Assembly: GCF_011440375.1 (NCBI RefSeq)
Contig: NZ_JAAOIR010000001.1
Span: forward strand, 682,001 to 746,000
DNA length: 64,000 nucleotides
Origin: Halorubellus sp. JP-L1
GTDB lineage: Archaea; Halobacteriota; Halobacteria; Halobacteriales; Natrialbaceae
Reading direction: 5' to 3'
The notes under the pieces are model-generated. The model was not told the origin of the DNA. It ran no database searches and saw nothing but the letters and a program-made list of their open reading frames with translations. This document shows, in pieces, positions 1-64,000 of this stretch (position 1 is its first letter; every line of letters starts with the position of its first letter). Made by a program: the position numbers and the translations under genes.

Positions 1-194
1 GCGGCGACGAACAGCGGGAACGAGACGAACAGACCGGTGACGACGCCGGCCTTCGCGCCGTCCCGCAGCGACCCGCGCTGGAGGTAGCCGGCCGTCGCGC
101 CGCCGACGGCGGGCGACAGCGGGACGACGACGAGCACGAGCGACACCACCGCGCCCACGACCGCGTTCATGAACGTGTTCCCCGAGGAGTGCAT
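1..194 (-). CDS. DUF5518-type membrane protein (3' part outside window)
   Basis: The minus strand encodes about 64 residues before the window edge, so the C-terminus is missing. The visible part starts MHSSGNTF, then has a hydrophobic helix, a PLSPAVGGATAGYL block, a short basic stretch and a second hydrophobic helix. This helix-Gly-rich-turn-helix layout matches the small haloarchaeal DUF5518 membrane family as I recall it. The start is ATG at 194; a second in-frame ATG lies at 170 and cannot be excluded. It is divergent from tmcA, with both promoters in the gap. Function is unknown. Confidence 0.6.
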   Translation of the reverse strand, partial: MHSSGNTFMNAVVGAVVSLVLVVVPLSPAVGGATAGYLQRGSLRDGAKAGVVTGLFVSFPLFVA

Positions 195-284
195 CGTCCG
201 CAATATGTCAACTCGCCACTTATCGGTTTGGGCGGCCACCGGTGGATGGACACGAACTTGACGCGCCGGCCCGACGACCAGGGT

Positions 285-2597
285 ATGAACGCGGACGACG
301 ACGCGGTGGACGTCCGGTCGGTCGCCCGAGCACTGCGGGCGGAGGCCGAGCGTGCGAACGAGCGACGCGTGCTCGTCCTCGCCGGGAGCGCCGAGCGAAC
401 GCGCGAGCGAGCGCACGACGCCGTCGACGCCCTCGACGTCGGCGTCGCCGGGACGACGGTCGTCGGCCCCGTGGACTTCCTGCCCGGCGAGCACGTCCCT
501 CAACGGCAGGCGGGGTCGCTCCTCGGCAGCACGCGCGACGTCGTCGTACTGGACTGCCACGAGGCGCTCCGACCGAACGCGCTCGGACGAGTCGCCGGCG
601 TCGTCGACGGCGGCGGCCTCCTGCTCGTGCTCGCACCCCCCATCGGCGAGTGGCCGGACCGCCGCGACGGCTTCGACGAGGGACTGGCGGTGCCGCCGTT
701 CGGACTCGAAGACGTGACCGGGCACTTCCGGCAGCGTCTGGTGGCACTCGCGCGCGCGCACCGCGGCGTCGGCATCGTCGCCGTCGGCGACCCTGACTCC
801 GAGGCTGGGTCAGACCGCCTCGTCTCCGACGGGCGGACTGCTCCGCCACCGGCGCGGCCGGCGGCCGACGTGACGATACCCGCGGACGCTCGGTTCCCGG
901 CGGCGGCGTACGAGGCCTGCCGGACGACCGACCAGGCCGACGCCGTGCACGCGCTCGAATCGCTCCTCGACGACGAGGCCGCGGTCGTCGTCGAGGCCGA
1001 CCGCGGTCGCGGGAAGTCCAGCGCCGCGGGGCTGGCCGCCGGGTCGCTCGCCGCGCGCGGCGAGGACGTCGTCGTGACCGCGGCCGAACGACGGGGCTCA
1101 CGCGAGGTGTTCGAGCGCGCCCGCGAACTCCTCGACGCGCTCGACGCCGACGGCGACCACCCGGGCGAGTACCACCTCGTCGCCGACGCCGCTCGTGAAA
1201 CTATGGACGACGCCTCGGGCGGGAGCGTGCGGTTCGCGAGCGTCGCGGACGTGGTCGCGTCCCCGACCGACGGGGACGTGCTCGTCGTCGACGAGGCCGC
1301 GACCGTCCCGGTCCGGCGCCTGGAGGCGACGCTCGACGCCGACCGGGTGGCGTACGCGACGACCGTCCACGGCTACGAGGGCACCGGCCGCGGGTTCGAC
1401 GTCCGGTTCCGCGGTCGCCTCGAGGACGCCCGGCACGACGTCACCGAGGTCCGGCTCGTCGACCCCATCCGGTACGCGGCCGGCGACCCCGTCGAAGTCT
1501 GGGCGTTCCGCGCGCTCCTCCTCGACGCCCGCCCGCCCGTCGACGACCTCGTCGCCGACGCAACCCCGGAGTCGGTCGCGTACCGCGAGTTCGATGCCGA
1601 GGAGCTCCTCGCCGACGAGCACCTGCTCCGGGAGACGTTCGGGTCGCTCGTGCTCGCGCACTACCGGACCGAGCCCGACGACCTCGCAAGGTTGCTCGAC
1701 GCGCCGAACCTCTCCGTGCATGCACTCGTCCACGACGGCCACGTCGCGTGCGTCGCGCTCCTCGCTCGCGAAGGCGACCTCCCAGAGGGCCTCCGCGCGA
1801 ACATGTACGAAGGCGGGCGCGTGAAGGGGAACATGCTCCCGGACGTCCTCACGAGCCAGCTCCGCGACGAAGCCGCCGCCGCAACCGTCGGCTACCGCGT
1901 CGTCCGCATCGCCACGCACCACGCCGTCCGCCGCGGCGGCCTCGCCTCGCACCTCCTCGACCGGATCCGTGACGCCGTCGGCGACGACGTCGACTGGCTC
2001 GGCTCCGGGTTCGGCGCCACGCCCGGCCTCGTCGACTTCTGGCGCGAGAACGGCTACCGGAGCGTGCACCTGTCGACGACGCGGAACGACGCGAGCGGCG
2101 AGTACTCCGCGATCGTCCTCGACCCGACGAGCGACGCCGGGCACGCACTCCTCGAACGCCACGGCGAGTGGTTCGCCGAGCGCGTCCCGAGCGTGCTCTC
2201 GGACGCGCTCGACGACGCCGACCCGGACGTCGTCCGCGCGACGCTGCGCGCGTGCCCAGCCGACGTCGACGTCGACCTCGGCCCGGCGGCGTGGCGGACC
2301 GTCGTCGGTGCGTCCTACGGCCCAGGCTTGTTCGACGTCGCACCCGCGCCGTTCCGCGACCTCGCCGTGAAGCACCTCGTCGACCCCGACGGAACGGTTG
2401 GCGCACTCACCGACCGCGAGGAACGACTGCTCGTCCGGCGCGTCCTCCAGGCCCGGTCGTGGCCGACGGTCGCCGACGCCCTCGAGTACGTCTCGCCCGG
2501 CGCGTGCATGCGGAGCCTCGGCGACGCGTTCGTGCCGCTCGTCGACGCGTACGGCACCGACGACGCGCTCGCCGACCGCGACCGCTACCGGGACTGA
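285..2597 (+). CDS. tmcA: tRNA(Met) cytidine acetyltransferase TmcA
   Basis: TmcA uses acetyl-CoA and ATP to form N4-acetylcytidine in tRNA and, in some archaea, other RNAs. The protein of about 770 residues shows the expected order: an N-terminal TmcA domain beginning near RRVLVLAG, a RecA-like helicase module with Walker A GRGKS near residue 240 and Walker B VDEAAT near 334, a GNAT acetyltransferase module around 500-600, and a C-terminal tRNA-binding region. I chose ATG 285 because family similarity begins about there. In-frame ATGs at 246 and 189 exist, and a TATA-like TTAT at 220-223 could support 246 as a leaderless start. Confidence 0.93.
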   Translation: MNADDDAVDVRSVARALRAEAERANERRVLVLAGSAERTRERAHDAVDALDVGVAGTTVVGPVDFLPGEHVPQRQAGSLLGSTRDVVVLDCHEALRPNALGRVAGVVDGGGLLLVLAPPIGEWPDRRDGFDEGLAVPPFGLEDVTGHFRQRLVALARAHRGVGIVAVGDPDSEAGSDRLVSDGRTAPPPARPAADVTIPADARFPAAAYEACRTTDQADAVHALESLLDDEAAVVVEADRGRGKSSAAGLAAGSLAARGEDVVVTAAERRGSREVFERARELLDALDADGDHPGEYHLVADAARETMDDASGGSVRFASVADVVASPTDGDVLVVDEAATVPVRRLEATLDADRVAYATTVHGYEGTGRGFDVRFRGRLEDARHDVTEVRLVDPIRYAAGDPVEVWAFRALLLDARPPVDDLVADATPESVAYREFDAEELLADEHLLRETFGSLVLAHYRTEPDDLARLLDAPNLSVHALVHDGHVACVALLAREGDLPEGLRANMYEGGRVKGNMLPDVLTSQLRDEAAAATVGYRVVRIATHHAVRRGGLASHLLDRIRDAVGDDVDWLGSGFGATPGLVDFWRENGYRSVHLSTTRNDASGEYSAIVLDPTSDAGHALLERHGEWFAERVPSVLSDALDDADPDVVRATLRACPADVDVDLGPAAWRTVVGASYGPGLFDVAPAPFRDLAVKHLVDPDGTVGALTDREERLLVRRVLQARSWPTVADALEYVSPGACMRSLGDAFVPLVDAYGTDDALADRDRYRD

Positions 2598-2675
2598 CGC
2601 CAGTCCAGAAGTCGTCGCCCTGCCGAGTCGCGAGTCACCGGAACGTTCTTCGGCGCTCTCGCGCTACCACGTGGC

Positions 2676-3161
2676 ATGTTGTTCGGACTGGACCTCGTGA
2701 CCGTCCTCGCAGTGCTCCTCCTCGTCGCCGGCGTGGTCGGGAGCGCCGTTCCGTCGGTCCCCGGCCCGCTCGTATCCCTCGCCGGCGTCCTCGTGTACGC
2801 CTTCGGCGGCGGCAACGCCGTCGGCGTCGTCACGCTCGTCGCACTCGGCATCGTCGGCGTCGTCGCGGTCCTCGCGGACTGGCTCTCCGGGAGCCTCGCC
2901 GCGAAGTACGGCGGCGCGTCCTGGACCGCCAGCATCCTCGGCGGTATCGTCGGCGTCGTCATGTTCTTCGTCTGGGGGCCGCTCGGCGTCATCCTGGGGC
3001 TCGCAGCCACCGTCTTCCTCGTCGAAGCGTACCGCGAGGACGCCCAGCACGCGACGAAGGCCACGGTCTACTCGACGATCGGCGCACTCGGGAGCATCGT
3101 GGTCCAGGTCGCGCTCACCCTCGGGATGCTCGCCACGTTCGCGCTCGCACTCGCCGTATGA
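2676..3161 (+). CDS. DUF456 family membrane protein
   Basis: The 161-residue protein is almost entirely hydrophobic, with about four transmembrane helices rich in Gly, Val and Leu. It carries the PSVPGPL turn after the first helix that is typical of DUF456 proteins; DUF456 membrane proteins have no established biochemical function. It lies 78 bp after tmcA and 82 bp before a GIDE-like membrane gene, all on the same strand, so the three may form a loose transcription unit. Length fits the family. Confidence 0.8.
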   Translation: MLFGLDLVTVLAVLLLVAGVVGSAVPSVPGPLVSLAGVLVYAFGGGNAVGVVTLVALGIVGVVAVLADWLSGSLAAKYGGASWTASILGGIVGVVMFFVWGPLGVILGLAATVFLVEAYREDAQHATKATVYSTIGALGSIVVQVALTLGMLATFALALAV

Positions 3162-3243
3162 CGGTCGAGAGCCCGCGACGGCGACGCTCTCGGACACGCA
3201 ACCGAACGCCCCGACCGCGACGCCCTCGTCGGCACGACCGAAA

Positions 3244-3909
3244 ATGACGACGTTCCTCGAGTTCCTCGTCGGAAACGCGTTCGCGCTCGCGGCCGTCGCT
3301 GCCCTCGCGTTCGTCCTCCTCGCGCTGTTCGCGCTCGGCGAGAACCGGCCCCCGGTCGTCCAGCCGACGCGACCCGTCTCGTCGGCCGACGCCCTCGAAT
3401 CGACCGGCGAGCCGGTCGCAGTCGTCGGCACGCCGTCGTGCGAGGCGCCGCTCTCGACGCCGTTCACCGGGAACGACGCGGTCGCCTACGAGGTCGACGT
3501 CGGAAGCCCGTTCGGGCACGTCGCCACCGTCCGCGCCAGCACCGCGTTCGCGCTCGACGTCGACGGCCACGACGTCCGCGTCGCCCCACGCGACCCGCGC
3601 GCGATCGTAATCGACGACGAGCGCACCCAACACCGCCGCATCGAGGACGACCGCGACGACCTCGACGCCACCACCGTCGACTCGCTCACGGCGCACGACG
3701 CCGACCGCTCCGCGCTCGCCCGCCTCCTCTCCGGGCGCACGCTCCCCGGCCTCACACGCCGCACGTACCGCATCCGCACCGTCCCCCTCGACGAAGCGGT
3801 CGCGGTCGTCGGCGTCCTCCACCGCGACGGCGACGGCTGGACGCTCGAACCGCCCGCCGACGGCGCCATTCGCTATCTCGACCCAGCGAGCGTCGACAGA
3901 ACTGCCTGA
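3244..3909 (+). CDS. membrane-anchored GIDE-like domain protein
   Basis: The 221-residue protein has one N-terminal transmembrane helix (about residues 8-32), then a soluble region containing GEPVAVVGTPSC, PFTGNDAVAYEVDV and ARVAP/DPRAIVID-type segments. This arrangement (signal anchor, short sugar-free linker, beta-rich domain starting with an 'alternate-substance' GxAVAY motif) resembles the GIDE domain found next to RING fingers in eukaryotic E3 ligases and on its own in prokaryotes. A second member of the same family lies at 58345-59160, where the equivalent block reads PFSGEDCLAYEFEV. No RING finger is present. The stop codon sits in the first unit of a 31-bp tandem repeat. Function unknown. 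Confidence 0.55.
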   Translation: MTTFLEFLVGNAFALAAVAALAFVLLALFALGENRPPVVQPTRPVSSADALESTGEPVAVVGTPSCEAPLSTPFTGNDAVAYEVDVGSPFGHVATVRASTAFALDVDGHDVRVAPRDPRAIVIDDERTQHRRIEDDRDDLDATTVDSLTAHDADRSALARLLSGRTLPGLTRRTYRIRTVPLDEAVAVVGVLHRDGDGWTLEPPADGAIRYLDPASVDRTA

Positions 3910-4002
3910 CACCGTTTCGAGCGGCGACAGAACTGCTTGACACCGTTTCGAGCGGCGACAGGACTGCCTGACTACGTTTCGAGCGGCGACAGGACTGCCT
4001 GA
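3889..4002. repeat. 31-bp tandem repeat, about 3.7 copies, spanning a gene 3' end
   Basis: The core CGTTTCGAGCGGCGACAG recurs with exact 31-bp spacing (the CGTTTC blocks start at 3913, 3944 and 3975). A partial unit begins inside the final codons of the upstream gene (AGCGTCGACAGAACTGCCTGA), and each unit repeats a copy of the gene's stop codon context. Copies differ at a few bases. The tract fills most of the intergenic gap before the convergent gltX. Confidence 0.9.
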
Positions 4003-4062
4003 AAACGACTCGCTCGTCGGAGACCCGGCCGAGAAAAGTTTCGTCGGTGCCCTGCTCCTGCG

Positions 4063-5787
4063 TCAGGGGTGTGCGAAGTACGTCTGAACGTCGGCGTCGC
4101 CGTCGAACTCGATGTCGTCTACTCGTGCGTAGCCGACGCGTTCGAACTGGACGACGTCGTCGACGTCGTGGTCGGCGAGCCCGGGTTCAGTGACGCCGTG
4201 ATCGTCGCCGTCCATGGTTCGCATGCGGACGGTTGGACCGTCGGCAGGTGCCCAGTGGACGACGTCGACGTCGCCGTCGGTGACGACGGAGAGGTCGTCG
4301 TTGGTGAACGCGAGGCCCTCGTCCGTGGACTCGACGCACCCGAGGCCCTTCAGCCAGACGCGCTCGCCGGCCTCCGGGACGTCGTCGGGTTCGAGCGCGA
4401 GCGCGTCGCCAACCGGGATGTCGCGGTCGCCGCGCTCCTCGTGGTCCGGGTGCAGCGGCGGGTGCGCGCGCTCCGGGTGCTCGCCGTCGATATCGAGTTC
4501 GACGGGGTCGCGGACGAGGAACCGCCGGGTGGCGTCGTCGTCGACGTACTCGCGGTTCTTCGCGTACACCGAGGACATCGCGAGGTCCACGTCGCTCGTG
4601 GACATCCCGAGTTCGAGCATCGCGTCGACGAGCGCCTCACCCTGGATGCCGCGTCGGCGGACGCTCGCGACCGTCGGCGCGCGCGGGTCGTCCCAGCCGT
4701 CGAGTTCGCCCTCGGCGACGAGTTGCTTGATCGTGGACGTACTCATCTTCACGTCGTACGCGTCGATCTGGACGTGCCCCCAGTGGACGACCTCCGGGTA
4801 CTCCCAGTCGAAGTAATCGTATACGAACCGCTGGCGCTTCGCGGAGTCCTGGAGGTCGATGCCGCGCACGATGTGCGTGACGCCCGCGAGGTGGTCGTCG
4901 ACGCCGCTCTGGAAGTCGAGCATCGGCCAGCAGCGGTACTCCTTGGCCTCCTCACGCGGATGCGGGGTGTCGACCATCCGGAACGCCACCCAGTCCCGGA
5001 GCGCCGGGTTCTTGTGGTCGATGTCGGTCTTCACGCGCAGGGTCATCTCGCCCGCGCCGTACTCGCCGTCGACCATCGCCTCGAACTCCTCGCGGGTCGT
5101 CTCCGGGTCCTTGTCCCGGTGCGGGCACGGCTCGCCGGCGTTCTTCAGTTCCGAGAACTCCTCGCCGGTACACGAGCACGTGTACGCGCCACCGAGATCG
5201 ACGAGGTCGCGAGCGTGCTCGTAGTACGTCTCCACGCGATCGCTGGCCTTCATGACCTCGTCGGGCTCGAACCCGAGGTAGTCGACCGCCTCGAGGATCT
5301 CGTCGTACGCGTCGAGGTCCGGGCGCTTCGTCTCGGGGTCCGTGTCGTCGAACCGGACCAGCATCCAGCCGTCGTACATCTCCTTGTACGTGCCGATGAC
5401 CGCCGGCATGCGGGCGCTCCCGAGGTGCCACGGGCCGTTCGGGTTCGGCGCACACCGCATCCGAATCTCGTCGTACGCGTCGACGTTCGGCAGGTCCGGC
5501 AGCGGCCCGTCGTCATCCTCGTCCTCGCTCGTCAGTTCGTCGTAGCGCTCGGGCGCGAGCTCCTGGAGGCGCTCGACGCGCTCCTCGTGACTCATCTCGT
5601 TCACGCGCGAGACGACGCCACCGACGACGCCGGGGACGTCGTCGGCGTGCTCGCGGAACGCGGGATTCTCGCCCATCAACGGCCCCATCACCGCGCCGAC
5701 CGCCGCGTCGCTCTCGTGCTTGACCGCGTTGAACAGCGCGGCCGTCTCTGCCGCCGTCTCCACACGCTCGCGGAGTTCCTCGTCCAT
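4063..5787 (-). CDS. gltX: glutamyl-tRNA synthetase, archaeal type
   Basis: This class I aminoacyl-tRNA synthetase of 574 residues charges tRNA-Glu; archaeal enzymes of this type are usually non-discriminating and also charge tRNA-Gln for later amidation. The Rossmann fold carries NPNGPWHLGSA (HIGH signature, His about 121) and VKMSTS (KMSKS variant, about residue 347). Cysteines in CSC and CPH near 205-222 look like a zinc knuckle. An all-helical N-terminal extension of about 90 residues precedes the catalytic domain, as in other archaeal GluRS. Start ATG 5787 is chosen over a longer ORF because family similarity begins at MDEELRERV. It converges with the upstream GIDE-like gene. Confidence 0.95.
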   Translation of the reverse strand: MDEELRERVETAAETAALFNAVKHESDAAVGAVMGPLMGENPAFREHADDVPGVVGGVVSRVNEMSHEERVERLQELAPERYDELTSEDEDDDGPLPDLPNVDAYDEIRMRCAPNPNGPWHLGSARMPAVIGTYKEMYDGWMLVRFDDTDPETKRPDLDAYDEILEAVDYLGFEPDEVMKASDRVETYYEHARDLVDLGGAYTCSCTGEEFSELKNAGEPCPHRDKDPETTREEFEAMVDGEYGAGEMTLRVKTDIDHKNPALRDWVAFRMVDTPHPREEAKEYRCWPMLDFQSGVDDHLAGVTHIVRGIDLQDSAKRQRFVYDYFDWEYPEVVHWGHVQIDAYDVKMSTSTIKQLVAEGELDGWDDPRAPTVASVRRRGIQGEALVDAMLELGMSTSDVDLAMSSVYAKNREYVDDDATRRFLVRDPVELDIDGEHPERAHPPLHPDHEERGDRDIPVGDALALEPDDVPEAGERVWLKGLGCVESTDEGLAFTNDDLSVVTDGDVDVVHWAPADGPTVRMRTMDGDDHGVTEPGLADHDVDDVVQFERVGYARVDDIEFDGDADVQTYFAHP

Positions 5788-5890
5788 TACGCCAGCGTAC
5801 TCGCGGCCACGTAAAAACCGCGCCGATGTTCCGCGATAACCCACCTCCCCGCGCAGTCCACTCAGCTCGCACGGTCCGCCGGCACGCCTC

Positions 5891-5992
5891 ACTCGAACCG
5901 GTCGCGCCATCCAGGCCCGGCGTTACTCGAACCGGTCGCGCCATCCAGGCCCGGCGTTACTCGAACCGGTCGCGCTATCCAGGCCCGGCGCC
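5891..5992. repeat. 34-bp tandem repeat, three copies, overlapping a gene 3' end
   Basis: ACTCGAACCGGTCGCGCCAT followed by CCAGGCCCGGCGTT recurs at 5891, 5925 and 5959. The third copy differs at one base (CCATCC to CTATCC), and that change creates the TAG stop, read on the minus strand, of the gene ending at 5975. Copies one and two lie beyond the stop. Confidence 0.92.
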
Positions 5993-6592
5993 TTCGGGGA
6001 ACGTCCGGGTGTTGAACACGCGCTGGGCGACGCCCGCGTTCGACAGGTCGCCGGACCGCCACTTCTTCACCCACGTCGCCTGCACGTGATAGTTCGTCGC
6101 CTGATCCTCGAACGCTCGCGCGATGTCCGCCGACAGCGTCTTCGTCGGGCCGTCGTTCGCGACGATGAGTCCGTACGCCGAGATGACCGCGCCGATCTCT
6201 CGGCGGGACTCCGAACTCGACGACGCAGCGGACTCGTACGCGAGCCGCACCGTATCATCGTCGCGCACCATGCTCGTCACCGCCAGCGCGTGCTTCTCCT
6301 CGAGGATCCACCGGAGTTCGCCGAGCGTCCCCTTCCCGTCGCTGTTCGGCTCGACCTTCCGCACCTCGTCGTCGCCGCTCGTCGCGAACGTCGCCGTCGC
6401 ACCGACGCCCGCGCCGACGAACAGCCCGACGCCGCCGACGAGAGCCTTCCGACGCGACACCGGGAACCCGTCGTCACCCGCCTCGCCGTCGACCGCTTCG
6501 CCGTCGACTGCCTCGTCGTCGACCACCTCGGCGGCCGCGTGCTCCTCGGCGGTTGGTTCCTCCTCACCCGTGGTCGTCTCGTCCCCTGGCAT
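5975..6592 (-). CDS. Tat-type exported or membrane-anchored hypothetical protein
   Basis: The 205-residue protein has an acidic N-terminal tail of about 45 residues, then a twin-arginine-like SRRKALVGG followed by a hydrophobic Gly/Ala/Val helix. That suggests Tat export or an N-terminal anchor. No lipobox cysteine is visible. The mature part begins LGELRWILEEKHALAV and is rich in Ser and charged residues; I recognise it only as a haloarchaeal conserved hypothetical. The stop codon falls inside a 34-bp tandem repeat, so the last residues (GAGPG) are repeat-encoded and may be a recent replacement of the original C-terminus. Confidence 0.6.
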   Translation of the reverse strand: MPGDETTTGEEEPTAEEHAAAEVVDDEAVDGEAVDGEAGDDGFPVSRRKALVGGVGLFVGAGVGATATFATSGDDEVRKVEPNSDGKGTLGELRWILEEKHALAVTSMVRDDDTVRLAYESAASSSSESRREIGAVISAYGLIVANDGPTKTLSADIARAFEDQATNYHVQATWVKKWRSGDLSNAGVAQRVFNTRTFPEGAGPG

Positions 6593-6714
6593 ACCCCACA
6601 CTACGACGGATACCCAAAAAGAAGCGAGTACAGAATCACGGTTCGACTCAGGACTCGAAACGACGCCGAGAACGCACGACGACGCGACACCACACGACCG
6701 AACCCCGAACGCGC

Positions 6715-7773
6715 TCAGTAGTCGCGCTCGATGAGGTAGTCCGCGAGATCCTCCAGCAGCGTCCGCGCGTCGTTCTCCGGCAGCACGGACAGACGCGCCT
6801 TCCCCTGCTCGACGAGGTCGATCGCCGTCCGGTTCGCGTACTCGATACTCCCAGCCTCGTGCAATCGGTCGACGGCGTCGTCGATCTCGGCCTCCGTCAC
6901 CGCTTCGACGTCGTCCGTCGTCACGAGCGAATCCACGTCCACGCCGTGCTCGCGAGCGTGCACCGTGATCAGCGTCTGCTTGTTCTCCACGAGGTCCGAA
7001 CCGCGCTGCTTCCCGAGCTGCTCGCTCGGCACCGTCAGGTCGAGGACGTCGTCCTGGATCTGGAACGCACGCCCCACGTCCAGTCCGTACCCGTACAGCG
7101 CGTCCACGGTCTCCTCGTCCGCACCGAGCACGATCCCGGCGAGTGCCGCCGACGCCGCGTACAGCACCGCCGTCTTGTGCTCGATCATCTCCATGTACTC
7201 CTCGGGCACCACGTCGCCGCGCTGCTCGAACGCCACGTCGAGACTCTGGCCCTCGCAGATCTTCGTGCACGTCGACGCGAGGGTGTGCAGCGCCTCCACC
7301 GACCGCTCGGCAGGGGCACCGGTCTGCGTGAGGATCTCGAACGCCTTCGAGTACAGCGTGTCACCGGCCAGGATCGCCGTATCGAGCCCGAACTCCTCGT
7401 GGACCGCCGGCACGCCACGCCGGAGTTCGTCGTCGTCCATGATGTCGTCGTGGATGAGCGTGAACGACTGGATCGTCTCCACGCTCACCGCCGCCGCCAT
7501 CAGGTCCACGGGCTCGCCGGTGACGTCCTCGAACTCGCGGTAGTCGACGTCCGCGGACAGCCCGTCGACGTCCGTCAGCGCCTCGCCGACCGCGAGCAGC
7601 ACCGTCGGCCGCAGGCGCTTCCCGCCCGCGTCCAGCAGGTATCTCGAGGCCTCGTAGAGGCGCTCCGGACGCTTTATCGGGAGTTCCTCCGTGATGGCGT
7701 CGTTGACGTGCTCTCGACGCGCCTCGACCGCCGACAGCACCGCCTCCTCCCGCGAACTCGCGTCCGTCATCAT
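6715..7773 (-). CDS. idsA: polyprenyl (geranylgeranyl-type) diphosphate synthase
   Basis: The enzyme condenses isopentenyl diphosphate with allylic diphosphates to make the C20/C25 chains of archaeal lipids. The first aspartate-rich motif DDIMDDD is near residues 108-114 (counting from the second Met), the second is IQDDVLD, and the GGKRLRP substrate motif is near 49-55. Both ATGs at 7773 and 7770 are possible; the first overlaps the RNase J stop by 4 bp, so the two genes are translationally coupled. Chain-length specificity cannot be read with confidence. This pairing with RNase J is common in haloarchaea. Confidence 0.92.
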
Positions 7774-9122
7774 TCGACCAGCTGGATGAGGTTCCCGTTC
7801 CGGGTGACGTGGAGGTCACGACCCAGCTTGTACCCCTGGTCCTCGCAGAGGTTCACGTACCCGCTGAACCCGCTCATGTCCTGGTGGGCGGGGATGACGT
7901 TCTGGGGCTGGAGCGCCTGCAGCATCTCGTAGTGGCCCTCGCGGTTCAGGTGCCCGGAGACGTGGATGTCGTCGTAGATGCGCGCGCCCTGCATCCCCAG
8001 GAGCTGTTCGGCCTGGTAACGCTGGCCCTCGTTCGTCGGCTCCGGGATGACCCGTGCGCTGAAGATGACCTTGTCGCCGTCCTCCAGCTCGTACGGCGTC
8101 TCGCCGCGGGCCATCCGCGTCAGCATCGCGCGGGGCTCGCCCTGGTGACCGGTGACGATCGGGAGGTAGTCCTCCTTGCCCTCGTTCATCACTCGCTTGA
8201 ACGTCCGGTCCACGCTCTTGCGGTGCCCGAACATCCCGACGTCGTCCGGGAAGTCCACGAACCCGAGGCGCTCCGCGGTCCCCGAGTACTTCTCCATCGA
8301 TCGACCCAGCAAGACCGGCTGGCGCCCGATGTCCTTCGCGAACTCGACGAGGCTCTTCACGCGCGCGATGTGCGAGGAGAACGTCGTCGCGACGATCCCA
8401 CCGTCGTAGTCCTCGACGGAGTACATGACGTCCTTGAGGTGCCGTCGCGCCGTCGCCTCGCTCGGGGTTCGGCCCTTCTTGTTCGCGTTCGTACAGTCCT
8501 CGATGTAACACAGCACGCCCTCGCCCTCGCGACCGATCTCGCGGAACCGATCCATGTCGATCGGGTCGCCGATGACGGGCGTATGGTCCATGCGCTTGTC
8601 CAGCCCGTACACGACGGCGCCCTCGGGCGTGTGCAGCACGGGGTTGATGGCGTCGATGATCGAGTGCGTGACGTTCACGAACTCGAGCTCGACCTGCCCC
8701 GAATCGCCGATCGACATCGTCTCGCCCGCTTCCATCTCCACGAGGTCGTTCTCGACGCCGAACTTCTGCTCGCCCTCGATCTGCTGTTCCACGAGCGCGT
8801 TCGTGAACGGCGTCGCGACGATCGGCGCGTCGTAGCGATGCGCGAGCTTGCTGAGCGCGCCGATGTGGTCGAGGTGGCCGTGCGTCGGCACGATCGCCTG
8901 CACGTCGCCCTCGAGGTCGCTCATGATGCGGTCGTCCGGGATCGCCCCCATGTCGATGAGGTCCAGACTGTGCATCTTCTCGGTCTCGACGTTGTCGTGG
9001 ATGAGGACCTTCGACAGGTTCAGCCCCATGTCGAACACGACGACGTCGTTCCCGGCCCGTACGGCGGTCATCTGGCGGCCGACTTCCTCGTAGCCGCCGA
9101 TCGTGGCGATTTCGATTTCCAT
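7770..9122 (-). CDS. rnj: ribonuclease J (archaeal beta-CASP 5'-3' exonuclease)
   Basis: The 450-residue metallo-beta-lactamase/beta-CASP nuclease degrades RNA 5'-3'. Zinc motif HGHLDH sits at residues 81-86, and further His/Asp ligands follow in the order expected for aRNase J. Start ATG 9122 gives [15 protein letters not shown], where family similarity begins; a much longer upstream ORF is an open-frame artefact. A TATA-like GTATTTACATAC on the minus strand (9165-9176) precedes a leader of a few tens of nt with a perfect 8-bp hairpin, a possible autoregulation site. The gene is coupled to idsA. Confidence 0.93.
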
Positions 9123-9138
9123 GGCTGTTGCACCGAAA

Positions 9139-9157
9139 GCCCGTCGCGACGACGGGC
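9139..9157 (-). promoter_or_regulatory. 5' UTR hairpin of RNase J mRNA
   Basis: GCCCGTCG and CGACGGGC form a perfect 8-bp stem with a CGA loop, 17-35 nt upstream of the rnj start codon and downstream of its likely TATA box. It could act in translation or self-cleavage control; this is inference. Confidence 0.5.
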
Positions 9158-9500
9158 GACTCCTGTATGTAAATACCCGCGATTGTCCGATTGCAGTGGC
9201 CCCGGCGTCTTGCAGCGCGTCGGCGTGCAACCCGCTATGCCACGTCCGTCGACGGTCGGAAGTCGGCCGGCAGCGGGTCCGACTCCGGACGCAGCACTTG
9301 CCCGCGGGCGTATTGGTGACTGAACCATGACGCTCGGACCCTAAAAAGACCGTGGGTTGCCTCGACGGTATCAGCCGCCCGCGACTGTCTCCGCAGACGG
9401 ACACCCAGAACCTCGACGGTGGCACGCGACATATCCTCGAACACGACCACCCAGAGAGCTCCGTCGAGCGCGCCGCCCCTTTCAATCCCGCCCGACTGCA

Positions 9501-9568
9501 CTGCACCCGCGACCGCACTGCACCCGCGACCGCACTGCACCCGCGACCGCACTCCATCCGCGACCGCA
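9501..9568. repeat. 17-bp direct repeats, four copies
   Basis: CTGCACCCGCGACCGCA occurs three times exactly (9501, 9518, 9535) and once with two mismatches (9552). The array sits in a 1.4-kb gene-free interval, 22 bp before a perfect 32-bp palindrome. Confidence 0.93.
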
Positions 9569-9590
9569 CCGGACCTTGCCCTTCCCCTGC

Positions 9591-9622
9591 TCGAAGCACG
9601 CGCCAGCTGGCGCGTGCTTCGA
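9591..9622. repeat. perfect 32-bp palindrome
   Basis: TCGAAGCACGCGCCAG is followed directly by its exact reverse complement, giving two 16-nt arms with no spacer. As RNA it would form a strong hairpin, and as DNA it could be a two-fold symmetric protein site. It is not followed by a T-run on either strand, so a simple terminator is not clear. Confidence 0.95.
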
Positions 9623-10134
9623 CCGGCCCGGTTGCTGGCGGCGAGTAGTTTTCGACGATGCACTGGCGCGCGGTATCGGGACGGTGCGAACGAAGGTGAG
9701 CGCCGTCCCGTTGATATCGTGCGAGGGACGACCCCGACGGCGACCGGAGGGAGTCGTCGCGGGAGTCGGCTGGGGAGGGTGAGGCTGCGGTGCGGTCGCG
9801 GTGCTGGTGCGGTGGGGTAGAAGCACAGCGCCCACCGCTCGACCCTGCCCGGACCCCGCAAGCACCCTGGTTCGAACGGGGGCAAGCCACCGTCCGTCAT
9901 CACGAAAGAGCGCACGCGCTCCCTCCGTCGACAGCGAAGCGAGAAGCGCAGCGGGGTCCCGGCCAGCGAAGCGTCGTAGTCGCCTCGTGGCGTGTAACCG
10001 GCCGAATGCCGCGAACAAGATCGAGCGAGCAGGGCATTCTGGCCGAAATCGTTCGCACCACCAATCCACGACAGCAGACGAGAATTCCATACCCGAACGA
10101 TGTGACCGAAACGGAACCTGTCAGGAGCGGCGTC

Positions 10135-10142
10135 CTATATAC
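10135..10142 (+). promoter_or_regulatory. TATA box of a putative ncRNA
   Basis: CTATATAC is one of the strongest TATA matches in the window and does not precede any believable coding sequence. The predicted transcription start is near 10165, just before a run of stem-loops. Confidence 0.5.
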
Positions 10143-10164
10143 AGCTGAACTACCGACCACAAGT

Positions 10165-10325
10165 GCATCCGCCGAGCGAGCGACTGCGAGCGAGGCGGTT
10201 CACCGGACGCGAGCGACCGCAGGGAGCGAGTCGTCCGGTCTTTTTCACCCATGTTTTTGCGCTGAGCGGTTCCCGCTGCGAACGGAGTGAGCGAGGGAAC
10301 CCGAGGCGGAAAAAGATGGTTCCGC
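10165..10325 (+). ncRNA. putative ncRNA: four consecutive stem-loops behind a TATA box
   Basis: Four stems follow each other: CCGCC/GGCGG (10169-10173 with 10194-10198), ACCGGACG/CGTCCGGT (10202-10209 with 10232-10239) followed by CTTTTTC, GGTTCCC/GGGAACC (10268-10274 with 10295-10301), and GCGGAA/TTCCGC (10306-10311 with 10320-10325). The first three loops share a GCGA-N-CG...GAGCGA theme. The T-run after stem two could end an RNA of about 80 nt; otherwise the RNA would run to stem four. Transcript limits are inferred, and the element could instead be a dispersed haloarchaeal intergenic repeat. Confidence 0.4.
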
Positions 10326-10480
10326 ACGCTCCACCTACCAGGCGGTTCGCTACGAGATCCTCGAAATGTTCTACGTCGTGAGGCGTTCAATGGTCCCGCC
10401 GCTCTGTAGCTCGTGGGGGGACGAGCCGCTCCTCGAATGCCGTTGATTCGGTCACACCCCCTGATCCGAGGAACGTGCGT

Positions 10481-10487
10481 TTTATAA
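10481..10487 (+). promoter_or_regulatory. TATA box of the rpl21e-rpoF operon
   Basis: TTTATAA lies 30 nt before the rpl21e ATG, giving a predicted start of transcription only a few nt upstream of the coding region. Confidence 0.75.
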
Positions 10488-10516
10488 CGCCGACGCGGGA
10501 ACTGGTTCGTACGACT

Positions 10517-10807
10517 ATGCCGAACTCGCACGGCCCCCGCAAGAAGACACGGAACAAGCTGAAGAACAATCCCCGAGACCGGGGCACGTCCGCCCCCCAG
10601 CGAGCCATCCAGGAGTTCGAGCAGGGCCAGAAGGTCCACCTCAAGATCGACCCCTCGGTGGCAGACGGCCGGTTCCACCCGCGCTTCCACGGACTGACGG
10701 GCGAGGTCGAGGGCAAACAGGGCGCGGCGTTCAAGGTCGCCATCACGGACGGTGGGAAGGAGAAGACCATCATCGCCAGTGCCGCGCACCTGAAGGCCCA
10801 GCAGTAG
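10517..10807 (+). CDS. rpl21e: 50S ribosomal protein L21e
   Basis: The 96-residue protein begins [15 protein letters not shown] and has an SH3-like fold core ([23 protein letters not shown]), as in archaeal and eukaryotic L21e. It belongs to the large ribosomal subunit. ATG 10517 is chosen over the longer open frame because the family N-terminus begins there and the TATA box at 10481 fits. It precedes rpoF with 1 bp between stop and start, so the two are co-transcribed and probably coupled. Confidence 0.96.
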
Positions 10808-10808
10808 G

Positions 10809-11165
10809 ATGACGATATTCAAGGAGAAGCTCGACGAGGAGTTCCTGACGTTCGCGGAGACGAAGGAACTGCTCGACGAGGTGGAGGCCGACCGGGCGCT
10901 GGACGAGGACCGCGAGATGCGGTACGAGCTGGCGCGCGCCATCGAGCACGTCAACCGCTTCACGGTGCTCGACCCCGAGGAGTCCCTCGAACTCGTCGAG
11001 GAACTCCAGACGCTAGAGAAGGTCGACGAGGCGACGGCGTACAAGATCGCGAACCTCCTGCCGGAGGACCGCACGGAGCTGCGGTCGGTGTACGCGAAGC
11101 AGCGGTACACGCTCGACGGCGAGGAACTCGACGAGATCCTGAACGTCATCGCGAAGTACGTCTGA
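10809..11165 (+). CDS. rpoF: RNA polymerase subunit F (Rpb4 homologue)
   Basis: The 118-residue helical protein is the archaeal counterpart of Rpb4. It pairs with RpoE (Rpb7) to form the stalk of RNA polymerase, which binds nascent RNA and helps open-complex formation. Recognisable features are the N-terminal LTFAETKELL and the C-terminal HRDC-like part with LPEDRTELRSVYAKQR and LDEILNVIAKYV. The gene follows rpl21e directly and precedes a DUF655 gene and ksgA, a conserved haloarchaeal order. Confidence 0.95.
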   Translation: MTIFKEKLDEEFLTFAETKELLDEVEADRALDEDREMRYELARAIEHVNRFTVLDPEESLELVEELQTLEKVDEATAYKIANLLPEDRTELRSVYAKQRYTLDGEELDEILNVIAKYV

Positions 11166-11214
11166 GTCCCCGCCGCCATCTTTTAAATACGTCGTCGTCG
11201 TACGTGCTGGTATC

Positions 11215-11778
11215 ATGAGTGATTCAACGGACGACGAGCGGGTCGCGGTCGTCCTCGACATCTTCCCGAACGGCCGCTCGGACGGTCGGCACGGTTCTCG
11301 ACCGATGGCGTACGCGCTCGACGTCATGGACTTCACGCTGAAGGAGGTCGTGTTCGAGGACACGCCCGACGTCGGGATGGACGACGAACTCGTCGTCGAA
11401 CCGCCCGGCGAGGGCGTGCGCGGCGTGTACCCGATCGAGTACGAGGACGTGTCCTCGAGCGCGCAGTCCGAACTGGAGTACATCGTGGCGGAGCTCGTGG
11501 AGGACGAGGAGGACCGGTTCGTGGCGTTCTACAACGACGCGCAACCGATCACGCTCCGCTTGCACCAGCTGAATCTCCTGCCCGGGATCGGGAAGAAGCT
11601 CCGGAACGGCATCCTCGACGAACGCAAGCGCAAGCCGTTCGAGAGTTTCGCGGACCTCGACGACCGCGTCGCCGGGCTCCACGACCCCGCGGGGGTGCTC
11701 GTCGAGCGCATTCTCGAGGAGATCCGCGAGGACGACCTGAAGTACAAGACGTTCGTCGGCCGCGACGAGGACGCCTGA
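11215..11778 (+). CDS. DUF655 family RNA-binding-like protein
   Basis: The 187-residue protein matches the archaeal DUF655 family. It has an OB-like N-terminal part (VAVVLDIFPNGRSDG), a central acidic segment and a C-terminal helix-hairpin-helix-like stretch NLLPGIGKKLRNGILDERK. The context between rpoF and ksgA suggests a role in RNA or translation, but no activity is established. A TATA-like TTTTAAATAC at about 11179-11188 lies upstream of the ATG, so it may be transcribed both with the operon and on its own. Confidence 0.9.
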   Translation: MSDSTDDERVAVVLDIFPNGRSDGRHGSRPMAYALDVMDFTLKEVVFEDTPDVGMDDELVVEPPGEGVRGVYPIEYEDVSSSAQSELEYIVAELVEDEEDRFVAFYNDAQPITLRLHQLNLLPGIGKKLRNGILDERKRKPFESFADLDDRVAGLHDPAGVLVERILEEIREDDLKYKTFVGRDEDA

Positions 11779-11895
11779 CGGAGGCACCTACGACGAACGC
11801 GCACTCGCGGTCCTCCGGGACTGGTTCTCTCGCGTGCGTCGTCGAGTGCGTCCCGCTGGGTTTACCCGGTCGGGCGTGTTACGGGCGGGTAATCG

Positions 11896-12729
11896 ATGAG
11901 AGACCCCGAGGGCTTACTGGCTCGTGCCGGCGTGCGTGGGGATCCGAATCGCGACCAGCACTTCCTCGTGGACGACCGCGTGCTCGACCGGTTGCCGTCG
12001 TACCTGCCGGAGGGCGAGGGCGTTCGCGAGCACGTCCTGGAGATCGGTGCCGGGAACGGCGCGTTGACCGCGCGACTGCTCGCGGAGTGCGAGCGCGTCA
12101 CGGCGATCGAGCGCGACCCCGAGCTCGCGGCCTTCCTCCGCGAGGAGTTCGCCGACGAGATCGCCGCAGGCGACCTCACCGTCGTCGAGGGCGACGCGCT
12201 CGACGTCGACCTCCCGCAGTTCTCGGCGTCGGTATCGAACCTCCCGTACGGGGCGTCCTCGCAGATCGCGTTCCGACTGCTCCCCCTGAAGCGCCCGCTC
12301 GTCCTGATGTTCCAGAAGGAGTTCGCGGAGCGGATGGTGGCCGATGCGGGCACGGACGACTACGGGCGGCTGTCGGTGTCCGCACAGCACTACGCGGACG
12401 TCGAGATCGTCGAGCCGGTCCCGAAGGAGGCGTTCTCGCCGCCGCCGGCCGTCGAGAGCGCGGTGGTTCGCGCGACGCCCAGAGACCCCGAGTACGCGGT
12501 CGACGACGAGGACTTCTTCCTCGACTTCGTGAAGGCGGTGTTCACGCAGCGCCGGAAGACGATGCGCAACGCCGTGCGGAACACCGTCCACATCTCGGGA
12601 CTGGACGACGGCGACGCGGTCGTCGACGCCGCCGACGAGGACCTGATGGGGATGCGTCCCGGAAAGGTCTCGCCGTCGCGGCTCGCGGCGCTCGCGACGC
12701 TCGCCGACGACGTCGGCCGCAATGACTGA
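11896..12729 (+). CDS. ksgA: 16S rRNA adenine dimethyltransferase
   Basis: KsgA/Dim1 dimethylates two adjacent adenines in the last helix of 16S rRNA during small-subunit assembly. The 277-residue protein has the SAM motif EIGAGNGALT (residues 49-58), the catalytic NLPYG (about 115) and the C-terminal helical domain with FTQRRKTMRNAV and a helix-hairpin-helix at the end. The stop lies at the edge of a 50-bp-spaced repeat that fills the gap to mscS. ATG 11896 fits the expected length. Confidence 0.95.
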   Translation: MRDPEGLLARAGVRGDPNRDQHFLVDDRVLDRLPSYLPEGEGVREHVLEIGAGNGALTARLLAECERVTAIERDPELAAFLREEFADEIAAGDLTVVEGDALDVDLPQFSASVSNLPYGASSQIAFRLLPLKRPLVLMFQKEFAERMVADAGTDDYGRLSVSAQHYADVEIVEPVPKEAFSPPPAVESAVVRATPRDPEYAVDDEDFFLDFVKAVFTQRRKTMRNAVRNTVHISGLDDGDAVVDAADEDLMGMRPGKVSPSRLAALATLADDVGRND

Positions 12730-12796
12730 TGACGGGTGACGACGAAAGATGGTGACCACGAATGACTGGTGACGACTGATGACGGGTGACGACGAA
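12724..12796. repeat. 23-bp direct repeat, 50-bp spacing, between ksgA and mscS
   Basis: GACTGATGACGGGTGACGACGAA occurs at 12724-12746 and 12774-12796. The first copy overlaps the ksgA stop, and the second ends on the A of the mscS start codon. The sequence between contains related TGACCACGAATGACTGG. The duplication therefore carries a stop/start junction. Confidence 0.85.
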
Positions 12797-14286
12797 TGAC
12801 GGCGGCCGAGCCGACGATCGTGGCCCAGCTCGTCGACGCCCTGAACGGGCTCTCGGAGACGTTCGAGACGACGCCGATGCGGACGGCGGTGACGCTCGCG
12901 GCGCTCGCGGTACTGGCCGGCATCGGGTGGGTGTCCTCGCGGGTCCAGGCGTGGCTCCGGGAGCGCACGAGCGAGTTCGCGGCGGACGTCCTGACGGTCG
13001 TCGTCGTCGGGTCGACGTTCGCGGCCGCGGTCGGCGTCACCTTGGGCGTGTGGCGGCTCGCGGACGACGTCCAGCGAGCGATCGCCGGGGTCGCGCCCGA
13101 GGAGGGGACGGGGCCGCTGCTGGCGGCGACGTTCGTCATCCTCGTCGTCACGCACCTGCTGTCGCGCGCCGGCCGGCGGCTGGTGGAGAACCTCGTGCGT
13201 CGCCGGGAGGCGTTCGGTCAGCACGAGGTCGAGATCACGTACCGCGTCGTCCAGTTCACGCTCTGGGTGAGCGCGATCTCGGTCGTCCTCGGGCTGTGGA
13301 GCGTCGACCTGACTGGGTTGCTCGTCGGCGCCGGCTTCCTCGGCATCGTCGTCGGGATGGCGGCCCGCCAGACGCTCGGGGCGGTCCTCGCGGGGTTCGT
13401 GTTGATGTTCGCGCGACCGTTCGAGATCGGGGACTGGGTCGAGATCGGCGGGCGCGAGGGCATCGTGACGGACATCTCGATCGTGAACACGCGCGTGCAG
13501 ACGTTCGACGGCGAGTACGTGATGATCCCGAACGACATCGTGAGCGGCCAGGAGGTCGTGAACCGGTCGCGGAAGGGCCGACTCCGCATCGAGGTGGAGG
13601 TCGGCGTGGACTACGACGCGGACGTCTCGACGGCGACGGCGCTGGCGGGGGAGGCGATGGACGACCTCGACGAGATACTGTCGGTGCCGACGCCGCAGGT
13701 CGTCGTCAAGGAGTTCGGCGAGTCGGCGATCGTCCTCGGCTGTCGGTTCTGGATCGACAAGCCGAGCGCGCGCCGGAAGTGGCGCGCTCGGACTGCGGTC
13801 GTCGAGTCGGTGAAGGCGCGATTCGACGAGGCGGGCGTGAAGATTCCGTTCCCGCAGCGCGAGCTGTCGGGGCGCGCGGAGGCGGGTGGGTTCCGGCACG
13901 CGGAGGCGACCGAGTCGGTGCCGGACGACGACGAGGCTGCCGTCGACGCGGACGTCGACGCGAACCCGGACCCAGACGCCGTCGTGGAGCCGAGCGACGA
14001 GGACGTGCCGACGCCCGGCGTATCCGGGGCGTCGTCGGGCGGATTCGGGCTCGACGCGAGCGACTTCGCGATGACGTTCACGAGCGCACGTGGGGACGGT
14101 GCGACCGCTGACGCGGACGACGACGAGAGCGGGGACGTGGATGCGGGCGACGGACGCGAGAGAAGCGACGGCGAGTCGAGCAAGGGTGGCGAGTCGGGCG
14201 ATGGTGGCGAGTCGGGCGATGGTGGCGAGTCGGGCGATGGTGGCGAGTCGGGCGAGAGTCCCGAGTCCGGCGGGGGGTCGTCGTGA
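12796..14286 (+). CDS. MscS-family mechanosensitive channel
   Basis: MscS channels open on membrane tension and release solutes after osmotic downshock, important for a halophile. The 496-residue protein has about four to five hydrophobic helices in the first 210 residues, the pore-lining Gly/Ala-rich helix GFLGIVVGMAARQTLGAVLAG, then the cytoplasmic beta domain beginning FEIGDWVEI. The last 110 residues are acidic and low complexity, ending in four GESGDG units (18-bp DNA repeats at 14185-14256). The tail is unlikely to be structured. The stop overlaps the next start by 4 bp (GTGA). Confidence 0.9.
   Translation: MTAAEPTIVAQLVDALNGLSETFETTPMRTAVTLAALAVLAGIGWVSSRVQAWLRERTSEFAADVLTVVVVGSTFAAAVGVTLGVWRLADDVQRAIAGVAPEEGTGPLLAATFVILVVTHLLSRAGRRLVENLVRRREAFGQHEVEITYRVVQFTLWVSAISVVLGLWSVDLTGLLVGAGFLGIVVGMAARQTLGAVLAGFVLMFARPFEIGDWVEIGGREGIVTDISIVNTRVQTFDGEYVMIPNDIVSGQEVVNRSRKGRLRIEVEVGVDYDADVSTATALAGEAMDDLDEILSVPTPQVVVKEFGESAIVLGCRFWIDKPSARRKWRARTAVVESVKARFDEAGVKIPFPQRELSGRAEAGGFRHAEATESVPDDDEAAVDADVDANPDPDAVVEPSDEDVPTPGVSGASSGGFGLDASDFAMTFTSARGDGATADADDDESGDVDAGDGRERSDGESSKGGESGDGGESGDGGESGDGGESGESPESGGGSS
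14185..14256 (+). repeat. 18-bp coding tandem repeat, four copies
   Basis: GGTGGCGAGTCGGGCGAT is repeated from 14185, the last copy ending in GAG. It encodes GGESGD repeats in the C-terminal tail of the MscS protein and is a likely site of slippage. Confidence 0.9.
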
Positions 14287-14861
14287 CGGACCTGGCGGAG
14301 CGTCGCGGCGTGGAGACGGCGGTGTACCAGCCGGCGGAGGACTCCGCGCTCCTGGCGGCGGTCGCGGAGGAGGAGGTCGAGTCGGCAGATCGCGTGCTGG
14401 AGGTCGGGACGGGATCGGGGTGGGTCGCCGAGCGCGTGCGCGACGAGACGGGTGCGGACGTGATCGCTTCGGACCTGAACCCGCACGCGACGCGGCAGGC
14501 TCGCGAGCGCGGCCTCCCGGCGGTGCGGGCGGACCTCGTCTCGCCGTTCCGGGACGGTGCGTTCGACGTGGTGCTGTTCAATCCGCCGTACCTCCCGGAG
14601 GATGCGGCGGCGGCGCGCGACGACTGGATGGAGCGCGCGTTGAGCGGTGGCGAGGACGGCCGCGCGGTCGTGGAGCCGTTCCTCGACACCGTCGGGCGCG
14701 TGCTCGCCGTCGACGGGTTCGCGCTCGTGCTCGTGAGCAGTCTCACCGGCGTCGAGGAGGTGGTGGCGTTCGCGGGCGAGCGCGGGTTCTCGGCGGTGGC
14801 GCTCCGCGAGGAGTCCTATCCCTTCGAGACGCTGTCGGTGCTGAAGCTCGTGCCCGCGTGA
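14283..14861 (+). CDS. HemK2-type N6-methyltransferase (release factor/Mtq2 class)
   Basis: The 192-residue Rossmann-fold protein has SAM motif EVGTGSGWVAE near residues 40-49 and the catalytic NPPY at about 100, which marks methylation of an amide nitrogen such as the Gln of the GGQ loop of release factor aRF1. It lacks the N-terminal domain of bacterial PrmC, as in eukaryotic Mtq2/N6AMT1. GTG 14283 overlaps the mscS stop. The substrate is inferred from family membership. Confidence 0.85.
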   Translation: MTDLAERRGVETAVYQPAEDSALLAAVAEEEVESADRVLEVGTGSGWVAERVRDETGADVIASDLNPHATRQARERGLPAVRADLVSPFRDGAFDVVLFNPPYLPEDAAAARDDWMERALSGGEDGRAVVEPFLDTVGRVLAVDGFALVLVSSLTGVEEVVAFAGERGFSAVALREESYPFETLSVLKLVPA

Positions 14862-14950
14862 CCGCAGGTCCCAACGCGGGCGAGTTCCCGGCGGCCCAGA
14901 CGACCGTTCACACGGCGCGTGATTACTGACACTCATTAGTAGGGATAGAA

Positions 14951-14959
14951 AATATTAAA
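14951..14959 (+). promoter_or_regulatory. promoter of the methionine synthase pair
   Basis: AATATTAAA lies about 30 nt before the start codon at 14988. Upstream, TACTGA-N6-TTAGTA (14924-14941) is an imperfect dyad that could bind a methionine regulator; this second point is inference. Confidence 0.6.
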
Positions 14960-14987
14960 CAGCCGCATTTCCTACGCGGTATCACGC

Positions 14988-15986
14988 ATGACAGAACTCG
15001 TCGCCACCACACCGGGGCTGTTCCCGCTCCCGGACTGGGCGAAGTCGGACCTCTCCGATCTCAAAGGCCACCAGAAGGAAGACCTCGTCGACGGCAGCGA
15101 GCCCGACGCGGTCCAGGACGCGTACGCGACCGCTCGCGGCGAAGTACTCGACTCGCAGGCCGACGCCGGCCTCGACCGCGTCGTCGAAGGCCAGCTGCGC
15201 TGGGACGACATGCTCGCGCACCCGCTGACCGTCCACGACGACGTCGAGACGCGCGGCATCGTCCGCTACTACGACAACAACAACTTCTACCGAGAGCCAG
15301 TCGTCGAGAGCGAGCTCTCGTTCTCCGGCGACGTCGCCGCCGAACTCGACGCGCTCTCTGCACTGACGGAGCAGTCGGTTCAAGCGGTCCTCCCCGGCCC
15401 GTACTCGCTCGCCGACCTCGCGACCGACGAGCACTACGGCGACGACGCCGAGTTCCTCGCCGCAATCGCCGAGTTCCTCGCCGGCGAAGCCGACGCCTTC
15501 CCCGACGTGGAGACGCTGTACCTCCTCGAGCCGTCGCTCGTCGAGAACGCCCCCGGCGACGACGTCGCCGGCGACGTCCCGGAGGCGCTCACGACGGTCG
15601 CCGACGCCGTCGACGCCGACGTCGTCGTCCAGCCGTACTGGGGCGCACTCGACGAGAAGACCCACGCGCACGTCCTCGACGCGGACGTGGACGCGATCGG
15701 GTACGACTTCGTCTCGAATCACGAGGACAACCTCTACAACATCAACGAGTACGGCACCACCGACGACGTCTCGCTCGGGCTCGTCGACGGCCAGAACACG
15801 CTCGTCGAGGACCCCGACACCGTCCGCGAGCGCGTGGACTGGGTGCACGAGCAGGCCGTCAGCGCCGACTTCGACACGACGTACGTGACGACGAACACCG
15901 AACTGTTCTACCTGCCGTACCCGAAGTACGAGGCGAAGCTCGACGTGCTCGGTGACGCCGTCGCGCTCTCGGAGGTGGAAGCATGA
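14988..15986 (+). CDS. MetE-like protein, N-terminal-half type, without zinc ligands
   Basis: The 332-residue TIM-barrel protein resembles cobalamin-independent methionine synthase (SYPLPDW/FPLPDW-like start, LPGPYSLADLA). It has no cysteine at all, so it cannot provide the zinc site of the catalytic barrel, and it may be the partner that shapes or supplies the methyl-donor site. It overlaps the following catalytic MetE gene by 4 bp (ATGA), so both halves are made together. Start ATG 14988 lies just downstream of the AATATTAAA box. Confidence 0.82.
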   Translation: MTELVATTPGLFPLPDWAKSDLSDLKGHQKEDLVDGSEPDAVQDAYATARGEVLDSQADAGLDRVVEGQLRWDDMLAHPLTVHDDVETRGIVRYYDNNNFYREPVVESELSFSGDVAAELDALSALTEQSVQAVLPGPYSLADLATDEHYGDDAEFLAAIAEFLAGEADAFPDVETLYLLEPSLVENAPGDDVAGDVPEALTTVADAVDADVVVQPYWGALDEKTHAHVLDADVDAIGYDFVSNHEDNLYNINEYGTTDDVSLGLVDGQNTLVEDPDTVRERVDWVHEQAVSADFDTTYVTTNTELFYLPYPKYEAKLDVLGDAVALSEVEA

Positions 15987-17110
15987 GCGAACCGACTGCC
16001 GACGTCGGCAAGGACCAGTTCCGGCCCACCGGTCACGAGAACGAGCACTTCCTCCTGACGACGGTCGTCGGGAGCTACCCGAAGCCGAAGTGGCTCGACC
16101 GCGCCCGCGAGCTCTACCAGGGCGGCGACACGACGAAGCCTCGCGAGCATCAGGGCGAGCACGCCGAGGAGCTCCCGGACTTCGACGAGGACGCGTGGGC
16201 GGAGGCGAAGGACGACGCGAGCCGGCTCATCACTAACGAGCACGAGCGCGCCGGCCTGGACGTCGTCGTCGACGGCGAGATGCGCCGGAACGAGATGGTG
16301 GAGTTCTTCGCGCACCGCATCGACGGCTACGAGTTCAACGGCCCCGTGAAGGTCTGGGGGCACAACTACTTCGACAAGCCCTCCGTCGTGCGCGAGGTCG
16401 AGTACGACGAGACGTGGCTCGTCGACGAGTACGAGTTCACCGCTGAGGTCGCCGACCGTCCCGTCAAAGTCCCGATCACGGGGCCGTACACGCTCGCGAA
16501 CTGGTCGTTCAACGAGGCGTACGACGACCTCGAGAGTCTCGCCGTGGACCTCGCGGACCTCGTGAACGAGGAGATCCAGAAGCTCGTCGACGCCGGCGCG
16601 CGCTACATCCAGATCGACGAGCCGGCGCTCGCGACGACGCCCGACGACCACGCGATCGTCGGCGAGTGTCTCGAGCACATCGTCGCGGACATCCCCGAGG
16701 GCGTCCGCGTCGGTCTGCACGTCTGCTACGGCGACTACTCGCGGATCTACCCCGAAATTCTCGAGTATCCCGTCGACGAGTTCGACCTGGAACTCTGCAA
16801 CGGCGACTACGACCAGCTCGACGTGTTCAAGGACCCCGCGTTCAGCGCCGACCTGGCGCTCGGCGTCGTCGACGCACACGTCGCGGAGGTCGAGACCGTC
16901 GAGGAGATCAAGGCGAACATCCGCAAGGGCCTCGAAGTCGTCCCGCCCGAGCAACTCGTCGTCTCCCCGGACTGCGGCCTGAAACTCCTCCCCCGGGAGG
17001 TCGCCTACGAGAAGATGGCGAACCTCGTCGCCGCCGCGCGCGAGCTCGAGGCCGAACTCGACGCCGGCGAAATCCAGGTCGACGCCGCCCCGGCAAGCGC
17101 CGACGACTGA
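15983..17110 (+). CDS. methionine synthase, cobalamin-independent, catalytic (core MetE)
   Basis: The 375-residue protein is the C-terminal catalytic barrel of MetE, which transfers a methyl group to homocysteine. Zinc ligands are visible in VGLHVCYGD (His-x-Cys) and SPDCGLK (second Cys). TTVVGSYPKPKWLDRAR near residue 30 is the classical MetE substrate motif and IDEPAL marks the active-site Glu. The methyl donor (folate, tetrahydromethanopterin derivative or a corrinoid protein) cannot be read from sequence. Coupled to the preceding zinc-less barrel. Confidence 0.92.
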   Translation: MSEPTADVGKDQFRPTGHENEHFLLTTVVGSYPKPKWLDRARELYQGGDTTKPREHQGEHAEELPDFDEDAWAEAKDDASRLITNEHERAGLDVVVDGEMRRNEMVEFFAHRIDGYEFNGPVKVWGHNYFDKPSVVREVEYDETWLVDEYEFTAEVADRPVKVPITGPYTLANWSFNEAYDDLESLAVDLADLVNEEIQKLVDAGARYIQIDEPALATTPDDHAIVGECLEHIVADIPEGVRVGLHVCYGDYSRIYPEILEYPVDEFDLELCNGDYDQLDVFKDPAFSADLALGVVDAHVAEVETVEEIKANIRKGLEVVPPEQLVVSPDCGLKLLPREVAYEKMANLVAAARELEAELDAGEIQVDAAPASADD

Positions 17111-17230
17111 CCCGGGGAACGGTCGGTCGCTCCCGGCGCCGGTTCGCTTCTACTCGAACGCTCCGTCCGCAGTGGCGACGCTGGTCGTGCTGGCGCGCAG
17201 GTCGAAGAGACGGAGCGGGTCGCCGCGCGG

Positions 17231-17518
17231 CTAGCAGTTCACTGCGGCTGGCTGGCCGACGCAGATCTGGACGCTATCGCCGAGGTCGAGCGCGAAGCCA
17301 CCGCAGGTCTGGACGCAGCGATACAGCTCCAAGGTGCGGTGGCTGGCGACGGAGAGTCCGCCGAAGGCGGCGACGGCGACGGCGCCGAGTAGTGGGTGCG
17401 TGAGGAGCCAGAGGCTCGCGGGGACTGCGGCGAGCAGTCCGTAGGCGACGAGGACGCCGCGCCAGGTCGGATTGCGGTACGTGTGGCGGTCGCGTGGGTC
17501 GAGTGGCGGCTGTGACAT
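17231..17518 (-). CDS. small Cys-rich membrane protein downstream of ArsR
   Basis: The 95-residue protein has a polar N-terminus rich in Pro/Asp/Arg, two adjacent hydrophobic helices (about 20-60) and a C-terminal part with four cysteines (CVQTC, ICVG, and the final Cys). It lies 98 bp downstream of an ArsR-family regulator on the same strand. The Cys-rich soluble tail and this context suggest a metal- or thiol-related role, but I do not recognise the family. It could be a regulated target or simply an adjacent gene. Confidence 0.6.
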   Translation of the reverse strand: MSQPPLDPRDRHTYRNPTWRGVLVAYGLLAAVPASLWLLTHPLLGAVAVAAFGGLSVASHRTLELYRCVQTCGGFALDLGDSVQICVGQPAAVNC

Positions 17519-17616
17519 GGAATCGGTCTGGGTGGGGTCGGTCGGGAGTCGATTCTGGGTGGAGTTCGGTCGGCGGTCGGTCGTGGTGGCGGGCGGTGCA
17601 GTGCGCGCTTACGGCG

Positions 17617-17988
17617 TCAGTCGGCGTCTCTGGTCTCCTCGAGGACGTCGAGGAGGCGCCGTGCGCGCTCGGTGGCGGTGTAGTAGCGCCAGCGGCCCTC
17701 CTTTCGGCGGTCGAGGAGTCCGGCGGCGTGGAGCTTCGAGAGCGCCTGACTGACCGCGCCCTGGCTGACGCCGAGGGCGGGTTCCAGGTCGCATCCGCAG
17801 ACGCCGTCTGCGTCGGCGTCGGCGACCATCCGGAGCGCCTCGTATCGGGTGTCGTTCCCCAGCGCGGCGAGCGTCTGGACGTCCTCGGCGACCGCCTGCG
17901 TCGACGGCCGTTCTGCGACCGAACAGCAGTCGCTCGGGGCGTCGGTCTGGTCGTCCGTCGTCACGGTATCGGGTTCGTCCACATCCAT
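17617..17988 (-). CDS. ArsR/SmtB-family metal-responsive regulator
   Basis: The 123-residue winged-helix protein has LGNDTRYEALRMV at the start of the DNA-binding domain, the recognition helix SQGAVSQALSKLHAAGL and the wing RRKEGRWRYYTAT. Cys pairs DCC near the N-terminus (residues 21-22) and VCGCDL near 63-66 match ligand positions seen in ArsR/CadC/SmtB sensors for As(III), Cd, Pb or Zn. A double dyad just upstream of its start is the likely self-binding site, so autorepression released by metal is expected. The metal is not determined. Confidence 0.88.
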   Translation of the reverse strand: MDVDEPDTVTTDDQTDAPSDCCSVAERPSTQAVAEDVQTLAALGNDTRYEALRMVADADADGVCGCDLEPALGVSQGAVSQALSKLHAAGLLDRRKEGRWRYYTATERARRLLDVLEETRDAD

Positions 17989-17989
17989 T

Positions 17990-18020
17990 TTAGCACATTC
18001 TAATATTAGCGTGCGCTAAT
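17990..18020 (-). promoter_or_regulatory. double-dyad operator upstream of arsR
   Basis: TTAG-N6-CTAA (17990-18003) is followed directly by ATTAGC-GTGC-GCTAAT (18005-18020). The two palindromes occupy the region from 2 to 32 nt before the start codon, over the core promoter. This is the position and form expected for an ArsR operator. Confidence 0.65.
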
Positions 18021-18290
18021 GTAAAGGTTGGGGGTCGAAAGCGACCCGGTCGAACCCGATGCTCTCGAGGCGTTCGACGGACCTCTCGTGGTGGGCAGCG
18101 GACCGCTCAGCGGGTTCGAAAGAGGCCACGAATCGACGAACTCGACGAAATGGTCCATCCCGACAGTTCAAGACTGACCGACGACACTCGCGCCACACCC
18201 ACCATCGGGAACCGACACCGTCGACGCCACCGCCCGCATCCAGTCCAGCCCTCTCCCTAGCGCGCCGAGTTCGGCGTCACCGCCCCCCGC
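18021..18290. other. intergenic stretch between arsR and the 18291 gene
   Basis: The stretch contains GGGTCG-AAAG-CGACCC, a perfect 6-bp hairpin at 18032-18047. A 60-codon minus-strand frame (18016-18198) ends near it, but it shows no family resemblance and I do not call it. Confidence 0.4.
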
Positions 18291-18629
18291 TTACCGCAGG
18301 CCCCGCGCTAGCGCGCCGAACGTCGGCAGTCCGAATCCGGTCGCGATCGCGACGTTCCGCGGGAGCCCGAACCGGAGGAAGCCGCCGGCGGCGCCGGCGG
18401 CGGCCAGGTCGACGAGGAACACGGCGAGGACGACGCCGCCGAAGAGGACGCCGGCGAGCAGTCCCCGGGGGAGCGAGCGCTGGGGGAGGGCGACGAGCGC
18501 ACCGCCCGCGACGAGCCCGAGCGGATGGAGGGTCGCGAGCGCGACCCCGACGACGACCGCGAGCGCCGTCAACCCCACTCGTCGCGGGTTCGAGAGCGTC
18601 GCGCCGAGTTCCGTCGCGAGGTCCGTCAT
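18291..18629 (-). CDS. small integral membrane protein coupled to the Ntn-hydrolase gene
   Basis: The 112-residue protein is mostly hydrophobic, with about four transmembrane helices and a basic SNPRR near residue 15 that should face the cytoplasm. Its ATG overlaps the stop of the upstream exported acylase gene by 4 bp, so the two are translated together. I recognise no family. A role in anchoring, exporting or maturing the acylase is possible but unproven; it could also handle the product. Confidence 0.65.
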   Translation of the reverse strand: MTDLATELGATLSNPRRVGLTALAVVVGVALATLHPLGLVAGGALVALPQRSLPRGLLAGVLFGGVVLAVFLVDLAAAGAAGGFLRFGLPRNVAIATGFGLPTFGALARGLR

Positions 18630-21082
18630 TCGCCGTCGCCCTCCGTGAACTCCACGTCGACGTCGTCGGGAACGGCGAGCGAGAACTCGCGGAACTCGCC
18701 GGTCGCCCAGTCCTCGAGCTGGTCCGCGTAGTTGGCCGAGAGCGGGTCGCCGTCGTTCCCGCCGGGGAGGACGGCCGCCGCGTCCGGGGCGTCGTTGCCG
18801 ACGGGGACGACCTGCCGCCAGGAACTCCCGCGCATGGATTCCGGCCGGAAGTTGTTCACCGTCGTCGGCGACCCGTCCGTCGCGTACTCGGGATAGTTCA
18901 GGAACCCCTGATCGAAGGGATGCGTGAGCGCGGTCGTGCTGTAGTCGCCGTAGGTCTCGTACCCCGCCGCCTCGATGGCCTCGAGCGCGTCGCGGAGCGC
19001 TCGCGCCGCAACCACCCCTCGATCGGGGTCACTGCCGTCTTCGGGAACGAACCACTCGCTGTCTGCCGGGAGCCGGCCGAGCACCCAGTCGTTCGGCGTG
19101 TTCACGTCCAGGCCCGCGTCCTCGAACCGCGCGTCGAACACGCGCTCGCCGAGTTTCCGCGCCCAGAACGCGAACACGAGCGGTTCGCGCCGGTCGGTGC
19201 TCGTCTCGCCGTCCCACGCGAGCACGGCATCGAGTGCCTCGCGAGCGTCGCCCGCGACCTCGCTCCGGGCGTCCTCGAGGAGCGGTTCGAGGTGGTCGAC
19301 GCGACGGTCGACCGCGTCCAGCTGGAGGTCCCGGAGGAACTCGGCGGTCATCGGCTCGCCGCTGTCGGCGCGCTCGTCGAGGCGCTCGTAGATGCGCGCC
19401 CCGCGGAACGGCGGCGCGTACCCCTCCGAGAGGTAGTGCGCCGGGTCGTCGACGATCCGCTGGTTCGCCGTCGCGAGGTATCCCGGGTCGACGCTGTGGG
19501 GTTTCTCGTCGAACGGCACGACGTTCGCGGTCGCCCAGTCCGTCGCCGCGTACGGCTCGAAGCCCTCCCACTCGCCCTCCCGCGCGGACCCGTCGAACAC
19601 GCGAGTGCCCGCGACGGGGTTGCCGTCGGTCGTCCGGATCGGGACCTTGCCCGTCGTGTAGAAGAGCGTCCGTCCGTCGCGGTCCGCGTACACGAAGTTC
19701 TGGGTCGGCTCGTCGAACTTCGGGAGCGCGTCGAGGACGTCGTCGACGCCCGTCGACCGCCCGATCTCGTAGATGGACTCGACGGTCCGCGTCGCGGACA
19801 ACCCCGACCACTGGACGCCGACGCGACCGGTCGTCCCGGACAGCGAGTCCCCGTCGCTCCCACGCGAGAGCACCGCGCCGTGAACGCTCTTCTCGACCTG
19901 GACCGCGACGTCCTCGCCGTCCGCGACGGGAATCGTCTCCTCGCGCGTCAGGAACTCCCGCCACTCGTCGCCGTCCCGGTACTCGCGCCCGTCGTTCCGG
20001 GTCTCGTACGTGTAGAAGTCGATGACGTCGTAGCCGGTGTTCGTGAACCCCCACGCGCCGGCGTCGTTCCGACCGATGACGACGAACGGGACGCCCGGGA
20101 ACGTCACGCCGCGGACGTCGCGCTCTCCCTCGACGACGACGTGCTGCTCGTACCAGATCGGCGGCACCCGCAGGTCGAGGTGCGGGTCGTTCGCCAGCAC
20201 CGGATCCCCGGACGCCGTGTACTCCCCGCCGACGACCCACGAGTTCGAACCGATTCCCTCCGGCGGCTCGAACGCCTCCAGCCAGGACACGAGGCCGGGG
20301 TCGACGGGGTCGCCCGAACCCCCGGTCGCGGCGGAGATCGCTCGACCGTCCGTGCCGCCCGGCGGGTTCGGTTCGCGGTCGTCCGACCGCAGGATCGGCG
20401 CGTCGTGATTGCTCGCGTCCGGGAGCGGGTACAGCGCCTCCGCCGTCTCCCGGTCGAACGCGTCCCCGACCGCGGCCCTGCGGAGGGTCGCGAAGCTCCC
20501 CGTGAGCCCCCACGAGATCTGTTTCTGCGCGAGGATGGAGTCGACGGGCGTCCACGGGTCCGCGTCGTAGTCCAATAGCTCGAACTCGACGGGCCGCGCT
20601 GCGGTCTCGCGGTACGCGTTCACGCCCTCGGCGAACGCCTCGCTCGCCGGCGCGGTCGGCCCGTCGCTCGCGCGCTCCCACGTCACCTCGGCGGCCCGCG
20701 CGAAGTCCATCTGGCGGTTGAAACGGTCCGAGTTCACCGCCACGTCGCCGACCACCTCGGAGAGCGTCCCGCGCATCACCCGCCGCAGGAGGTCCATCTC
20801 GAACAACCGATCCGCCGCCTGTACGTACCCGACCGCGTAGTACGCTGCCCGCTCGTCCGCGGCGGTCACGTGCGGCACGCCACGGTCGTCGTACGCCACC
20901 GACGCCGGCCCGTACGGCGACTCGACATCGCCCTCGATAGCTCGCCCCTCGGCGTCCCAGAGCGACCCGGACAGCGGCGCGAAGTCCGCGAGCACCTCGC
21001 GCGCGTCCGACAGCGCCATCCCCCCGACGCCCGCTCCCAGCACCGCGGACAGGAGCGCACGCCGCGTCGTATCAGACGTCAC
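18626..21082 (-). CDS. exported penicillin acylase-family Ntn-hydrolase
   Basis: These enzymes hydrolyse amide bonds (beta-lactam side chains, N-acyl-homoserine lactones or other acyl amides) after self-cleavage exposes an N-terminal Ser. The 818-residue protein has a Tat-type signal (TTRRALLSAV and a hydrophobic run), an alpha-chain region with YYAVGYVQAADRLFEMDLLRR, and the cleavage site GSNSW with Ser about 279. The beta chain shows NDPHL and N-terminal-nucleophile family features to the end. GTG 21082 is preferred over GTG 21103 because the TATA-like AACTATTAG (21107-21116) predicts a leaderless start there. Substrate is unknown. Confidence 0.88.
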   Translation of the reverse strand: MTSDTTRRALLSAVLGAGVGGMALSDAREVLADFAPLSGSLWDAEGRAIEGDVESPYGPASVAYDDRGVPHVTAADERAAYYAVGYVQAADRLFEMDLLRRVMRGTLSEVVGDVAVNSDRFNRQMDFARAAEVTWERASDGPTAPASEAFAEGVNAYRETAARPVEFELLDYDADPWTPVDSILAQKQISWGLTGSFATLRRAAVGDAFDRETAEALYPLPDASNHDAPILRSDDREPNPPGGTDGRAISAATGGSGDPVDPGLVSWLEAFEPPEGIGSNSWVVGGEYTASGDPVLANDPHLDLRVPPIWYEQHVVVEGERDVRGVTFPGVPFVVIGRNDAGAWGFTNTGYDVIDFYTYETRNDGREYRDGDEWREFLTREETIPVADGEDVAVQVEKSVHGAVLSRGSDGDSLSGTTGRVGVQWSGLSATRTVESIYEIGRSTGVDDVLDALPKFDEPTQNFVYADRDGRTLFYTTGKVPIRTTDGNPVAGTRVFDGSAREGEWEGFEPYAATDWATANVVPFDEKPHSVDPGYLATANQRIVDDPAHYLSEGYAPPFRGARIYERLDERADSGEPMTAEFLRDLQLDAVDRRVDHLEPLLEDARSEVAGDAREALDAVLAWDGETSTDRREPLVFAFWARKLGERVFDARFEDAGLDVNTPNDWVLGRLPADSEWFVPEDGSDPDRGVVAARALRDALEAIEAAGYETYGDYSTTALTHPFDQGFLNYPEYATDGSPTTVNNFRPESMRGSSWRQVVPVGNDAPDAAAVLPGGNDGDPLSANYADQLEDWATGEFREFSLAVPDDVDVEFTEGDGE

Positions 21083-21219
21083 GGCGAGACGAAAACAGGC
21101 CACGCACTAATAGTTTCACCCGCACGTCGCGTGGGTGGCGGCCACGAGGCGACCGCTCGAAACCACCGACGCAGCCGCCGCTACCGAATCGAGAGAACGT
21201 CGAGAAGACGCGACGTGGC

Positions 21220-21684
21220 TTACTCGTACAGCCAGGTCTCGTCGTGGGCTTCGTACGAGAGGAGTTCGTCCTCGTCGAAGTGGATCGCGATCTCGCGTTC
21301 GTTCGCACCCTCGTCCTCGTGGTCTGCCGCGTGCACGACGTTCCGGCCGAGGTCGAGCGCGTAGTCACCGCGGATGGTGCCAGCGTCCGCCTCGAGCGGG
21401 TCGGTCGCACCGATCATCTGGCGCACCTGCCGCGTCGCGTCCTGGCCCTCCCAGACCATCGGGACGACGGGACCGCTCGTCACGAAGTCGACGAGGTCGT
21501 CGAAGAACGGCTTGTCGGTGTGCTCGGCGTAGTGCTCGTGAGCCGTCTCCTCGTCGAGGAGCTCCACCTTCATCCCGACGAGCTTCAGGCCACGGTCCTC
21601 CAGTCGGGAGATGACCGTCCCGACGAGCCCGCGCGCGAACGCGTCGGGCTTGACCATGACGAACGTCCGCTCGAGCTCGCTCAT
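21220..21684 (-). CDS. ndk: nucleoside diphosphate kinase
   Basis: Ndk balances NTP and dNTP pools by moving the gamma-phosphate through a phospho-histidine. The 154-residue protein has RTFVMVKPDAF near the N-terminus and the active-site GRNVVHAAD with His118. Length is normal. It is the last gene of the rpl7ae-rps28e-rpl24e operon, with its ATG overlapping the rpl24e stop by 4 bp. Confidence 0.97.
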   Translation of the reverse strand: MSELERTFVMVKPDAFARGLVGTVISRLEDRGLKLVGMKVELLDEETAHEHYAEHTDKPFFDDLVDFVTSGPVVPMVWEGQDATRQVRQMIGATDPLEADAGTIRGDYALDLGRNVVHAADHEDEGANEREIAIHFDEDELLSYEAHDETWLYE

Positions 21685-21887
21685 TCCTGGTCCTCCTCGC
21701 CCTGCCCCCCGTCGCGCTGACCCTCCTCCGTCCATTCGAGGTCGCGGGGTTCGCGGCCGAGGTCGGCGTTCTTCTCGCACTTCGCGCTACAGTAGTGGAT
21801 CGTCGAACCGTCGGTGCGGACGAACATCGTCCCGGTACCGGGCTCGATGTCGTCCCCACAGTAGTCACAGTCTCGAGTCTGCGGCAT
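21681..21887 (-). CDS. rpl24e: 50S ribosomal protein L24e
   Basis: The 68-residue zinc-ribbon protein begins [13 protein letters not shown]; the four zinc ligands are CDYC and, after HYC, SAKC. It sits on the large subunit. The C-terminal tail is acidic and Gln-rich, longer than the minimal family core. Its start shares one base with the rps28e stop (TAATG) and its stop overlaps ndk. Confidence 0.96.
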   Translation of the reverse strand: MPQTRDCDYCGDDIEPGTGTMFVRTDGSTIHYCSAKCEKNADLGREPRDLEWTEEGQRDGGQGEEDQE

Positions 21888-22111
21888 TATTGCCCTCCGA
21901 TGGAGTCGGCCTCGCGGGCGGTCTCTCGCAGCTGGAGAACGTCGCCTTCGCGGACCGGACCGAGGCAATTTCGCGTGATGATGCGACCCTGATTCTCGCC
22001 TTCGCGGATCCGGCACTTGACCTGCATGGCTTCACCGTGCATGCCGGTCTTGCCGACGATCTCGATAACTTCCGCGGGCGTGGAGCCGCTCTCTGTTTCT
22101 TCTGCGCTCAT
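21887..22111 (-). CDS. rps28e: 30S ribosomal protein S28e
   Basis: The 74-residue OB-fold protein has the family pattern [24 protein letters not shown] and [20 protein letters not shown]. It lies at the mRNA exit region of the small subunit. Spacing of 7 bp to rpl7ae and 1-bp overlap with rpl24e show a tight operon. Confidence 0.97.
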
Positions 22112-22118
22112 GGCCGGC

Positions 22119-22478
22119 TCAGAGGTCCTCGAGCTTCGAGGCGATGTCGTCGACCTGGTCCGAGGCGTCGCCGGCGTCGACGACGGCGGCGGCAGCGCTG
22201 CCGACCTCGAGGCCGGCGGCGTGCCCGACGTCGTCCTGGGTCTCCACGAACACGACCGGGATACCCTTCTCGTCGGCGAGCTCGGGGAGGTGCATGACGA
22301 TCTCCTCGGGCTGGACGTCCTCGGCCACGTACACGATGTCCGCGTTCCCGCGTTCGACGGCCTTGGTCGTCTCGTTCGTTCCTTTCTTTACGCTTCCTGT
22401 GTCTCGTGCGACCTCGAGCGCCTCGAGGGCGTCGTCCTGGAGGTCGACTGGGACTTCTTTGTTGACGTAGACTGGCAT
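22119..22478 (-). CDS. rpl7ae: 50S ribosomal protein L7Ae (K-turn binding)
   Basis: L7Ae binds kink-turns in 23S rRNA, in box C/D and H/ACA guide RNAs and in archaeal RNase P. The 119-residue protein shows [12 protein letters not shown], the RNA-contacting segment, and the hydrophobic [24 protein letters not shown] near the C-terminus. It is the first gene of the operon. Its mRNA leader is about 140 nt from the probable TATA box, which is unusually long for this genome and leaves room for self-regulation. Confidence 0.97.
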
Positions 22479-22828
22479 GGTTGTTCACCTGTTCTACGCG
22501 TGGGCTCGCGCTCCCCTGCCGTCGCGGACTCGATCGTCCGCTTGGGCCGGTCCAGCTGGGCGGTCCGGCCCTCGTCCTGTGAGGCTAGGAGCATCATCAA
22601 CCCCGCGTAGGGTGTACCTCGTGATTTGCTGGGCACACCTTATAAGGATGTTCAATCGTCGATTGCCGTGGGGCGCCCTCTCACGTTTCGAACGGGTGGT
22701 TCGTCCCGCGATTTCCCGGCCTCGTGCGGGTTGGTGGAGTGAGGGCTCGTTCGGGCTGGTGGGATGTGGCCTCGGGCGGGTGCGTGCGACGTGACGTTCT
22801 TCCGTGTTCGGCCCGGAGGGTGGCTTGA
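22479..22828. promoter_or_regulatory. divergent region with the rpl7ae promoter and leader
   Basis: CCTTATAAGG (22638-22647) is a palindromic TATA box that can serve the minus-strand ribosomal operon; a start near 22615 would give a leader of about 137 nt. The leader contains GCGGAC-GAUCGA-GUCCGC, a 6-bp stem whose loop has GA steps on both sides, and UUGAUGAUGC, close to a box C sequence. On the plus side, GGAGG at 22815 lies about 9 nt before the helicase ATG. Confidence 0.5.
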
Positions 22829-25702
22829 ATGAGGCCGCTTCCCCTGCTGGAGGCCGTGACGGACGTCGACGTCGACGCGGTGGACGTCGACGACGCGGAG
22901 GTGCTGGCGTCGCTGTCGCCGTCGGTCAGGCAGTGGTGGGTCGAGGAGTTCGGCGAGTTCGTCCCGGAGAACGGCGGGTTCTTCACGCCGCCGCAGAAGG
23001 AGGCGATCCCGCTGGTGAGGGACGAGGAGAACGCGCTGGTGTGTGCGCCGACGGGGAGCGGGAAGACGCTCGCGTCGTTCACGGCGATCATCGACGCGCT
23101 TTTCGAACGCGAGCGAGAGCGCGAGGAGGGCCTGGAGAACTCGGTGTACTGCCTGTACGTGTCGCCGCTGAAGTCCCTCGCGAACGACATCCACCGGAAC
23201 CTCGCGGAGCCACTGGCGGGCATCACGAGCATCGCCGAGGAGCGCGGGGAGGACGTCGGCGAGATACGCCACGCGATCCGGCACGGGGACACGAGCAGTA
23301 GCGACCGCCAGAAGATGCTGGGCGAGACGCCGCACATCCTGAACACGACGCCGGAGACGCTCGCGATCCTCCTGAACTCGCCGAAGTTCCGCGAGAAGCT
23401 CCGCACCGTGGAGTACGTCGTCGTGGACGAGATTCACTCGCTCGCGGAATCCAAGCGCGGGACGCACCTGTCGGTGAGCCTGGAGCGACTCGAAGCGCTC
23501 GCGGACGGGTCGCCGACGCGCATCGGGTGTTCGGCGACGATCGAGCCCCTGAGCCAGATGGCGAAGTTCCTCGTCGGGTACGAGCCCGTCGACGGCGCTG
23601 CCGTCGACAGCGACGCGGGCGACGGCGAGAACGGTGGCGACGCAGGCGACGGCGAGAGCGGTGGCGACGCGGACGACGGCGAGAGCGATGGCGGGTCCGG
23701 TCTCGTCGGCGAGCGCGTGCCGCGGGACTACGAGATCGTGGACGCGCGGTTCGCGCGCGAGTTCGACCTGGAACTGGAGTGTCCGACGGACGACCTCGTG
23801 CATACGCCGCGGGACGTCGTGACGGGCGAGTTCTACGCGTCGCTGCACGAGCACGTGCAGTCGAGCACGAACACACTCGTGTTCACGAACACGCGCTCGG
23901 GCGCCGAGCGCGTCCTGCACAACCTCCGGGAGCGCTACGACGAGTACGACGAGGGGAACTCGGCGTGCCACCACGGCAGCCTCTCGAAGGACGTCCGCCA
24001 GGAGGTCGAGCGCAAGCTCAAAGAGGGCGAGCTGGACGTGGTGACGTCCTCGACGAGCCTGGAGCTGGGGATCGACATGCCGCACGTCGACCTCGTGGTG
24101 CAGGTCGGGAGTCCGAAGTCGGTCGCGGCGATGCTCCAGCGCGTCGGGCGCGCCGGGCATCGCGTCGGGGAGACCGTGAAAGGTCGCGTCGTGGCGCTCG
24201 ACCGGGACGAACTCGTCGAGTGCGCGGTTATGTTGAAGAAGGCGATGGAGGGATTCGTCGACTCCGTGAACGTCCCCGAGCGGTGCCAGGACGTCGCCGC
24301 CCAGCACGTGTACGGGATGGCGATCGCCGAGATCCGCCCGGAGGCGGATATCCGGCGCGTCCTCCAGGGCGCGTATCCGTACCGGCACTACGGCGACGAC
24401 GAGTGGGAGCAACTGATGCGGTACCTCACCGCGGACTACGGCGGGCTGGAGGAGAAGAACGTGTACGCGAAGGTGTGGCGGGACGAGAACGACGAGCCCG
24501 GCGGTGAGCACCACTACGACGACTACGAGCCGGGTACGCCCCTGATGGGCAAGCGCGGCCGGCTCGCGCGGGTCATCTACATGACGAACATCGGGACGAT
24601 CCCGGACTCGTTCGCGTGCGACGTCTTCACGCGGTCGAGCGACGAGTGGGTGGGGCAACTCGACGAGTCGTACCTTGACACGCTGGACTCGGGGGACGTG
24701 TTCGTGCTCGGCGGGTCGAACTTCGAGTACCGGTACCGGCGCGGGTCGAAGGTGTACGTCGATCCTACTGCCTCCTCCCCGACGGTGCCGTCGTGGTTCA
24801 GCGAGCGACTGCCGCTCGCGTACGACCTGGGCTGCGAGGTGCTCGCGTTCCAGGAGACGCTGCTGGAGAAGTACGAGCGTGGCGGGCCGCCCGCGGTCCG
24901 GCACTGGCTGCGGGAGATGCCGATCGACGAGAACGCGGTGCGCGCGCTCGGTCGGATGTACGACGAGCAGGTCCGGTACGCGGGCGCGGAGAGCGTGAGC
25001 ACGCCGAATCGGCTCGCGATCGAGGAGGCGAAGGACCGGGACGCCTACGAGCGCCACTACTACGTGCACTCGAACTACGGGCGGCGGTTCAACGACGGCT
25101 TCTCGCGGCTGCTCGCGTACCGCGTCGCCCAGGAGACGAACGCGAACGTGACGGTCGCGGTCGCGGACGACGGATTCACGCTGAAGATGCCGCTGAACCG
25201 CAAGGTCGACCTCGTCGGGATCGTCGAGAGCCTCGACCCGGATTCGGTGCGGTCGACGCTCCGGGACGCGGTCGGTGGGACGGACCTCCTCCAGCGGTAC
25301 TTCCGCATCGACGCGACGCGCTCGCTGATGATTCTCAAGCGCTACAAGGGCTACGAGAAGTCCGCGAAGCAACAGCAGGTCTCGAGCGAGATGCTGCTCG
25401 GGTTCGCGGAGGACCTGAACGATTTCGCGGTGATCGAGGAGACGTACCGCGAGATACTGGAGGACAAGCTCCACGTGGCGGGCATCGAGGCGTTCGCGCG
25501 CGGCGTCCTGGAGGGCGACGTCGAGGTGTCGCACGTGCGGGTGGATTCGCCGTCGCCGCGCGCGTTCGGGCTGGCGACGCTGATGGCGAGCGACGTCGTG
25601 CTCGCGGAGGACGAGTCCGCGGTCCTCCAGGAGTTCCACGAGCGCGTCGTCGAGGACATCGAGGGCGAGGACGGGGCGACGGAGCCGACCGCAGGCCGGT
25701 AG
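22829..25702 (+). CDS. Lhr-family DEAD/DEAH superfamily 2 helicase
   Basis: The 957-residue protein has Walker A APTGSGKT (about 72-79), motif Ia YVSPLKSL, DEIH (about 198), SAT (GCSAT), and motif VI HRVG/QRVGRAGHR, followed by the winged-helix and Lhr core region. Lhr helicases unwind DNA-RNA hybrids and branched DNA with 3'-5' polarity and act in repair. Between the two RecA domains sits an acidic insert of three DAGDGE/SGG repeats (about 23610-23700). The C-terminus is shorter than bacterial Lhr, like archaeal aLhr proteins. A 995-codon frame opposite it is a shadow. Confidence 0.9.
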   Translation: MRPLPLLEAVTDVDVDAVDVDDAEVLASLSPSVRQWWVEEFGEFVPENGGFFTPPQKEAIPLVRDEENALVCAPTGSGKTLASFTAIIDALFEREREREEGLENSVYCLYVSPLKSLANDIHRNLAEPLAGITSIAEERGEDVGEIRHAIRHGDTSSSDRQKMLGETPHILNTTPETLAILLNSPKFREKLRTVEYVVVDEIHSLAESKRGTHLSVSLERLEALADGSPTRIGCSATIEPLSQMAKFLVGYEPVDGAAVDSDAGDGENGGDAGDGESGGDADDGESDGGSGLVGERVPRDYEIVDARFAREFDLELECPTDDLVHTPRDVVTGEFYASLHEHVQSSTNTLVFTNTRSGAERVLHNLRERYDEYDEGNSACHHGSLSKDVRQEVERKLKEGELDVVTSSTSLELGIDMPHVDLVVQVGSPKSVAAMLQRVGRAGHRVGETVKGRVVALDRDELVECAVMLKKAMEGFVDSVNVPERCQDVAAQHVYGMAIAEIRPEADIRRVLQGAYPYRHYGDDEWEQLMRYLTADYGGLEEKNVYAKVWRDENDEPGGEHHYDDYEPGTPLMGKRGRLARVIYMTNIGTIPDSFACDVFTRSSDEWVGQLDESYLDTLDSGDVFVLGGSNFEYRYRRGSKVYVDPTASSPTVPSWFSERLPLAYDLGCEVLAFQETLLEKYERGGPPAVRHWLREMPIDENAVRALGRMYDEQVRYAGAESVSTPNRLAIEEAKDRDAYERHYYVHSNYGRRFNDGFSRLLAYRVAQETNANVTVAVADDGFTLKMPLNRKVDLVGIVESLDPDSVRSTLRDAVGGTDLLQRYFRIDATRSLMILKRYKGYEKSAKQQQVSSEMLLGFAEDLNDFAVIEETYREILEDKLHVAGIEAFARGVLEGDVEVSHVRVDSPSPRAFGLATLMASDVVLAEDESAVLQEFHERVVEDIEGEDGATEPTAGR
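23610..23702 (+). repeat. 27-bp coding repeat inside the Lhr helicase
   Basis: GGCGACGCRGGCGACGGCGAG-type units repeat about three times and encode Gly-Asp-Glu-rich DAGDGESGG blocks. The repeat lies between motor domains, where an unstructured linker is tolerated. Confidence 0.8.
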
Positions 25703-25717
25703 CGGGCCCCGAACGGG

Positions 25718-27001
25718 TCAGTCGCGTTCGCGGACGAGGAGCGTGTTCAGTGCGTCGGGGACGACGAGGACGTCCGCCCCTGGCTCCAGGGCGGCTTCGA
25801 CCGACTCGCTGGCGTGCATGAGGCAGTCGTCGACGACGTCGGGATGCTGGCTGTTCGTCACGGAGACGTCGTGGTCGCGGAGGACGCGCGCGACGACGAA
25901 CGCGCGCTGCGCGCCGGGTTCGTATCCCTGCTTCATTGCTTCGTAGAGCGAGTCGGCGTCGCTGGCGTTCGAGAGCCAGTCGTGGAAGCGGCGTTCGCCC
26001 GTGCCCTCGCCCGCGCCCTCGCGGAGTTCCGCGGGGACGACGACGCGACCGCGCGCACGCTCGCCGCTGTGCGTCCCTGTCTCGCGTTCGGAGTCGGTGG
26101 GGTCGGCGAGCGGGTTGCGGTCGCCGAGGGCGACGTACGTCGCGGCTCTGGTGGTCTGGTAGAGGTTCGCGTCCTTCGGTGCGCCGACGCCGGCGACGAC
26201 GGCGTCGTAGACGTCGGCGTCGGGAATCGGCACCGAGAGGGCGTCGCGGGCGGTCGCGGCGAGGTCGCGAACGACGGCCCGTGGGTCGCCGGCGGCGACG
26301 CCGAGGACGCCCTGGGGGCCCTTCGTGACGTTGATGCAGAAGTCGGGGCCGGCGAGGTCGCCGGCGCGGTCGAGGAACCCCCTGAAGGGGTTGTTTTCGA
26401 CGCGCCCGAGGCGGACGCCGTCGCGCGCGAGGAGGTCGGGGCCGTGCGTGTACCGGATCTGTGACTCGCCGCCGGCGCCGACGACGACGGTCTTCGCGCC
26501 GCCGGAGAACCCCGCGTACTGGTGGGGTTCGACGACGCCAGTGGCCGCGACGAGGTCGGCGTCGGCGACGGTGCGAGCGAGTTCGATCGGGACGCCGTCG
26601 ACCGCACCGACGTCGACGACGTCGTCGGGGTCGTGGTTCGCGGCGAGGTCGGCGTTCGCGCCGAGCATCGCGTCGAGTTCGGCGTCGGTCATCGGGCGGT
26701 GGAGGCCGAGGCCGACGACGACCGCGACCTGCTCGCGGGCGACGCCGGCGGCGTCGAGTTCGGCGAGGAGGCCGTCGAGGAGGACGTCGGTGGGGGCGGC
26801 GCGCGTACCGTCCGTGACGACGACCGCGACCGAGTCCTCGGGGTCGGCGCGCTCGCGGAGGCGCGGGCCGTGCGGGGTGGCGAGCGCGTTCCCCGTTGCG
26901 CTCTCGACGTCGACGGAGTCGGCGCCTGGGGCGCGGGCGACGGTCGCGTCGACCGAATCGAGCGAGACGGCGACGATACCATCGCCGAGTGGGAGCTCCA
27001 T
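25718..27001 (-). CDS. LarA-like (lactate racemase family, DUF2088) protein
   Basis: The 427-residue protein matches the LarA family, whose founding member racemises lactate using a nickel-pincer nucleotide. Family features are VVVTDGTRAAP, VGLGLHRPMT with a conserved His, EPHQYAGFSGGAKTVVVG with His and Lys, and CINVTKGPQG. No larB, larC or larE cofactor genes are in the window, so the natural substrate may be another 2-hydroxyacid or sugar acid, and nickel use is not shown. Start ATG 27001 fits; a TATA-like stretch is not obvious. Confidence 0.82.
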   Translation of the reverse strand: MELPLGDGIVAVSLDSVDATVARAPGADSVDVESATGNALATPHGPRLRERADPEDSVAVVVTDGTRAAPTDVLLDGLLAELDAAGVAREQVAVVVGLGLHRPMTDAELDAMLGANADLAANHDPDDVVDVGAVDGVPIELARTVADADLVAATGVVEPHQYAGFSGGAKTVVVGAGGESQIRYTHGPDLLARDGVRLGRVENNPFRGFLDRAGDLAGPDFCINVTKGPQGVLGVAAGDPRAVVRDLAATARDALSVPIPDADVYDAVVAGVGAPKDANLYQTTRAATYVALGDRNPLADPTDSERETGTHSGERARGRVVVPAELREGAGEGTGERRFHDWLSNASDADSLYEAMKQGYEPGAQRAFVVARVLRDHDVSVTNSQHPDVVDDCLMHASESVEAALEPGADVLVVPDALNTLLVRERD

Positions 27002-27044
27002 GCGGGACGGTCGGCGCGGACGAGTAAAAAGGACGGCGACGGTC

Positions 27045-27566
27045 TCAGACCGCGATCTCGGGGGCCTCGTACTGGCCGGTGAGCCGCGCGGAGACGAACC
27101 CGAGCACCCAGCCGTACGCGAGGTGCGTGACGACGGAGAACACGACGAAGACGGCGAGATCGAACCCGGCGTAGTGCGAGTAGAACGCGGTGATGAACCC
27201 GGTCCAGAGGATCGCGGCGAACACGATGCCTTGCTGGGGTCGGGTCGCGCCGGGGAGGTACGCGCCGAGGGTGACGAACAGGAGCGGCCACGCGAACGTG
27301 CCGGCGCCGAGGAACAGCGCGAGCCCGATCGCGGGCGTGTTGCCGACCCCGGCGAGTTCGGCGAGCGTCCCGAACACGTCGATGCCTGGCGTGAGCGTGG
27401 CGTTCACGATGAACAGCACGCCGATCATGAGCATCGTGCCGACGATGCCGCCGGCGATGCCGCCGAGCGCGCGCTCCAGTTCGTTGGCCTCCGGCGTCGG
27501 ATACGACTCCTCCACGGACGGGTCGTCCATGGCCGCATCGTCGTGTCCTGCGTTATCACTTGCCAT
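27045..27566 (-). CDS. haloarchaeal integral membrane protein (DUF6789-like)
   Basis: The 173-residue protein has an acidic cytoplasmic start of about 30 residues, then about four transmembrane helices with GGIAGGIVGTMLMIGVLF, PAIGLALFLGAGTFAWPLLF and FVVFSVVTHLAYGWVLG. It resembles the haloarchaeal family I know as DUF6789, whose function is unknown. ATG 27566 is chosen over an upstream GTG/ATG because TTTTATGAG at about 27588-27597 lies 25-30 nt before it, as expected for a leaderless mRNA. Confidence 0.6.
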   Translation of the reverse strand: MASDNAGHDDAAMDDPSVEESYPTPEANELERALGGIAGGIVGTMLMIGVLFIVNATLTPGIDVFGTLAELAGVGNTPAIGLALFLGAGTFAWPLLFVTLGAYLPGATRPQQGIVFAAILWTGFITAFYSHYAGFDLAVFVVFSVVTHLAYGWVLGFVSARLTGQYEAPEIAV

Positions 27567-27670
27567 GGGCGTGCTAACGCGCGCCATGCTCATAAAAGAA
27601 CCTCACACGTTCGCTCGGCGAACGACACCACGAAGGACTCTCGAACCGGTCGAACGGGGCGTCTCGCCCG

Positions 27671-30415
27671 CTAGACGCCGTCCGCCCAGTCGACCATTCG
27701 GCCGTACACGGGGTCGGTCGCGAGCGCGTCCGCGTCGCCGACGAGGACGAGCGCGCGCTTCGCTCGCGTCAGCGCGACGTTCACGCGCCGGTAGTCCTCG
27801 AATATCGGTGACTCCAGGTCGCCGGACGCGACGAACGACACCACGATCACTTCCTTCGAGGACCCCTGGAAGCGGTCGACGGTGTCGACCGTCACCGATT
27901 CGGGAACGCGCCGCGTGATCTCCGCGACCTGCGCGCGGAACGGCGCGATGACGCCGACGTCCCCGGGGTCGACGTCGGCCCCGAGGTACGACGACACGAC
28001 CTCGGCGACGCGCTCGGCCTCCACCGCGTCCGTATTCCGGCCGCCGTCACCGGGCGTGTCGAGGAACGCCACGCCGTCGCGCAACGCCTCGGGGAGGCCG
28101 TCGAGGTCGACGAGCTGACGGGGGTGCTGCGCGGCGACCTCGCCCGTCGCCGGCCGGAGCTCGCCGTCGTAGAACTCCGCGGACGCGAACGCCTGGATGC
28201 GCTGACTCATCCGGTACTGCTTGGTGAGCATCACGCCCGCCTCGGGGTACGCCTCCACGAGCCGCTCGAACAGCGACTCCTGGAGCCGGTTCTCGGCGCG
28301 CACGACCGGCGGCAGCTGCTGGTGGTCGCCGACGAGCACGAACCGCTCCGCGAGATTGACGGCCGCCAGCGCGTCCGGCTCCGTGAGCTGGCCGGCCTCG
28401 TCGACGAGGGCCGCGTCGAACGACTGCTCGCGCATCACCCTGGAGCCACAGGTCGCCGTCGTCGCCGCGACGACCTGCGCGTCCTGGAGCCGGTCCGCGC
28501 ATTCCTCGGGGTCGCCGCGCGTCTCCAACCTGTGCTCGAGCATGTCCTCGCGGATGCCGGACTCGGTACCGACGCGGACGAACTCGGTGAACCCCTGCTC
28601 GGCCAGCGCCTCCAGTGCGTTGTCGACCGCGCGGTTCGTGAACGCCGACAGCAGCACGCGCTCGCCGCGCGCGACCATCGCCCGGACGGCCTGCCCGATC
28701 GTGTACGTCTTCCCCGTCCCCGGCGGCCCGTGCACGAGCGCAACGTCCTCCGCGGTGACGGCCTTCCGCACCGCCTCGTCCTGCGCGTCGTTGTTCGGGA
28801 CGAACGTCTCCGGCTCGCCGCCCTCCGCCGGTTCGCCGCTCTCGCCCGGCGGGCCGTCGGAGGCGACCGCTCGCTCGGGTGGCAGCGCGCGCTCCGAGTC
28901 GAACGCGGGCTCGCGGCGCTCGAACAGGACGTCCTTCTGGTCCGGGTCGCCCTTCAGGAGCGCGTCGTGGAGCGCGACCTGCATCCGCGCCACCGAGAAC
29001 TCCGAGGGGTAGACGTCGATGCGGGACACCTCGATGGGTTCGTCCGCACTCAGCACGACCTCGTCGTCCCCGAGGCGCTCGATGTACGCCAGCTCCGCGT
29101 TGCCCCGGATCGGGTCGCCGTCGCTCGCGAGCACGAGGTCGTCCTCGCGGAGCTTCGACACCGCCGGACTCGTCCGGCGCGCTCGCAGCTCCCAGCGACC
29201 GTCCGCGCGCTCGCGCTTTGCCTCGAACTCGAGGTCGACGAGCGCCCGGTCGTCCTCGGCGCGCTCCGCGGGCGTCTGCTCCCAGAGCTTCGCGTACTCG
29301 CAGTGCGTCTCGCGGCGCTCCTCCTCGATCGCGCGATAGGTCTCCTCGTAGTACGCGAGTTCGTCGTCGGGGAGCGCCCGCCCGATCTCGCCGGCCTTCG
29401 CCTCCTGCTGGAGGCGACCAGCGACGACGCGGCACGTGTCCTGCTCGAAGCAGTACTCGCAGACCGCGTCGGCCTCGTACCCCGTCGGCACCGAGAAGTC
29501 GTACTCGAACGCCGCGATCGCGTTCCGCGACCGCACCACGTACTTCGTGAGGCCGTCGCCGACGCTGAACTCCTTCGCCGGCGAGAAGTCCCCGGAGAAC
29601 TCCGAGCGGTCGAGCGCCGCGTTCTTCGTGTAGAGCAGGGTCGCCGTGTCCACGTCGACGCCGCGTTCTTCGAGCAGGAGCGCGTACGACGCCGCCTGGA
29701 TCTTGTCCTCGAACCGCGGGTCGCTCTTCAGTCGCTTCCCGGTCTTCAGTTCGACGGGCATCCCGTTCCGGACCGCGTCCACGCGTCCCTTGATGCCGAA
29801 CGTCTCCGAGATGAGCGTCATCTCCGAGCGCCACTCGTCCTCGTCGCTGAGTTTGCCCTGCGAGAGCCACGCGTCGATCGCTCGCGCGTTCTCCGCGACC
29901 TCCTCGCGCACCTCGTCGGCGTCCATCCCGAGCAGTCCGAGGTCGAGCCCGGCTTCTTCGACGCGGTCGTCGACCGCCGCGTCGAACTCGACGCCCCGGA
30001 GGAGGTCGCCGAACACCTCGTGGACGATCGTCCCCTTGATGACGGGATACTTGAGGGGTGCGCTGGAGAGCTTGTTCAGGTAGTACATGCGCGGGCACTG
30101 CACGTACTCGCGGACGTCAGTCACGTCCACGAGGAACTGCGGCTCGAGCACGACGTAGGAGTCCCCGGTCGTCGAGTAACTCGTCTCCCCCTGGTACTCG
30201 CGCTCCTCGGGGTTCGTCACCCGCAACCGCATGCCGGGTTCGGCGACGGCCGTCGTCTCCGTCCACTTCCCCCAGCACGTCACCTGCTCCTCGCCGGCGT
30301 CGGTCTCGACGGTCACCTCGGCGAGGTCGGACGTGCCGTACTGCGTCGACACCTCCTTCGCGTCGCCGACGCTCGTGATCGTTCCCTCGACGACGTCGCG
30401 GCCCGCGTCTGTCAC
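27671..30415 (-). CDS. Dna2-like Fe-S nuclease and SF1 helicase
   Basis: This 914-residue protein fuses an N-terminal OB-like part, a Cas4/RecB-type nuclease and a UPF1-like superfamily 1B helicase. The nuclease has an Fe-S cluster site: one Cys in QCPRMYYLN (about 106) and three in CEYCFEQDTC (about 316). The helicase shows GPPGTGKT (about 559), LVDEAGQLTEPDA (about 668), and DRFQGSSKEVIVVS near the end. This is the Dna2 layout, so processing of flaps, stalled forks or break ends is likely. GTG 30415 is preferred because CCCTAACCC lies about 25 nt upstream; GTG 30427 is the alternative. Confidence 0.88.
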   Translation of the reverse strand: MTDAGRDVVEGTITSVGDAKEVSTQYGTSDLAEVTVETDAGEEQVTCWGKWTETTAVAEPGMRLRVTNPEEREYQGETSYSTTGDSYVVLEPQFLVDVTDVREYVQCPRMYYLNKLSSAPLKYPVIKGTIVHEVFGDLLRGVEFDAAVDDRVEEAGLDLGLLGMDADEVREEVAENARAIDAWLSQGKLSDEDEWRSEMTLISETFGIKGRVDAVRNGMPVELKTGKRLKSDPRFEDKIQAASYALLLEERGVDVDTATLLYTKNAALDRSEFSGDFSPAKEFSVGDGLTKYVVRSRNAIAAFEYDFSVPTGYEADAVCEYCFEQDTCRVVAGRLQQEAKAGEIGRALPDDELAYYEETYRAIEEERRETHCEYAKLWEQTPAERAEDDRALVDLEFEAKRERADGRWELRARRTSPAVSKLREDDLVLASDGDPIRGNAELAYIERLGDDEVVLSADEPIEVSRIDVYPSEFSVARMQVALHDALLKGDPDQKDVLFERREPAFDSERALPPERAVASDGPPGESGEPAEGGEPETFVPNNDAQDEAVRKAVTAEDVALVHGPPGTGKTYTIGQAVRAMVARGERVLLSAFTNRAVDNALEALAEQGFTEFVRVGTESGIREDMLEHRLETRGDPEECADRLQDAQVVAATTATCGSRVMREQSFDAALVDEAGQLTEPDALAAVNLAERFVLVGDHQQLPPVVRAENRLQESLFERLVEAYPEAGVMLTKQYRMSQRIQAFASAEFYDGELRPATGEVAAQHPRQLVDLDGLPEALRDGVAFLDTPGDGGRNTDAVEAERVAEVVSSYLGADVDPGDVGVIAPFRAQVAEITRRVPESVTVDTVDRFQGSSKEVIVVSFVASGDLESPIFEDYRRVNVALTRAKRALVLVGDADALATDPVYGRMVDWADGV

Positions 30416-30619
30416 GCTCGATGGCACGGCAGCGACCGGGTTAGGGGTGTCGGTTCCCGGAATCCGACCCCCAGGACAGTCGCGTTCGCGTTCCGCACTC
30501 GACGAGGTGCACCGCCGCGGGCTTCCACGACCATCGCTCCACGTCGGCGAGCGCGACGCGCGTTCGTTCCGCCGCCGAGACACCTGTCGAATTATCACGC
30601 TGCCGGCCGTAGCGAGGGT

Positions 30620-31039
30620 ATGATCGCTCGAATCCTGGTCCCGATGGACGACTCGGAGATGGCCGAGCGGGCGCTCGAGTACGCCCTGGAGAACCACCCC
30701 GAGGCCGACGTCACGGTGCTGCACGTCGCCGGCGAACCCGGGCCGATGTGGGGCGCCGCGACGACGCTCGCGCTCGCCGACGACCTCGAGGAGGCGGCCG
30801 AAGAGAAGGCCGCACCCGTGTTCGAACGAGCGGAAGCGATCGCCGCGGAGCACGACGCGACCGTCGGCACGAGGGTCCAGGTCGGGTCACCGGCTCGCGC
30901 CATCCTGAACCATGCCGAGGAGTACGATGCGATCGTGATCGGCAGCCACGGCGGAACGCTCGCGGACAGGCTCCTCGTCGGCGACGTCGCGCAGCGAGTG
31001 TTCCGGCGGTCGCCGGTCCCGGTCACCGTCGTCAGGTAG
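30620..31039 (+). CDS. universal stress protein (UspA family)
   Basis: The 139-residue single-domain Usp has ILVPMDDSEMAERAL at the N-terminus and the ATP-binding signature GSHGGTLADRLLVGDVAQ near the C-terminus. It should bind ATP and act in stress survival by an unclear mechanism. It is divergent from the Dna2-like gene; the 204-bp gap holds both promoters and no other feature. ATG 30620 fits the family start. Confidence 0.93.
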   Translation: MIARILVPMDDSEMAERALEYALENHPEADVTVLHVAGEPGPMWGAATTLALADDLEEAAEEKAAPVFERAEAIAAEHDATVGTRVQVGSPARAILNHAEEYDAIVIGSHGGTLADRLLVGDVAQRVFRRSPVPVTVVR

Positions 31040-31135
31040 CGCGTCCCGCTGGTCGACGGGTTCGTCGAACCGGCTCCCTCGCGGCGTACTCGCACGACCG
31101 ATACGCACTTGCCGCGCGAGCGGGTACGTCGACGC

Positions 31136-31690
31136 ATGCGGGTTCGGGATTGGGACGACATCGTCGAGGACGTCGTGGAGTCGAACGTGGACCCGGACGG
31201 CTGGCGCGCGGTCGCCGGCGACCGCGCGAACGGCCTCGGGGAGGACCTCTACCTCGGTCACCCCGACAGCGGAATGTTCCAGCTCAAGACCTATGCGAAG
31301 AATCCGTTCGAGGTGAAGGGCGTCGGGTCGCAGGTCGCGCGGAGTCTCGACGACGAGATCGGGAGCTACCTCCCGACGGACGGCTCGGGCCGGTTCGCCG
31401 TCCAGGGACCATCGGAGGGTATCGACGAGGACGAAGCGAAGGAGAAGGCGACCGCGCTCGAGGAGGTCGTGAAGGCGCACGCGGACGCGCCGACGACGCC
31501 GGGGGACTTCTTCGACGACGTGATGGAGACGCTGGACTCGCCAGCGTTCGGCCCGATGGAGTACGACCAGTACGACCGCCCGGACGGCCTCGACGAACTC
31601 GCGACGACGTTCGAGGAGGCCGAGGACGTCCTGAACGCGGAACTGGACGACCTCGTGGAGACCGACGAGGTCGACAAGGGCTTCATGTAG
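31136..31690 (+). CDS. conserved haloarchaeal hypothetical protein
   Basis: The 184-residue acidic soluble protein contains VESNVDPDGWRAVAGDRANG, YLGHPDSGMFQLKTYAKNPFEVKGVGSQ-type segments and a C-terminal helix-rich acidic part. There is no signal peptide, membrane helix or metal motif. I recognise no domain. It sits between usp and an NTF2-like gene on the same strand. ATG 31136 is preferred over an upstream ATG in the long frame because it gives a natural MRVRDWDDIVEDV start. Confidence 0.6.
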   Translation: MRVRDWDDIVEDVVESNVDPDGWRAVAGDRANGLGEDLYLGHPDSGMFQLKTYAKNPFEVKGVGSQVARSLDDEIGSYLPTDGSGRFAVQGPSEGIDEDEAKEKATALEEVVKAHADAPTTPGDFFDDVMETLDSPAFGPMEYDQYDRPDGLDELATTFEEAEDVLNAELDDLVETDEVDKGFM

Positions 31691-31797
31691 GCCGGGAGCG
31701 CCAGCGGTCGCTCGCACTCTGTCGCGAGCGCCACTGGCCGAGCGCTCGCGGTGCCCGAAGCGAGGGTTTGATACCCGCACCGGCCCTCGCGTCGTAC

Positions 31798-32250
31798 ATG
31801 AGCGCCGAGGACGCCATCCGAGAGTACTACGAGGCGTTGCGTCGCGGCGAACCCCTGTATCCGTACTTCGTCGAGTCGCCGGACACCTGGAAAGCCGCCA
31901 TCTCGACGACGTACGACGGGTACGACGCGGTGGCCGAGGGGCTGCGCGAGCAGTCCCGCACCACCGAGGACTGGACGGTCGACAGCCGAGGGCTCTCGGT
32001 CGTCGAGGCGGGAGAGGAGTCGAGGTTGGCAGCGGTCGAGGGCGAGCCAGGGTGCGCGACGTTCAACGACGACGTCGCCCTCGCGTGGACGTCGACGGAC
32101 GGCGACGACGCCAACGGCGACGGGAACGACGGTGGCGACGAGTCGCGAACGCGTCACGAGCACGAGACGCGCTGGAGCGGGACGCTCGTCGAGCGCGGCG
32201 GCGAGTGGCTGTTCCTCGAACTGCACGTGAGTGCCGCGCAGGCGGTCTGA
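31798..32250 (+). CDS. NTF2/SnoaL-like small protein
   Basis: The 150-residue protein starts MSAEDAIREYYEALRRGEPL, the first helix of an NTF2-like cone fold, with YDAVAEGLREQ and DWTVDSRGL following, and ends RWSGTLVERGGEWLFLELHVS, the family's last beta strands. Members bind small molecules or act as enzymes; no function can be assigned here. A Gly/Asp-rich loop near residue 100 looks like an insertion. It overlaps the next start by 1 bp (TGATG). Confidence 0.72.
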   Translation: MSAEDAIREYYEALRRGEPLYPYFVESPDTWKAAISTTYDGYDAVAEGLREQSRTTEDWTVDSRGLSVVEAGEESRLAAVEGEPGCATFNDDVALAWTSTDGDDANGDGNDGGDESRTRHEHETRWSGTLVERGGEWLFLELHVSAAQAV

Positions 32251-32525
32251 TGGTGGGGCCGTCGCTCTCCGAGGCCGACCGCGATCTGGGGATGTCCCGC
32301 CTCCAGGCGTTCGTCGTCGGCCTCGTCGCCGCCTCCGGCGCGCTCGTCGCACTGTACGCCGACGCGTCGTTCGCGGTCGTCGCCGGCGCGACCGTCGGCG
32401 GTGGACTGGTGGGGCTGGGGCTCTGGTACTACCTCGTGTGGACGTTCCACAACAGTACCTCGCGGCGCGGCGAGCGCGACCGGAGCGAGTCCGACGACTT
32501 CGAGAAGCGAGAGCGGTTCGACTGA
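32250..32525 (+). CDS. small two-helix membrane protein
   Basis: The 91-residue protein has two transmembrane helices (about 18-36 and 42-64), the first with FVVGLVAASGALVALYAD and the second Gly-rich, then a charged tail with many Arg/Asp/Glu. It is translationally coupled to the NTF2-like gene by a TGATG overlap. I know no function for it; it looks like a widespread haloarchaeal membrane protein of unknown role. Confidence 0.65.
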   Translation: MVGPSLSEADRDLGMSRLQAFVVGLVAASGALVALYADASFAVVAGATVGGGLVGLGLWYYLVWTFHNSTSRRGERDRSESDDFEKRERFD

Positions 32526-32555
32526 GCCAGTAGTGGCCTGCCAGTTCGAGCCAGG

Positions 32556-33068
32556 CTACTCGACCCGGAGCGAGAATCCCCACGCGTACTCGCTCCTTGT
32601 CCGGTCTTCGTGGAGTTCCCGCCATTCGGCCTCGAAGCGGAACTCCATCGACCGGGGCGGGTCCGACGGCGGGCGATGCCAAAAGAGCCCGTAGGTTCCA
32701 GCGAGCGTCTCGCCGGATCGGAGGCGACAGATCGTCTCGCTCATGAGGCGTAGTACGTCCCCCTCGATCCGCCAGCCGGTCGAGCCCGGCGAGTCAGGTA
32801 TCCGGTCGCAATAGTGACCGGCACCGCGAGTCTCGCCGACGGGAACCAGGGAGACCTGGGGCTGGTCCGTACCACCGTTCGACAGCGGCCCGAACGGGAC
32901 CACGGCGCCGAAGGAGAACCGCCGAGTCTCGAGTGCATCGTTCCGGAACCCGATGCGGACGATCGCTGGCGACGCCGCCGATGGCTGCTCGACCACGTCC
33001 ACGTCGATGCCGACCGATCGATCTGGTGACGCGTCGGTGTCCGCGATGCCGACGGCCTGTCGGTCCAT
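32556..33068 (-). CDS. haloarchaeal hypothetical protein, soluble beta-rich
   Basis: The 170-residue protein has no signal or membrane segment. Short blocks such as RIGFRNDALETRRFSFGAV and GTYGLFWHRP suggest an immunoglobulin-like or beta-sandwich fold; this is a guess from the alternating hydrophobic pattern. Its composition is less acidic than its neighbours. It is convergent with the two-helix gene. No family recognised. Confidence 0.5.
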   Translation of the reverse strand: MDRQAVGIADTDASPDRSVGIDVDVVEQPSAASPAIVRIGFRNDALETRRFSFGAVVPFGPLSNGGTDQPQVSLVPVGETRGAGHYCDRIPDSPGSTGWRIEGDVLRLMSETICRLRSGETLAGTYGLFWHRPPSDPPRSMEFRFEAEWRELHEDRTRSEYAWGFSLRVE

Positions 33069-33105
33069 GTCAGGGGCGGAGACCGTACCAGTACATCGGT
33101 CGTGG

Positions 33106-34065
33106 TCAGTATCCCATGCGAGCGAGCCACGCGGCCGGGTCGTCGAGTTCGTCGTCGCTCGGGAGGTTCTCGGGGCCCTCCCAGACGCGGCCGGCGGCGT
33201 CGAGACCGCTGGCGTCGGTGACGTGCTCGAAGAACGCCTTCCCGCGCTCGTACTGCTTGCGCTTCAATCCGAGGCCGAGCAGGCGGCGTGCGAGCTTCGC
33301 GATCGGGCCGCGGCCGCCGCGGCGTTCGTCGACCTTCCGGCGGAGGTCCGCGTACTCGTCGTCGAACGCGTGATCCATGAGGAGTTCCGCGTACCCCTCG
33401 ACGACCGTCATCGCCGCGTTCATCTCCCGGAACGCCCGCGTCGAGAACCCGCCGCCGGACAGGTCCGAGAGTCCGGACTCGACGCGGTCCTCGAGGTACC
33501 CCGAGAGCCACGGCGCCGCCCCGAACTCCGCGGCGTGCGTGACCTCGTGGAACGCGATCCACCGCCGGAACCGCGGTGCGTCGACGTCCAGGCTGTCCGC
33601 GACGCGCTCGATGTTCGGGTGCACGAAGTACAGCGCGTGATCGGGGTCGTCGTCGCCCGCCAGCAGGAGGGGGTCGTACTGGCCGAGGACGTTCTTCGCG
33701 AGGAACGTCAACATCACGGCCATCGTTCCCGTGTTGACGGTCCGGGCGACGCCCGGGAACGCCGTCAGCTCCTCGGCCTCGAGCGGTTCGAGGACGCGAC
33801 GGAACGTGTCGACGTTCGCGTCGACCCAGTGGTGGCGGTGCTGTATCTCGACGGTGTCCGGGACGTCGAAGTCGATGCGAGCGACGTCCCTCACGCGGTC
33901 GCGGGCGTCGCGGACGTCGGTCGCGTACGCTCGCTTCTGGTCGGCCGACAGCGAGACGTCGCCGGGCTCGGTCGCGGCCTTCGCCGCGTCCGCGACCGCT
34001 CGCCAGTCGACGGCGCCGTCACCGGACGCGCCGGCGACGGCCTGGACGCTCCGAAACAGGTTCAT
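33106..34065 (-). CDS. zincin-like metalloprotease (PF10103-type, F420-associated family)
   Basis: The 319-residue protein has the zinc protease motif HEVTH in a helix and a downstream Glu/Asp-rich region, with NTGTMAVMLTFLAKNVLGQYDPLL before it. This matches the zincin_2 family, annotated in actinobacteria and haloarchaea as 'coenzyme F420 biosynthesis associated' because of gene neighbourhood; no direct role in F420 synthesis is shown. ATG 34065 gives MNLFRSVQAV and has a TATA-like TTTAC about 30 nt upstream. Substrate is unknown. Confidence 0.8.
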   Translation of the reverse strand: MNLFRSVQAVAGASGDGAVDWRAVADAAKAATEPGDVSLSADQKRAYATDVRDARDRVRDVARIDFDVPDTVEIQHRHHWVDANVDTFRRVLEPLEAEELTAFPGVARTVNTGTMAVMLTFLAKNVLGQYDPLLLAGDDDPDHALYFVHPNIERVADSLDVDAPRFRRWIAFHEVTHAAEFGAAPWLSGYLEDRVESGLSDLSGGGFSTRAFREMNAAMTVVEGYAELLMDHAFDDEYADLRRKVDERRGGRGPIAKLARRLLGLGLKRKQYERGKAFFEHVTDASGLDAAGRVWEGPENLPSDDELDDPAAWLARMGY

Positions 34066-34180
34066 GTCGAAACCGTACGACGCGCACACGTAAACGCTTT
34101 CAGTCTCTCGGTATCGTGGGCGGTCGGTCGCCAGGGGTGCCCACAGTCCGCGAACGGAGCCGCCCGAGCCGGGTCCGGAC

Positions 34181-34498
34181 TCAGTCGGCGATCTCGACGT
34201 CGTCGTCGTCCTCGAGCTCGACCATCTCCACGTCGTCGACGTCGTCGTCGCCGCCGAGGAGGACGCGTGCGGCGACGGCGAGGAGGACGAGGAGGAGGAC
34301 GCCGACGATGGCGCCCTTGACGGGTGCGCCGCCCTCGTCGTCGGCGTCGACGCCGGACTCGATGGAGACGTGCTTCTCGGCGCGGCCCTCGCCGTCGGTC
34401 GCGTCCAACTCGGGCGCGGGGTCGTCGCCGAAGCTGGGGCCGATGCGGAGCGGGCCGTCGAAGTGCAACTCGAAGAACGTCAGCTTGCGGTCTGACAT
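34181..34498 (-). CDS. hypothetical protein with one C-terminal membrane helix
   Basis: The 105-residue protein starts MSDRKLTFFELHFDGPLRIGP, has an acidic linker, one transmembrane helix (about residues 60-82, GAIVGVLLLVLLAVAARVLLG) and a very acidic tail with VEMVELEDDDD. It is a probable single-pass protein with the soluble part on either side. The family is conserved in haloarchaea as far as I can tell but has no known function. Confidence 0.6.
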   Translation of the reverse strand: MSDRKLTFFELHFDGPLRIGPSFGDDPAPELDATDGEGRAEKHVSIESGVDADDEGGAPVKGAIVGVLLLVLLAVAARVLLGGDDDVDDVEMVELEDDDDVEIAD

Positions 34499-34644
34499 AC
34501 CGTATCGTTCGTGGAGTCGTCACTTATCGGTTCCCCCACGGTCGCTGGGTCGGCGGCGACGCACCCGCCGCGCGGCGCGGGCCGGTCAGAGTCGGGACGC
34601 GGGGATTCCCGGGTGTTAAGTCCCCGCCGACGAACCGAATTGGC

Positions 34645-35709
34645 ATGGACGACGAACGGTGGGCGTTCCTCACGGAACTGCTCGAGACGCCGAGCCCGTC
34701 GGGCTACGAGACCCGCGGGCAGCGGGTGTGGGTGGAGTACGCGAAACAGTACGCCGACGACGTGCGAACGGACGCGTACGGGAACGCCATCGCGGTCTAC
34801 AACGAGGACGCGACCGGGCCGACGGTCGCGTTCGCCGGGCACGGCGACGAGATCGGGTTCATCGTGCGCCGCATCGACGACGACGGCTTCGTCCACCTGG
34901 GGCGGATCGGCGGGAGCGACCGCACGGTGTCGAAGGGCCAGCACGTCACGATCCACGGGAGCGACGGCGCGGTGTCGGGCGTGGTCGCCCAGACCGCCAT
35001 CCACCTCCGGGATCCGGACGGCGACGAGTACGACGACATCAACGAGCAGATCGTCGACGTGGGCGCGGACGACCGCGAGGAGGCCGCGGCACTCGTCGAG
35101 GTCGGCGACCCGATCACGTTCTCCTCGACCGTCGAGGGGCTCGTCGGCGACAAGATCGCGGCGCGCGGCCTCGACAATCGCGTCGGGACGTACACCGCCA
35201 TCGAGGGGCTGCGGCGGGCCGCGGCGGCGGGCGTGGACGCGACCGTGTACGCCGTCAGTACGGTCCAGGAGGAGCTCGGGAAGAAGGGCGCGATGATGGT
35301 CACGGATCGACTGGACGTGGACGCGGCGCTCGTCGTGGACGTGACGCACGCGGGCGACTACCCGAAGTCCCCGACGGCGAAGACGGGCGACGTCTCGCTC
35401 GGCGACGGCCCCGTGGTGGGTCGCGGGAGCGCGAACCATCCCGTGGTCTCCCAGCTCGCGCGGAAGGCGGGTGCGGACGCTGACGTGGACGTCCAGTTGC
35501 AGGCGGCGGGCCTGACGACGGGCACGGACACCGACGAGTTCTACGTCTCGGGTGGCGGCGTCCCGTCGCTGAACGTCAGCGTCCCGAACCGCTACATGCA
35601 CACGCCCGTCGAGGTCGTGGACACGACGGACGTGGAAGCCGTCGCGGACCTCCTCGCGGCGTTCGCCGAACTCGTCGAGGACCGCGAGAGTTTCGCCGTC
35701 GACGTCTGA
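34645..35709 (+). CDS. M42 family aminopeptidase (glutamyl aminopeptidase/TET type)
   Basis: M42 metallopeptidases remove N-terminal residues from peptides and form large tetrahedral particles in archaea. In this 354-residue protein the two-metal site reads HGDEIGF (His and Asp), GLDNRVG (bridging Asp), QEELGKKG (catalytic and metal Glu), VDVTHAGD (Asp) and YMHTPVE (His). The PDZ-like insert region lies between the first and second metal blocks. Substrate preference is not clear. Confidence 0.92.
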   Translation: MDDERWAFLTELLETPSPSGYETRGQRVWVEYAKQYADDVRTDAYGNAIAVYNEDATGPTVAFAGHGDEIGFIVRRIDDDGFVHLGRIGGSDRTVSKGQHVTIHGSDGAVSGVVAQTAIHLRDPDGDEYDDINEQIVDVGADDREEAAALVEVGDPITFSSTVEGLVGDKIAARGLDNRVGTYTAIEGLRRAAAAGVDATVYAVSTVQEELGKKGAMMVTDRLDVDAALVVDVTHAGDYPKSPTAKTGDVSLGDGPVVGRGSANHPVVSQLARKAGADADVDVQLQAAGLTTGTDTDEFYVSGGGVPSLNVSVPNRYMHTPVEVVDTTDVEAVADLLAAFAELVEDRESFAVDV

Positions 35710-35790
35710 CTCGCATCGACCGCGCCGTATCGGGGTGGGATGCGTCGCCGACCCGGTACGTTTAAGGAACCGCTACGACCCGGTTGGTGT

Positions 35791-35985
35791 ATGGACGACG
35801 AGAGCGGACGACCCCTGGACGTGCTCGACGCGGCCGTGGGGACGACGGTCAGTGTGCGACTCAAGGACGGCGAGGAGCACGAGGGTACCTTGACGGGGTA
35901 CGACCAGCACATGAATCTGGTCATCGAGTCGGACGACAACACAACGATTATCCGTGGCGATAACGTCGTCTCGATAACTCCATGA
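35791..35985 (+). CDS. archaeal Sm-like (Lsm) protein
   Basis: The 64-residue protein is a minimal Sm fold with Sm1 ([23 protein letters not shown]) and Sm2 ([10 protein letters not shown]) motifs. It should form a ring that binds U-rich RNA and may chaperone small RNAs or mRNA. TTTAAGG at 35761-35767 is the likely TATA box. Its stop overlaps the rpl37e start by 4 bp; this Lsm-L37e pairing is conserved in archaea. Confidence 0.95.
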
Positions 35986-36155
35986 CTGGCGCAGGAACCC
36001 CCTCGCAAGGCAAGAAGAACACGAAGACGCACACGAAGTGCCGCCGCTGCGGCGAGAAGTCCTACCACACGAAGAAGAAGGAGTGTTCGTCCTGTGGCTT
36101 CGGGACGTCCGCGAAGCGACGGGACTACGAGTGGCAGTCGAAGGCCGGCGAATAA
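35982..36155 (+). CDS. rpl37e: 50S ribosomal protein L37e
   Basis: The 57-residue zinc-ribbon ribosomal protein begins [20 protein letters not shown] and has two CxxC pairs (CRRC and CSSC). It sits in the large subunit. The ORF is shorter than typical gene-calling cut-offs but is unambiguous. ATG 35982 overlaps the Lsm stop by 4 bp, and ACCGGA-CC-TCCGGT downstream may end the operon. Confidence 0.96.
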
Positions 36156-36170
36156 CGACTCGCGTTCTCG

Positions 36171-36184
36171 ACCGGACCTCCGGT
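36171..36184 (+). terminator. possible terminator after rpl37e
   Basis: ACCGGA and TCCGGT form a short stem 15 nt after the stop codon, followed by the pyrimidine-rich CCCTTCTCTC. The following stretch up to purF (36185-36448) shows no further gene; its last part carries CCTTTTTTTGG about 25-30 nt before the purF ATG, the likely promoter. Confidence 0.35.
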
Positions 36185-36448
36185 CCCTTCTCTCGACCTC
36201 GTCGACCCAGCGACTGCGTCGTTCAACGTCGGTCGGTGACCGTGCCAGGTGATTCTCCGAGTTCTCCAGCTAGTATGCCGACGGTAGCGCCGTCGCGTAC
36301 TCTGGGTCGAACGTGAGCCGCTATCGGGGGTGGACGCGGCACGAGGACGCAGCAGATTTGCTCACGTTCGTGCATACTTCCTGGGGTTCTGTCCTGATTT
36401 AGACCACAATCACGTCCTTTTTTGGTGGCCGGTGCCTGAGTGTCTCCC

Positions 36449-37930
36449 ATGACAGACGGGCGGGGCGAAACCCCCGATTCCGAGGGTCCGACAGAGAAGT
36501 GCGGCGTGGTGGGCGTCGCGCTCGCCGACCGGGCGGCCGCACGACCGCTCTACTACTCGCTGTACGCACTCCAGCACCGCGGTCAGGAGTCCGCGGGCAT
36601 CGTCACGCACGACGGCTTCCAGCAGCACGACCACGTCGAGATGGGGCTCGTCGGCGACGCGTTCACGCCCGAAGACATCGAGTCCCTGAACGGCGCCGCG
36701 GGCATCGGGCACGTCCGGTACCCGACTGCGGGCAGCGTCGACAAGTCCTGCGCGCAACCGTTCACGGTGTCTTTCAAGAGCGGGTCGCTCGCGCTCAGCC
36801 ACAACGGGAACCTCGTGAACGCCGAGGAGATCCGGGACGAACTCGCCGGCCTCGGGCACGCGTTCACGAGCGACGGCGACACGGAGGTCATCGCGCACGA
36901 CCTCGCGCGGAACCTCCTCGAGGAGGACCTCGTTCGCGCGGTCAAGCGCACGATGGGACGCATCCACGGCTCGTACTCGCTCACCATCATGCACGACGAC
37001 ACCGTCCTCGGCGTCCGCGACCCCGAGGGGAACCGGCCGCTCTGCATCGGCGAGCTCGAGGACGGCTACATCCTCGCCTCGGAGAGCGCCGCCATCGACA
37101 CCCTCGACGGCGAGCTCGTCCGAGACGTGAAACCGGGCGAGCTCGTCGTCCTCCACGAGGACGGTAGCGGGTTCGACTCGTACCAGCTCGTCGAGCAGGA
37201 CAACACCGCGCACTGCTTCTTCGAGCACGTGTACTTCGCGCGACCGGACAGCGTCATCGACGACTCGCTCGTCTACGAGGTCCGCCGCCAGCTCGGCCGG
37301 AACCTCTGGGAGGAGTCCGGCATCGAGACGGACGTCGTCATGCCCGTGCCGGACTCGGGGCGTGCGTTCGCGAGCGGGTACGCGGAGGCCGCGGACGAGG
37401 ACGGTGCGGACACCGAGTTCGCGGAGGGCCTCATGAAGAATCGGTACGTCGGACGGACGTTCATCATGCCGACCCAGGGCGAGCGGGAACGCGCCGTCCG
37501 CCTGAAGCTCAACCCGATCAAGTCGACGGTCGAGGGGAAGTCCGTCACGATCATCGACGACTCGATCGTCCGCGGCACCACGTCCACGCAACTCGTCGAA
37601 CTCCTGAAGGACTGCGGCGCGGAGGAGGTCCACATGCGCGTCGGCGCACCCCAGATCGTCGCGCCGTGCTACATGGGCATCGACATGGCGACGCGCGAGG
37701 AACTCATCGCGTCGGACAAGTCCACCGAGGAGATCCGCGACGCGATCGCCGCTGACTCGCTCGCGTACCTATCCATCGACGCGGTCAGCGACGCACTGGA
37801 GTCCTCGCGCGCCGACCTCTGCCTGGGCTGCGTCACCGGCGAGTATCCCTACGACATCGAGGGGGAGCCGACCGACCGCGACGTCTCCCGCCCCGTCATC
37901 GACGGCATCGACGCGCCGGCGGACGACTGA
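36449..37930 (+). CDS. purF: amidophosphoribosyltransferase
   Basis: PurF converts PRPP and glutamine to phosphoribosylamine, the first step of purine synthesis. The 493-residue protein has the Ntn glutaminase domain with TEKCGVVGVAL (Cys18, exposed after removal of a propeptide of 17 residues), LQHRGQESAGI, and the PRPP-binding loop VTIIDDSIVRGTTS near residue 370. Four Cys late in the protein (CDCGAE, CCLGC region) suggest an Fe-S cluster as in Bacillus PurF, though not all positions are certain. ATG 36449 is the natural start. Confidence 0.95.
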   Translation: MTDGRGETPDSEGPTEKCGVVGVALADRAAARPLYYSLYALQHRGQESAGIVTHDGFQQHDHVEMGLVGDAFTPEDIESLNGAAGIGHVRYPTAGSVDKSCAQPFTVSFKSGSLALSHNGNLVNAEEIRDELAGLGHAFTSDGDTEVIAHDLARNLLEEDLVRAVKRTMGRIHGSYSLTIMHDDTVLGVRDPEGNRPLCIGELEDGYILASESAAIDTLDGELVRDVKPGELVVLHEDGSGFDSYQLVEQDNTAHCFFEHVYFARPDSVIDDSLVYEVRRQLGRNLWEESGIETDVVMPVPDSGRAFASGYAEAADEDGADTEFAEGLMKNRYVGRTFIMPTQGERERAVRLKLNPIKSTVEGKSVTIIDDSIVRGTTSTQLVELLKDCGAEEVHMRVGAPQIVAPCYMGIDMATREELIASDKSTEEIRDAIAADSLAYLSIDAVSDALESSRADLCLGCVTGEYPYDIEGEPTDRDVSRPVIDGIDAPADD

Positions 37931-38047
37931 CGCACCGGCGGACGGGTGATTTGATCGACGACGTCGACCTACCCCACCCCGTGCCGTTCGTCACTCGATA
38001 CCACACCTAGACGGTGGTTTATGCGTCGCCGAGGAGACGTCCCCGGT

Positions 38048-38587
38048 ATGCCCGGCGCAACGTTTCTCGAGGGCGACGACGTCGAACTGTGCACGATCGA
38101 GACGGAGGACGCCGAATTCATCACGGAAGCCATCAACGACCCGGCGGTCCGCGTTCCACTGGGTGTCGCGGAGCCGCGGAATCGAACGCACCACGAGGAG
38201 TGGATCGAGGAGGAGGTCGCGGGCGGCGACGACAGGTTCGACCTCCTCGTCGTCGCCGACGGCGAACCCCTGGGCGTCCTCGGGACACCGTGGCTCGACG
38301 AACGCCACGGGCACGCGTACCTGTCCGCGTGGCTCGCCGCCGACGCGCACGGGCAGGGGTACGGCGCCGACGCCACGAGCACGTTCGTCGACTACCTGTT
38401 CGACGAACGCCGCATGGAGAGCCTCCGCGCGCACGCCTACGACATGAACGAGAAGTCGAACGCCCTGCTGTCCTCGGTCGGCTTCGAGCACGTCGGCACC
38501 GTCCCGAAGGCGGCGTTCGTCGACGGCGAACAGCAGGCCCAGCACGTCTACGCCGTGACCAAGGACCAGTGGCGCGCCCAGCGGTAA
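38048..38587 (+). CDS. GNAT acetyltransferase, RimJ/RimL-like
   Basis: The 179-residue protein has the GNAT acetyl-CoA loop in DAHGQGYGADAT, and the typical strand-helix order from LEGDDVELCTIETEDAEFI to MNEKSNALLSSVGFEHVGTV. RimJ-like members acetylate N-termini or small molecules; the substrate is unknown. ATG 38048 lies 26-32 nt after TTTATGC (38016-38022), so the mRNA is probably leaderless; the upstream ATG in frame would precede transcription. Confidence 0.85.
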   Translation: MPGATFLEGDDVELCTIETEDAEFITEAINDPAVRVPLGVAEPRNRTHHEEWIEEEVAGGDDRFDLLVVADGEPLGVLGTPWLDERHGHAYLSAWLAADAHGQGYGADATSTFVDYLFDERRMESLRAHAYDMNEKSNALLSSVGFEHVGTVPKAAFVDGEQQAQHVYAVTKDQWRAQR

Positions 38588-38630
38588 GCCAGCGAACGCA
38601 CCGTCGGCGAATCGCCGTCGCCGGCCGCGG

Positions 38631-39203
38631 TCAGCCGTAGAACCCGGGAGGAACGAGGTACAGGAGGACGTAGACGACGGTCCCGAGGACGAACGAGATC
38701 ACCCAGAGGGGCGCGGCGACCCTCGCGACCGCCTTGTGGCTCGTCCCTGGGATCTCGCTCACTGGGTGCGTCCACGCGAGCAGGAGGACGTAGTACAGGA
38801 GCGGGATGCAGGCGATCGCGAGCAACATGTGGACGCCGAGTATCGCGAAGTACGCGAGTTCGACGACGCCCGTGCCGGGGAACGACTGCGGGCCCTTGAG
38901 CGCGACCTTCCAGAGGTAGAGCGCGAGGAACGCGACGAACAGCGCGAACGCCGCGAGCATGAGTTTGCGGTGCCGGTCGTACCGCTTCGCTCTCGCGTCG
39001 CGTACGCCGAGGAGGATGCAGACGACGGCGACGACGCTGATCGCCGCGTTCGCGTGCGGAATCGCGTCGAGCAACCACGCCGGCGCACCCGGCAAGACCG
39101 CAGTCGGGATGACCTGGCGTGCGGCGGCGAACACGAGCGCGAGCGACACCAGCGACAGCACCGCGGTCACCTCGCGAAGATTCCGGCGAACCGTCCCTTC
39201 CAT
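38631..39203 (-). CDS. DUF420 family membrane protein
   Basis: The 190-residue protein has about five transmembrane helices with conserved IPHANAAISVVAVVCILLGV, KRYDRHRKLMLAAF and FAILGVHMLLAI. Histidines in PHAN, RHRKLM and GVHM fit the DUF420 pattern, a family often near haem-copper oxidase and cytochrome genes and related to CtaG/assembly-like proteins. No oxidase genes are in this window. It is convergent with the GNAT gene. Confidence 0.85.
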   Translation of the reverse strand: MEGTVRRNLREVTAVLSLVSLALVFAAARQVIPTAVLPGAPAWLLDAIPHANAAISVVAVVCILLGVRDARAKRYDRHRKLMLAAFALFVAFLALYLWKVALKGPQSFPGTGVVELAYFAILGVHMLLAIACIPLLYYVLLLAWTHPVSEIPGTSHKAVARVAAPLWVISFVLGTVVYVLLYLVPPGFYG

Positions 39204-39326
39204 GCCCGACCGTCGGGACCGAGTCGGTTTACCGCTTGCCGTCTCCGTCGACTCGAGACGCTTGAGAAACTCGAGGGGTCTCGTCGGTCCGACGGGATTT
39301 TGTCAGCGAACAGCAAAGACTCGAGC

Positions 39327-39902
39327 ATGCCTCCGTGTGCCGCCTGCGGCGCGGACGTCGACGGCGACGGAACGTACTGCACGGCGTGCGCGAACGACGC
39401 TTCCGACGGTCGCGAGGCCGTCCCACCGGTCGCCACCCCGCTCCACCGCGCGGTCGCGGCGTTCCTCGCCGTCGCGACGCTCCTCGGCGCGTTCAGCCTG
39501 CTTCGGTCGTTGACGTACCTCCCGACGATCGCCGAGCACTTCGGCGGCGTCGACGTCGTCGGCTTCGTCGCGACGCGAGTCGTCCTCGTCGGCTTTCCGG
39601 TCGCGTACGCGGTGATGGCCAAACGCCTGTACGACGGCACCGCACGCGCCGGGACCTACGGTCGCGTCCTCCAGGTCGTCGCCGGACTGAGCGTCGCGTC
39701 CGGCGTCCTCGTCACCGTCCTCCCCGACGCCCTCACGCACTGGCTCCCGACCGTCCAGGGCCCCGGCCACATCGTACTGAGCACGACGAGGTTCTACCTC
39801 GCTCGAACCGCGTTCGCCACGGACTGGCAGGTGCTCGCACTCGGCGTCGCCGGCGCCATCGTCACGTTCGCCGCCGGAACCGCGCTCGTGCGCGACCCCT
39901 GA
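39327..39902 (+). CDS. zinc-ribbon membrane protein
   Basis: The 191-residue protein starts with a small zinc ribbon, CAACGADVDGDGTYCTAC (two CxxC pairs, residues 4-21), then has four transmembrane helices with an Ala/Val/Leu-rich sequence. Such zinc-ribbon plus membrane proteins are numerous in haloarchaea and have no general function. ATG 39327 is the natural start because the ribbon begins at residue 4. It precedes a hairpin-rich gap and tRNA-Leu. Confidence 0.7.
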   Translation: MPPCAACGADVDGDGTYCTACANDASDGREAVPPVATPLHRAVAAFLAVATLLGAFSLLRSLTYLPTIAEHFGGVDVVGFVATRVVLVGFPVAYAVMAKRLYDGTARAGTYGRVLQVVAGLSVASGVLVTVLPDALTHWLPTVQGPGHIVLSTTRFYLARTAFATDWQVLALGVAGAIVTFAAGTALVRDP

Positions 39903-39943
39903 AGGAGCAACCGCTGGTCGATAGTTGCGTCGGAAAGGAATGT

Positions 39944-40028
39944 GCGTGGGTGCTGTCCACGAGGGAGAGCACCCGCATCGCCTCACCTCGGCGGCGAAGC
40001 CGCCTCGGTACCGTTGCCCCCTTCGGGG
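39944..40028. other. three consecutive hairpins next to tRNA-Leu
   Basis: GGGTGCT/AGCACCC (39948-39954 with 39968-39974), GGCGGC-GAA-GCCGCC (39990-40004) and CCC-TTCG-GG (about 40019-40028) lie in tandem, ending 9 nt from the tRNA 3' end. On the minus strand they form the tRNA transcript's trailer. A terminator cluster or an RNA on either strand is possible. Confidence 0.5.
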
Positions 40029-40036
40029 TCAAGCGA

Positions 40037-40121
40037 TGCGTGGGACCGGATTTGAACCGGCGGACCTCTACAGGACAGCGCCCTCAACGCTGCGCCGTTG
40101 GCCTAGCTTGGCTACCCACGC
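40037..40121 (-). tRNA. tRNA-Leu (anticodon GAG)
   Basis: Read on the minus strand, GCGTGGG pairs with CCCACGC as the acceptor stem, followed by discriminator A. The anticodon stem-loop is CAGCG-TTGAGGG-CGCTG with anticodon GAG, the variable arm is CCT-GTAG-AGG as in class II tRNA, and the T arm is GCCGG-TTCAAAT-CCGGT. CCA is not encoded. A TATA-like GCTTTTATT (40162-40170) lies upstream. No intron is visible. Confidence 0.97.
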
Positions 40122-40333
40122 TCGCTGTGTCTTGTACGCACTCCCTCGTTTCCGGGGGACGAATAAAAGCCCTTTCTTTTCCGGGCGCGGTGGCGAGGAT
40201 TCGCACGCCGTCGTCGGGCAGAGCGCGCACCGACGAACGCAGCCCCGTGACGGCGACTGGCGGGGGTACGCGAGTGGCGCGCAGGGGTCGCCCGAAGCGG
40301 GGGGTTGAAATGCCGTGGTGGGTAAGGAGTGGT

Positions 40334-40843
40334 ATGGCGAAGTACTCGACGGGTGGTTCGTCGGGTGGCGGCGACGGCGACACGTGCGAGCTCTGTGGCG
40401 CGGCGAGCGAGAACCTCAGTTTGGCGAACGTCGCGGGCGCGAAACTGAACGTGTGTACGTCCTGTGCCCCCCACGACGACACCGAGACGAAGACCGACTC
40501 CAGCGGGAGTGACGGCGACAGCGAGACCGACCGGAAGCGGCGCGCGGTCCAGAACGCCGCGAAGGCCAACGACGTCTGGGACTCCGATTCCGGCCACTGG
40601 GAGGAGGAGGGAACGAACTACGACGACGACCCGCTCCCCTACCTCCGTCAGGACTACGGGAAGACGGTGACCGATGCGCGCCAGGAGCGCGGCCTCCAGC
40701 GCGAGGAACTCGCGGACGAACTCGGCGCGACGGAGGCAGACATCATCGCCGTCGAGCAGGGTCGCGCGACCCAGGCCGGCATCGGCGGCGGCCTCGTCGC
40801 GGCGATCGAGGACTTCCTCGACGTCGACATCTCCGAGAAGTAG
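40334..40843 (+). CDS. MBF1-like zinc-ribbon/HTH regulator
   Basis: The 169-residue protein has a zinc ribbon CELCGAASENL...CTSC near the N-terminus, an acidic Ser-rich linker and a C-terminal XRE-type HTH beginning TDARQERGLQREELADELGA. This is the archaeal multiprotein bridging factor 1 layout; MBF1 couples to transcription or ribosomes in archaea. ATG 40334 begins MAKYSTGG. It is divergent from tRNA-Leu. Confidence 0.9.
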   Translation: MAKYSTGGSSGGGDGDTCELCGAASENLSLANVAGAKLNVCTSCAPHDDTETKTDSSGSDGDSETDRKRRAVQNAAKANDVWDSDSGHWEEEGTNYDDDPLPYLRQDYGKTVTDARQERGLQREELADELGATEADIIAVEQGRATQAGIGGGLVAAIEDFLDVDISEK

Positions 40844-40935
40844 CGACGTCGCCGTCGGACCGCCCAGGGGTAGCGAGGACGGTGCGGGTACGTCGCCGAA
40901 GTGCTTTTGCTGGTTCCGGGACTCGTCTCTGGACG

Positions 40936-42249
40936 ATGACCGTACAGCGCGCGGCCGCGGAACCGTACACGACGAGTTTCGAGGCGACAGTCGAGCACGT
41001 CGACGACCGGGAGGTGCGGCTCGACGAGACGTTCTTCTACGCGGAGAGCGGCGGCCAGCCCGCCGACCGCGGGCGGCTGGGGGACCGTCGCGTCGTGGAC
41101 GTGCAGGTCGAAGACGGCGACGTCGTGCACACGCTCGACGACGCGCCGTCGTTCCGCGAGGGCCAGTCGGTGCTGTGTCGCGTCGACTGGACGCGACGCA
41201 TGTACTGCATGCGAGCGCACACCGCGAGTCACGTGCTCTACGGGGCGGCGCGACGGTGCATGGACGACCTCGGCTACGGCGGGTTCGACATCCGCGCGGC
41301 CGCGGACCGCGACCCGGCCTCGGATACGAGTTCAGAATCGGCGGTGGAGACGGGGTCGACGCCGACGGACGCGGATCGAGTACGGGTGGACTTCGTGACG
41401 TCGACGACCGTCGACGACGACGTGCTCGTCGACCTGGAGCGGTACGCGAACCGGGCGGTGTGGGAGTCCCGTGACGTCTCCTGGGAGACGCTGTCGACCG
41501 AGGAGGCGCGCGAGCGCGACGGGATCGTGTTCAACGAGAAGACCGAGGAGGGCGTGTTCGGCGCGGACGCGGCGGTGCGCGTGGTGACGGTCGGGGCCGC
41601 GGAGGCGGCGGCCGGCGAGCCAGTTGGCGAGGCGTGGGACGTCGCGGCTTGCGGGGGGACGCACGTCCGGAACACGCGCGAGGTCGGCCCGATCACGGTT
41701 CTGGACCGGTCGAATCCGGGCGAGGGGATGACGCGTGTCGAGTTCGCGGTCGGGCCGCGTGCGGTCGCGCGTCGCGCCGACGAGAAGAGGGCGTTGCTGT
41801 ACGCGAGCCGGACGCTCGGCGTGGGCGTCGGGGACGTCCCGGACGCGGTCGCGCGAATCCAGTCGGAGGTCGAGGACTTGCGCGAGGAGGCGGCCGCCGC
41901 GCAGCGTCGCGCCGTCGACGCGCGCCTCGACCAGCTCCCGGTCGTGGAGCGGAACGGCGAGCGGTGGCTCGTCGGGACCGTCGAGGGCGTGGACGCGAAC
42001 GACGTCGAGCCGGTGACCCGGGAGGCGGCGGGGTCGCGCGCGGCGGTCGTGGTGCTCGTCGGCGAGGCCGGGAGCACGTTCGTCGTCGCCGCGGCGGCCG
42101 AGGACGCGACGGTCGACGCGGGCGACGTGGTCGACCGCGCGACAGACGAGTTCGGCGGCGGCGGTGGCGGCAGTCCGACGTTCGCGCAGGGCGGCGGGTT
42201 GAGCGTCGACCCGGACGGCGTCGTCGACTGGTTCCGCGACCGCGCGTGA
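40936..42249 (+). CDS. alanyl-tRNA editing protein, AlaX/DHHA1 type
   Basis: The 437-residue protein hydrolyses misacylated Ser- or Gly-tRNA-Ala in trans. The editing domain has HTASH and CGGTH, the zinc ligands, and a C-terminal DHHA1 domain ends GGGGGGSPTFAQGGG. It lacks the AlaRS catalytic core. A Ser/Thr-rich insert near residues 130-155 interrupts the editing domain. ATG 40936 is natural. Confidence 0.92.
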   Translation: MTVQRAAAEPYTTSFEATVEHVDDREVRLDETFFYAESGGQPADRGRLGDRRVVDVQVEDGDVVHTLDDAPSFREGQSVLCRVDWTRRMYCMRAHTASHVLYGAARRCMDDLGYGGFDIRAAADRDPASDTSSESAVETGSTPTDADRVRVDFVTSTTVDDDVLVDLERYANRAVWESRDVSWETLSTEEARERDGIVFNEKTEEGVFGADAAVRVVTVGAAEAAAGEPVGEAWDVAACGGTHVRNTREVGPITVLDRSNPGEGMTRVEFAVGPRAVARRADEKRALLYASRTLGVGVGDVPDAVARIQSEVEDLREEAAAAQRRAVDARLDQLPVVERNGERWLVGTVEGVDANDVEPVTREAAGSRAAVVVLVGEAGSTFVVAAAAEDATVDAGDVVDRATDEFGGGGGGSPTFAQGGGLSVDPDGVVDWFRDRA

Positions 42250-42324
42250 CCGTCACCGCGTTCGACCGCGACGACGGCCCGGTGGAACCGGGCAATTTTT
42301 TCGGGGACCGCACGAAGCGACGGT

Positions 42325-43458
42325 ATGGATTTCACGAGCGAGCAGGAGGCGGTGCGCGACGTCGTCCGCGAGTTCGCCGTCGAGGAGCTCCGGCCGGTGG
42401 CCCGCGAGTGCGACGCCGAGCAGTCGTTCCCCGAGGACGTCTGGGACGCGCTCGCGGAGATGGACCTCACGGGACTGACGGTGCCCGAGGAGTACGGCGG
42501 GTACGACGCGGACCCGGTGACGTACGCGATCGTGAACGAGGAGCTGGCGTACGGGATGCTGTCGGTCGCCACGGCACTCAGCGTGCACGGGCTGGCGACG
42601 TCGTGCATCGCGGAGTTCGGGAACGAGGACGTCCGCGAGGAGTGGCTGCCGGAGATGGCGACGGGGCGACCCGTCGGTGCGTTCGCGCTCAGCGAGCCGC
42701 AGGCGGGGTCGAACCCCGCGGAGATGTCGACGGTCGCGCGGAAGGAGGGCGACGAGTTCGTGATCGACGGGACGAAGCAGTGGATCACGAACGGGCGACG
42801 TAGCGACGTCGTCATCCTGTTCGCGAAGACGGACCGCGACGACCCGGCGAGCGTCACGCAGTTCCTCGTTCCGAAGGACGTCGACGGCCTGAGCGTGGGG
42901 AAGAAGGAGGACAAGCTCGGGTTGCGCGCGAGCGACACGACGAGCCTCGAGTTCGACGGTGCGCGCATCCCCGCCGAGTACCAGCTCACCGAGGAGGGCC
43001 GCGGGCTCTCGGCGGCGTTCTCGATCCTGACCGGTGGTCGCGTCGCGATCGGCGCGCAGTCGGTCGGGCTCGCGCAGTCCGCGCTCGACCTGGCACTGGA
43101 GTACAGCCAGGAGCGCGAGCAGTTCGACGAGCCGATCTCGGACATCCAGACGATCCGGCACAAGCTCGCTGACATGCAGACGAAGGTGCAGGCGGGTCGG
43201 CTCCTCACGTACGATGCGGCGCGGAAGAAGGCGAGCGGCGACCCACAGGCGACCGCGATGGCGGCGTCGCAGGCGAAGTACTTCGCGAGCGAGAGCGCGC
43301 TCGAGGTCGCGAACGAGGCCGTCCAGATCCACGGCGGGTACGGGTACACGACGGACTTCCCCGTCGAACGCCTCTACCGGGACGCGAAGATCCTCACGAT
43401 CTACGAGGGGACGAGCGAGATCCAGAAGAAGATCATCGCCCGCCACCTGCTCGACTGA
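42325..43458 (+). CDS. acyl-CoA dehydrogenase
   Basis: This FAD enzyme oxidises acyl-CoA to trans-2-enoyl-CoA in beta-oxidation or branched-chain amino-acid breakdown. The 377-residue protein has FALSEPQAGSNPAEM and the FAD-contacting QWITNG, and the catalytic-base region YEGTSEIQKKIIARHLL near the end. CATGG start at 42325 follows a TATA-like AATTTTTT. It is convergent with cysE (4 bp between stops). Chain-length preference cannot be predicted. Confidence 0.95.
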   Translation: MDFTSEQEAVRDVVREFAVEELRPVARECDAEQSFPEDVWDALAEMDLTGLTVPEEYGGYDADPVTYAIVNEELAYGMLSVATALSVHGLATSCIAEFGNEDVREEWLPEMATGRPVGAFALSEPQAGSNPAEMSTVARKEGDEFVIDGTKQWITNGRRSDVVILFAKTDRDDPASVTQFLVPKDVDGLSVGKKEDKLGLRASDTTSLEFDGARIPAEYQLTEEGRGLSAAFSILTGGRVAIGAQSVGLAQSALDLALEYSQEREQFDEPISDIQTIRHKLADMQTKVQAGRLLTYDAARKKASGDPQATAMAASQAKYFASESALEVANEAVQIHGGYGYTTDFPVERLYRDAKILTIYEGTSEIQKKIIARHLLD

Positions 43459-43462
43459 CGGG

Positions 43463-44062
43463 TCAGTCGTGGGCGGGCTGGCGGTCGGACGGCGAGTCGG
43501 TCTCGCCGGCGTCCGAGTCCGTTGATTCGTCGACGCGTTCGGCGGGCACGCCGACGACGGTCGCGCCGGCGGGGACGTCGTCGGTGACGACGGCGCCGGC
43601 GCCGACGCGTGCGCCTTCGCCGACGGTGACGTCGCCGAGGATGGTCGCGCTCGCGCCGATGGTGACGTCGTCCTCGACGGTCGGATGTCGCTTCACGGGC
43701 TCGGGCGAGTTCCCGCCGAGCGTGACGCCGTGGTACATGTGGACGTCGTCGCCGATCTCAGCGGTTTCGCCGACGACGACGCCCATGCCGTGGTCGACGA
43801 CGACGCGCTCGCCGATGGTCGCGGCGGGATGCACCTCGACGCCCGTGAGGAAGCGAACGACCTGCGAGAGGACTCGTGCCGACAGGTGAAAGCCCGCGGT
43901 CCAGACGGCGTGCGTGACGGCGTGCGCCCAGACCGCGTGCAGGCCCGGATAGCACAGGAGGACCTCGAGTCGGGACTTCGCCGCGGGGTCGGCGTCGTGG
44001 ACCGCGGTCACGTCCTCGCGGACGCGAGCGACGACGTCGCGGAGGCGACCGAGGACGGTCAC
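43463..44062 (-). CDS. cysE: serine O-acetyltransferase
   Basis: CysE makes O-acetylserine from serine and acetyl-CoA, the first committed step to cysteine. The 199-residue protein has an N-terminal helical part and the left-handed hexapeptide-repeat beta-helix with DHGMGVVVGETAEIGDDV and YHGVTLGG (catalytic Asp/His). Its GTG start overlaps the stop of a small upstream CxxC ORF by 4 bp (GTGA), so it is probably translated by coupling. The acidic Ser/Asp-rich tail of about 20 residues is a halophile-type addition. Confidence 0.93.
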   Translation of the reverse strand: MTVLGRLRDVVARVREDVTAVHDADPAAKSRLEVLLCYPGLHAVWAHAVTHAVWTAGFHLSARVLSQVVRFLTGVEVHPAATIGERVVVDHGMGVVVGETAEIGDDVHMYHGVTLGGNSPEPVKRHPTVEDDVTIGASATILGDVTVGEGARVGAGAVVTDDVPAGATVVGVPAERVDESTDSDAGETDSPSDRQPAHD

Positions 44063-44205
44063 GGCGAATCACGCGACGACTGCATGTCACCGGACGGGGT
44101 CGCGCTCGCGGACGTCACACGGCCGCCGCACCGACGGCACCGAGTCGTCGAGCCTGACGGCTGTTCGACGTCGATGCGGTCGGCCTCGATGGCGGCCTCG
44201 AGCAT
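44059..44205 (-). CDS. 48-residue CxxC microprotein leading cysE
   Basis: ATG 44205 opens a 48-codon frame, MLEAAIEADRIDVEQPSGST..., with one CRRCGG zinc-knuckle-like motif. Its TGA overlaps the cysE GTG by 4 bp. CGCTTTAGG at 44229-44237 lies 24-32 nt upstream, the distance expected for a leaderless mRNA beginning at this ATG, so this ORF and not cysE has the promoter-proximal start. Haloarchaea encode many small CPxCG-type zinc proteins; this one has only one CxxC pair. Function unknown; it may sense thiols or just couple cysE translation. Confidence 0.6.
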   Translation of the reverse strand: MLEAAIEADRIDVEQPSGSTTRCRRCGGRVTSASATPSGDMQSSRDSP

Positions 44206-44228
44206 ACCGTGGCGTCGCCTGGCCACGG

Positions 44229-44237
44229 CCTAAAGCG
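44229..44237 (-). promoter_or_regulatory. TATA box of the microprotein-cysE operon
   Basis: CGCTTTAGG on the minus strand lies about 27 nt before ATG 44205, which fixes that ATG as the likely leaderless start. Confidence 0.6.
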
Positions 44238-44285
44238 AATCGGTTCCGGGCAAGAGCGACGAACGGACGGTATCGCCGGCAGGCG

Positions 44286-44975
44286 CTAGAATGGCTCCCA
44301 GTCGGTCGGGCCGCCCGGCAGACCGAGGACGCGATACTCTCGGTCGGTCGTGCCGGTGCGGGTCTCGACGAGGCCGTCGAACAGCTGTCGGATCGTGTTG
44401 ACGGTCTGGTCGTCGTGGGCGTCCGCGTCGAGCGTCCCGAACCCGAGTCCGTCGGCGGCGCTGATGCGGCCGGTGAGGATGTGGAGGAACCTGAAGACGG
44501 TCTTGACGTCCGCGTACATCAGGAGCTGACTGATGGAGTCCAGGGCGACGCGCGTCTGATAATCTTGGTTCTGGAAGCGCTCGAGGAGCTTCGATGACGC
44601 CATCCCGATCCCGGTGAAGTCGCCGGGCGATGAGACGTACCGCGTGAGCGGGTTCTCGTCCTGTCCCATCCCGCGCTCCTGGGAGACGCAGTCGACGACG
44701 CCGAGCGTCGGGTCCGCGTCGTCTGCCACCCGGCTCCCGACGTCCTCGCGGAGCCGGCTGGCGCTGTGCTGAGTGGTGACGACGAGGCCGGCGTCTCCCT
44801 GTCGGTGGCCGTCCGCGAGGACGTCACAGAGCAGGTCATACTTGCCCGTCATCGGCGGCCCCATCACGAGGAGGTTCGTCCCGGGACGGGCCTCCGCGAC
44901 CGGGAGCGAGTCCGCTACGGCGTACACGTCCCACCACCGAGTTCGCCGTCCACCACGCCCCGTTGCATTGCTCAC
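44286..44975 (-). CDS. RecA/KaiC-like ATPase (haloarchaeal DUF7504-type)
   Basis: The 229-residue protein has Walker A MGPPMTGKYD near residue 40 and a Walker B-like RVALDSISQLL near 145, with VVTTQHSASRL as an expected strand-helix. This is a single RecA-like domain of the KaiC type, as in the abundant haloarchaeal DUF7504 proteins. The last Gly of GKT is followed by Tyr, so the P-loop is GKY, an unusual change for catalysis. GTG 44975 has TTTATACAG 20-25 nt upstream. The role is unknown. Confidence 0.75.
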   Translation of the reverse strand: MSNATGRGGRRTRWWDVYAVADSLPVAEARPGTNLLVMGPPMTGKYDLLCDVLADGHRQGDAGLVVTTQHSASRLREDVGSRVADDADPTLGVVDCVSQERGMGQDENPLTRYVSSPGDFTGIGMASSKLLERFQNQDYQTRVALDSISQLLMYADVKTVFRFLHILTGRISAADGLGFGTLDADAHDDQTVNTIRQLFDGLVETRTGTTDREYRVLGLPGGPTDWEPF

Positions 44976-45119
44976 CTGTAGCGCGTACGGCTGTATAAAC
45001 CCACGGGGAGTCTTCCCACGCTGCTCGGAACGGATACCGCGTTCGAATCCACTGGGAACGGGTGAGTCGAGGGCGCTCGGATGCCATCATCTAAGTGCTG
45101 GCCGACGAAAGCCCGTGGC

Positions 45120-46493
45120 ATGACACTGTTCGGGACGGCTGGCATCCGTGGCCCGGTGGCCACGTCGGTCACGCCGGAACTGGCGTTACGGGTCGGGCAG
45201 GCCGCGGGTGCGGACGGGTCGTCGTTCGTCGTCGGTCGGGACGGCCGCGAGACGGGGGCGGCGCTCGCCGCGGCCGTCGAGTCCGGGCTCGAGAGTGCGG
45301 GTGCCGACGTCGAGCGCGTCGGGGAGGTGCCGACGCCGGCGCTCGCGTTCGCGTCGCGAGGCCGCCGTGGCGTGATGGTGACGGCGAGTCACAATCCGCC
45401 AGCGGACAACGGCATCAAGTTGTTCGTGGACGGCGAGGAGTACGACGGCGAGGGCGAGGCGCGCGTGACCGACCGCGTCGAGTCCGGGCCGGCGCTCGCG
45501 GACTGGGACGCGTTCGGCGACGGCCGAGACGGGTCCGTGCTGGGGCCGTACCGTGACGCTGTCGCGGGGTTCGTTCGGGAGTCCGTCGCCGACGGTGCCG
45601 AGGAGCCGCTTGCGGGCGTGACGGTCGCGGTTGACTGCGGGAACGGGATGGCGAGCGTCGCGACGCCGCAGGTCCTCGGGGCGCTCGGTGCGGACGTCCG
45701 GGCGACGAACGCGAACGTCGACGGACACTTCCCGGCGCGGCCGTCGAAGCCGACGCCGGAGACGCTCGCGGAGTTCTCGCGGTTCGTGGCGGCGTCGGAG
45801 GTCGACCTGGCGCTGGCCCACGACGGGGACGCGGACCGGATCGTCGTGTTGACGCCAGGGGGCGACGTCGTCCACGAGGACACGGTGCTGGCGGTGCTCG
45901 CCGAGCACTACGTGTCGGAGAGCGTCGCCCCGGACCCGGTGGTGGTGACGACGCCGAACGCGTCGGGTCGCATCGACGAGCGCGTCGCGGCGGCGGGCGG
46001 GCGCACCGAGCGCGTTCGACTCGGTGCGCTCCACGAGGGCATCGCCCGGGAGCGTGCGGCCGGCGACGACGGCACGGCGGTGGCGTTCGCGGCGGAACCG
46101 TGGAAGCACGTCCACACGGCCTTCGGCGGGTGGATCGATGGCGTCGCGAGCGCGGGCGTGCTGTCGGCGCTCGTCGCTCGCGAGGGCGGTCTCGCGGCGT
46201 TGCGCGCACCGGTGACGGAGCGCCCGTACCGGAAGGTGAGCGTGTCGTGTCCGGACGACGCGAAGGCACCGGCGATGGCGACCCTCGAGGAGCGGCTCCC
46301 GGAGGCGTTCCCGGAGGGTGTCGTGGACACGGACTACGGCGTCCGCGTCGACCGCCCGGACGGATCGTGGGTGCTCGTCCGCCCGAGCGGGACGGAGCCG
46401 TACGTCCGCCTCTACGCCGAGGCCGACGACGTGGACGCGCTCGTCGAGCGTGCCCGAGACGTCGTCGAGGCAGCCGTCGAACACGCGACGTAG
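45120..46493 (+). CDS. alpha-D-phosphohexomutase family; candidate phosphopentomutase
   Basis: The 457-residue protein has the four-domain mutase layout: catalytic VTASHNPP with Ser90, metal loop DGDADR (Asp235), a sugar loop at about 320-330, and the phosphate loop RPSGTEPYVR at the C-terminus. Automatic annotation would be GlmM (phosphoglucosamine mutase). The sugar loop reads AAEPWKHVHTAFGGW instead of the usual GE(E/Q/M)SGH. Its place beside a nucleoside importer, cytidine deaminase and uridine phosphorylase suggests interconversion of ribose-1-phosphate and ribose-5-phosphate. GlmM remains possible. ATG 45120 has CTAAGT about 25 nt upstream. Confidence 0.85.
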   Translation: MTLFGTAGIRGPVATSVTPELALRVGQAAGADGSSFVVGRDGRETGAALAAAVESGLESAGADVERVGEVPTPALAFASRGRRGVMVTASHNPPADNGIKLFVDGEEYDGEGEARVTDRVESGPALADWDAFGDGRDGSVLGPYRDAVAGFVRESVADGAEEPLAGVTVAVDCGNGMASVATPQVLGALGADVRATNANVDGHFPARPSKPTPETLAEFSRFVAASEVDLALAHDGDADRIVVLTPGGDVVHEDTVLAVLAEHYVSESVAPDPVVVTTPNASGRIDERVAAAGGRTERVRLGALHEGIARERAAGDDGTAVAFAAEPWKHVHTAFGGWIDGVASAGVLSALVAREGGLAALRAPVTERPYRKVSVSCPDDAKAPAMATLEERLPEAFPEGVVDTDYGVRVDRPDGSWVLVRPSGTEPYVRLYAEADDVDALVERARDVVEAAVEHAT

Positions 46494-46570
46494 TCGAGGC
46501 AGCGGTCGAACACGCAACGTAGTCGAGGCAGCGGTCGAACACGCGACGTAGTCGAGGCAGCAGTCCAACG
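46464..46570. repeat. 29-bp tandem repeat, about 3.7 copies, from a gene 3' end
   Basis: GTCGAGGCAGCCGTCGAACACGCGACGTA starts at 46464 inside the last codons of the mutase (VEAAVEHAT-stop) and recurs at 46493, 46522 and 46551. Each copy repeats the TAG stop. Copies 2-4 differ by one or a few bases from the first. Confidence 0.93.
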
Positions 46571-46606
46571 AGTGCCACACCAGATACTTTTCTCACAAGC
46601 ACGCAT

Positions 46607-46684
46607 CTGGTTTTTATATTTTAATCCAGTATAAATATACAGTTAGGAGTCGCAACCATCGGCGGCCGTTCCGACGGGTTTAAT
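46607..46684 (+). promoter_or_regulatory. AT-rich promoter region of the nucleoside importer
   Basis: TTTTTATATTTTAAT (46611-46625), AGTATAAATATAC (46629-46641) and GGTTTAATTC (46679-46688) are three TATA-like elements in an A+T-rich block unlike its surroundings. The third fits a leaderless start at 46711, the second a leader of about 45 nt. CCAGAT...ATCTGG flanks the block upstream. Regulated transcription is likely. Confidence 0.55.
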
Positions 46685-46710
46685 TCGGCATCATGCATGA
46701 ATTGGAGGTA

Positions 46711-47787
46711 ATGCCTTCGAACAGGCGGCGTTTCTTGGCGGGCGCGGGGAGCATCGGTGCAGCAACAATGGCGGGGTGTCTGTCGACGCTCGGCGGCGGT
46801 GGCGGGAGCGGGACGAACGTGGCGGTCGTGTACGCCCTCGGTGGCCTCGGCGACAAGGCGTTCAACGACATGGCGAAGCAGGGCGTCGACCAGGCACAGG
46901 AGGAGTACGAGATGAACTACCAGGGCGCCGAGCCCTCGGGGAACAGCGACTTCCCGACGCTCCAGCGGCGGTTCGCGGAGTCCTCGAGTCCCGACTACGA
47001 CCTCGTGTCCTGCATCGGGTTCGCGCAAGCGGAAGCGTTGACGGAGAACGCCGACCAGTACGGCGACCAGCAGTTCATGATCGTCGACGCGGTCGTCGAG
47101 CAGGACAACGTCGCGAGCTACGTGTTCAAGGAGCACCTCGGGTCGTTCCAGGTCGGGCATCTCGCGGGCTTGCTCACGCAGCGTGACTTCTCGACGGGTG
47201 GCGGCGACGCGACGGAGGCGTCGACGAACACGGACGCGGCGACGGTCGGCTTCGTCGGCGGGATGGAGAACTCCCTCATCAAGAAGTTCGAGGCGGGCTT
47301 CATCGCCGGCGCGAAGCACGCTGGCGACGTGGACGTTCGCTCGGCGTACGCCGGCTCGTGGAGCGACCCCGCGCAGGGCAAGGAGATCGCGCTCTCGATG
47401 TACGAGGACGGTGCGGACATCGTCTACCACGCCGCCGGTGGGACCGGGACCGGCGTGTTCGGTGCGGCCCAGGAGCAGGGTCGGTACGCGATCGGCGTCG
47501 ACTCCGACCAGTCCAAGAGCGCTGAGGAGTACCAGGACGTCATCCTCGCGAGCATGGTCAAGCACGTCGACACGGCCGTGTACACGAGCGTCGAGAACGT
47601 CGTGAACGACGAGCACGCGGGCGGCGAAGTGAGCGCGCTCGGTCTCGAAGCGGGTGGCGTCGAGGCGGTGCTCGGGCAGACGCTCGAGTCGGAGATCCCC
47701 TCCGACGTGAAGAGCGCGCTCGAGGACTCGAAGTCCGGCATCGTGAACGGCGACATCTCGGTGCCGACGAACCCGGACGACGCCTGA
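46711..47787 (+). CDS. BMP-family ABC substrate-binding lipoprotein (nucleosides)
   Basis: The 358-residue protein has a Tat signal RRRFLAGAG and a lipobox MAGC, so it is probably exported folded and lipid-anchored. The mature part has the BMP/PnrA fold: VAVVYALGGLGDKAFNDMAKQG, GFAQAEALTENAD and VGFVGGMENSLIKKFEAGF. Bacterial relatives bind purine or pyrimidine nucleosides; the neighbours here fit that. ATG 46711 is chosen over ATG 46693 because it directly precedes the Tat motif and fits the TATA at 46679. It is the first gene of an importer operon. Confidence 0.9.
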   Translation: MPSNRRRFLAGAGSIGAATMAGCLSTLGGGGGSGTNVAVVYALGGLGDKAFNDMAKQGVDQAQEEYEMNYQGAEPSGNSDFPTLQRRFAESSSPDYDLVSCIGFAQAEALTENADQYGDQQFMIVDAVVEQDNVASYVFKEHLGSFQVGHLAGLLTQRDFSTGGGDATEASTNTDAATVGFVGGMENSLIKKFEAGFIAGAKHAGDVDVRSAYAGSWSDPAQGKEIALSMYEDGADIVYHAAGGTGTGVFGAAQEQGRYAIGVDSDQSKSAEEYQDVILASMVKHVDTAVYTSVENVVNDEHAGGEVSALGLEAGGVEAVLGQTLESEIPSDVKSALEDSKSGIVNGDISVPTNPDDA

Positions 47788-47883
47788 ACGCCAGGGCAAC
47801 CAACCTCTCACTTTCATGACCGAATCCACGACGACGGGCAGGCAGGGAAGCGCCCATACGGGAGTCCCCGGAGGTGACTGCGA

Positions 47884-49446
47884 GTGAGCGACGGCGCTCT
47901 CGCCGTGCACCTCGACGGCATCACGAAGCGCTTCCCAGGGGTGGTGGCGAACGACGACGTCGACCTCCGGGTCGAGGAAGGGTCGGTGCACGCCCTGCTC
48001 GGGGAGAACGGCGCGGGGAAGACGACGCTCATGAACGTCCTCTACGGCCTCTACCAGCCGACGGAGGGCGTCGTGCGGTTGGACGGCGAGGCGATGGCCT
48101 TCGACTCGCCGCGGGACGCCATCGACGCGGGCGTCGGCATGATCCACCAGCACTTCATGCTCGTTGACCCGATGACGGTGACGGAGAACGTCGTCCTCGG
48201 GAACGAACCCCGGAAGTGGGGTGGCCTCGCGGTCGACCGCGACGCCGCCAGGCGAGCGGTCGTCGACCTCGCGGAGACGTACGGGTTCGACGTGAACCCG
48301 GACGCATCGGTCGAGGACGTAAGCGTCGGCGAACAGCAGCGCGTGGAGATCCTGAAGGCGCTGTACCGTGGCGCAGACGTGCTCATCCTCGACGAGCCGA
48401 CGGCGGTCCTGACGCCACAGGAGGTCGAGGAGCTGTTCGCGGTGTTCGAGGAGCTGACCGCACAAGGGAAGACGATAATCTTCATCTCGCACAAGCTCGA
48501 CGAGGCGATGAACGCGGCCGACGAGATAACCGTCCTCCGGGACGGCGTGAACGTCGGGACGGTCGACGCGGACGCGACCAGTCGCGAGGAGCTCGCGGAG
48601 CTCATGGTCGGTCGCGAGGTCCTCCTCTCGACGGACAAGGATCCCGTCGAGCGCGGCGACCCCGCGCTGTCGATCTCGGATCTGCGCGTGGAGGACGACC
48701 GCAGCATTCCGGCGGTCCACGACGTGACGTTCGACGTCCACGAGGGCGAGGTGTTCGGTATCGCTGGCGTGGACGGGAACGGGCAGAGCGAGCTCGTCGA
48801 GACCGTCACCGGCCTACGGGACGTCGTCTCTGGGACGGTGCGGTTCGACGGCGAGGACGTCACGGACGCGTCCCGGCGGGAACGCATCGCGAGAGGGATG
48901 GCGTTCGTCCCCGAGGACCGCCAGGAGCGCGGGCTCGTGATGGACTACGACCTCGTGGAGAACGGCCTGCTCGGGAAGCAACACGACCCGGAGTTCGCGC
49001 CGAGCGGTCGCATCGACTGGGAGGGCACGTACGGGCACGTCGCGGACGTCATCGAGGAGTACGACGTCCGCCCACCGGACCCGAGTGCGAGCGCGAAGAG
49101 CCTCTCGGGCGGGAACCAGCAGAAGTTCATCGTCGGCCGCGAGTTCAGTCAGGACCCCGACGTCGTCGTCGCGTCCCACCCAACGCGCGGCGTCGACATC
49201 GGGAGCGTCGAGTTCATCCACGAACGGATCCTCGACCTGCGAGCGCGCGGGAAAGCCGTCCTCCTGGTCTCCTCGAAGCTCGACGAAGTCCAGTCGCTCT
49301 CGGACCGCCTCGCGGTCATGCACGACGGCGAGTTCGTGGACGTCGTCGACCCGGCGTCGACGACCGAGGAGGAACTCGGGCTCCTGATGGGTGGCGAGCG
49401 CGTCGAGAGCGTCGACCCGCCCCAGCCCGGGGGTGACGTCGCGTGA
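47884..49446 (+). CDS. nucleoside ABC importer ATP-binding protein (double domain)
   Basis: The 520-residue protein contains two ABC ATPase modules in one chain, like RbsA/MglA/NupO. The first has GENGAGKTTL and SVGEQQRVEILKALY, ILDEPTAVLTPQ; the second has VDGNGQSEL and LSGGNQQKFIVGRE, with a degenerate second P-loop in which Lys is replaced (GVDGNGQSE), as is usual for these. GTG 47884 follows the binding-protein gene by 96 bp, and its stop overlaps the permease start. Confidence 0.93.
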   Translation: MSDGALAVHLDGITKRFPGVVANDDVDLRVEEGSVHALLGENGAGKTTLMNVLYGLYQPTEGVVRLDGEAMAFDSPRDAIDAGVGMIHQHFMLVDPMTVTENVVLGNEPRKWGGLAVDRDAARRAVVDLAETYGFDVNPDASVEDVSVGEQQRVEILKALYRGADVLILDEPTAVLTPQEVEELFAVFEELTAQGKTIIFISHKLDEAMNAADEITVLRDGVNVGTVDADATSREELAELMVGREVLLSTDKDPVERGDPALSISDLRVEDDRSIPAVHDVTFDVHEGEVFGIAGVDGNGQSELVETVTGLRDVVSGTVRFDGEDVTDASRRERIARGMAFVPEDRQERGLVMDYDLVENGLLGKQHDPEFAPSGRIDWEGTYGHVADVIEEYDVRPPDPSASAKSLSGGNQQKFIVGREFSQDPDVVVASHPTRGVDIGSVEFIHERILDLRARGKAVLLVSSKLDEVQSLSDRLAVMHDGEFVDVVDPASTTEEELGLLMGGERVESVDPPQPGGDVA

Positions 49447-50723
49447 CCGACGCAAACGACGACGAGACGACGCCGGACGAGACGGACGTCGACGGCGAGA
49501 CGACGCAGGACGAGACGGACGTTGGTTCGGGCGAGATCCCGTCGTGGTCGGAGTCCGCGGCGTCGAAGATCGTGACGGCGAGCGCGAAGGAACGCATCTA
49601 CATCAGCGTCGCGGCGTTCGTCGCGTCCGTTCTGGTCGGGAGCGTCCTCGTCTACCTCTCCGGGTTGGTCGTCGACTGCGCCGGCGGCAGGTTCCTCGGA
49701 TCCTGCTACAATCCGTTCCTCGTGTACTACTATCTGTTCGTCGACCCGTTCGTCGGCGGGTTCAACGTCGCGCTCGTGATGAAGGAGACCGTCCTCCTGA
49801 TCTTCACGGGCCTGTCGGTCGCGGTCGCGTTCCGCGCCGGCCTGTTCAACATCGGCTCGCAGGGACAGCTCGTCCTCGGCGGGCTCGCGTCCGCGCTCGC
49901 GGTCATCTTCGCCGCCCCGTTCGCGCCGACCGGGCCGGTCGGGACGCTCGTACTCGTCCCGCTCGCGCTGGTCGTCGGCGCCGTCTTCGGCGGCCTCTAC
50001 GCCGCCATCCCCGGTGCGCTGAAGGCGTACGCGGAGGCGAACGAAGTCATCACGACCATCATGCTGAACTTCGTCGCGACGAACCTCGCGTTCTTCCTGA
50101 TCTCGACGTACTACCAGGACCCCGAGAGCGGGAGCGTACAGACCGTCGCGATTCCGGAAGCCGCTCGCCTGACACCCGTCCTGCCGTTCTTCGAGGGCGC
50201 GCAGTTCTCCGTCGTCGCACTCGTGCTTGGACTCGCGCTCGTCGGCGGGACGTACTACGTCCTCGCGAACACCGCGTTCGGGTACGACCTCAGGACGAGC
50301 GGCGTGCAGGCCACGGCCGCGGACTACGCCGGCGTCGACGCCAAGCGCCTCGTGGTCTCCAGCATGACGCTCTCGGGCGCACTCGCGGGGCTCGGCGGTG
50401 CAGTGTACGTCCTCATGGTGATGTCGCGGTACCGGACCGGCATCCCAGCGCTCGGCTTCGACGGCATCACGGTCTCGATCCTCGCGGGCAACAACCCACT
50501 GGGCGTCCTCCCCGCCGCACTCCTGTTCGGCGTGATGAAGGCCGGGAGTCTCTCCATCGACTTCAGTCTCGGCGTCCCGAAACAGCTCGTCGGCGTGCTC
50601 CGCGGACTCGTCATCCTCTTCGTCGCGATGCCCGAGTTCTTCAGGATGCTCGCCCGCTACACGTCGTTCGGACCCGACGCGGATCGTCCGGTCGCGACCG
50701 ACGGAGGTGAGGACGATGCGTAA
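49443..50723 (+). CDS. nucleoside ABC importer permease 1
   Basis: The 426-residue protein has an acidic 50-residue start, then about nine to ten transmembrane helices with AFRAGLFNIGSQGQLVLGGL and EANEVITTIMLNFVATNL, the BmpC/NupP-type coupling motif. It should form a heterodimer with the next gene product. GTG 49443 overlaps the ATPase stop by 4 bp. Confidence 0.9.
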   Translation: MTDANDDETTPDETDVDGETTQDETDVGSGEIPSWSESAASKIVTASAKERIYISVAAFVASVLVGSVLVYLSGLVVDCAGGRFLGSCYNPFLVYYYLFVDPFVGGFNVALVMKETVLLIFTGLSVAVAFRAGLFNIGSQGQLVLGGLASALAVIFAAPFAPTGPVGTLVLVPLALVVGAVFGGLYAAIPGALKAYAEANEVITTIMLNFVATNLAFFLISTYYQDPESGSVQTVAIPEAARLTPVLPFFEGAQFSVVALVLGLALVGGTYYVLANTAFGYDLRTSGVQATAADYAGVDAKRLVVSSMTLSGALAGLGGAVYVLMVMSRYRTGIPALGFDGITVSILAGNNPLGVLPAALLFGVMKAGSLSIDFSLGVPKQLVGVLRGLVILFVAMPEFFRMLARYTSFGPDADRPVATDGGEDDA

Positions 50724-51777
50724 CCGGACCGCGTACGTCGCCGGTGGCGCTATCGGCGCGCTCGTCGTGCTCGCCGGCCTCGTGTTCACGTTCCTCGTCC
50801 CCGTCCCGTGGGTGGTCGCGCTCGCCGCACAGTTCGACACCAGCCTGTTCTCGGCCGCACTCAGACTCTCGGTCCCGATCGCGTTCGCCGCACTCGGCGG
50901 GATCTTCGCCGAGAAGTCCGGCGTCATCAACATCGGCCTCGAGGGGCTCCTGATCGCGTCCGCGTTCACGTCGATCGCGGTCGCGTGGGGGCTCGCGGGG
51001 TCCGTCGGACCGACGACCGCCGCCTGGGCGGGGTTCATCGCCGCGATCCTCGCGAGCACCTTGCTGGCCGGACTGTTCGCGGTCGTCACCATCCGGTACG
51101 AGGCCGACCAGATCATCGCGGGGCTCGCGGTCTGGCTGGTCGCACTCGGTCTCGCGCCGTTCGCGAGCCAGATCGTCTGGAACTCCGTGAACAGTCCCGC
51201 GGTGCCGACCCTGAACAACTGGGTCGTGCCCGGTCTCGTCGAGGTTCCCGTGCTCGGCCCGGCGGTGTTCGACTCGAACCCGACGGTGTACCTGATGCTG
51301 CTCGCCGTTCCCGCGTCGTGGTTCGTCCTGAATCGAACGGCGTTCGGTCGCTGGGTCCGCGCGAGCGGCGAGAACCCGAAGGCGCTCGACACGGCGGGCG
51401 TGAACGTCAGTCGCATCCGGTACGCGAGCGTCCTGCTGTCGGGCGTGTTCTCGGGCGTCGGCGGCGCCGGACTCGCACTCGGTCAGGTCGGCCAGTTCAT
51501 CGGGAGCGGCCAGACGATGGTCTCCGGCCGCGGCTGGATCGGCATCACCGCGTACCTCATGGGGAACTACAACCCCATCGGCGCGTTCCTGTCGTCGTTC
51601 CTGTTCGCGGGCCTGAACGCGCTCCAGTTCCGCGTCCAGCAGATCTCGGAACTGAACATCTCCCCGTCGCTCGTCCAGATGGTGCCGTTCGTCGCCGTGA
51701 TCGTCGTGCTCGCGCTCGTCGGGAAGACCAGACTCCCCGACGCCGCCGGCGACCACTACGAGTCCGGCGACGACTGA
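50716..51777 (+). CDS. nucleoside ABC importer permease 2
   Basis: The 353-residue protein has about eight to nine transmembrane helices with AEKSGVINIGLEGLLIASAF and YEADQIIAGLAVWLVALGL, the second BMP-importer permease (NupQ-like). ATG 50716 lies 6 nt after GGAGGTGA, one of the few clear Shine-Dalgarno sites in the window, and overlaps the end of permease 1 by 8 bp. The GTG 50707 start is less likely. Confidence 0.9.
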   Translation: MRNRTAYVAGGAIGALVVLAGLVFTFLVPVPWVVALAAQFDTSLFSAALRLSVPIAFAALGGIFAEKSGVINIGLEGLLIASAFTSIAVAWGLAGSVGPTTAAWAGFIAAILASTLLAGLFAVVTIRYEADQIIAGLAVWLVALGLAPFASQIVWNSVNSPAVPTLNNWVVPGLVEVPVLGPAVFDSNPTVYLMLLAVPASWFVLNRTAFGRWVRASGENPKALDTAGVNVSRIRYASVLLSGVFSGVGGAGLALGQVGQFIGSGQTMVSGRGWIGITAYLMGNYNPIGAFLSSFLFAGLNALQFRVQQISELNISPSLVQMVPFVAVIVVLALVGKTRLPDAAGDHYESGDD

Positions 51778-51860
51778 CCGCCGTCACGGTAGTCCTCGGC
51801 CACACCGATCTCGCGGTCGAACCGGGTGGTTACTTGCTGCTGGCGGAGGTTCTCCGACGC

Positions 51861-52259
51861 ATGGACGACGACGCACTCCTCGACGCCGCCAGGGACGTAC
51901 AGACGGAAGCCTACGTCCCGTACTCGGAGTACCAGGTCGGAGCCGCCATCGAGACCGCCGACGGCGAGGTGTACGTCGGGTGTAATCTCGAGAACGCGAA
52001 CTACTCGAACAGCCTGCACGCCGAGGAGGTCGCGATCGCGGAAGCACTCAAGGACGGCCATCGGTCGTTCGCGAAGCTCGCGGTGTCCTCGGGCGAACGC
52101 GACGCCGTCACGCCGTGCGGGATGTGCCGGCAGACGCTCGCGGAGTTCTGCGACGAGGAGTTCCGCGTGCTCTGCGACGCCGGTGCGGACGGCGTCCGCG
52201 AGCACGCGCTCGGCGACTTGCTCCCGGAGACGATCACGCGCGAGACCCTCGGGAAGTAG
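51861..52259 (+). CDS. cdd: cytidine deaminase
   Basis: Cdd converts cytidine and deoxycytidine to uridine and deoxyuridine. The 132-residue protein has the zinc site HAEE (catalytic Glu) and PCGMC. GCNLENANYSNSLH fits the substrate loop. Coming right after the importer and before uridine phosphorylase, it feeds cytidine into ribose release. A TATA-like GTTAC lies about 30 nt upstream of ATG 51861, so it may also have its own promoter. Confidence 0.95.
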   Translation: MDDDALLDAARDVQTEAYVPYSEYQVGAAIETADGEVYVGCNLENANYSNSLHAEEVAIAEALKDGHRSFAKLAVSSGERDAVTPCGMCRQTLAEFCDEEFRVLCDAGADGVREHALGDLLPETITRETLGK

Positions 52260-52341
52260 GACCGCGACGCGACAGTTGGCACCGCCAGGGTGCGACGCCG
52301 TCGCAGTAGCCTTTTGAACGCGCCACGGCTACGTGCGTGGT

Positions 52342-53163
52342 ATGACCGACGACAGCGAAGACCCGAACGCGGACGTCCAGTACCACGTCGAGGTCGGCCC
52401 CGACGACGTGAGCGACGCGGTGCTCCTCCCGGGGAATCCCGAGCGCGTCGACAAGATCGTCGACCTCTGGGACGACCACGAGGAACGGGCCTATCACCGC
52501 GAGTACCGAACCGCGACCGGTCGGTACGAGGGCGCGGACATCTCGGTGACGTCGACGGGCATCGGATCCCCGAGCGCCGCGATCGCGGTCGAGGAACTCG
52601 CGCGCGTCGGCGTGGAGACGTACGTCCGCGTCGGGTCCTGCGGTGCGATCCAGCCGGAGATGGAGGTCGGCGACCTCGTCATCACCACCGGCGCGGTCCG
52701 GCAGGAGGGCACGAGCGACGAGTACGTCCGCGAGGACTACCCGGCGGTCGCGGACCACGAGGTCGTGTCGGCGCTCGTGGCCGCCGCCGAACGCCTCGGC
52801 TACGACTACCACACCGGGTTGACGATGAGCGCGGACTCGTTCTACGCCGGCCAGGGCCGCCCGGGCTTCGAGGGGTTCGAGGCCGCCGGCTCGACCGAAC
52901 TCGTCGAGGCGCTCCAGGACGCGAACGTGAAGAACATCGAGATGGAGGCCGCCGCCATCCTGACGCTCGCGAACGTCTACGACCTGCGCGCCGGCGCCAT
53001 CTGCTCGGTGTACGCGAACCGCGTCACGGGCGAGTTCCGGACCGAAGGCGAGTCCAGGGCGGCGGAGACGGCGAGTCTCGCGGTGAAGCTCCTCCGGAAG
53101 ATGGACGCCGCGAAGGCCGAGGCGGGCGTCGACCACTGGCATCCCGGCCTGGACCTGGACTGA
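52342..53163 (+). CDS. udp: uridine phosphorylase
   Basis: Udp splits uridine with phosphate into uracil and ribose-1-phosphate. The 273-residue protein has VLLPGNPERVDKI, RVGSCGAIQP and the active-site region IEMEAAAILTLANV, as in the PNP/UdRPase family. Uridine versus purine preference is inferred from the family and the deaminase next to it. CCTTTTGAAC at about 52311 is the likely promoter. The ribose-1-phosphate product is the substrate expected for the upstream mutase, if it is a phosphopentomutase. Confidence 0.92.
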   Translation: MTDDSEDPNADVQYHVEVGPDDVSDAVLLPGNPERVDKIVDLWDDHEERAYHREYRTATGRYEGADISVTSTGIGSPSAAIAVEELARVGVETYVRVGSCGAIQPEMEVGDLVITTGAVRQEGTSDEYVREDYPAVADHEVVSALVAAAERLGYDYHTGLTMSADSFYAGQGRPGFEGFEAAGSTELVEALQDANVKNIEMEAAAILTLANVYDLRAGAICSVYANRVTGEFRTEGESRAAETASLAVKLLRKMDAAKAEAGVDHWHPGLDLD

Positions 53164-53390
53164 CCCCGGCCGTGGGCGCTGGCCGTCGAACGGTTCGGAT
53201 CTCCGTTGATCGATCCGTGGCGCATCGAGAGTTGGCGAACAGGCGGCGAGCGGCTGTCGCTGGGAGGGGTCGCCGCGCACCCGCCTCGGCCCTCCCAGCC
53301 TCGGTCGTCAGGACACGCGGGCTTTGGCCGCGGCTTCGCACTTGAACCGTCGGAATAAGAAGGGACGCGTCGCGTCGTGTCGCGGGCGAG

Positions 53391-54560
53391 CTAGAGCATG
53401 CTCCACGCGCTGAGTGCGCGCTGGTAGCTGGAGACGTCCGCGATCCAGCGGGCGGCGATCGCCTTCTTCAGGTTCTTCGCGGGGAACCCGCCGAACGTCG
53501 TCACGGGCGCGCTGATCCCGAACGCCTGCACGTCGTGCGCGACGGCCTTGTCGCCGACGCTGATGACGGTACCCTTGTCCTCGTGCACCCACGTCTTCGG
53601 GCGGCGGCCCTCGATCGCGCGGACGACGTTCTCGGCGGCGACGTCGGCGGCCTGCCAGGCGGCCTGCGCCGTCGGCGGTGCGGGGTCCTCGCCGGGCTGC
53701 TCGATGAGCGCGGAGTCGCCGATCGCGAACACGCGGTCGTCCGTCGTCTGGAAGTCCTGCCCGGTCTGCAGGCGGTTGTGTTCCTTGTCGACGTCGGTCT
53801 CGTCGAGGGCGTCGCGGCCCGTGATGCCGCCCGTCCAGAGCAGGACGTCGTAGTCCATCTCGGCGTCGTCGCCGATGTAGACGGTGTCCTCGTCGACTTC
53901 GCCGATGAACTCGCCCGTGAGGATGTTGATGTCGAGGTTCTCGAGGCGCTTCCGGAGCGCGCCCTGGACCTCGGGGTCGTTCCCGGGGAAGATCGAGTCC
54001 AGGCCTTCGACGAGGTGGACGTCGAGCGGCGCGCGCTTCTCGTTGCGGTACTCGGCGATCTCCGCGGCCGTCTGGATGCCCGAGAGGCCGGCGCCGCCGA
54101 CGACGACGTCCGCCGGGTCACTTCGCGTCGCGTCGGTCGCCGCGTCGCTGACGGCGTCGTGGATCGCCATCGCGTCGTCGGCGGACTTCAGCGTGAGCGA
54201 GTGCTCCTCGAGGCCTTCGATGCCGAAGAACGCCGTCTGGCTGCCGAGTGCGACGAGACAGTAGTCGTAGTCGACGGTGTCGCCGTTCGCGAGTTCGACT
54301 TCGCGGGCGTCCTCGTCGAGGTTCGTGACCTCGCCCTGGACGAACTCCGTGCTCGGGTCCGCGATCTCGCGGACGGGAATCTTGATGTGTTCGGCGACCG
54401 AGGGGTCGCGGACGATGCGATGCGATTCGTGGAGAACGAGATGGTAGTCGACGTCCGCGATCCACGTGATCGAGACGTTGGGGCCCGCGCGGTTCTGGAG
54501 TTCCGAGACCGCACCAGCGCCAGCGTAGCCGGCGCCGAGTACGGTGACGTTCGTAGCCAT
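53391..54560 (-). CDS. type II NADH dehydrogenase-like flavoprotein
   Basis: The 389-residue FAD protein has VLGAGYAGAGAV at the N-terminus and a second dinucleotide fold VVVGGAGLSGIQTA, then AIGDSALI, the FAD-closing motif. This is the Ndh/sulphide-quinone reductase class. The pair of cysteines needed for sulphide-quinone reductase is absent, so NADH:quinone reduction is likelier. No proton-pumping is implied. The stop-proximal end WSML is hydrophobic and may touch the membrane. Confidence 0.85.
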   Translation of the reverse strand: MATNVTVLGAGYAGAGAVSELQNRAGPNVSITWIADVDYHLVLHESHRIVRDPSVAEHIKIPVREIADPSTEFVQGEVTNLDEDAREVELANGDTVDYDYCLVALGSQTAFFGIEGLEEHSLTLKSADDAMAIHDAVSDAATDATRSDPADVVVGGAGLSGIQTAAEIAEYRNEKRAPLDVHLVEGLDSIFPGNDPEVQGALRKRLENLDINILTGEFIGEVDEDTVYIGDDAEMDYDVLLWTGGITGRDALDETDVDKEHNRLQTGQDFQTTDDRVFAIGDSALIEQPGEDPAPPTAQAAWQAADVAAENVVRAIEGRRPKTWVHEDKGTVISVGDKAVAHDVQAFGISAPVTTFGGFPAKNLKKAIAARWIADVSSYQRALSAWSML

Positions 54561-54686
54561 ATCGGCACGTCGGTAACCCTCGGGTACAAAGGTGTTGAAA
54601 CGCGCGTCGTCGTGCGATTGCTTGTCACCCCGCCGACCGAGTCTGCAGGCGACCGGTCGACGCGAGCCGAATCGATCGTCGCCGGG

Positions 54687-55220
54687 CTAGTGCTCGGGTT
54701 CCTCCGCGGGAGCGACCATGCTGTCGATGCGGAGGATGATGATGTTGTTCGTGTCGTCCTTCCCGTCGACGGTCCCCTCGATGCGGAGCTTCGACAGCGG
54801 CGTCGGCCCGACCGTCACCGCGTCGCCCTCGTGGATGTCCCGCACCGACCCCTGGATGTGGATCTCCGCCCGGCAGAGCTCGGGGTGGTGGACCGACGAC
54901 AGGTCGATCTCGTCGACGATGACGTCCTCGATCGGCTCGCCCTCGTGCGTGATGGGGACCGCGGCGGGTTCGTCCATCTGCTGGATCTCCAGGGCCTCGT
55001 AGGCCGCGGCCGTCGGCTTGTATCCGCCCTTCGGGCCGGGGACGCCCTCGACGAGTTGGAGGGCTTTCAAACTCTGCATCTGGTTCCGGATGGTGCCGGC
55101 GTTCCGGTCGACCTGCTGGGCGATGTCCTCGCCCTTGATGGCGTCCTCCTTCTCGCGATGGAGGTTGATGAGCGCCTGCAGGATGTTCTTCTGGCTCGGG
55201 GTGAGCTCGATCGACGACAT
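54687..55220 (-). CDS. winged-helix regulator with C-terminal sensor-like domain
   Basis: The 177-residue protein starts with an HTH (LTPSQKNILQALINL, AIKGEDIAQQVDRNAGTIRNQM) and a Gly-rich wing VPGPKGGYKPT. The C-terminal half, with SSVHHPELCRAEIHIQG and HEGDAVTVGP, looks like a small ligand or metal-binding domain. Haloarchaeal annotations call it Rrf2-like; I cannot confirm this. TTTTAAGG (55242-55249) fits a leaderless ATG at 55220. Targets are unknown. Confidence 0.8.
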   Translation of the reverse strand: MSSIELTPSQKNILQALINLHREKEDAIKGEDIAQQVDRNAGTIRNQMQSLKALQLVEGVPGPKGGYKPTAAAYEALEIQQMDEPAAVPITHEGEPIEDVIVDEIDLSSVHHPELCRAEIHIQGSVRDIHEGDAVTVGPTPLSKLRIEGTVDGKDDTNNIIILRIDSMVAPAEEPEH

Positions 55221-55362
55221 GCAGGCAGGTAGGTCACGTCCGGCCTTAAAACCGTGGGGACGGCGCGGCCATGGGGCGATTTTTTCAGGCGCGCCCGGAC
55301 GACGATCGCTTTGGTCGACGACAAGCGACACCGATTAGTCGGTCGCCGGTGGTCTCGGTCAC

Positions 55363-56298
55363 ATGGAAGGCAAACGCGTCCTCGTCACCGGCGGCGGGGG
55401 TTTCATCGGCTCGAACCTCGCGAACTACCTCGCCGCGGACAACGACGTAGTTGCGCTCGACGACGGTTACCTCGGGACGCCCGAGAACCTCGACGAGGCC
55501 GTCGAGTACGTCGAAGCGAGCGTGCTCGACGACGACCTGCCCGTCGAGGACGTCGACGTCCTGTTCCACCTCGCGGCGCTGTCGTCGCTGAAGATGCACG
55601 AGGACTCCCGCGAGAACCTCCTGCGGGGCCTTCGCGTGAACGTCGAGGGGTTCGCGAACGCGGTCGAGCAGTGCCGGCAGGCGGGCTGTGACACCGTCGT
55701 GTACGCGTCGACGTCGTCGATCTACGGGTCGCGCCACGAGCCGTCCCCGGAGTCGATGCCGGTCGAGGCGAACACGGGCTACGAGGCGTCGAAGCTCGCC
55801 CGCGAGCGGTACGCGGAGTACTTCGCGAACTACCACGGGATGGCGTGTGCGGGCATGCGGTTCTTCTCGGTCTACCAGGGCTACCGGGGTGCGGAGGCGC
55901 ACAAGGGCGAGTTCGCGAACATCGTCGCGCAGTTCGCGGACGACGTCGCGAACGGCGAGTCGCCGGTCGTCTACGGCGACGGCACGCACTCGCGGGACCT
56001 CACGCACGTCAGCGACGTCGTCCGCGGCTGCGAGGCGGCCGCCGACCACCAGTTGACGGGCATCTACAACCTCGGCACGGGCGAGCAGTACACCGCGAAC
56101 GAGATCGTCGACACCCTGAACGACGTGCTCGGGACGGACGTCCAGCCGGAGCACGTCGAGAACCCGATCGACGAGGACGTGTTCGTGCATCACACGATGG
56201 CGGACTACTCGAAGATGCAGGCGGCGACGGACTGGGAGCCGCAGGTGTCGTTCCGCGAAGGGATGGAGCTCGTCTGCGAGCCGTACCTCGAGAACTGA
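55363..56298 (+). CDS. NAD-dependent sugar epimerase/dehydratase (SDR, GalE-like)
   Basis: The 311-residue extended SDR has GGGGFIGSNLANYL for NAD binding, catalytic YEASK (YxxxK) and the upstream Ser in ASTSSIYG. Substrates are usually nucleotide sugars for glycosylation or cell-surface synthesis; which sugar is not clear. ATG 55363 follows CGATTAGTC by about 30 nt. Divergent from the HTH gene, whose promoter lies in the 142-bp gap. Confidence 0.9.
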   Translation: MEGKRVLVTGGGGFIGSNLANYLAADNDVVALDDGYLGTPENLDEAVEYVEASVLDDDLPVEDVDVLFHLAALSSLKMHEDSRENLLRGLRVNVEGFANAVEQCRQAGCDTVVYASTSSIYGSRHEPSPESMPVEANTGYEASKLARERYAEYFANYHGMACAGMRFFSVYQGYRGAEAHKGEFANIVAQFADDVANGESPVVYGDGTHSRDLTHVSDVVRGCEAAADHQLTGIYNLGTGEQYTANEIVDTLNDVLGTDVQPEHVENPIDEDVFVHHTMADYSKMQAATDWEPQVSFREGMELVCEPYLEN

Positions 56299-56344
56299 CT
56301 GCGGGCACGCGAAGACCACGGGCCGGTGGTGGCGGCGGGGGCGA

Positions 56345-56716
56345 CTACTCGCCGTCGTCGTCCGGTCCGCTGGCGGCTTCGAACCGCCGACGGTCGGCGA
56401 ACTGTCGGCGGCCCGCGAGCGCGGTGCCGGCACGGACGACGCCGAGGACGAGCAGTACCTTCGCGCCGAAGACGACGACGCCGGCCCAGACGATCGCGAC
56501 GACGTCGGGGTCGGCGAGCGCGACGTTCCAGTAGACGAACGCGAGCACGACCGCGATCGAGAGGGTCTTGACGACGACCTCGAAGGCAGAGAGTTGCCTG
56601 AGGTCCCAGAGCGTGTTGTCGTAGTGAACGCGACCGAGGTAGACGGCGGCGAGTACCCAGACGACGAAGCGAAGGGGGGCGTACTCCCAGCCGCGGTACT
56701 CGCGAAACGTCGGCAT
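56345..56716 (-). CDS. tandem-duplicated membrane protein, copy A
   Basis: The 123-residue protein has EYRGWEYAPLRFVVWVLAAVYLGRV, HYDNTLWDLRQLSAFEVVVKTLSIAVVLAFVYWNVAL and a third helix, then a basic tail. It is a paralogue of the protein at 56764-57180, with near-identical first halves. Three transmembrane helices are likely. Family function is unknown. CTTAATCC at about 56742-56749 fits a leaderless ATG 56716. Confidence 0.65.
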   Translation of the reverse strand: MPTFREYRGWEYAPLRFVVWVLAAVYLGRVHYDNTLWDLRQLSAFEVVVKTLSIAVVLAFVYWNVALADPDVVAIVWAGVVVFGAKVLLVLGVVRAGTALAGRRQFADRRRFEAASGPDDDGE

Positions 56717-56763
56717 CGAGCGGATAGAGGATGGCTGTCGGATTAAGCGCTGTGACGAGATGG

Positions 56764-57180
56764 CTAGTCGGAGCGCTCGTCCGCGATGTCGCCGAACCGG
56801 TAGCCGCCGACGACGTCGCTCTGCTTCTCGTCGGGGTCGATGGCCCGGGTTGCTGCACGGCGGTCGAGGGGGTCGGCGGCGTCCACGTAGTCGACGCCGG
56901 TCTCGACGACGACGTAGAGCGCGAACACGGCGCCGTACATGAGGGCGACGCCGGTCCAGAGCACTGCCGCGACGCGCGGCGGGACGATTGCGACGTTCCA
57001 GTAGACGAACGCGAGCACGAGACCGATGCACGTCGTGCGGACGAGGACGCGGCCGACCGTGAGTTGCTTGAGGTCCCAGAGGGTGTTGTCGTACTGGACC
57101 CGACCGAGGTAGACGACCGCGAGCACCCACACCGCGAACCGTAGCGGCGCGTACCGCCAGCCCTCGTACTGTCTGCTCAT
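56764..57180 (-). CDS. tandem-duplicated membrane protein, copy B
   Basis: The 138-residue protein starts MSRQYEGWRYAPLRFAVWVLAVVYLGRV and is clearly homologous to copy A, sharing YDNTLWDL and LAFVYWNVA. The C-terminus diverges: copy B has an acidic tail. The two genes lie on the same strand 47 bp apart, a recent tandem duplication. DNA identity is high over the block that encodes VYLGRVxYDNTLWDLxQL. Confidence 0.65.
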   Translation of the reverse strand: MSRQYEGWRYAPLRFAVWVLAVVYLGRVQYDNTLWDLKQLTVGRVLVRTTCIGLVLAFVYWNVAIVPPRVAAVLWTGVALMYGAVFALYVVVETGVDYVDAADPLDRRAATRAIDPDEKQSDVVGGYRFGDIADERSD

Positions 57181-57299
57181 CGGTATGCGACGACGTACCG
57201 GGACCGACCACTAAAGTAACTCGTTCGGTCAAACGACCGCTTTCGTCTCCCGGATTCGCAACCGGGCGTTTGATACGGGGACCGCGAGTACGCTGGCGC

Positions 57300-58229
57300 A
57301 TGAGCGAGGAAGCGCGCATCATCGGGGCGCCGTCGGACTACGGCGCGAATCGACGAGGCGTCGACATGGGGCCGTCCGCGATACGGTACGCGGGCCTCCA
57401 GGAGCAACTCGAGGCGGCGGGCGTCGCGTGCGTTGACGTCGGTGACGTGACGGCGCCGCCGGCGGAGACCCAGGACGCGGACAAGCGCGTGCCCGAGCAG
57501 GGGCGGGCGAAGTTCGTCGAGGAGGTCGAGGCGGTCAGCCACCAGGTCGCCGACGAGGTGGCCGCGGCCATCGGAGACGGGGCGACCCCGCTGGTCATCG
57601 GTGGCGATCACTCGGTCGCGATCGGGTCGCTCCGCGGTGCGGCCGCGGACGCGGACGTCGGGACGGTGTGGTTCGACGCGCACGCGGACATGAACACGCC
57701 GTCGACGTCGCCGAGCGGGAACGTGCACGGGATGCCGCTGGCTGCCGCACTCGGGAACGACGAGTTCGAGGGCGTCGAGTGGGCGACCGCGCCGCGACTC
57801 GACCCGGAGAACGTCGTCTGGGTCGGGCTGCGGAGCGTCGACGACCGGGAGGCCGAGGCCGTCCGCGAGAGCGCCGGGACGGCGTTCACGATGAGCGACA
57901 TCGACGAGCACGGCATCGACGAGGTCGTCGACCGAGCGATGTCGATCGCGAGCGACGGCGTGGACGGCGTGCACGTCAGTCTCGACCTCGACTGGCTCGA
58001 CCCGAACGAGGCGCCGGGCGTCGGGACGCCCGTCCGCGGCGGCGTCACGTACCGCGAGGCCCACCACGCGCTGGAACTGGTCGCCGAGCACGACGGCGAG
58101 CACGACTCGCTGCGGTCGATGGAGGTCGTCGAGGTGAACCCGATCCTCGACGAGCACAACGAGACCGCCGAGCTGGCGACGGAACTCGCCGCGAGCGCGC
58201 TCGGCAAGCGCATCCTCGGCCGCAGGTAG
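57300..58229 (+). CDS. rocF: arginase (ureohydrolase family)
   Basis: Arginase hydrolyses arginine to ornithine and urea using two Mn ions. The 309-residue protein shows GGDHSVAIG, DAHADMNTP and SLDLDWLDP (metal ligands), and PSGNVHGMPL, the block that separates arginase from agmatinase. ATG 57300 is preferred over a longer frame; TTTGAT lies about 28 nt upstream. No other urea or arginine genes are in the window. Confidence 0.9.
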   Translation: MSEEARIIGAPSDYGANRRGVDMGPSAIRYAGLQEQLEAAGVACVDVGDVTAPPAETQDADKRVPEQGRAKFVEEVEAVSHQVADEVAAAIGDGATPLVIGGDHSVAIGSLRGAAADADVGTVWFDAHADMNTPSTSPSGNVHGMPLAAALGNDEFEGVEWATAPRLDPENVVWVGLRSVDDREAEAVRESAGTAFTMSDIDEHGIDEVVDRAMSIASDGVDGVHVSLDLDWLDPNEAPGVGTPVRGGVTYREAHHALELVAEHDGEHDSLRSMEVVEVNPILDEHNETAELATELAASALGKRILGRR

Positions 58230-58344
58230 GCCGACCCCGTTTCTCGAGACGTCTCCCGAACCGCCCCGATCGCGAGAGCGGCCCCGATTCGTCTCCGATA
58301 TCGTGCCCCTAGGTCTATGACGAGGGATGCCGTCACTCGACGGC

Positions 58345-59160
58345 ATGCTCGGAGTAGTCCTGCAGTTCGGTGGCGTGGAACTCCTCCCGCTCGCGTTCCT
58401 GGGGGTCTTCCTCCTCGTCGGGCTGTCGATGGTTGGGTACGGGTTGCTGAGTCTCCGGACGTACGCGACGATGAAGGCGACGACGCCGACGGACGTTCAC
58501 AGCGTCGACGCCGGTGCTGTCGAGGTCGAGGGCGAAGCCAAGGACGGCGACCGGACGCTCGAGGCACCGTTCTCGGGCGAGGATTGTCTCGCGTACGAGT
58601 TCGAGGTCGAGGAGTACCAGCACGACGACGACGGCTCGAACTGGCACACGCGAGCGACCGGGACGGAGTCGGTCCCGTTCCGGGTCGCCGACGATACCGG
58701 CGCCGTCGGCGTCGACCCCGCCGAGTCGAGTCTCTCCCTCGAGCGGGACTACCGCGTGGTCGTGGGGCACGACGAGGAGCTCCCCGAGCGGGTGCGGGCG
58801 TTCGTCGACGGTCGCGACGACCTCGACCACGAGACGGGGTCGTTCGACCTCGGGCCGCTCTCGCTCGCGACGGGCGACAAACAACGGTTCACGGAACGCC
58901 GTCTGGATCCGGGGATGGAGACGTTCGTCACGGGCGTCGCGGAGACCGCGACCGCCGTGGCCGGTGCGACGCCGTCGATCGCTGACGGCGGCGACGGTGG
59001 CGTCCTGGGCGGCGTGCTCGGACGGCCGTTCGTCGTCGCGGACGCGGGCGAGGGCGAGGCACAGTGGCGGTACCTCAAGCGAGGGATCGGCGCGGTCGCG
59101 TTCGGCGCGGTGTTCGCGGCCGTCCCCGCGTTCGTCGTGTACTCGATGGTCGGTGCGTGA
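58345..59160 (+). CDS. GIDE-like domain membrane protein, second copy
   Basis: The 271-residue protein has an N-terminal helix (LPLAFLGVFLLVGLSMVGYG), a beta-rich domain with EAPFSGEDCLAYEFEVEEYQ, GAVGVDPAESSLSLERDYRV and ending RLDPGMETFVTGVAE, then a C-terminal hydrophobic helix AVAFGAVFAAVPAFVVYSM. This is the two-helix topology of MUL1/GIDE-type proteins without the RING. The first copy is at 3244-3909. ATG 58327 is the alternative start; TCTATG at 58313-58318 favours 58345. Its stop overlaps a degenerate copy downstream. Confidence 0.6.
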   Translation: MLGVVLQFGGVELLPLAFLGVFLLVGLSMVGYGLLSLRTYATMKATTPTDVHSVDAGAVEVEGEAKDGDRTLEAPFSGEDCLAYEFEVEEYQHDDDGSNWHTRATGTESVPFRVADDTGAVGVDPAESSLSLERDYRVVVGHDEELPERVRAFVDGRDDLDHETGSFDLGPLSLATGDKQRFTERRLDPGMETFVTGVAETATAVAGATPSIADGGDGGVLGGVLGRPFVVADAGEGEAQWRYLKRGIGAVAFGAVFAAVPAFVVYSMVGA

Positions 59161-59296
59161 GCGACGGGACGGGGAGCGTCGGCGTCGACCCGACGGGCGC
59201 GGACCTCGTCCTCGAGGACACCTACGAGGCGGACTCGTCCTCGGCGGGCTGTTCTCGTGGATTCCACTCGTCCTGTTCTACAGCACGCTCGCGTGA
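59157..59296 (+). pseudogene. degenerate remnant of a second GIDE-like gene
   Basis: GTG 59157 overlaps the upstream stop by 4 bp. In its frame the sequence reads MSDGTGSVGVDPTGADLVLEDTYE, which parallels TGAVGVDPAESSLSLERDYR in the upstream gene. In another frame, offset by two bases, the same DNA continues GGLVLGGLFSWIPLVLFYSTLA-stop, a plausible C-terminal membrane helix. A one-base deletion and loss of the middle domain would explain this. A sequencing error is the alternative. Confidence 0.5.
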
Positions 59297-59333
59297 CTCC
59301 TCGCCCCTGGAGGGGTCGTTCGCGCGGCGGCGG

Positions 59334-60407
59334 TCACCCGAACCCCTCGAACTGCGTGCGCTCGGCGGGGACGCCGACGGCGCGCGTCGCGTCGACGAGC
59401 TGGTCGACCATCGCTGTGATCCCGCACGCGTACACGTCGACGTTGCCCGGGTCGATGCGTGCGTCGACGTCGAACGCCGGATCGGCGCTCGCGTACGCCG
59501 CCAGTCTCGCCGGGAGCGCGCTCGCGTCCACGGCGTCGTCGTCGACGTACTTCAAGAGCACGCGCTGGACGTACTCGGTCTCGCCGCGCCAGTCGGTGAG
59601 GCGGCGTTCGCGCGTGAGCGTCGGCACGAAGTGGAAGCCGTCCCGCTCGCGGTCGTAGTCGCGGAACGCCTCGCGGTACGCGAGGTCGTCCTCGTACGCG
59701 GCGCCGAGGAACAGCCAGACGTCGCGCTCGTGGCCGTCGACGACGTGCCGGTCGGTCGCGTACACGTAGTCGATCATGCTCGCAAAGGGCGCGACGCCGG
59801 TCCCGGTCGCGAGGAAGACGAGGTCGCGCGTCGAGGGCGCCCCGAGTACCATCTCGCCGTTCGGCCCGCGGATCGTCACCTCGTCGCCGACGTCGAGGTA
59901 CTGGAAGATGTCGGTCGTGAGACGACCGCCGGGGACGCGACGGATGCAGAACTCGAGTTCGTCCGCGGTCGGCGAGCTCGCGATCGAGTACGGCCGCGGG
60001 TGGCCGTCGAACGTCACGGTCGCGTACTGACCGGGCGCGAACGAGAGGTCGACGTCGTCGTCCAGTCGAACGCGCACCCGGAGGAGCGACGGGTACGGTC
60101 GCTGGAAGCGCACGGCGAGGTCCGCGAGGGCGTCCACGTCGTCGTCCGGGAACCCGGCGTCGGTCGCGCGACCGACGAGGTCGTCCCAGTCGACGCGCTC
60201 GCTCCGCAGGCCCTCGTCCGCTCCCCGCCCCGGGTCGCGATACCAGTCGCTCGCGTCGTTCCGGTCGAGGATGCGCCCGACGGCGTTCTCGATATCCGCC
60301 GTGCGGTTGCGGTCCATCGCTTCGACCGCCGTCACCACCGCCGACTCCGTCACCAGCGGCAACTCCTCGGCCGCCTCGTGGTGCCCGAGGTGCTCTGGGA
60401 CGTCCAT
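59334..60407 (-). CDS. FAD-dependent oxidoreductase, ferredoxin-NADP reductase type
   Basis: The 357-residue protein has an N-terminal helical addition of about 80 residues, then an FNR module: FAD-binding PRPYSIASSP, GPNGEMVL and GTGVAPFASMI for NAD(P), ending YACGITAMVDQLV and QFEGFG. No iron-sulphur site is visible. It may reduce or oxidise ferredoxin, or serve a P450 or nitrite reductase; the partner is unknown. ATG 60407 is natural; CTTTTCTCCC is about 30 nt upstream. Confidence 0.85.
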   Translation of the reverse strand: MDVPEHLGHHEAAEELPLVTESAVVTAVEAMDRNRTADIENAVGRILDRNDASDWYRDPGRGADEGLRSERVDWDDLVGRATDAGFPDDDVDALADLAVRFQRPYPSLLRVRVRLDDDVDLSFAPGQYATVTFDGHPRPYSIASSPTADELEFCIRRVPGGRLTTDIFQYLDVGDEVTIRGPNGEMVLGAPSTRDLVFLATGTGVAPFASMIDYVYATDRHVVDGHERDVWLFLGAAYEDDLAYREAFRDYDRERDGFHFVPTLTRERRLTDWRGETEYVQRVLLKYVDDDAVDASALPARLAAYASADPAFDVDARIDPGNVDVYACGITAMVDQLVDATRAVGVPAERTQFEGFG

Positions 60408-60615
60408 GCGCGGGGATACTCGGGCAGGGGAGAAAAGACACCGGGGCGACGAGCGACCGCGACGTCGCGACGGGCGACGGGACGGTCGTCCCCGGACGAA
60501 TCCGTCGGTCGGAGTCTCGACCGAAACGGACGTTCGATGCCGCGCGCGGGACACCCCACGACGGCGCCGGCCGAGAGCCCGTAGCGTTTTCCGTCGCGCG
60601 GAGAACGTGCCAGTC

Positions 60616-61038
60616 ATGTCAGACTGCGTGTTTTGCGGCATCGTCGCCGGGGAATCGCCCGCGTACCGGCTGTACGAGGACGAGCAGACGCTCGCGTTCC
60701 TCGATATCGAACCCGCGGCTCGCGGGCACACGCTCGTCGTTCCAAAGCCCCACTACGAGACGCTAACCGACGCGCCGAGGCCCCTCGCGGGAGCGGTATT
60801 TCAAACCGTGCATCGCGTTTCAGGTGCGCTCGAATCCGTCTACCAGCTCGACGGTTTCAACGTCGTTCAGTCGAACGGCGTCGCTGCAGGACAGGACGTC
60901 TTTCACGCTCACGTCCACGTGATTCCGCGATACGAAGACGATACGCTGTCTCTGGGGTGGAACGCCGAGCCCGCCGACGAGACGACCCAACGGGAGGTCG
61001 CTGCAACGGTTCGAGACGAGCTAGCGGGTCGCTCCTGA
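60616..61038 (+). CDS. HIT family nucleotide hydrolase
   Basis: The 140-residue protein has CVFCGIVAGE at the N-terminus, a zinc-binding start, and the catalytic histidine triad HAHVHV with NVVQSNGVAAGQDVFHAHVHVI before it. HIT proteins of the Hint type hydrolyse nucleoside phosphoramidates; the substrate is unknown. TATA-like AGCGTTTTCC lies before ATG 60616. Convergent with gyrA. Confidence 0.93.
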   Translation: MSDCVFCGIVAGESPAYRLYEDEQTLAFLDIEPAARGHTLVVPKPHYETLTDAPRPLAGAVFQTVHRVSGALESVYQLDGFNVVQSNGVAAGQDVFHAHVHVIPRYEDDTLSLGWNAEPADETTQREVAATVRDELAGRS

Positions 61039-61130
61039 CCGAAACGCATCCCTGGGTGCCAACGAGTCGGACGCCGCGCCGGGGTCCATTGGAGGACCAC
61101 ACCGCCCGAGCGACCGCGGTGCTCGCTCGC

Positions 61131-63617
61131 TCAGTCGTCGTCGGCGTCGACCGCGTCGGCCGCGCCGGTCGCCGCGGGCAGGACGTCGACGCTCGCGACG
61201 TTGTCGCCGTCGTCGAGGTCCATGATGGTGACGCCCATCGTGTTCCGGCCGACGAGACTGACGTCGGCGGCGTGCGTGACCATGATCTGGCCGCGGTCAC
61301 TCATCACGACGAGGTCGTCGTCGTCCGCGACCGCCTTCACGCTCGTCACGCGCCCGTTGCGTTCGTTTGTCTTGATGTCGATGAGGCCCTTCCCGTACCG
61401 GCCCTGCTGGCGGTAGTTCGAGAGGCGCGTGCGCTTCCCGTAGCCGTTCTCCGTGACGGTGAGGAGACTCTTCTCGTCGTCGTGGTCGGTCGCGACGAGC
61501 CCCGCGACGCGGTCGTCGCCCTCGAGGTCGATGCCGCGGACGCCCCTGGCGTTCCGACCCATCGTCCGCACCTCCTGCTCGTCGAACCGGATCGTCATCC
61601 CGTCCTCGGTCGCGACGACGAGGTCCTTCGAGCCGTCGGTCACCTCCACGTCGACGAGCGCGTCGTCCTCGCCGAGGTCCGCGGCGATGATGCCCGTCGT
61701 CAGGATGTTCGAGAAGTCCTCGCCGGTCGTCCGCTTGACGTACCCGTTCTTCGTGACCATCGTCACGCACTCCTCGGCCTCGAAGTCGTCGGTCGTCACG
61801 ACCGCCGTGATCTCCTCGCCGTCGTCGAGCTTCAGGAGGTTGACCGCGGACTTGCCGCGCGCGGTCCGGGAGACCTCCGGGATCTCGTAGGTCTTCAGGC
61901 GATAGACCTGCCCGTGATTCGTGAACGCGAGCACGTAGTCGTGCGTGTTCGCGCGGAACACCTTCGACACGCTGTCGCCTTCCTTGACGTCCGCGCCGAT
62001 GATGCCCTTCCCGCCGCGGTTCTGCGCGTCGAACTGGTCGACGGGCATCCGCTTCACGTAGTCGTCCTCCGTCACGACCACGACGACCTCCTCCTCGGGG
62101 ATGAGGTCCTCGTGAGTCACCGTCCCGGTGTCCTCGACGAAGCTCGTCCGTCGGTCGTCGTCGTACTCGTCCTTGACGGCCTCGAGTTCGTCCACGATGA
62201 CCGACAGGAGCTTCTCCTCGCTCCCGAGCACGGACTCGAGGTACTCGATGGTGTCCATGACGTCCTCGTACTCGGACTCGATCTCGGCGCGCTCCATGGA
62301 CGTCAGCGACCCGAGCTGCATCCGGACGATGTGCTCGGCTTGCGCCTCGCTGAAGTCGTACGCCGAGCGGAGGTTCTCCTTCGCGCTGTCGCGGTCCTCG
62401 CTGTCCTGGATGCGGTCGACGACGTCGTCGATGTTGTCCAGCGCCTTCAGTCGGCCCTCGAGGATGTGCGCGCGATCCTCGGCCTCGTCGAGCTCGAACT
62501 GCGAGCGCCGCGTCACGACCTCCTTGCGGTGCTCGACGTAGTGCTCGAGGGTCTCCTTCAGACTCAGGACCTGGGGCTGACCGTCGACGAGCGCGAGGTT
62601 GATGACGCCGAACGTCTTCTCGAGGTGATGCTCGAGGAGCTTGTTCTCGACGACGTCGGCGTTCGCGCCGCGCTTCAGTTCGATGACGACGCGCACGCCG
62701 TTCCGGTCGGACTCGTCGCGGAGGTCCGTGATCCCCTCGATCTTGCCCTCGTTCACGTCGTCGGCGATGCGCTCGACCATCCGCGCCTTGTTCTCCTGGA
62801 ACGGGAGCTCGGTCACGATGATGCGCTCCCGCCCGTTCTTCCACTCCTCGACCTCGTACTCTGCGCGAACGCGCAGTCGGCCACGGCCCGTCGCGTACGC
62901 CTTCCGGACCGCGTTCTTCCCCACGATGTTCGCGCCCGTCGGGAAGTCCGGCCCCTTCACGTGCTCCATGAGGTCCGTCACGTCGCAGTCGGGGTTCTCG
63001 ATGAGGTCGATCGTCGCGTCGACGACCTCCCCGAGGTTGTGCGGCGGAATCTTCGTCGACATCCCGACCGCGATCCCCGTACTCCCGTTCACGAGGAGGT
63101 TCGGGTACGCGGCAGGGAGGACGTCCGGCTCCGTCAGGCGGTCGTCGTAGTTCGGCGTGAAGTCGACCGTGTCCTTCTCGATGTCCGCGAGCAACTCCTC
63201 GGCGATCGGCGCCATCCGCGCCTCCGTGTACCGCATCGCCGCCGCCGGGTCGCCGTCCATCGACCCGAAGTTCCCCTGACCGTCGACGAGCGGGTACCGC
63301 ATCGAGAAGTCCTGGGCCATCCCGACGAGCGTGTCGTAGATCGCCTGGTCCCCGTGCGGGTGGTAGTCACCCATCGTCTCCCCGACGATCGAGGAACTCT
63401 TCCGGTGCGAGGAGCGCGGGGAGACGCCCATCTCGTGCATCGCGTACAGGATCCGGCGATGCACGGGCTTCAGGCCGTCGCGGACGTCCGGGAGCGCGCG
63501 ACCCGCGATGACGCTCATCGCGTAGTCGATGTAGCTCTGCTCCATCTCGTCCTCGATGCGGACGTGCTTCACGCGGTCGGCCGGAACGTCGGGGTCGTCG
63601 GCTGGTTCCGAACTCAT
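61131..63617 (-). CDS. gyrA: DNA gyrase subunit A
   Basis: GyrA with GyrB introduces negative supercoils. The 828-residue protein has the catalytic Tyr130 in AMRYTEARM, the breakage-reunion domain with [19 protein letters not shown], and a C-terminal beta-pinwheel with a GyrA-box-like QNRGGKG, which separates gyrase from topo IV. ATG 63617 is chosen because it overlaps the gyrB stop by 4 bp; GTG 63629 is possible. At the fluoroquinolone-determining site Gln91 replaces the Ser83 of E. coli. The acidic tail is halophile-typical. Confidence 0.96.
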
Positions 63618-64000
63618 ATGTCCACCCACTCCGCCTCGGCGGCGTGATCCTTGATGAACTGCTTGCGCGGCCCGACGGCGTCACCCATCAGCACCGAGAA
63701 CATCTTGTCCGCCGCCGCCGCGTCCTCGATCGTGATCTGCTTCAGCACGCGGTTGTCCGGGTCCATCGTCGTGTCCCAGAGCTGCTGGGGGTTCATCTCC
63801 CCGAGGCCCTTGAACCGCTGGACCTGCGTCGGGTTCCCGTTGCACTTCTCCTCGACGACGCGCTCGCGCTCGGCCTCCGTCATCACGTCGTACGTGTTCC
63901 CGTTGTACCGAATGCGGTACAGCGGCGGCTGGGCCGCGTACACGTACCCCGCCTCGACGAGCGGTCGCATGTAGCGGTAGAACAACGTCAGGAGGAGCGT
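63614..64000 (-). CDS. gyrB: DNA gyrase subunit B (C-terminal part)
   Basis: The frame enters from the window edge and ends at 63614; about 129 residues are visible. [22 protein letters not shown] is the conserved end of the Toprim region of GyrB, followed by [20 protein letters not shown]. The N-terminal ATPase half is outside the window. Order gyrB-gyrA with coupled stop/start is normal for haloarchaea. Confidence 0.97.

Follow-up and report, generated by a model that had tools for sequence, protein, structure and literature searches.

In the 64,000-nucleotide stretch of Halorubellus sp. JP-L1 DNA that was analysed (hereafter the window), one gene very probably encodes (probability about 0.85) a metal-dependent, TK1777-type phosphopentomutase. 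This agrees with a preliminary description of the same DNA, which had proposed a candidate phosphopentomutase, and the proposal is now backed by the match of the predicted protein (P0001) to TK1777, by a loop shared with that enzyme and by a gene context conserved across the class. The mutase would most likely link ribose-1-phosphate (R1P) and dR1P with ribose-5-phosphate (R5P) and dR5P, and it probably serves pyrimidine nucleoside salvage; the activity, substrate preference, flux direction and main substrate given for P0001 below are predictions.

The start of the mutase gene (Table 1) was chosen by the MxLFGTAGIRG N-terminus of its orthologs, and another in-frame ATG is located 39 bases upstream. 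By sequence, Pfam and AlphaFold model, P0001 has the alpha-D-phosphohexomutase fold with the TxSHNP and DxDxDR motifs. All three catalytic motifs listed in the preliminary description are present (T88-P93, D235-R240 and R421-P427), and the unusual sugar loop that it placed at about residue 326, EPWKHVHTAFGGW, begins exactly at that residue.

Table 1. Coordinates of the mutase gene, its motifs and the adjoining nucleoside genes in the window.
Feature	Position	Strand	Basis or remark
Phosphopentomutase candidate (COG1109 / alpha-D-phosphohexomutase superfamily, TK1777 type; P0001)	45120..46493	+	457 aa
TASHNP catalytic serine loop, residues 88-93, phosphoserine S90	45381..45398	+	sequence; invariant across aligned orthologs (A1)
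DGDADR metal-binding loop, residues 235-240	45822..45839	+	sequence, alignment
E253-D254, counterpart of TK1777 Glu249-Asp250	45876..45881	+	alignment; not diagnostic by itself
Sugar loop AAEPWKHVHTAFGGWID, residues 324-340, phosphopentomutase-type motif III	46089..46139	+	alignment with TK1777
RPSGTEP phosphate-binding loop, residues 421-427	46380..46400	+	sequence, alignment
BMP/PnrA-type substrate-binding lipoprotein, putative nucleoside importer	46693..47787	+	Pfam PF02608; PDB relatives include PnrA/TmpC lipoproteins
Importer ABC ATPase, two ABC_tran domains	47884..49446	+	domain match
Importer permease 1 (BPD_transp_2)	49443..50723	+	domain match
Importer permease 2 (BPD_transp_2)	50707..51777	+	domain match
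Cytidine deaminase Cdd	51762..52259	+	TIGR01354, 140 bits, above cut-off of 113.65
Uridine phosphorylase-like Udp (Urdpase2 type)	52333..53163	+	TIGR01718, 258.5 bits, slightly below cut-off of 280.3

The best PDB sequence match of P0001 was 9IX8, the Thermococcus kodakarensis phosphopentomutase TK1777 (296.7 bits), followed by the hexomutase TK1108, a PGM/PMM (177.6 bits); the best GlmM scored 140. In this match, the loop reads FAAEPWKHVHTAFGGWID in P0001 and FAAEPWKLVHPKFGPWID in TK1777. A fold search with the AlphaFold model of P0001 (pLDDT 95.5) likewise had 9IX8 at the top (E 2.6e-48, 42% identity, TM 0.91-0.94), with TK1108 (9DU5) as runner-up at 32% identity. The Thermococcus family member with phosphopentomutase activity invoked in the preliminary description is TK1777, a proven enzyme and the closest characterised relative of P0001.

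A change in motif III from GEEN to AAEP separates TK1777 from the hexomutases (PMC11641776, PMC11940775), and P0001 reads AAEP(WK) where hexomutases carry GE(E/x)(N/S). In the Thermococcus phosphopentomutase (PPMTk), AAE lies within a strand and the proline in a turn, whereas GEEN forms a loop in PGMTk (PMC11940775). The same difference separates our models: in P0001 a strand extends from residue 319 to 326, thus running through residue 326 at motif III, whereas in the paralog L003 the strand (307-311) stops before Glu312 of GGE. The contacts of Glu249-Asp250 of TK1777 with ribose-5-phosphate come from docking (PMC11641776); the pair is present in P0001 as E253-D254 but is a weak test, since the aspartate is universal and the glutamate occurs in some hexomutases, and it was rejected as a diagnostic of phosphopentomutases.

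Of the 106 distinct proteins with the pattern F[A/G][A/G]EPWK, 105 are haloarchaeal and one comes from Thermococcus; about 115 other archaeal and bacterial members of the superfamily that were examined, including the three paralogs of the same genome, lack the pattern and instead have GE or AGE at this position, with (x)SG, (x)NG or the like behind it. According to the preliminary description, an EPWKH loop in GlmM-type enzymes would speak against its reading, and none was found among these roughly 115 members. The loop is non-canonical with respect to hexomutases, as had been claimed, but it is conserved across the class and not a peculiarity of one genome. Judged by sequence, the loop motif, which had been considered exclusive to a single Thermococcus enzyme, is the mark of a large family.

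Outside the loop, the haloarchaeal sequences agree with those from Thermococcus at eight positions in a way that is rare among other members, and neither haloarchaeal hexomutase clade shares any such position with TK1777. The family phylogeny suggested in the preliminary description united the haloarchaeal mutases and TK1777 in one clade when all columns were used (SH-aLRT 99). After removal of the loop and EDTV columns, the grouping was still the best found, with moderate support (76/88; 74% of bootstrap trees), and because of this drop the common descent of the haloarchaeal and Thermococcus mutases, when judged apart from the loop columns, is considered likely rather than independently proven.

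Superfamily members are present in all genomes of the class (292/292), with 54-100% identity to P0001 among the best matches listed. A gene for a TK1777-type mutase occurs in all haloarchaeal families sampled, also in haloarchaea that lack R15P isomerase. Low E-values in one genus had suggested that the gene is missing from some haloarchaea; this was rejected, as EPWK is present in all 17 low-scoring genomes checked, whose weak scores reflect divergence or matches split by low-complexity inserts. Judging from the subset of genomes that were read, all or nearly all members of the class probably have the mutase. A search of plasmids returned only haloarchaeal paralogs annotated as glmM (38-41% identity), and the open-access literature searched yielded no haloarchaeal phosphopentomutase.

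Several lineages deviate in length or gene arrangement. Mutase orthologs of about 490-520 aa are found in genus g27 and some other lineages (L084, L085, L250-L256), and in those of L084 and L085, low-complexity, partly acidic inserts at sites close to residues 31 and 226 of P0001 split the database matches. In Halolamina pelagica (L106), the mutase frame seems to be broken by a frameshift or a sequencing error, leaving an EPWK-containing ORF without the N-terminal FGTAGIRG. In six genomes of genus g27 (G006, G008, G009, G011, G013, G015), a hexomutase paralog and the gene for R15P isomerase are about 12.4 kb apart.

The nucleoside importer, Cdd and Udp that had been described beside the mutase were all found, each on the same strand, and from the ATPase gene through the two permease genes to that for Cdd, the end of each gene overlaps the start of the next. 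The importer scores below the cut-off of the NCBI 'putative B6' models, and its substrates are presumably nucleosides. Among 70 haloarchaeal loci (one per sampled genome), the mutase is co-oriented with the importer and/or Cdd/Udp in 64; Cdd or Udp is on the mutase strand in 51, and 22 show the order PPM-Cdd-Udp without the importer. When counted per genus, linkage was found in 47 of 53, and linkage with Cdd or Udp in 39 of 53. Not one of 33 hexomutase paralogs is closer than 20 kb to the cluster. The neighbourhood of TK1777 on one Thermococcus contig contains no nucleoside genes, and the gene context of TK1777 was discarded as support.

The gap of about 200 bp that sets the mutase gene apart from the binding-protein gene holds a 29-bp repeat and an AT-rich, promoter-like stretch that is partly conserved in a congener; the mutase may therefore have a promoter of its own. 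The tandem repeat (46458-46569; 3.9 copies with 92% matches) runs across the stop codon of the mutase gene into the gap, and the part of the same-genus locus L044 that was read does not show it. Divergent to the mutase lies a gene for a DUF7504 protein (44286-44975, minus strand), for which tblastn matches of varying strength were obtained beside the mutase in L044, L045, L046, L051 and L062.

The premise of the preliminary description that R1P needs a mutase for entry into central metabolism fails in this genome, because the genes for R15P isomerase and a neighbouring PfkB kinase (L043:8563-11389, G000 C1; both on one strand and separated by a membrane-protein-like ORF) provide another exit; the mutase was accordingly rejected as the sole exit of R1P. 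No Rubisco was found in the genome searched, and a non-carboxylating pentose bisphosphate pathway is likely in this organism. A haloarchaeal R1P route via R1P kinase and R15P isomerase has been shown (PMC9700705). The isomerase was detected in 94 of 145 genomes.

The main task of the phosphopentomutase might instead be the conversion of dR1P from DNA-derived deoxynucleosides, leading to DeoC, or the formation of R1P from R5P for R1P kinase, rather than the transfer of uridine ribose to R5P. This would fit the measured activity of TK1777 on dR1P (210 umol/min/mg; PMC11641776), the presence of DeoC, R15P isomerase and the adjacent kinase in the genome, and the oxidative pentose phosphate pathway that supplies R5P in most halophiles (PMC9700705). 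However, the mutase is linked to Cdd/Udp and not to DeoC, which is about 0.69 Mb away on C1, and about a third of the mutase-bearing genomes are without R15P isomerase. We consider such a task a serious possibility, albeit on balance not the probable one, and it alters the role of the mutase and not its activity.

Automatic annotation of archaeal relatives would suggest that P0001 is a phosphoglucosamine mutase (GlmM) with incidental nucleoside neighbours, the top NCBIfam match being Arch_GlmM (TIGR03990), and broad-specificity enzymes do exist in the superfamily. The score of 351.3 bits, however, is below the cut-off of 439, and the model assigns 494.6 bits to the proven phosphopentomutase TK1777 and thus fails to separate the two functions. 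The paralogs L002 (527.8 bits, AGEGNGG) and L003 (463.6 bits, GGEMSGA) exceed the cut-off with canonical loops and would be better GlmM candidates, whereas P0001 contains AAEPWK instead of the hexosamine-type loop GE(x)SG or GE(x)NG and is conserved in synteny with nucleoside genes. On the grounds of cut-off, loop, paralogs and context, we reject GlmM identity as highly improbable. Since TIGR03990 over-reaches, relatives may carry wrong names. Also highly improbable is a bifunctional mutase that accepts hexose as well as pentose phosphates and for which the pentose role would be one of several: TK1108 combines high hexose with low pentose activity (PMC11641776) and weak glucose-1-phosphate activity of TK1777 has been cited (eLife; PMC6609329), but TK1777 was reported without significant activity on G1P, M1P, F1P and GlcN1P (PMC11641776), and the haloarchaeal loop is as constrained as that of TK1777.

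If P0001 is a phosphopentomutase, nucleosides would enter the cell via the BMP-type importer, Cdd would convert cytidine to uridine, Udp would release uracil from uridine (or deoxyuridine), leaving R1P (or dR1P), and the mutase would turn R1P into R5P for PRPP synthesis and dR1P into dR5P for DeoC. Phosphate donation by a phosphoserine, followed by reorientation of a bisphosphate intermediate, is the established mechanism of the superfamily. In P0001, phospho-Ser90 of TASHNP would donate its phosphate to the sugar phosphate, and the bisphosphate would reorient with the result of R1P <-> R5P or dR1P <-> dR5P; DGDADR would hold the metal and RPSGTEP the phosphate, and the hexose-binding loop GE(x)(S/N)G would be replaced by the AAEPWK loop, which is shorter by one residue. 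Where R1P kinase and R15P isomerase are encoded as well, the mutase would also tie the pool of R5P to the pentose bisphosphate pathway.

The genome encodes three PNP_UDP_1 proteins, one of which (C1:1159184) resembles the phosphorylase that two other genomes encode next to R1P kinase/R15P isomerase. From context and similarity, not from the sequences used in PMC9700705, this protein is assigned to Urdpase1, which prefers guanosine (PMC9700705), and the Udp of the window to the other type, Urdpase2, which was left without a substrate in that work (PMC9700705). The same study of haloarchaeal nucleoside breakdown, published in 2022, offers no route for 19 of 63 species and does not mention phosphopentomutase (PMC9700705). 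The mutase appears to be a step left out of published schemes of haloarchaeal nucleoside metabolism. We tentatively propose, at odds just short of even, that the mutase, Cdd and Urdpase2 form a core haloarchaeal route for pyrimidine nucleosides, parallel to the guanosine/R1P-kinase route, which would represent the missing nucleoside pathway where R15P isomerase is absent and a two-way valve between R5P and pentose bisphosphates where both exist. With the mutase linked to the Urdpase2 paralog and Cdd, both gaps of the 2022 study, the species without a route and the substrate of Urdpase2, become simple tests.

Bacterial DeoB is a phosphopentomutase that catalyses the reaction proposed here for P0001. 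It belongs to an unrelated protein family (COG1015, TIGR01696) and was not found in the genome searched, and P0001 matches only models of the phosphohexomutase family; an identity of P0001 with DeoB was rejected. The non-carboxylating pentose bisphosphate pathway of halophiles also handles nucleoside-derived R1P, and its genes are present here, but it employs R1P kinase and R15P isomerase and no mutase (PMC9700705). Archaeal and bacterial GlmM (TIGR03990, TIGR01455) share the superfamily with P0001, which is below both cut-offs and differs from them in its loop and neighbours. TK1108 and the haloarchaeal L002-type paralogs have the same fold and catalytic motifs but differ in the loop (GEEN or GEGNGG) and, in the case of TK1108, in its hexose activity. 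The closest counterpart is TK1777, with which P0001 shares the COG1109 superfamily, TASHNP, DGDADR, RPSGTEP and EDTV, the loop AAEPWKxVHxxFGxWID, the predicted fold and, in the model, the strand and turn at motif III; the two proteins are 42-44% identical, and P0001, whose activity is predicted, differs in being haloarchaeal and encoded next to an importer, Cdd and Udp.
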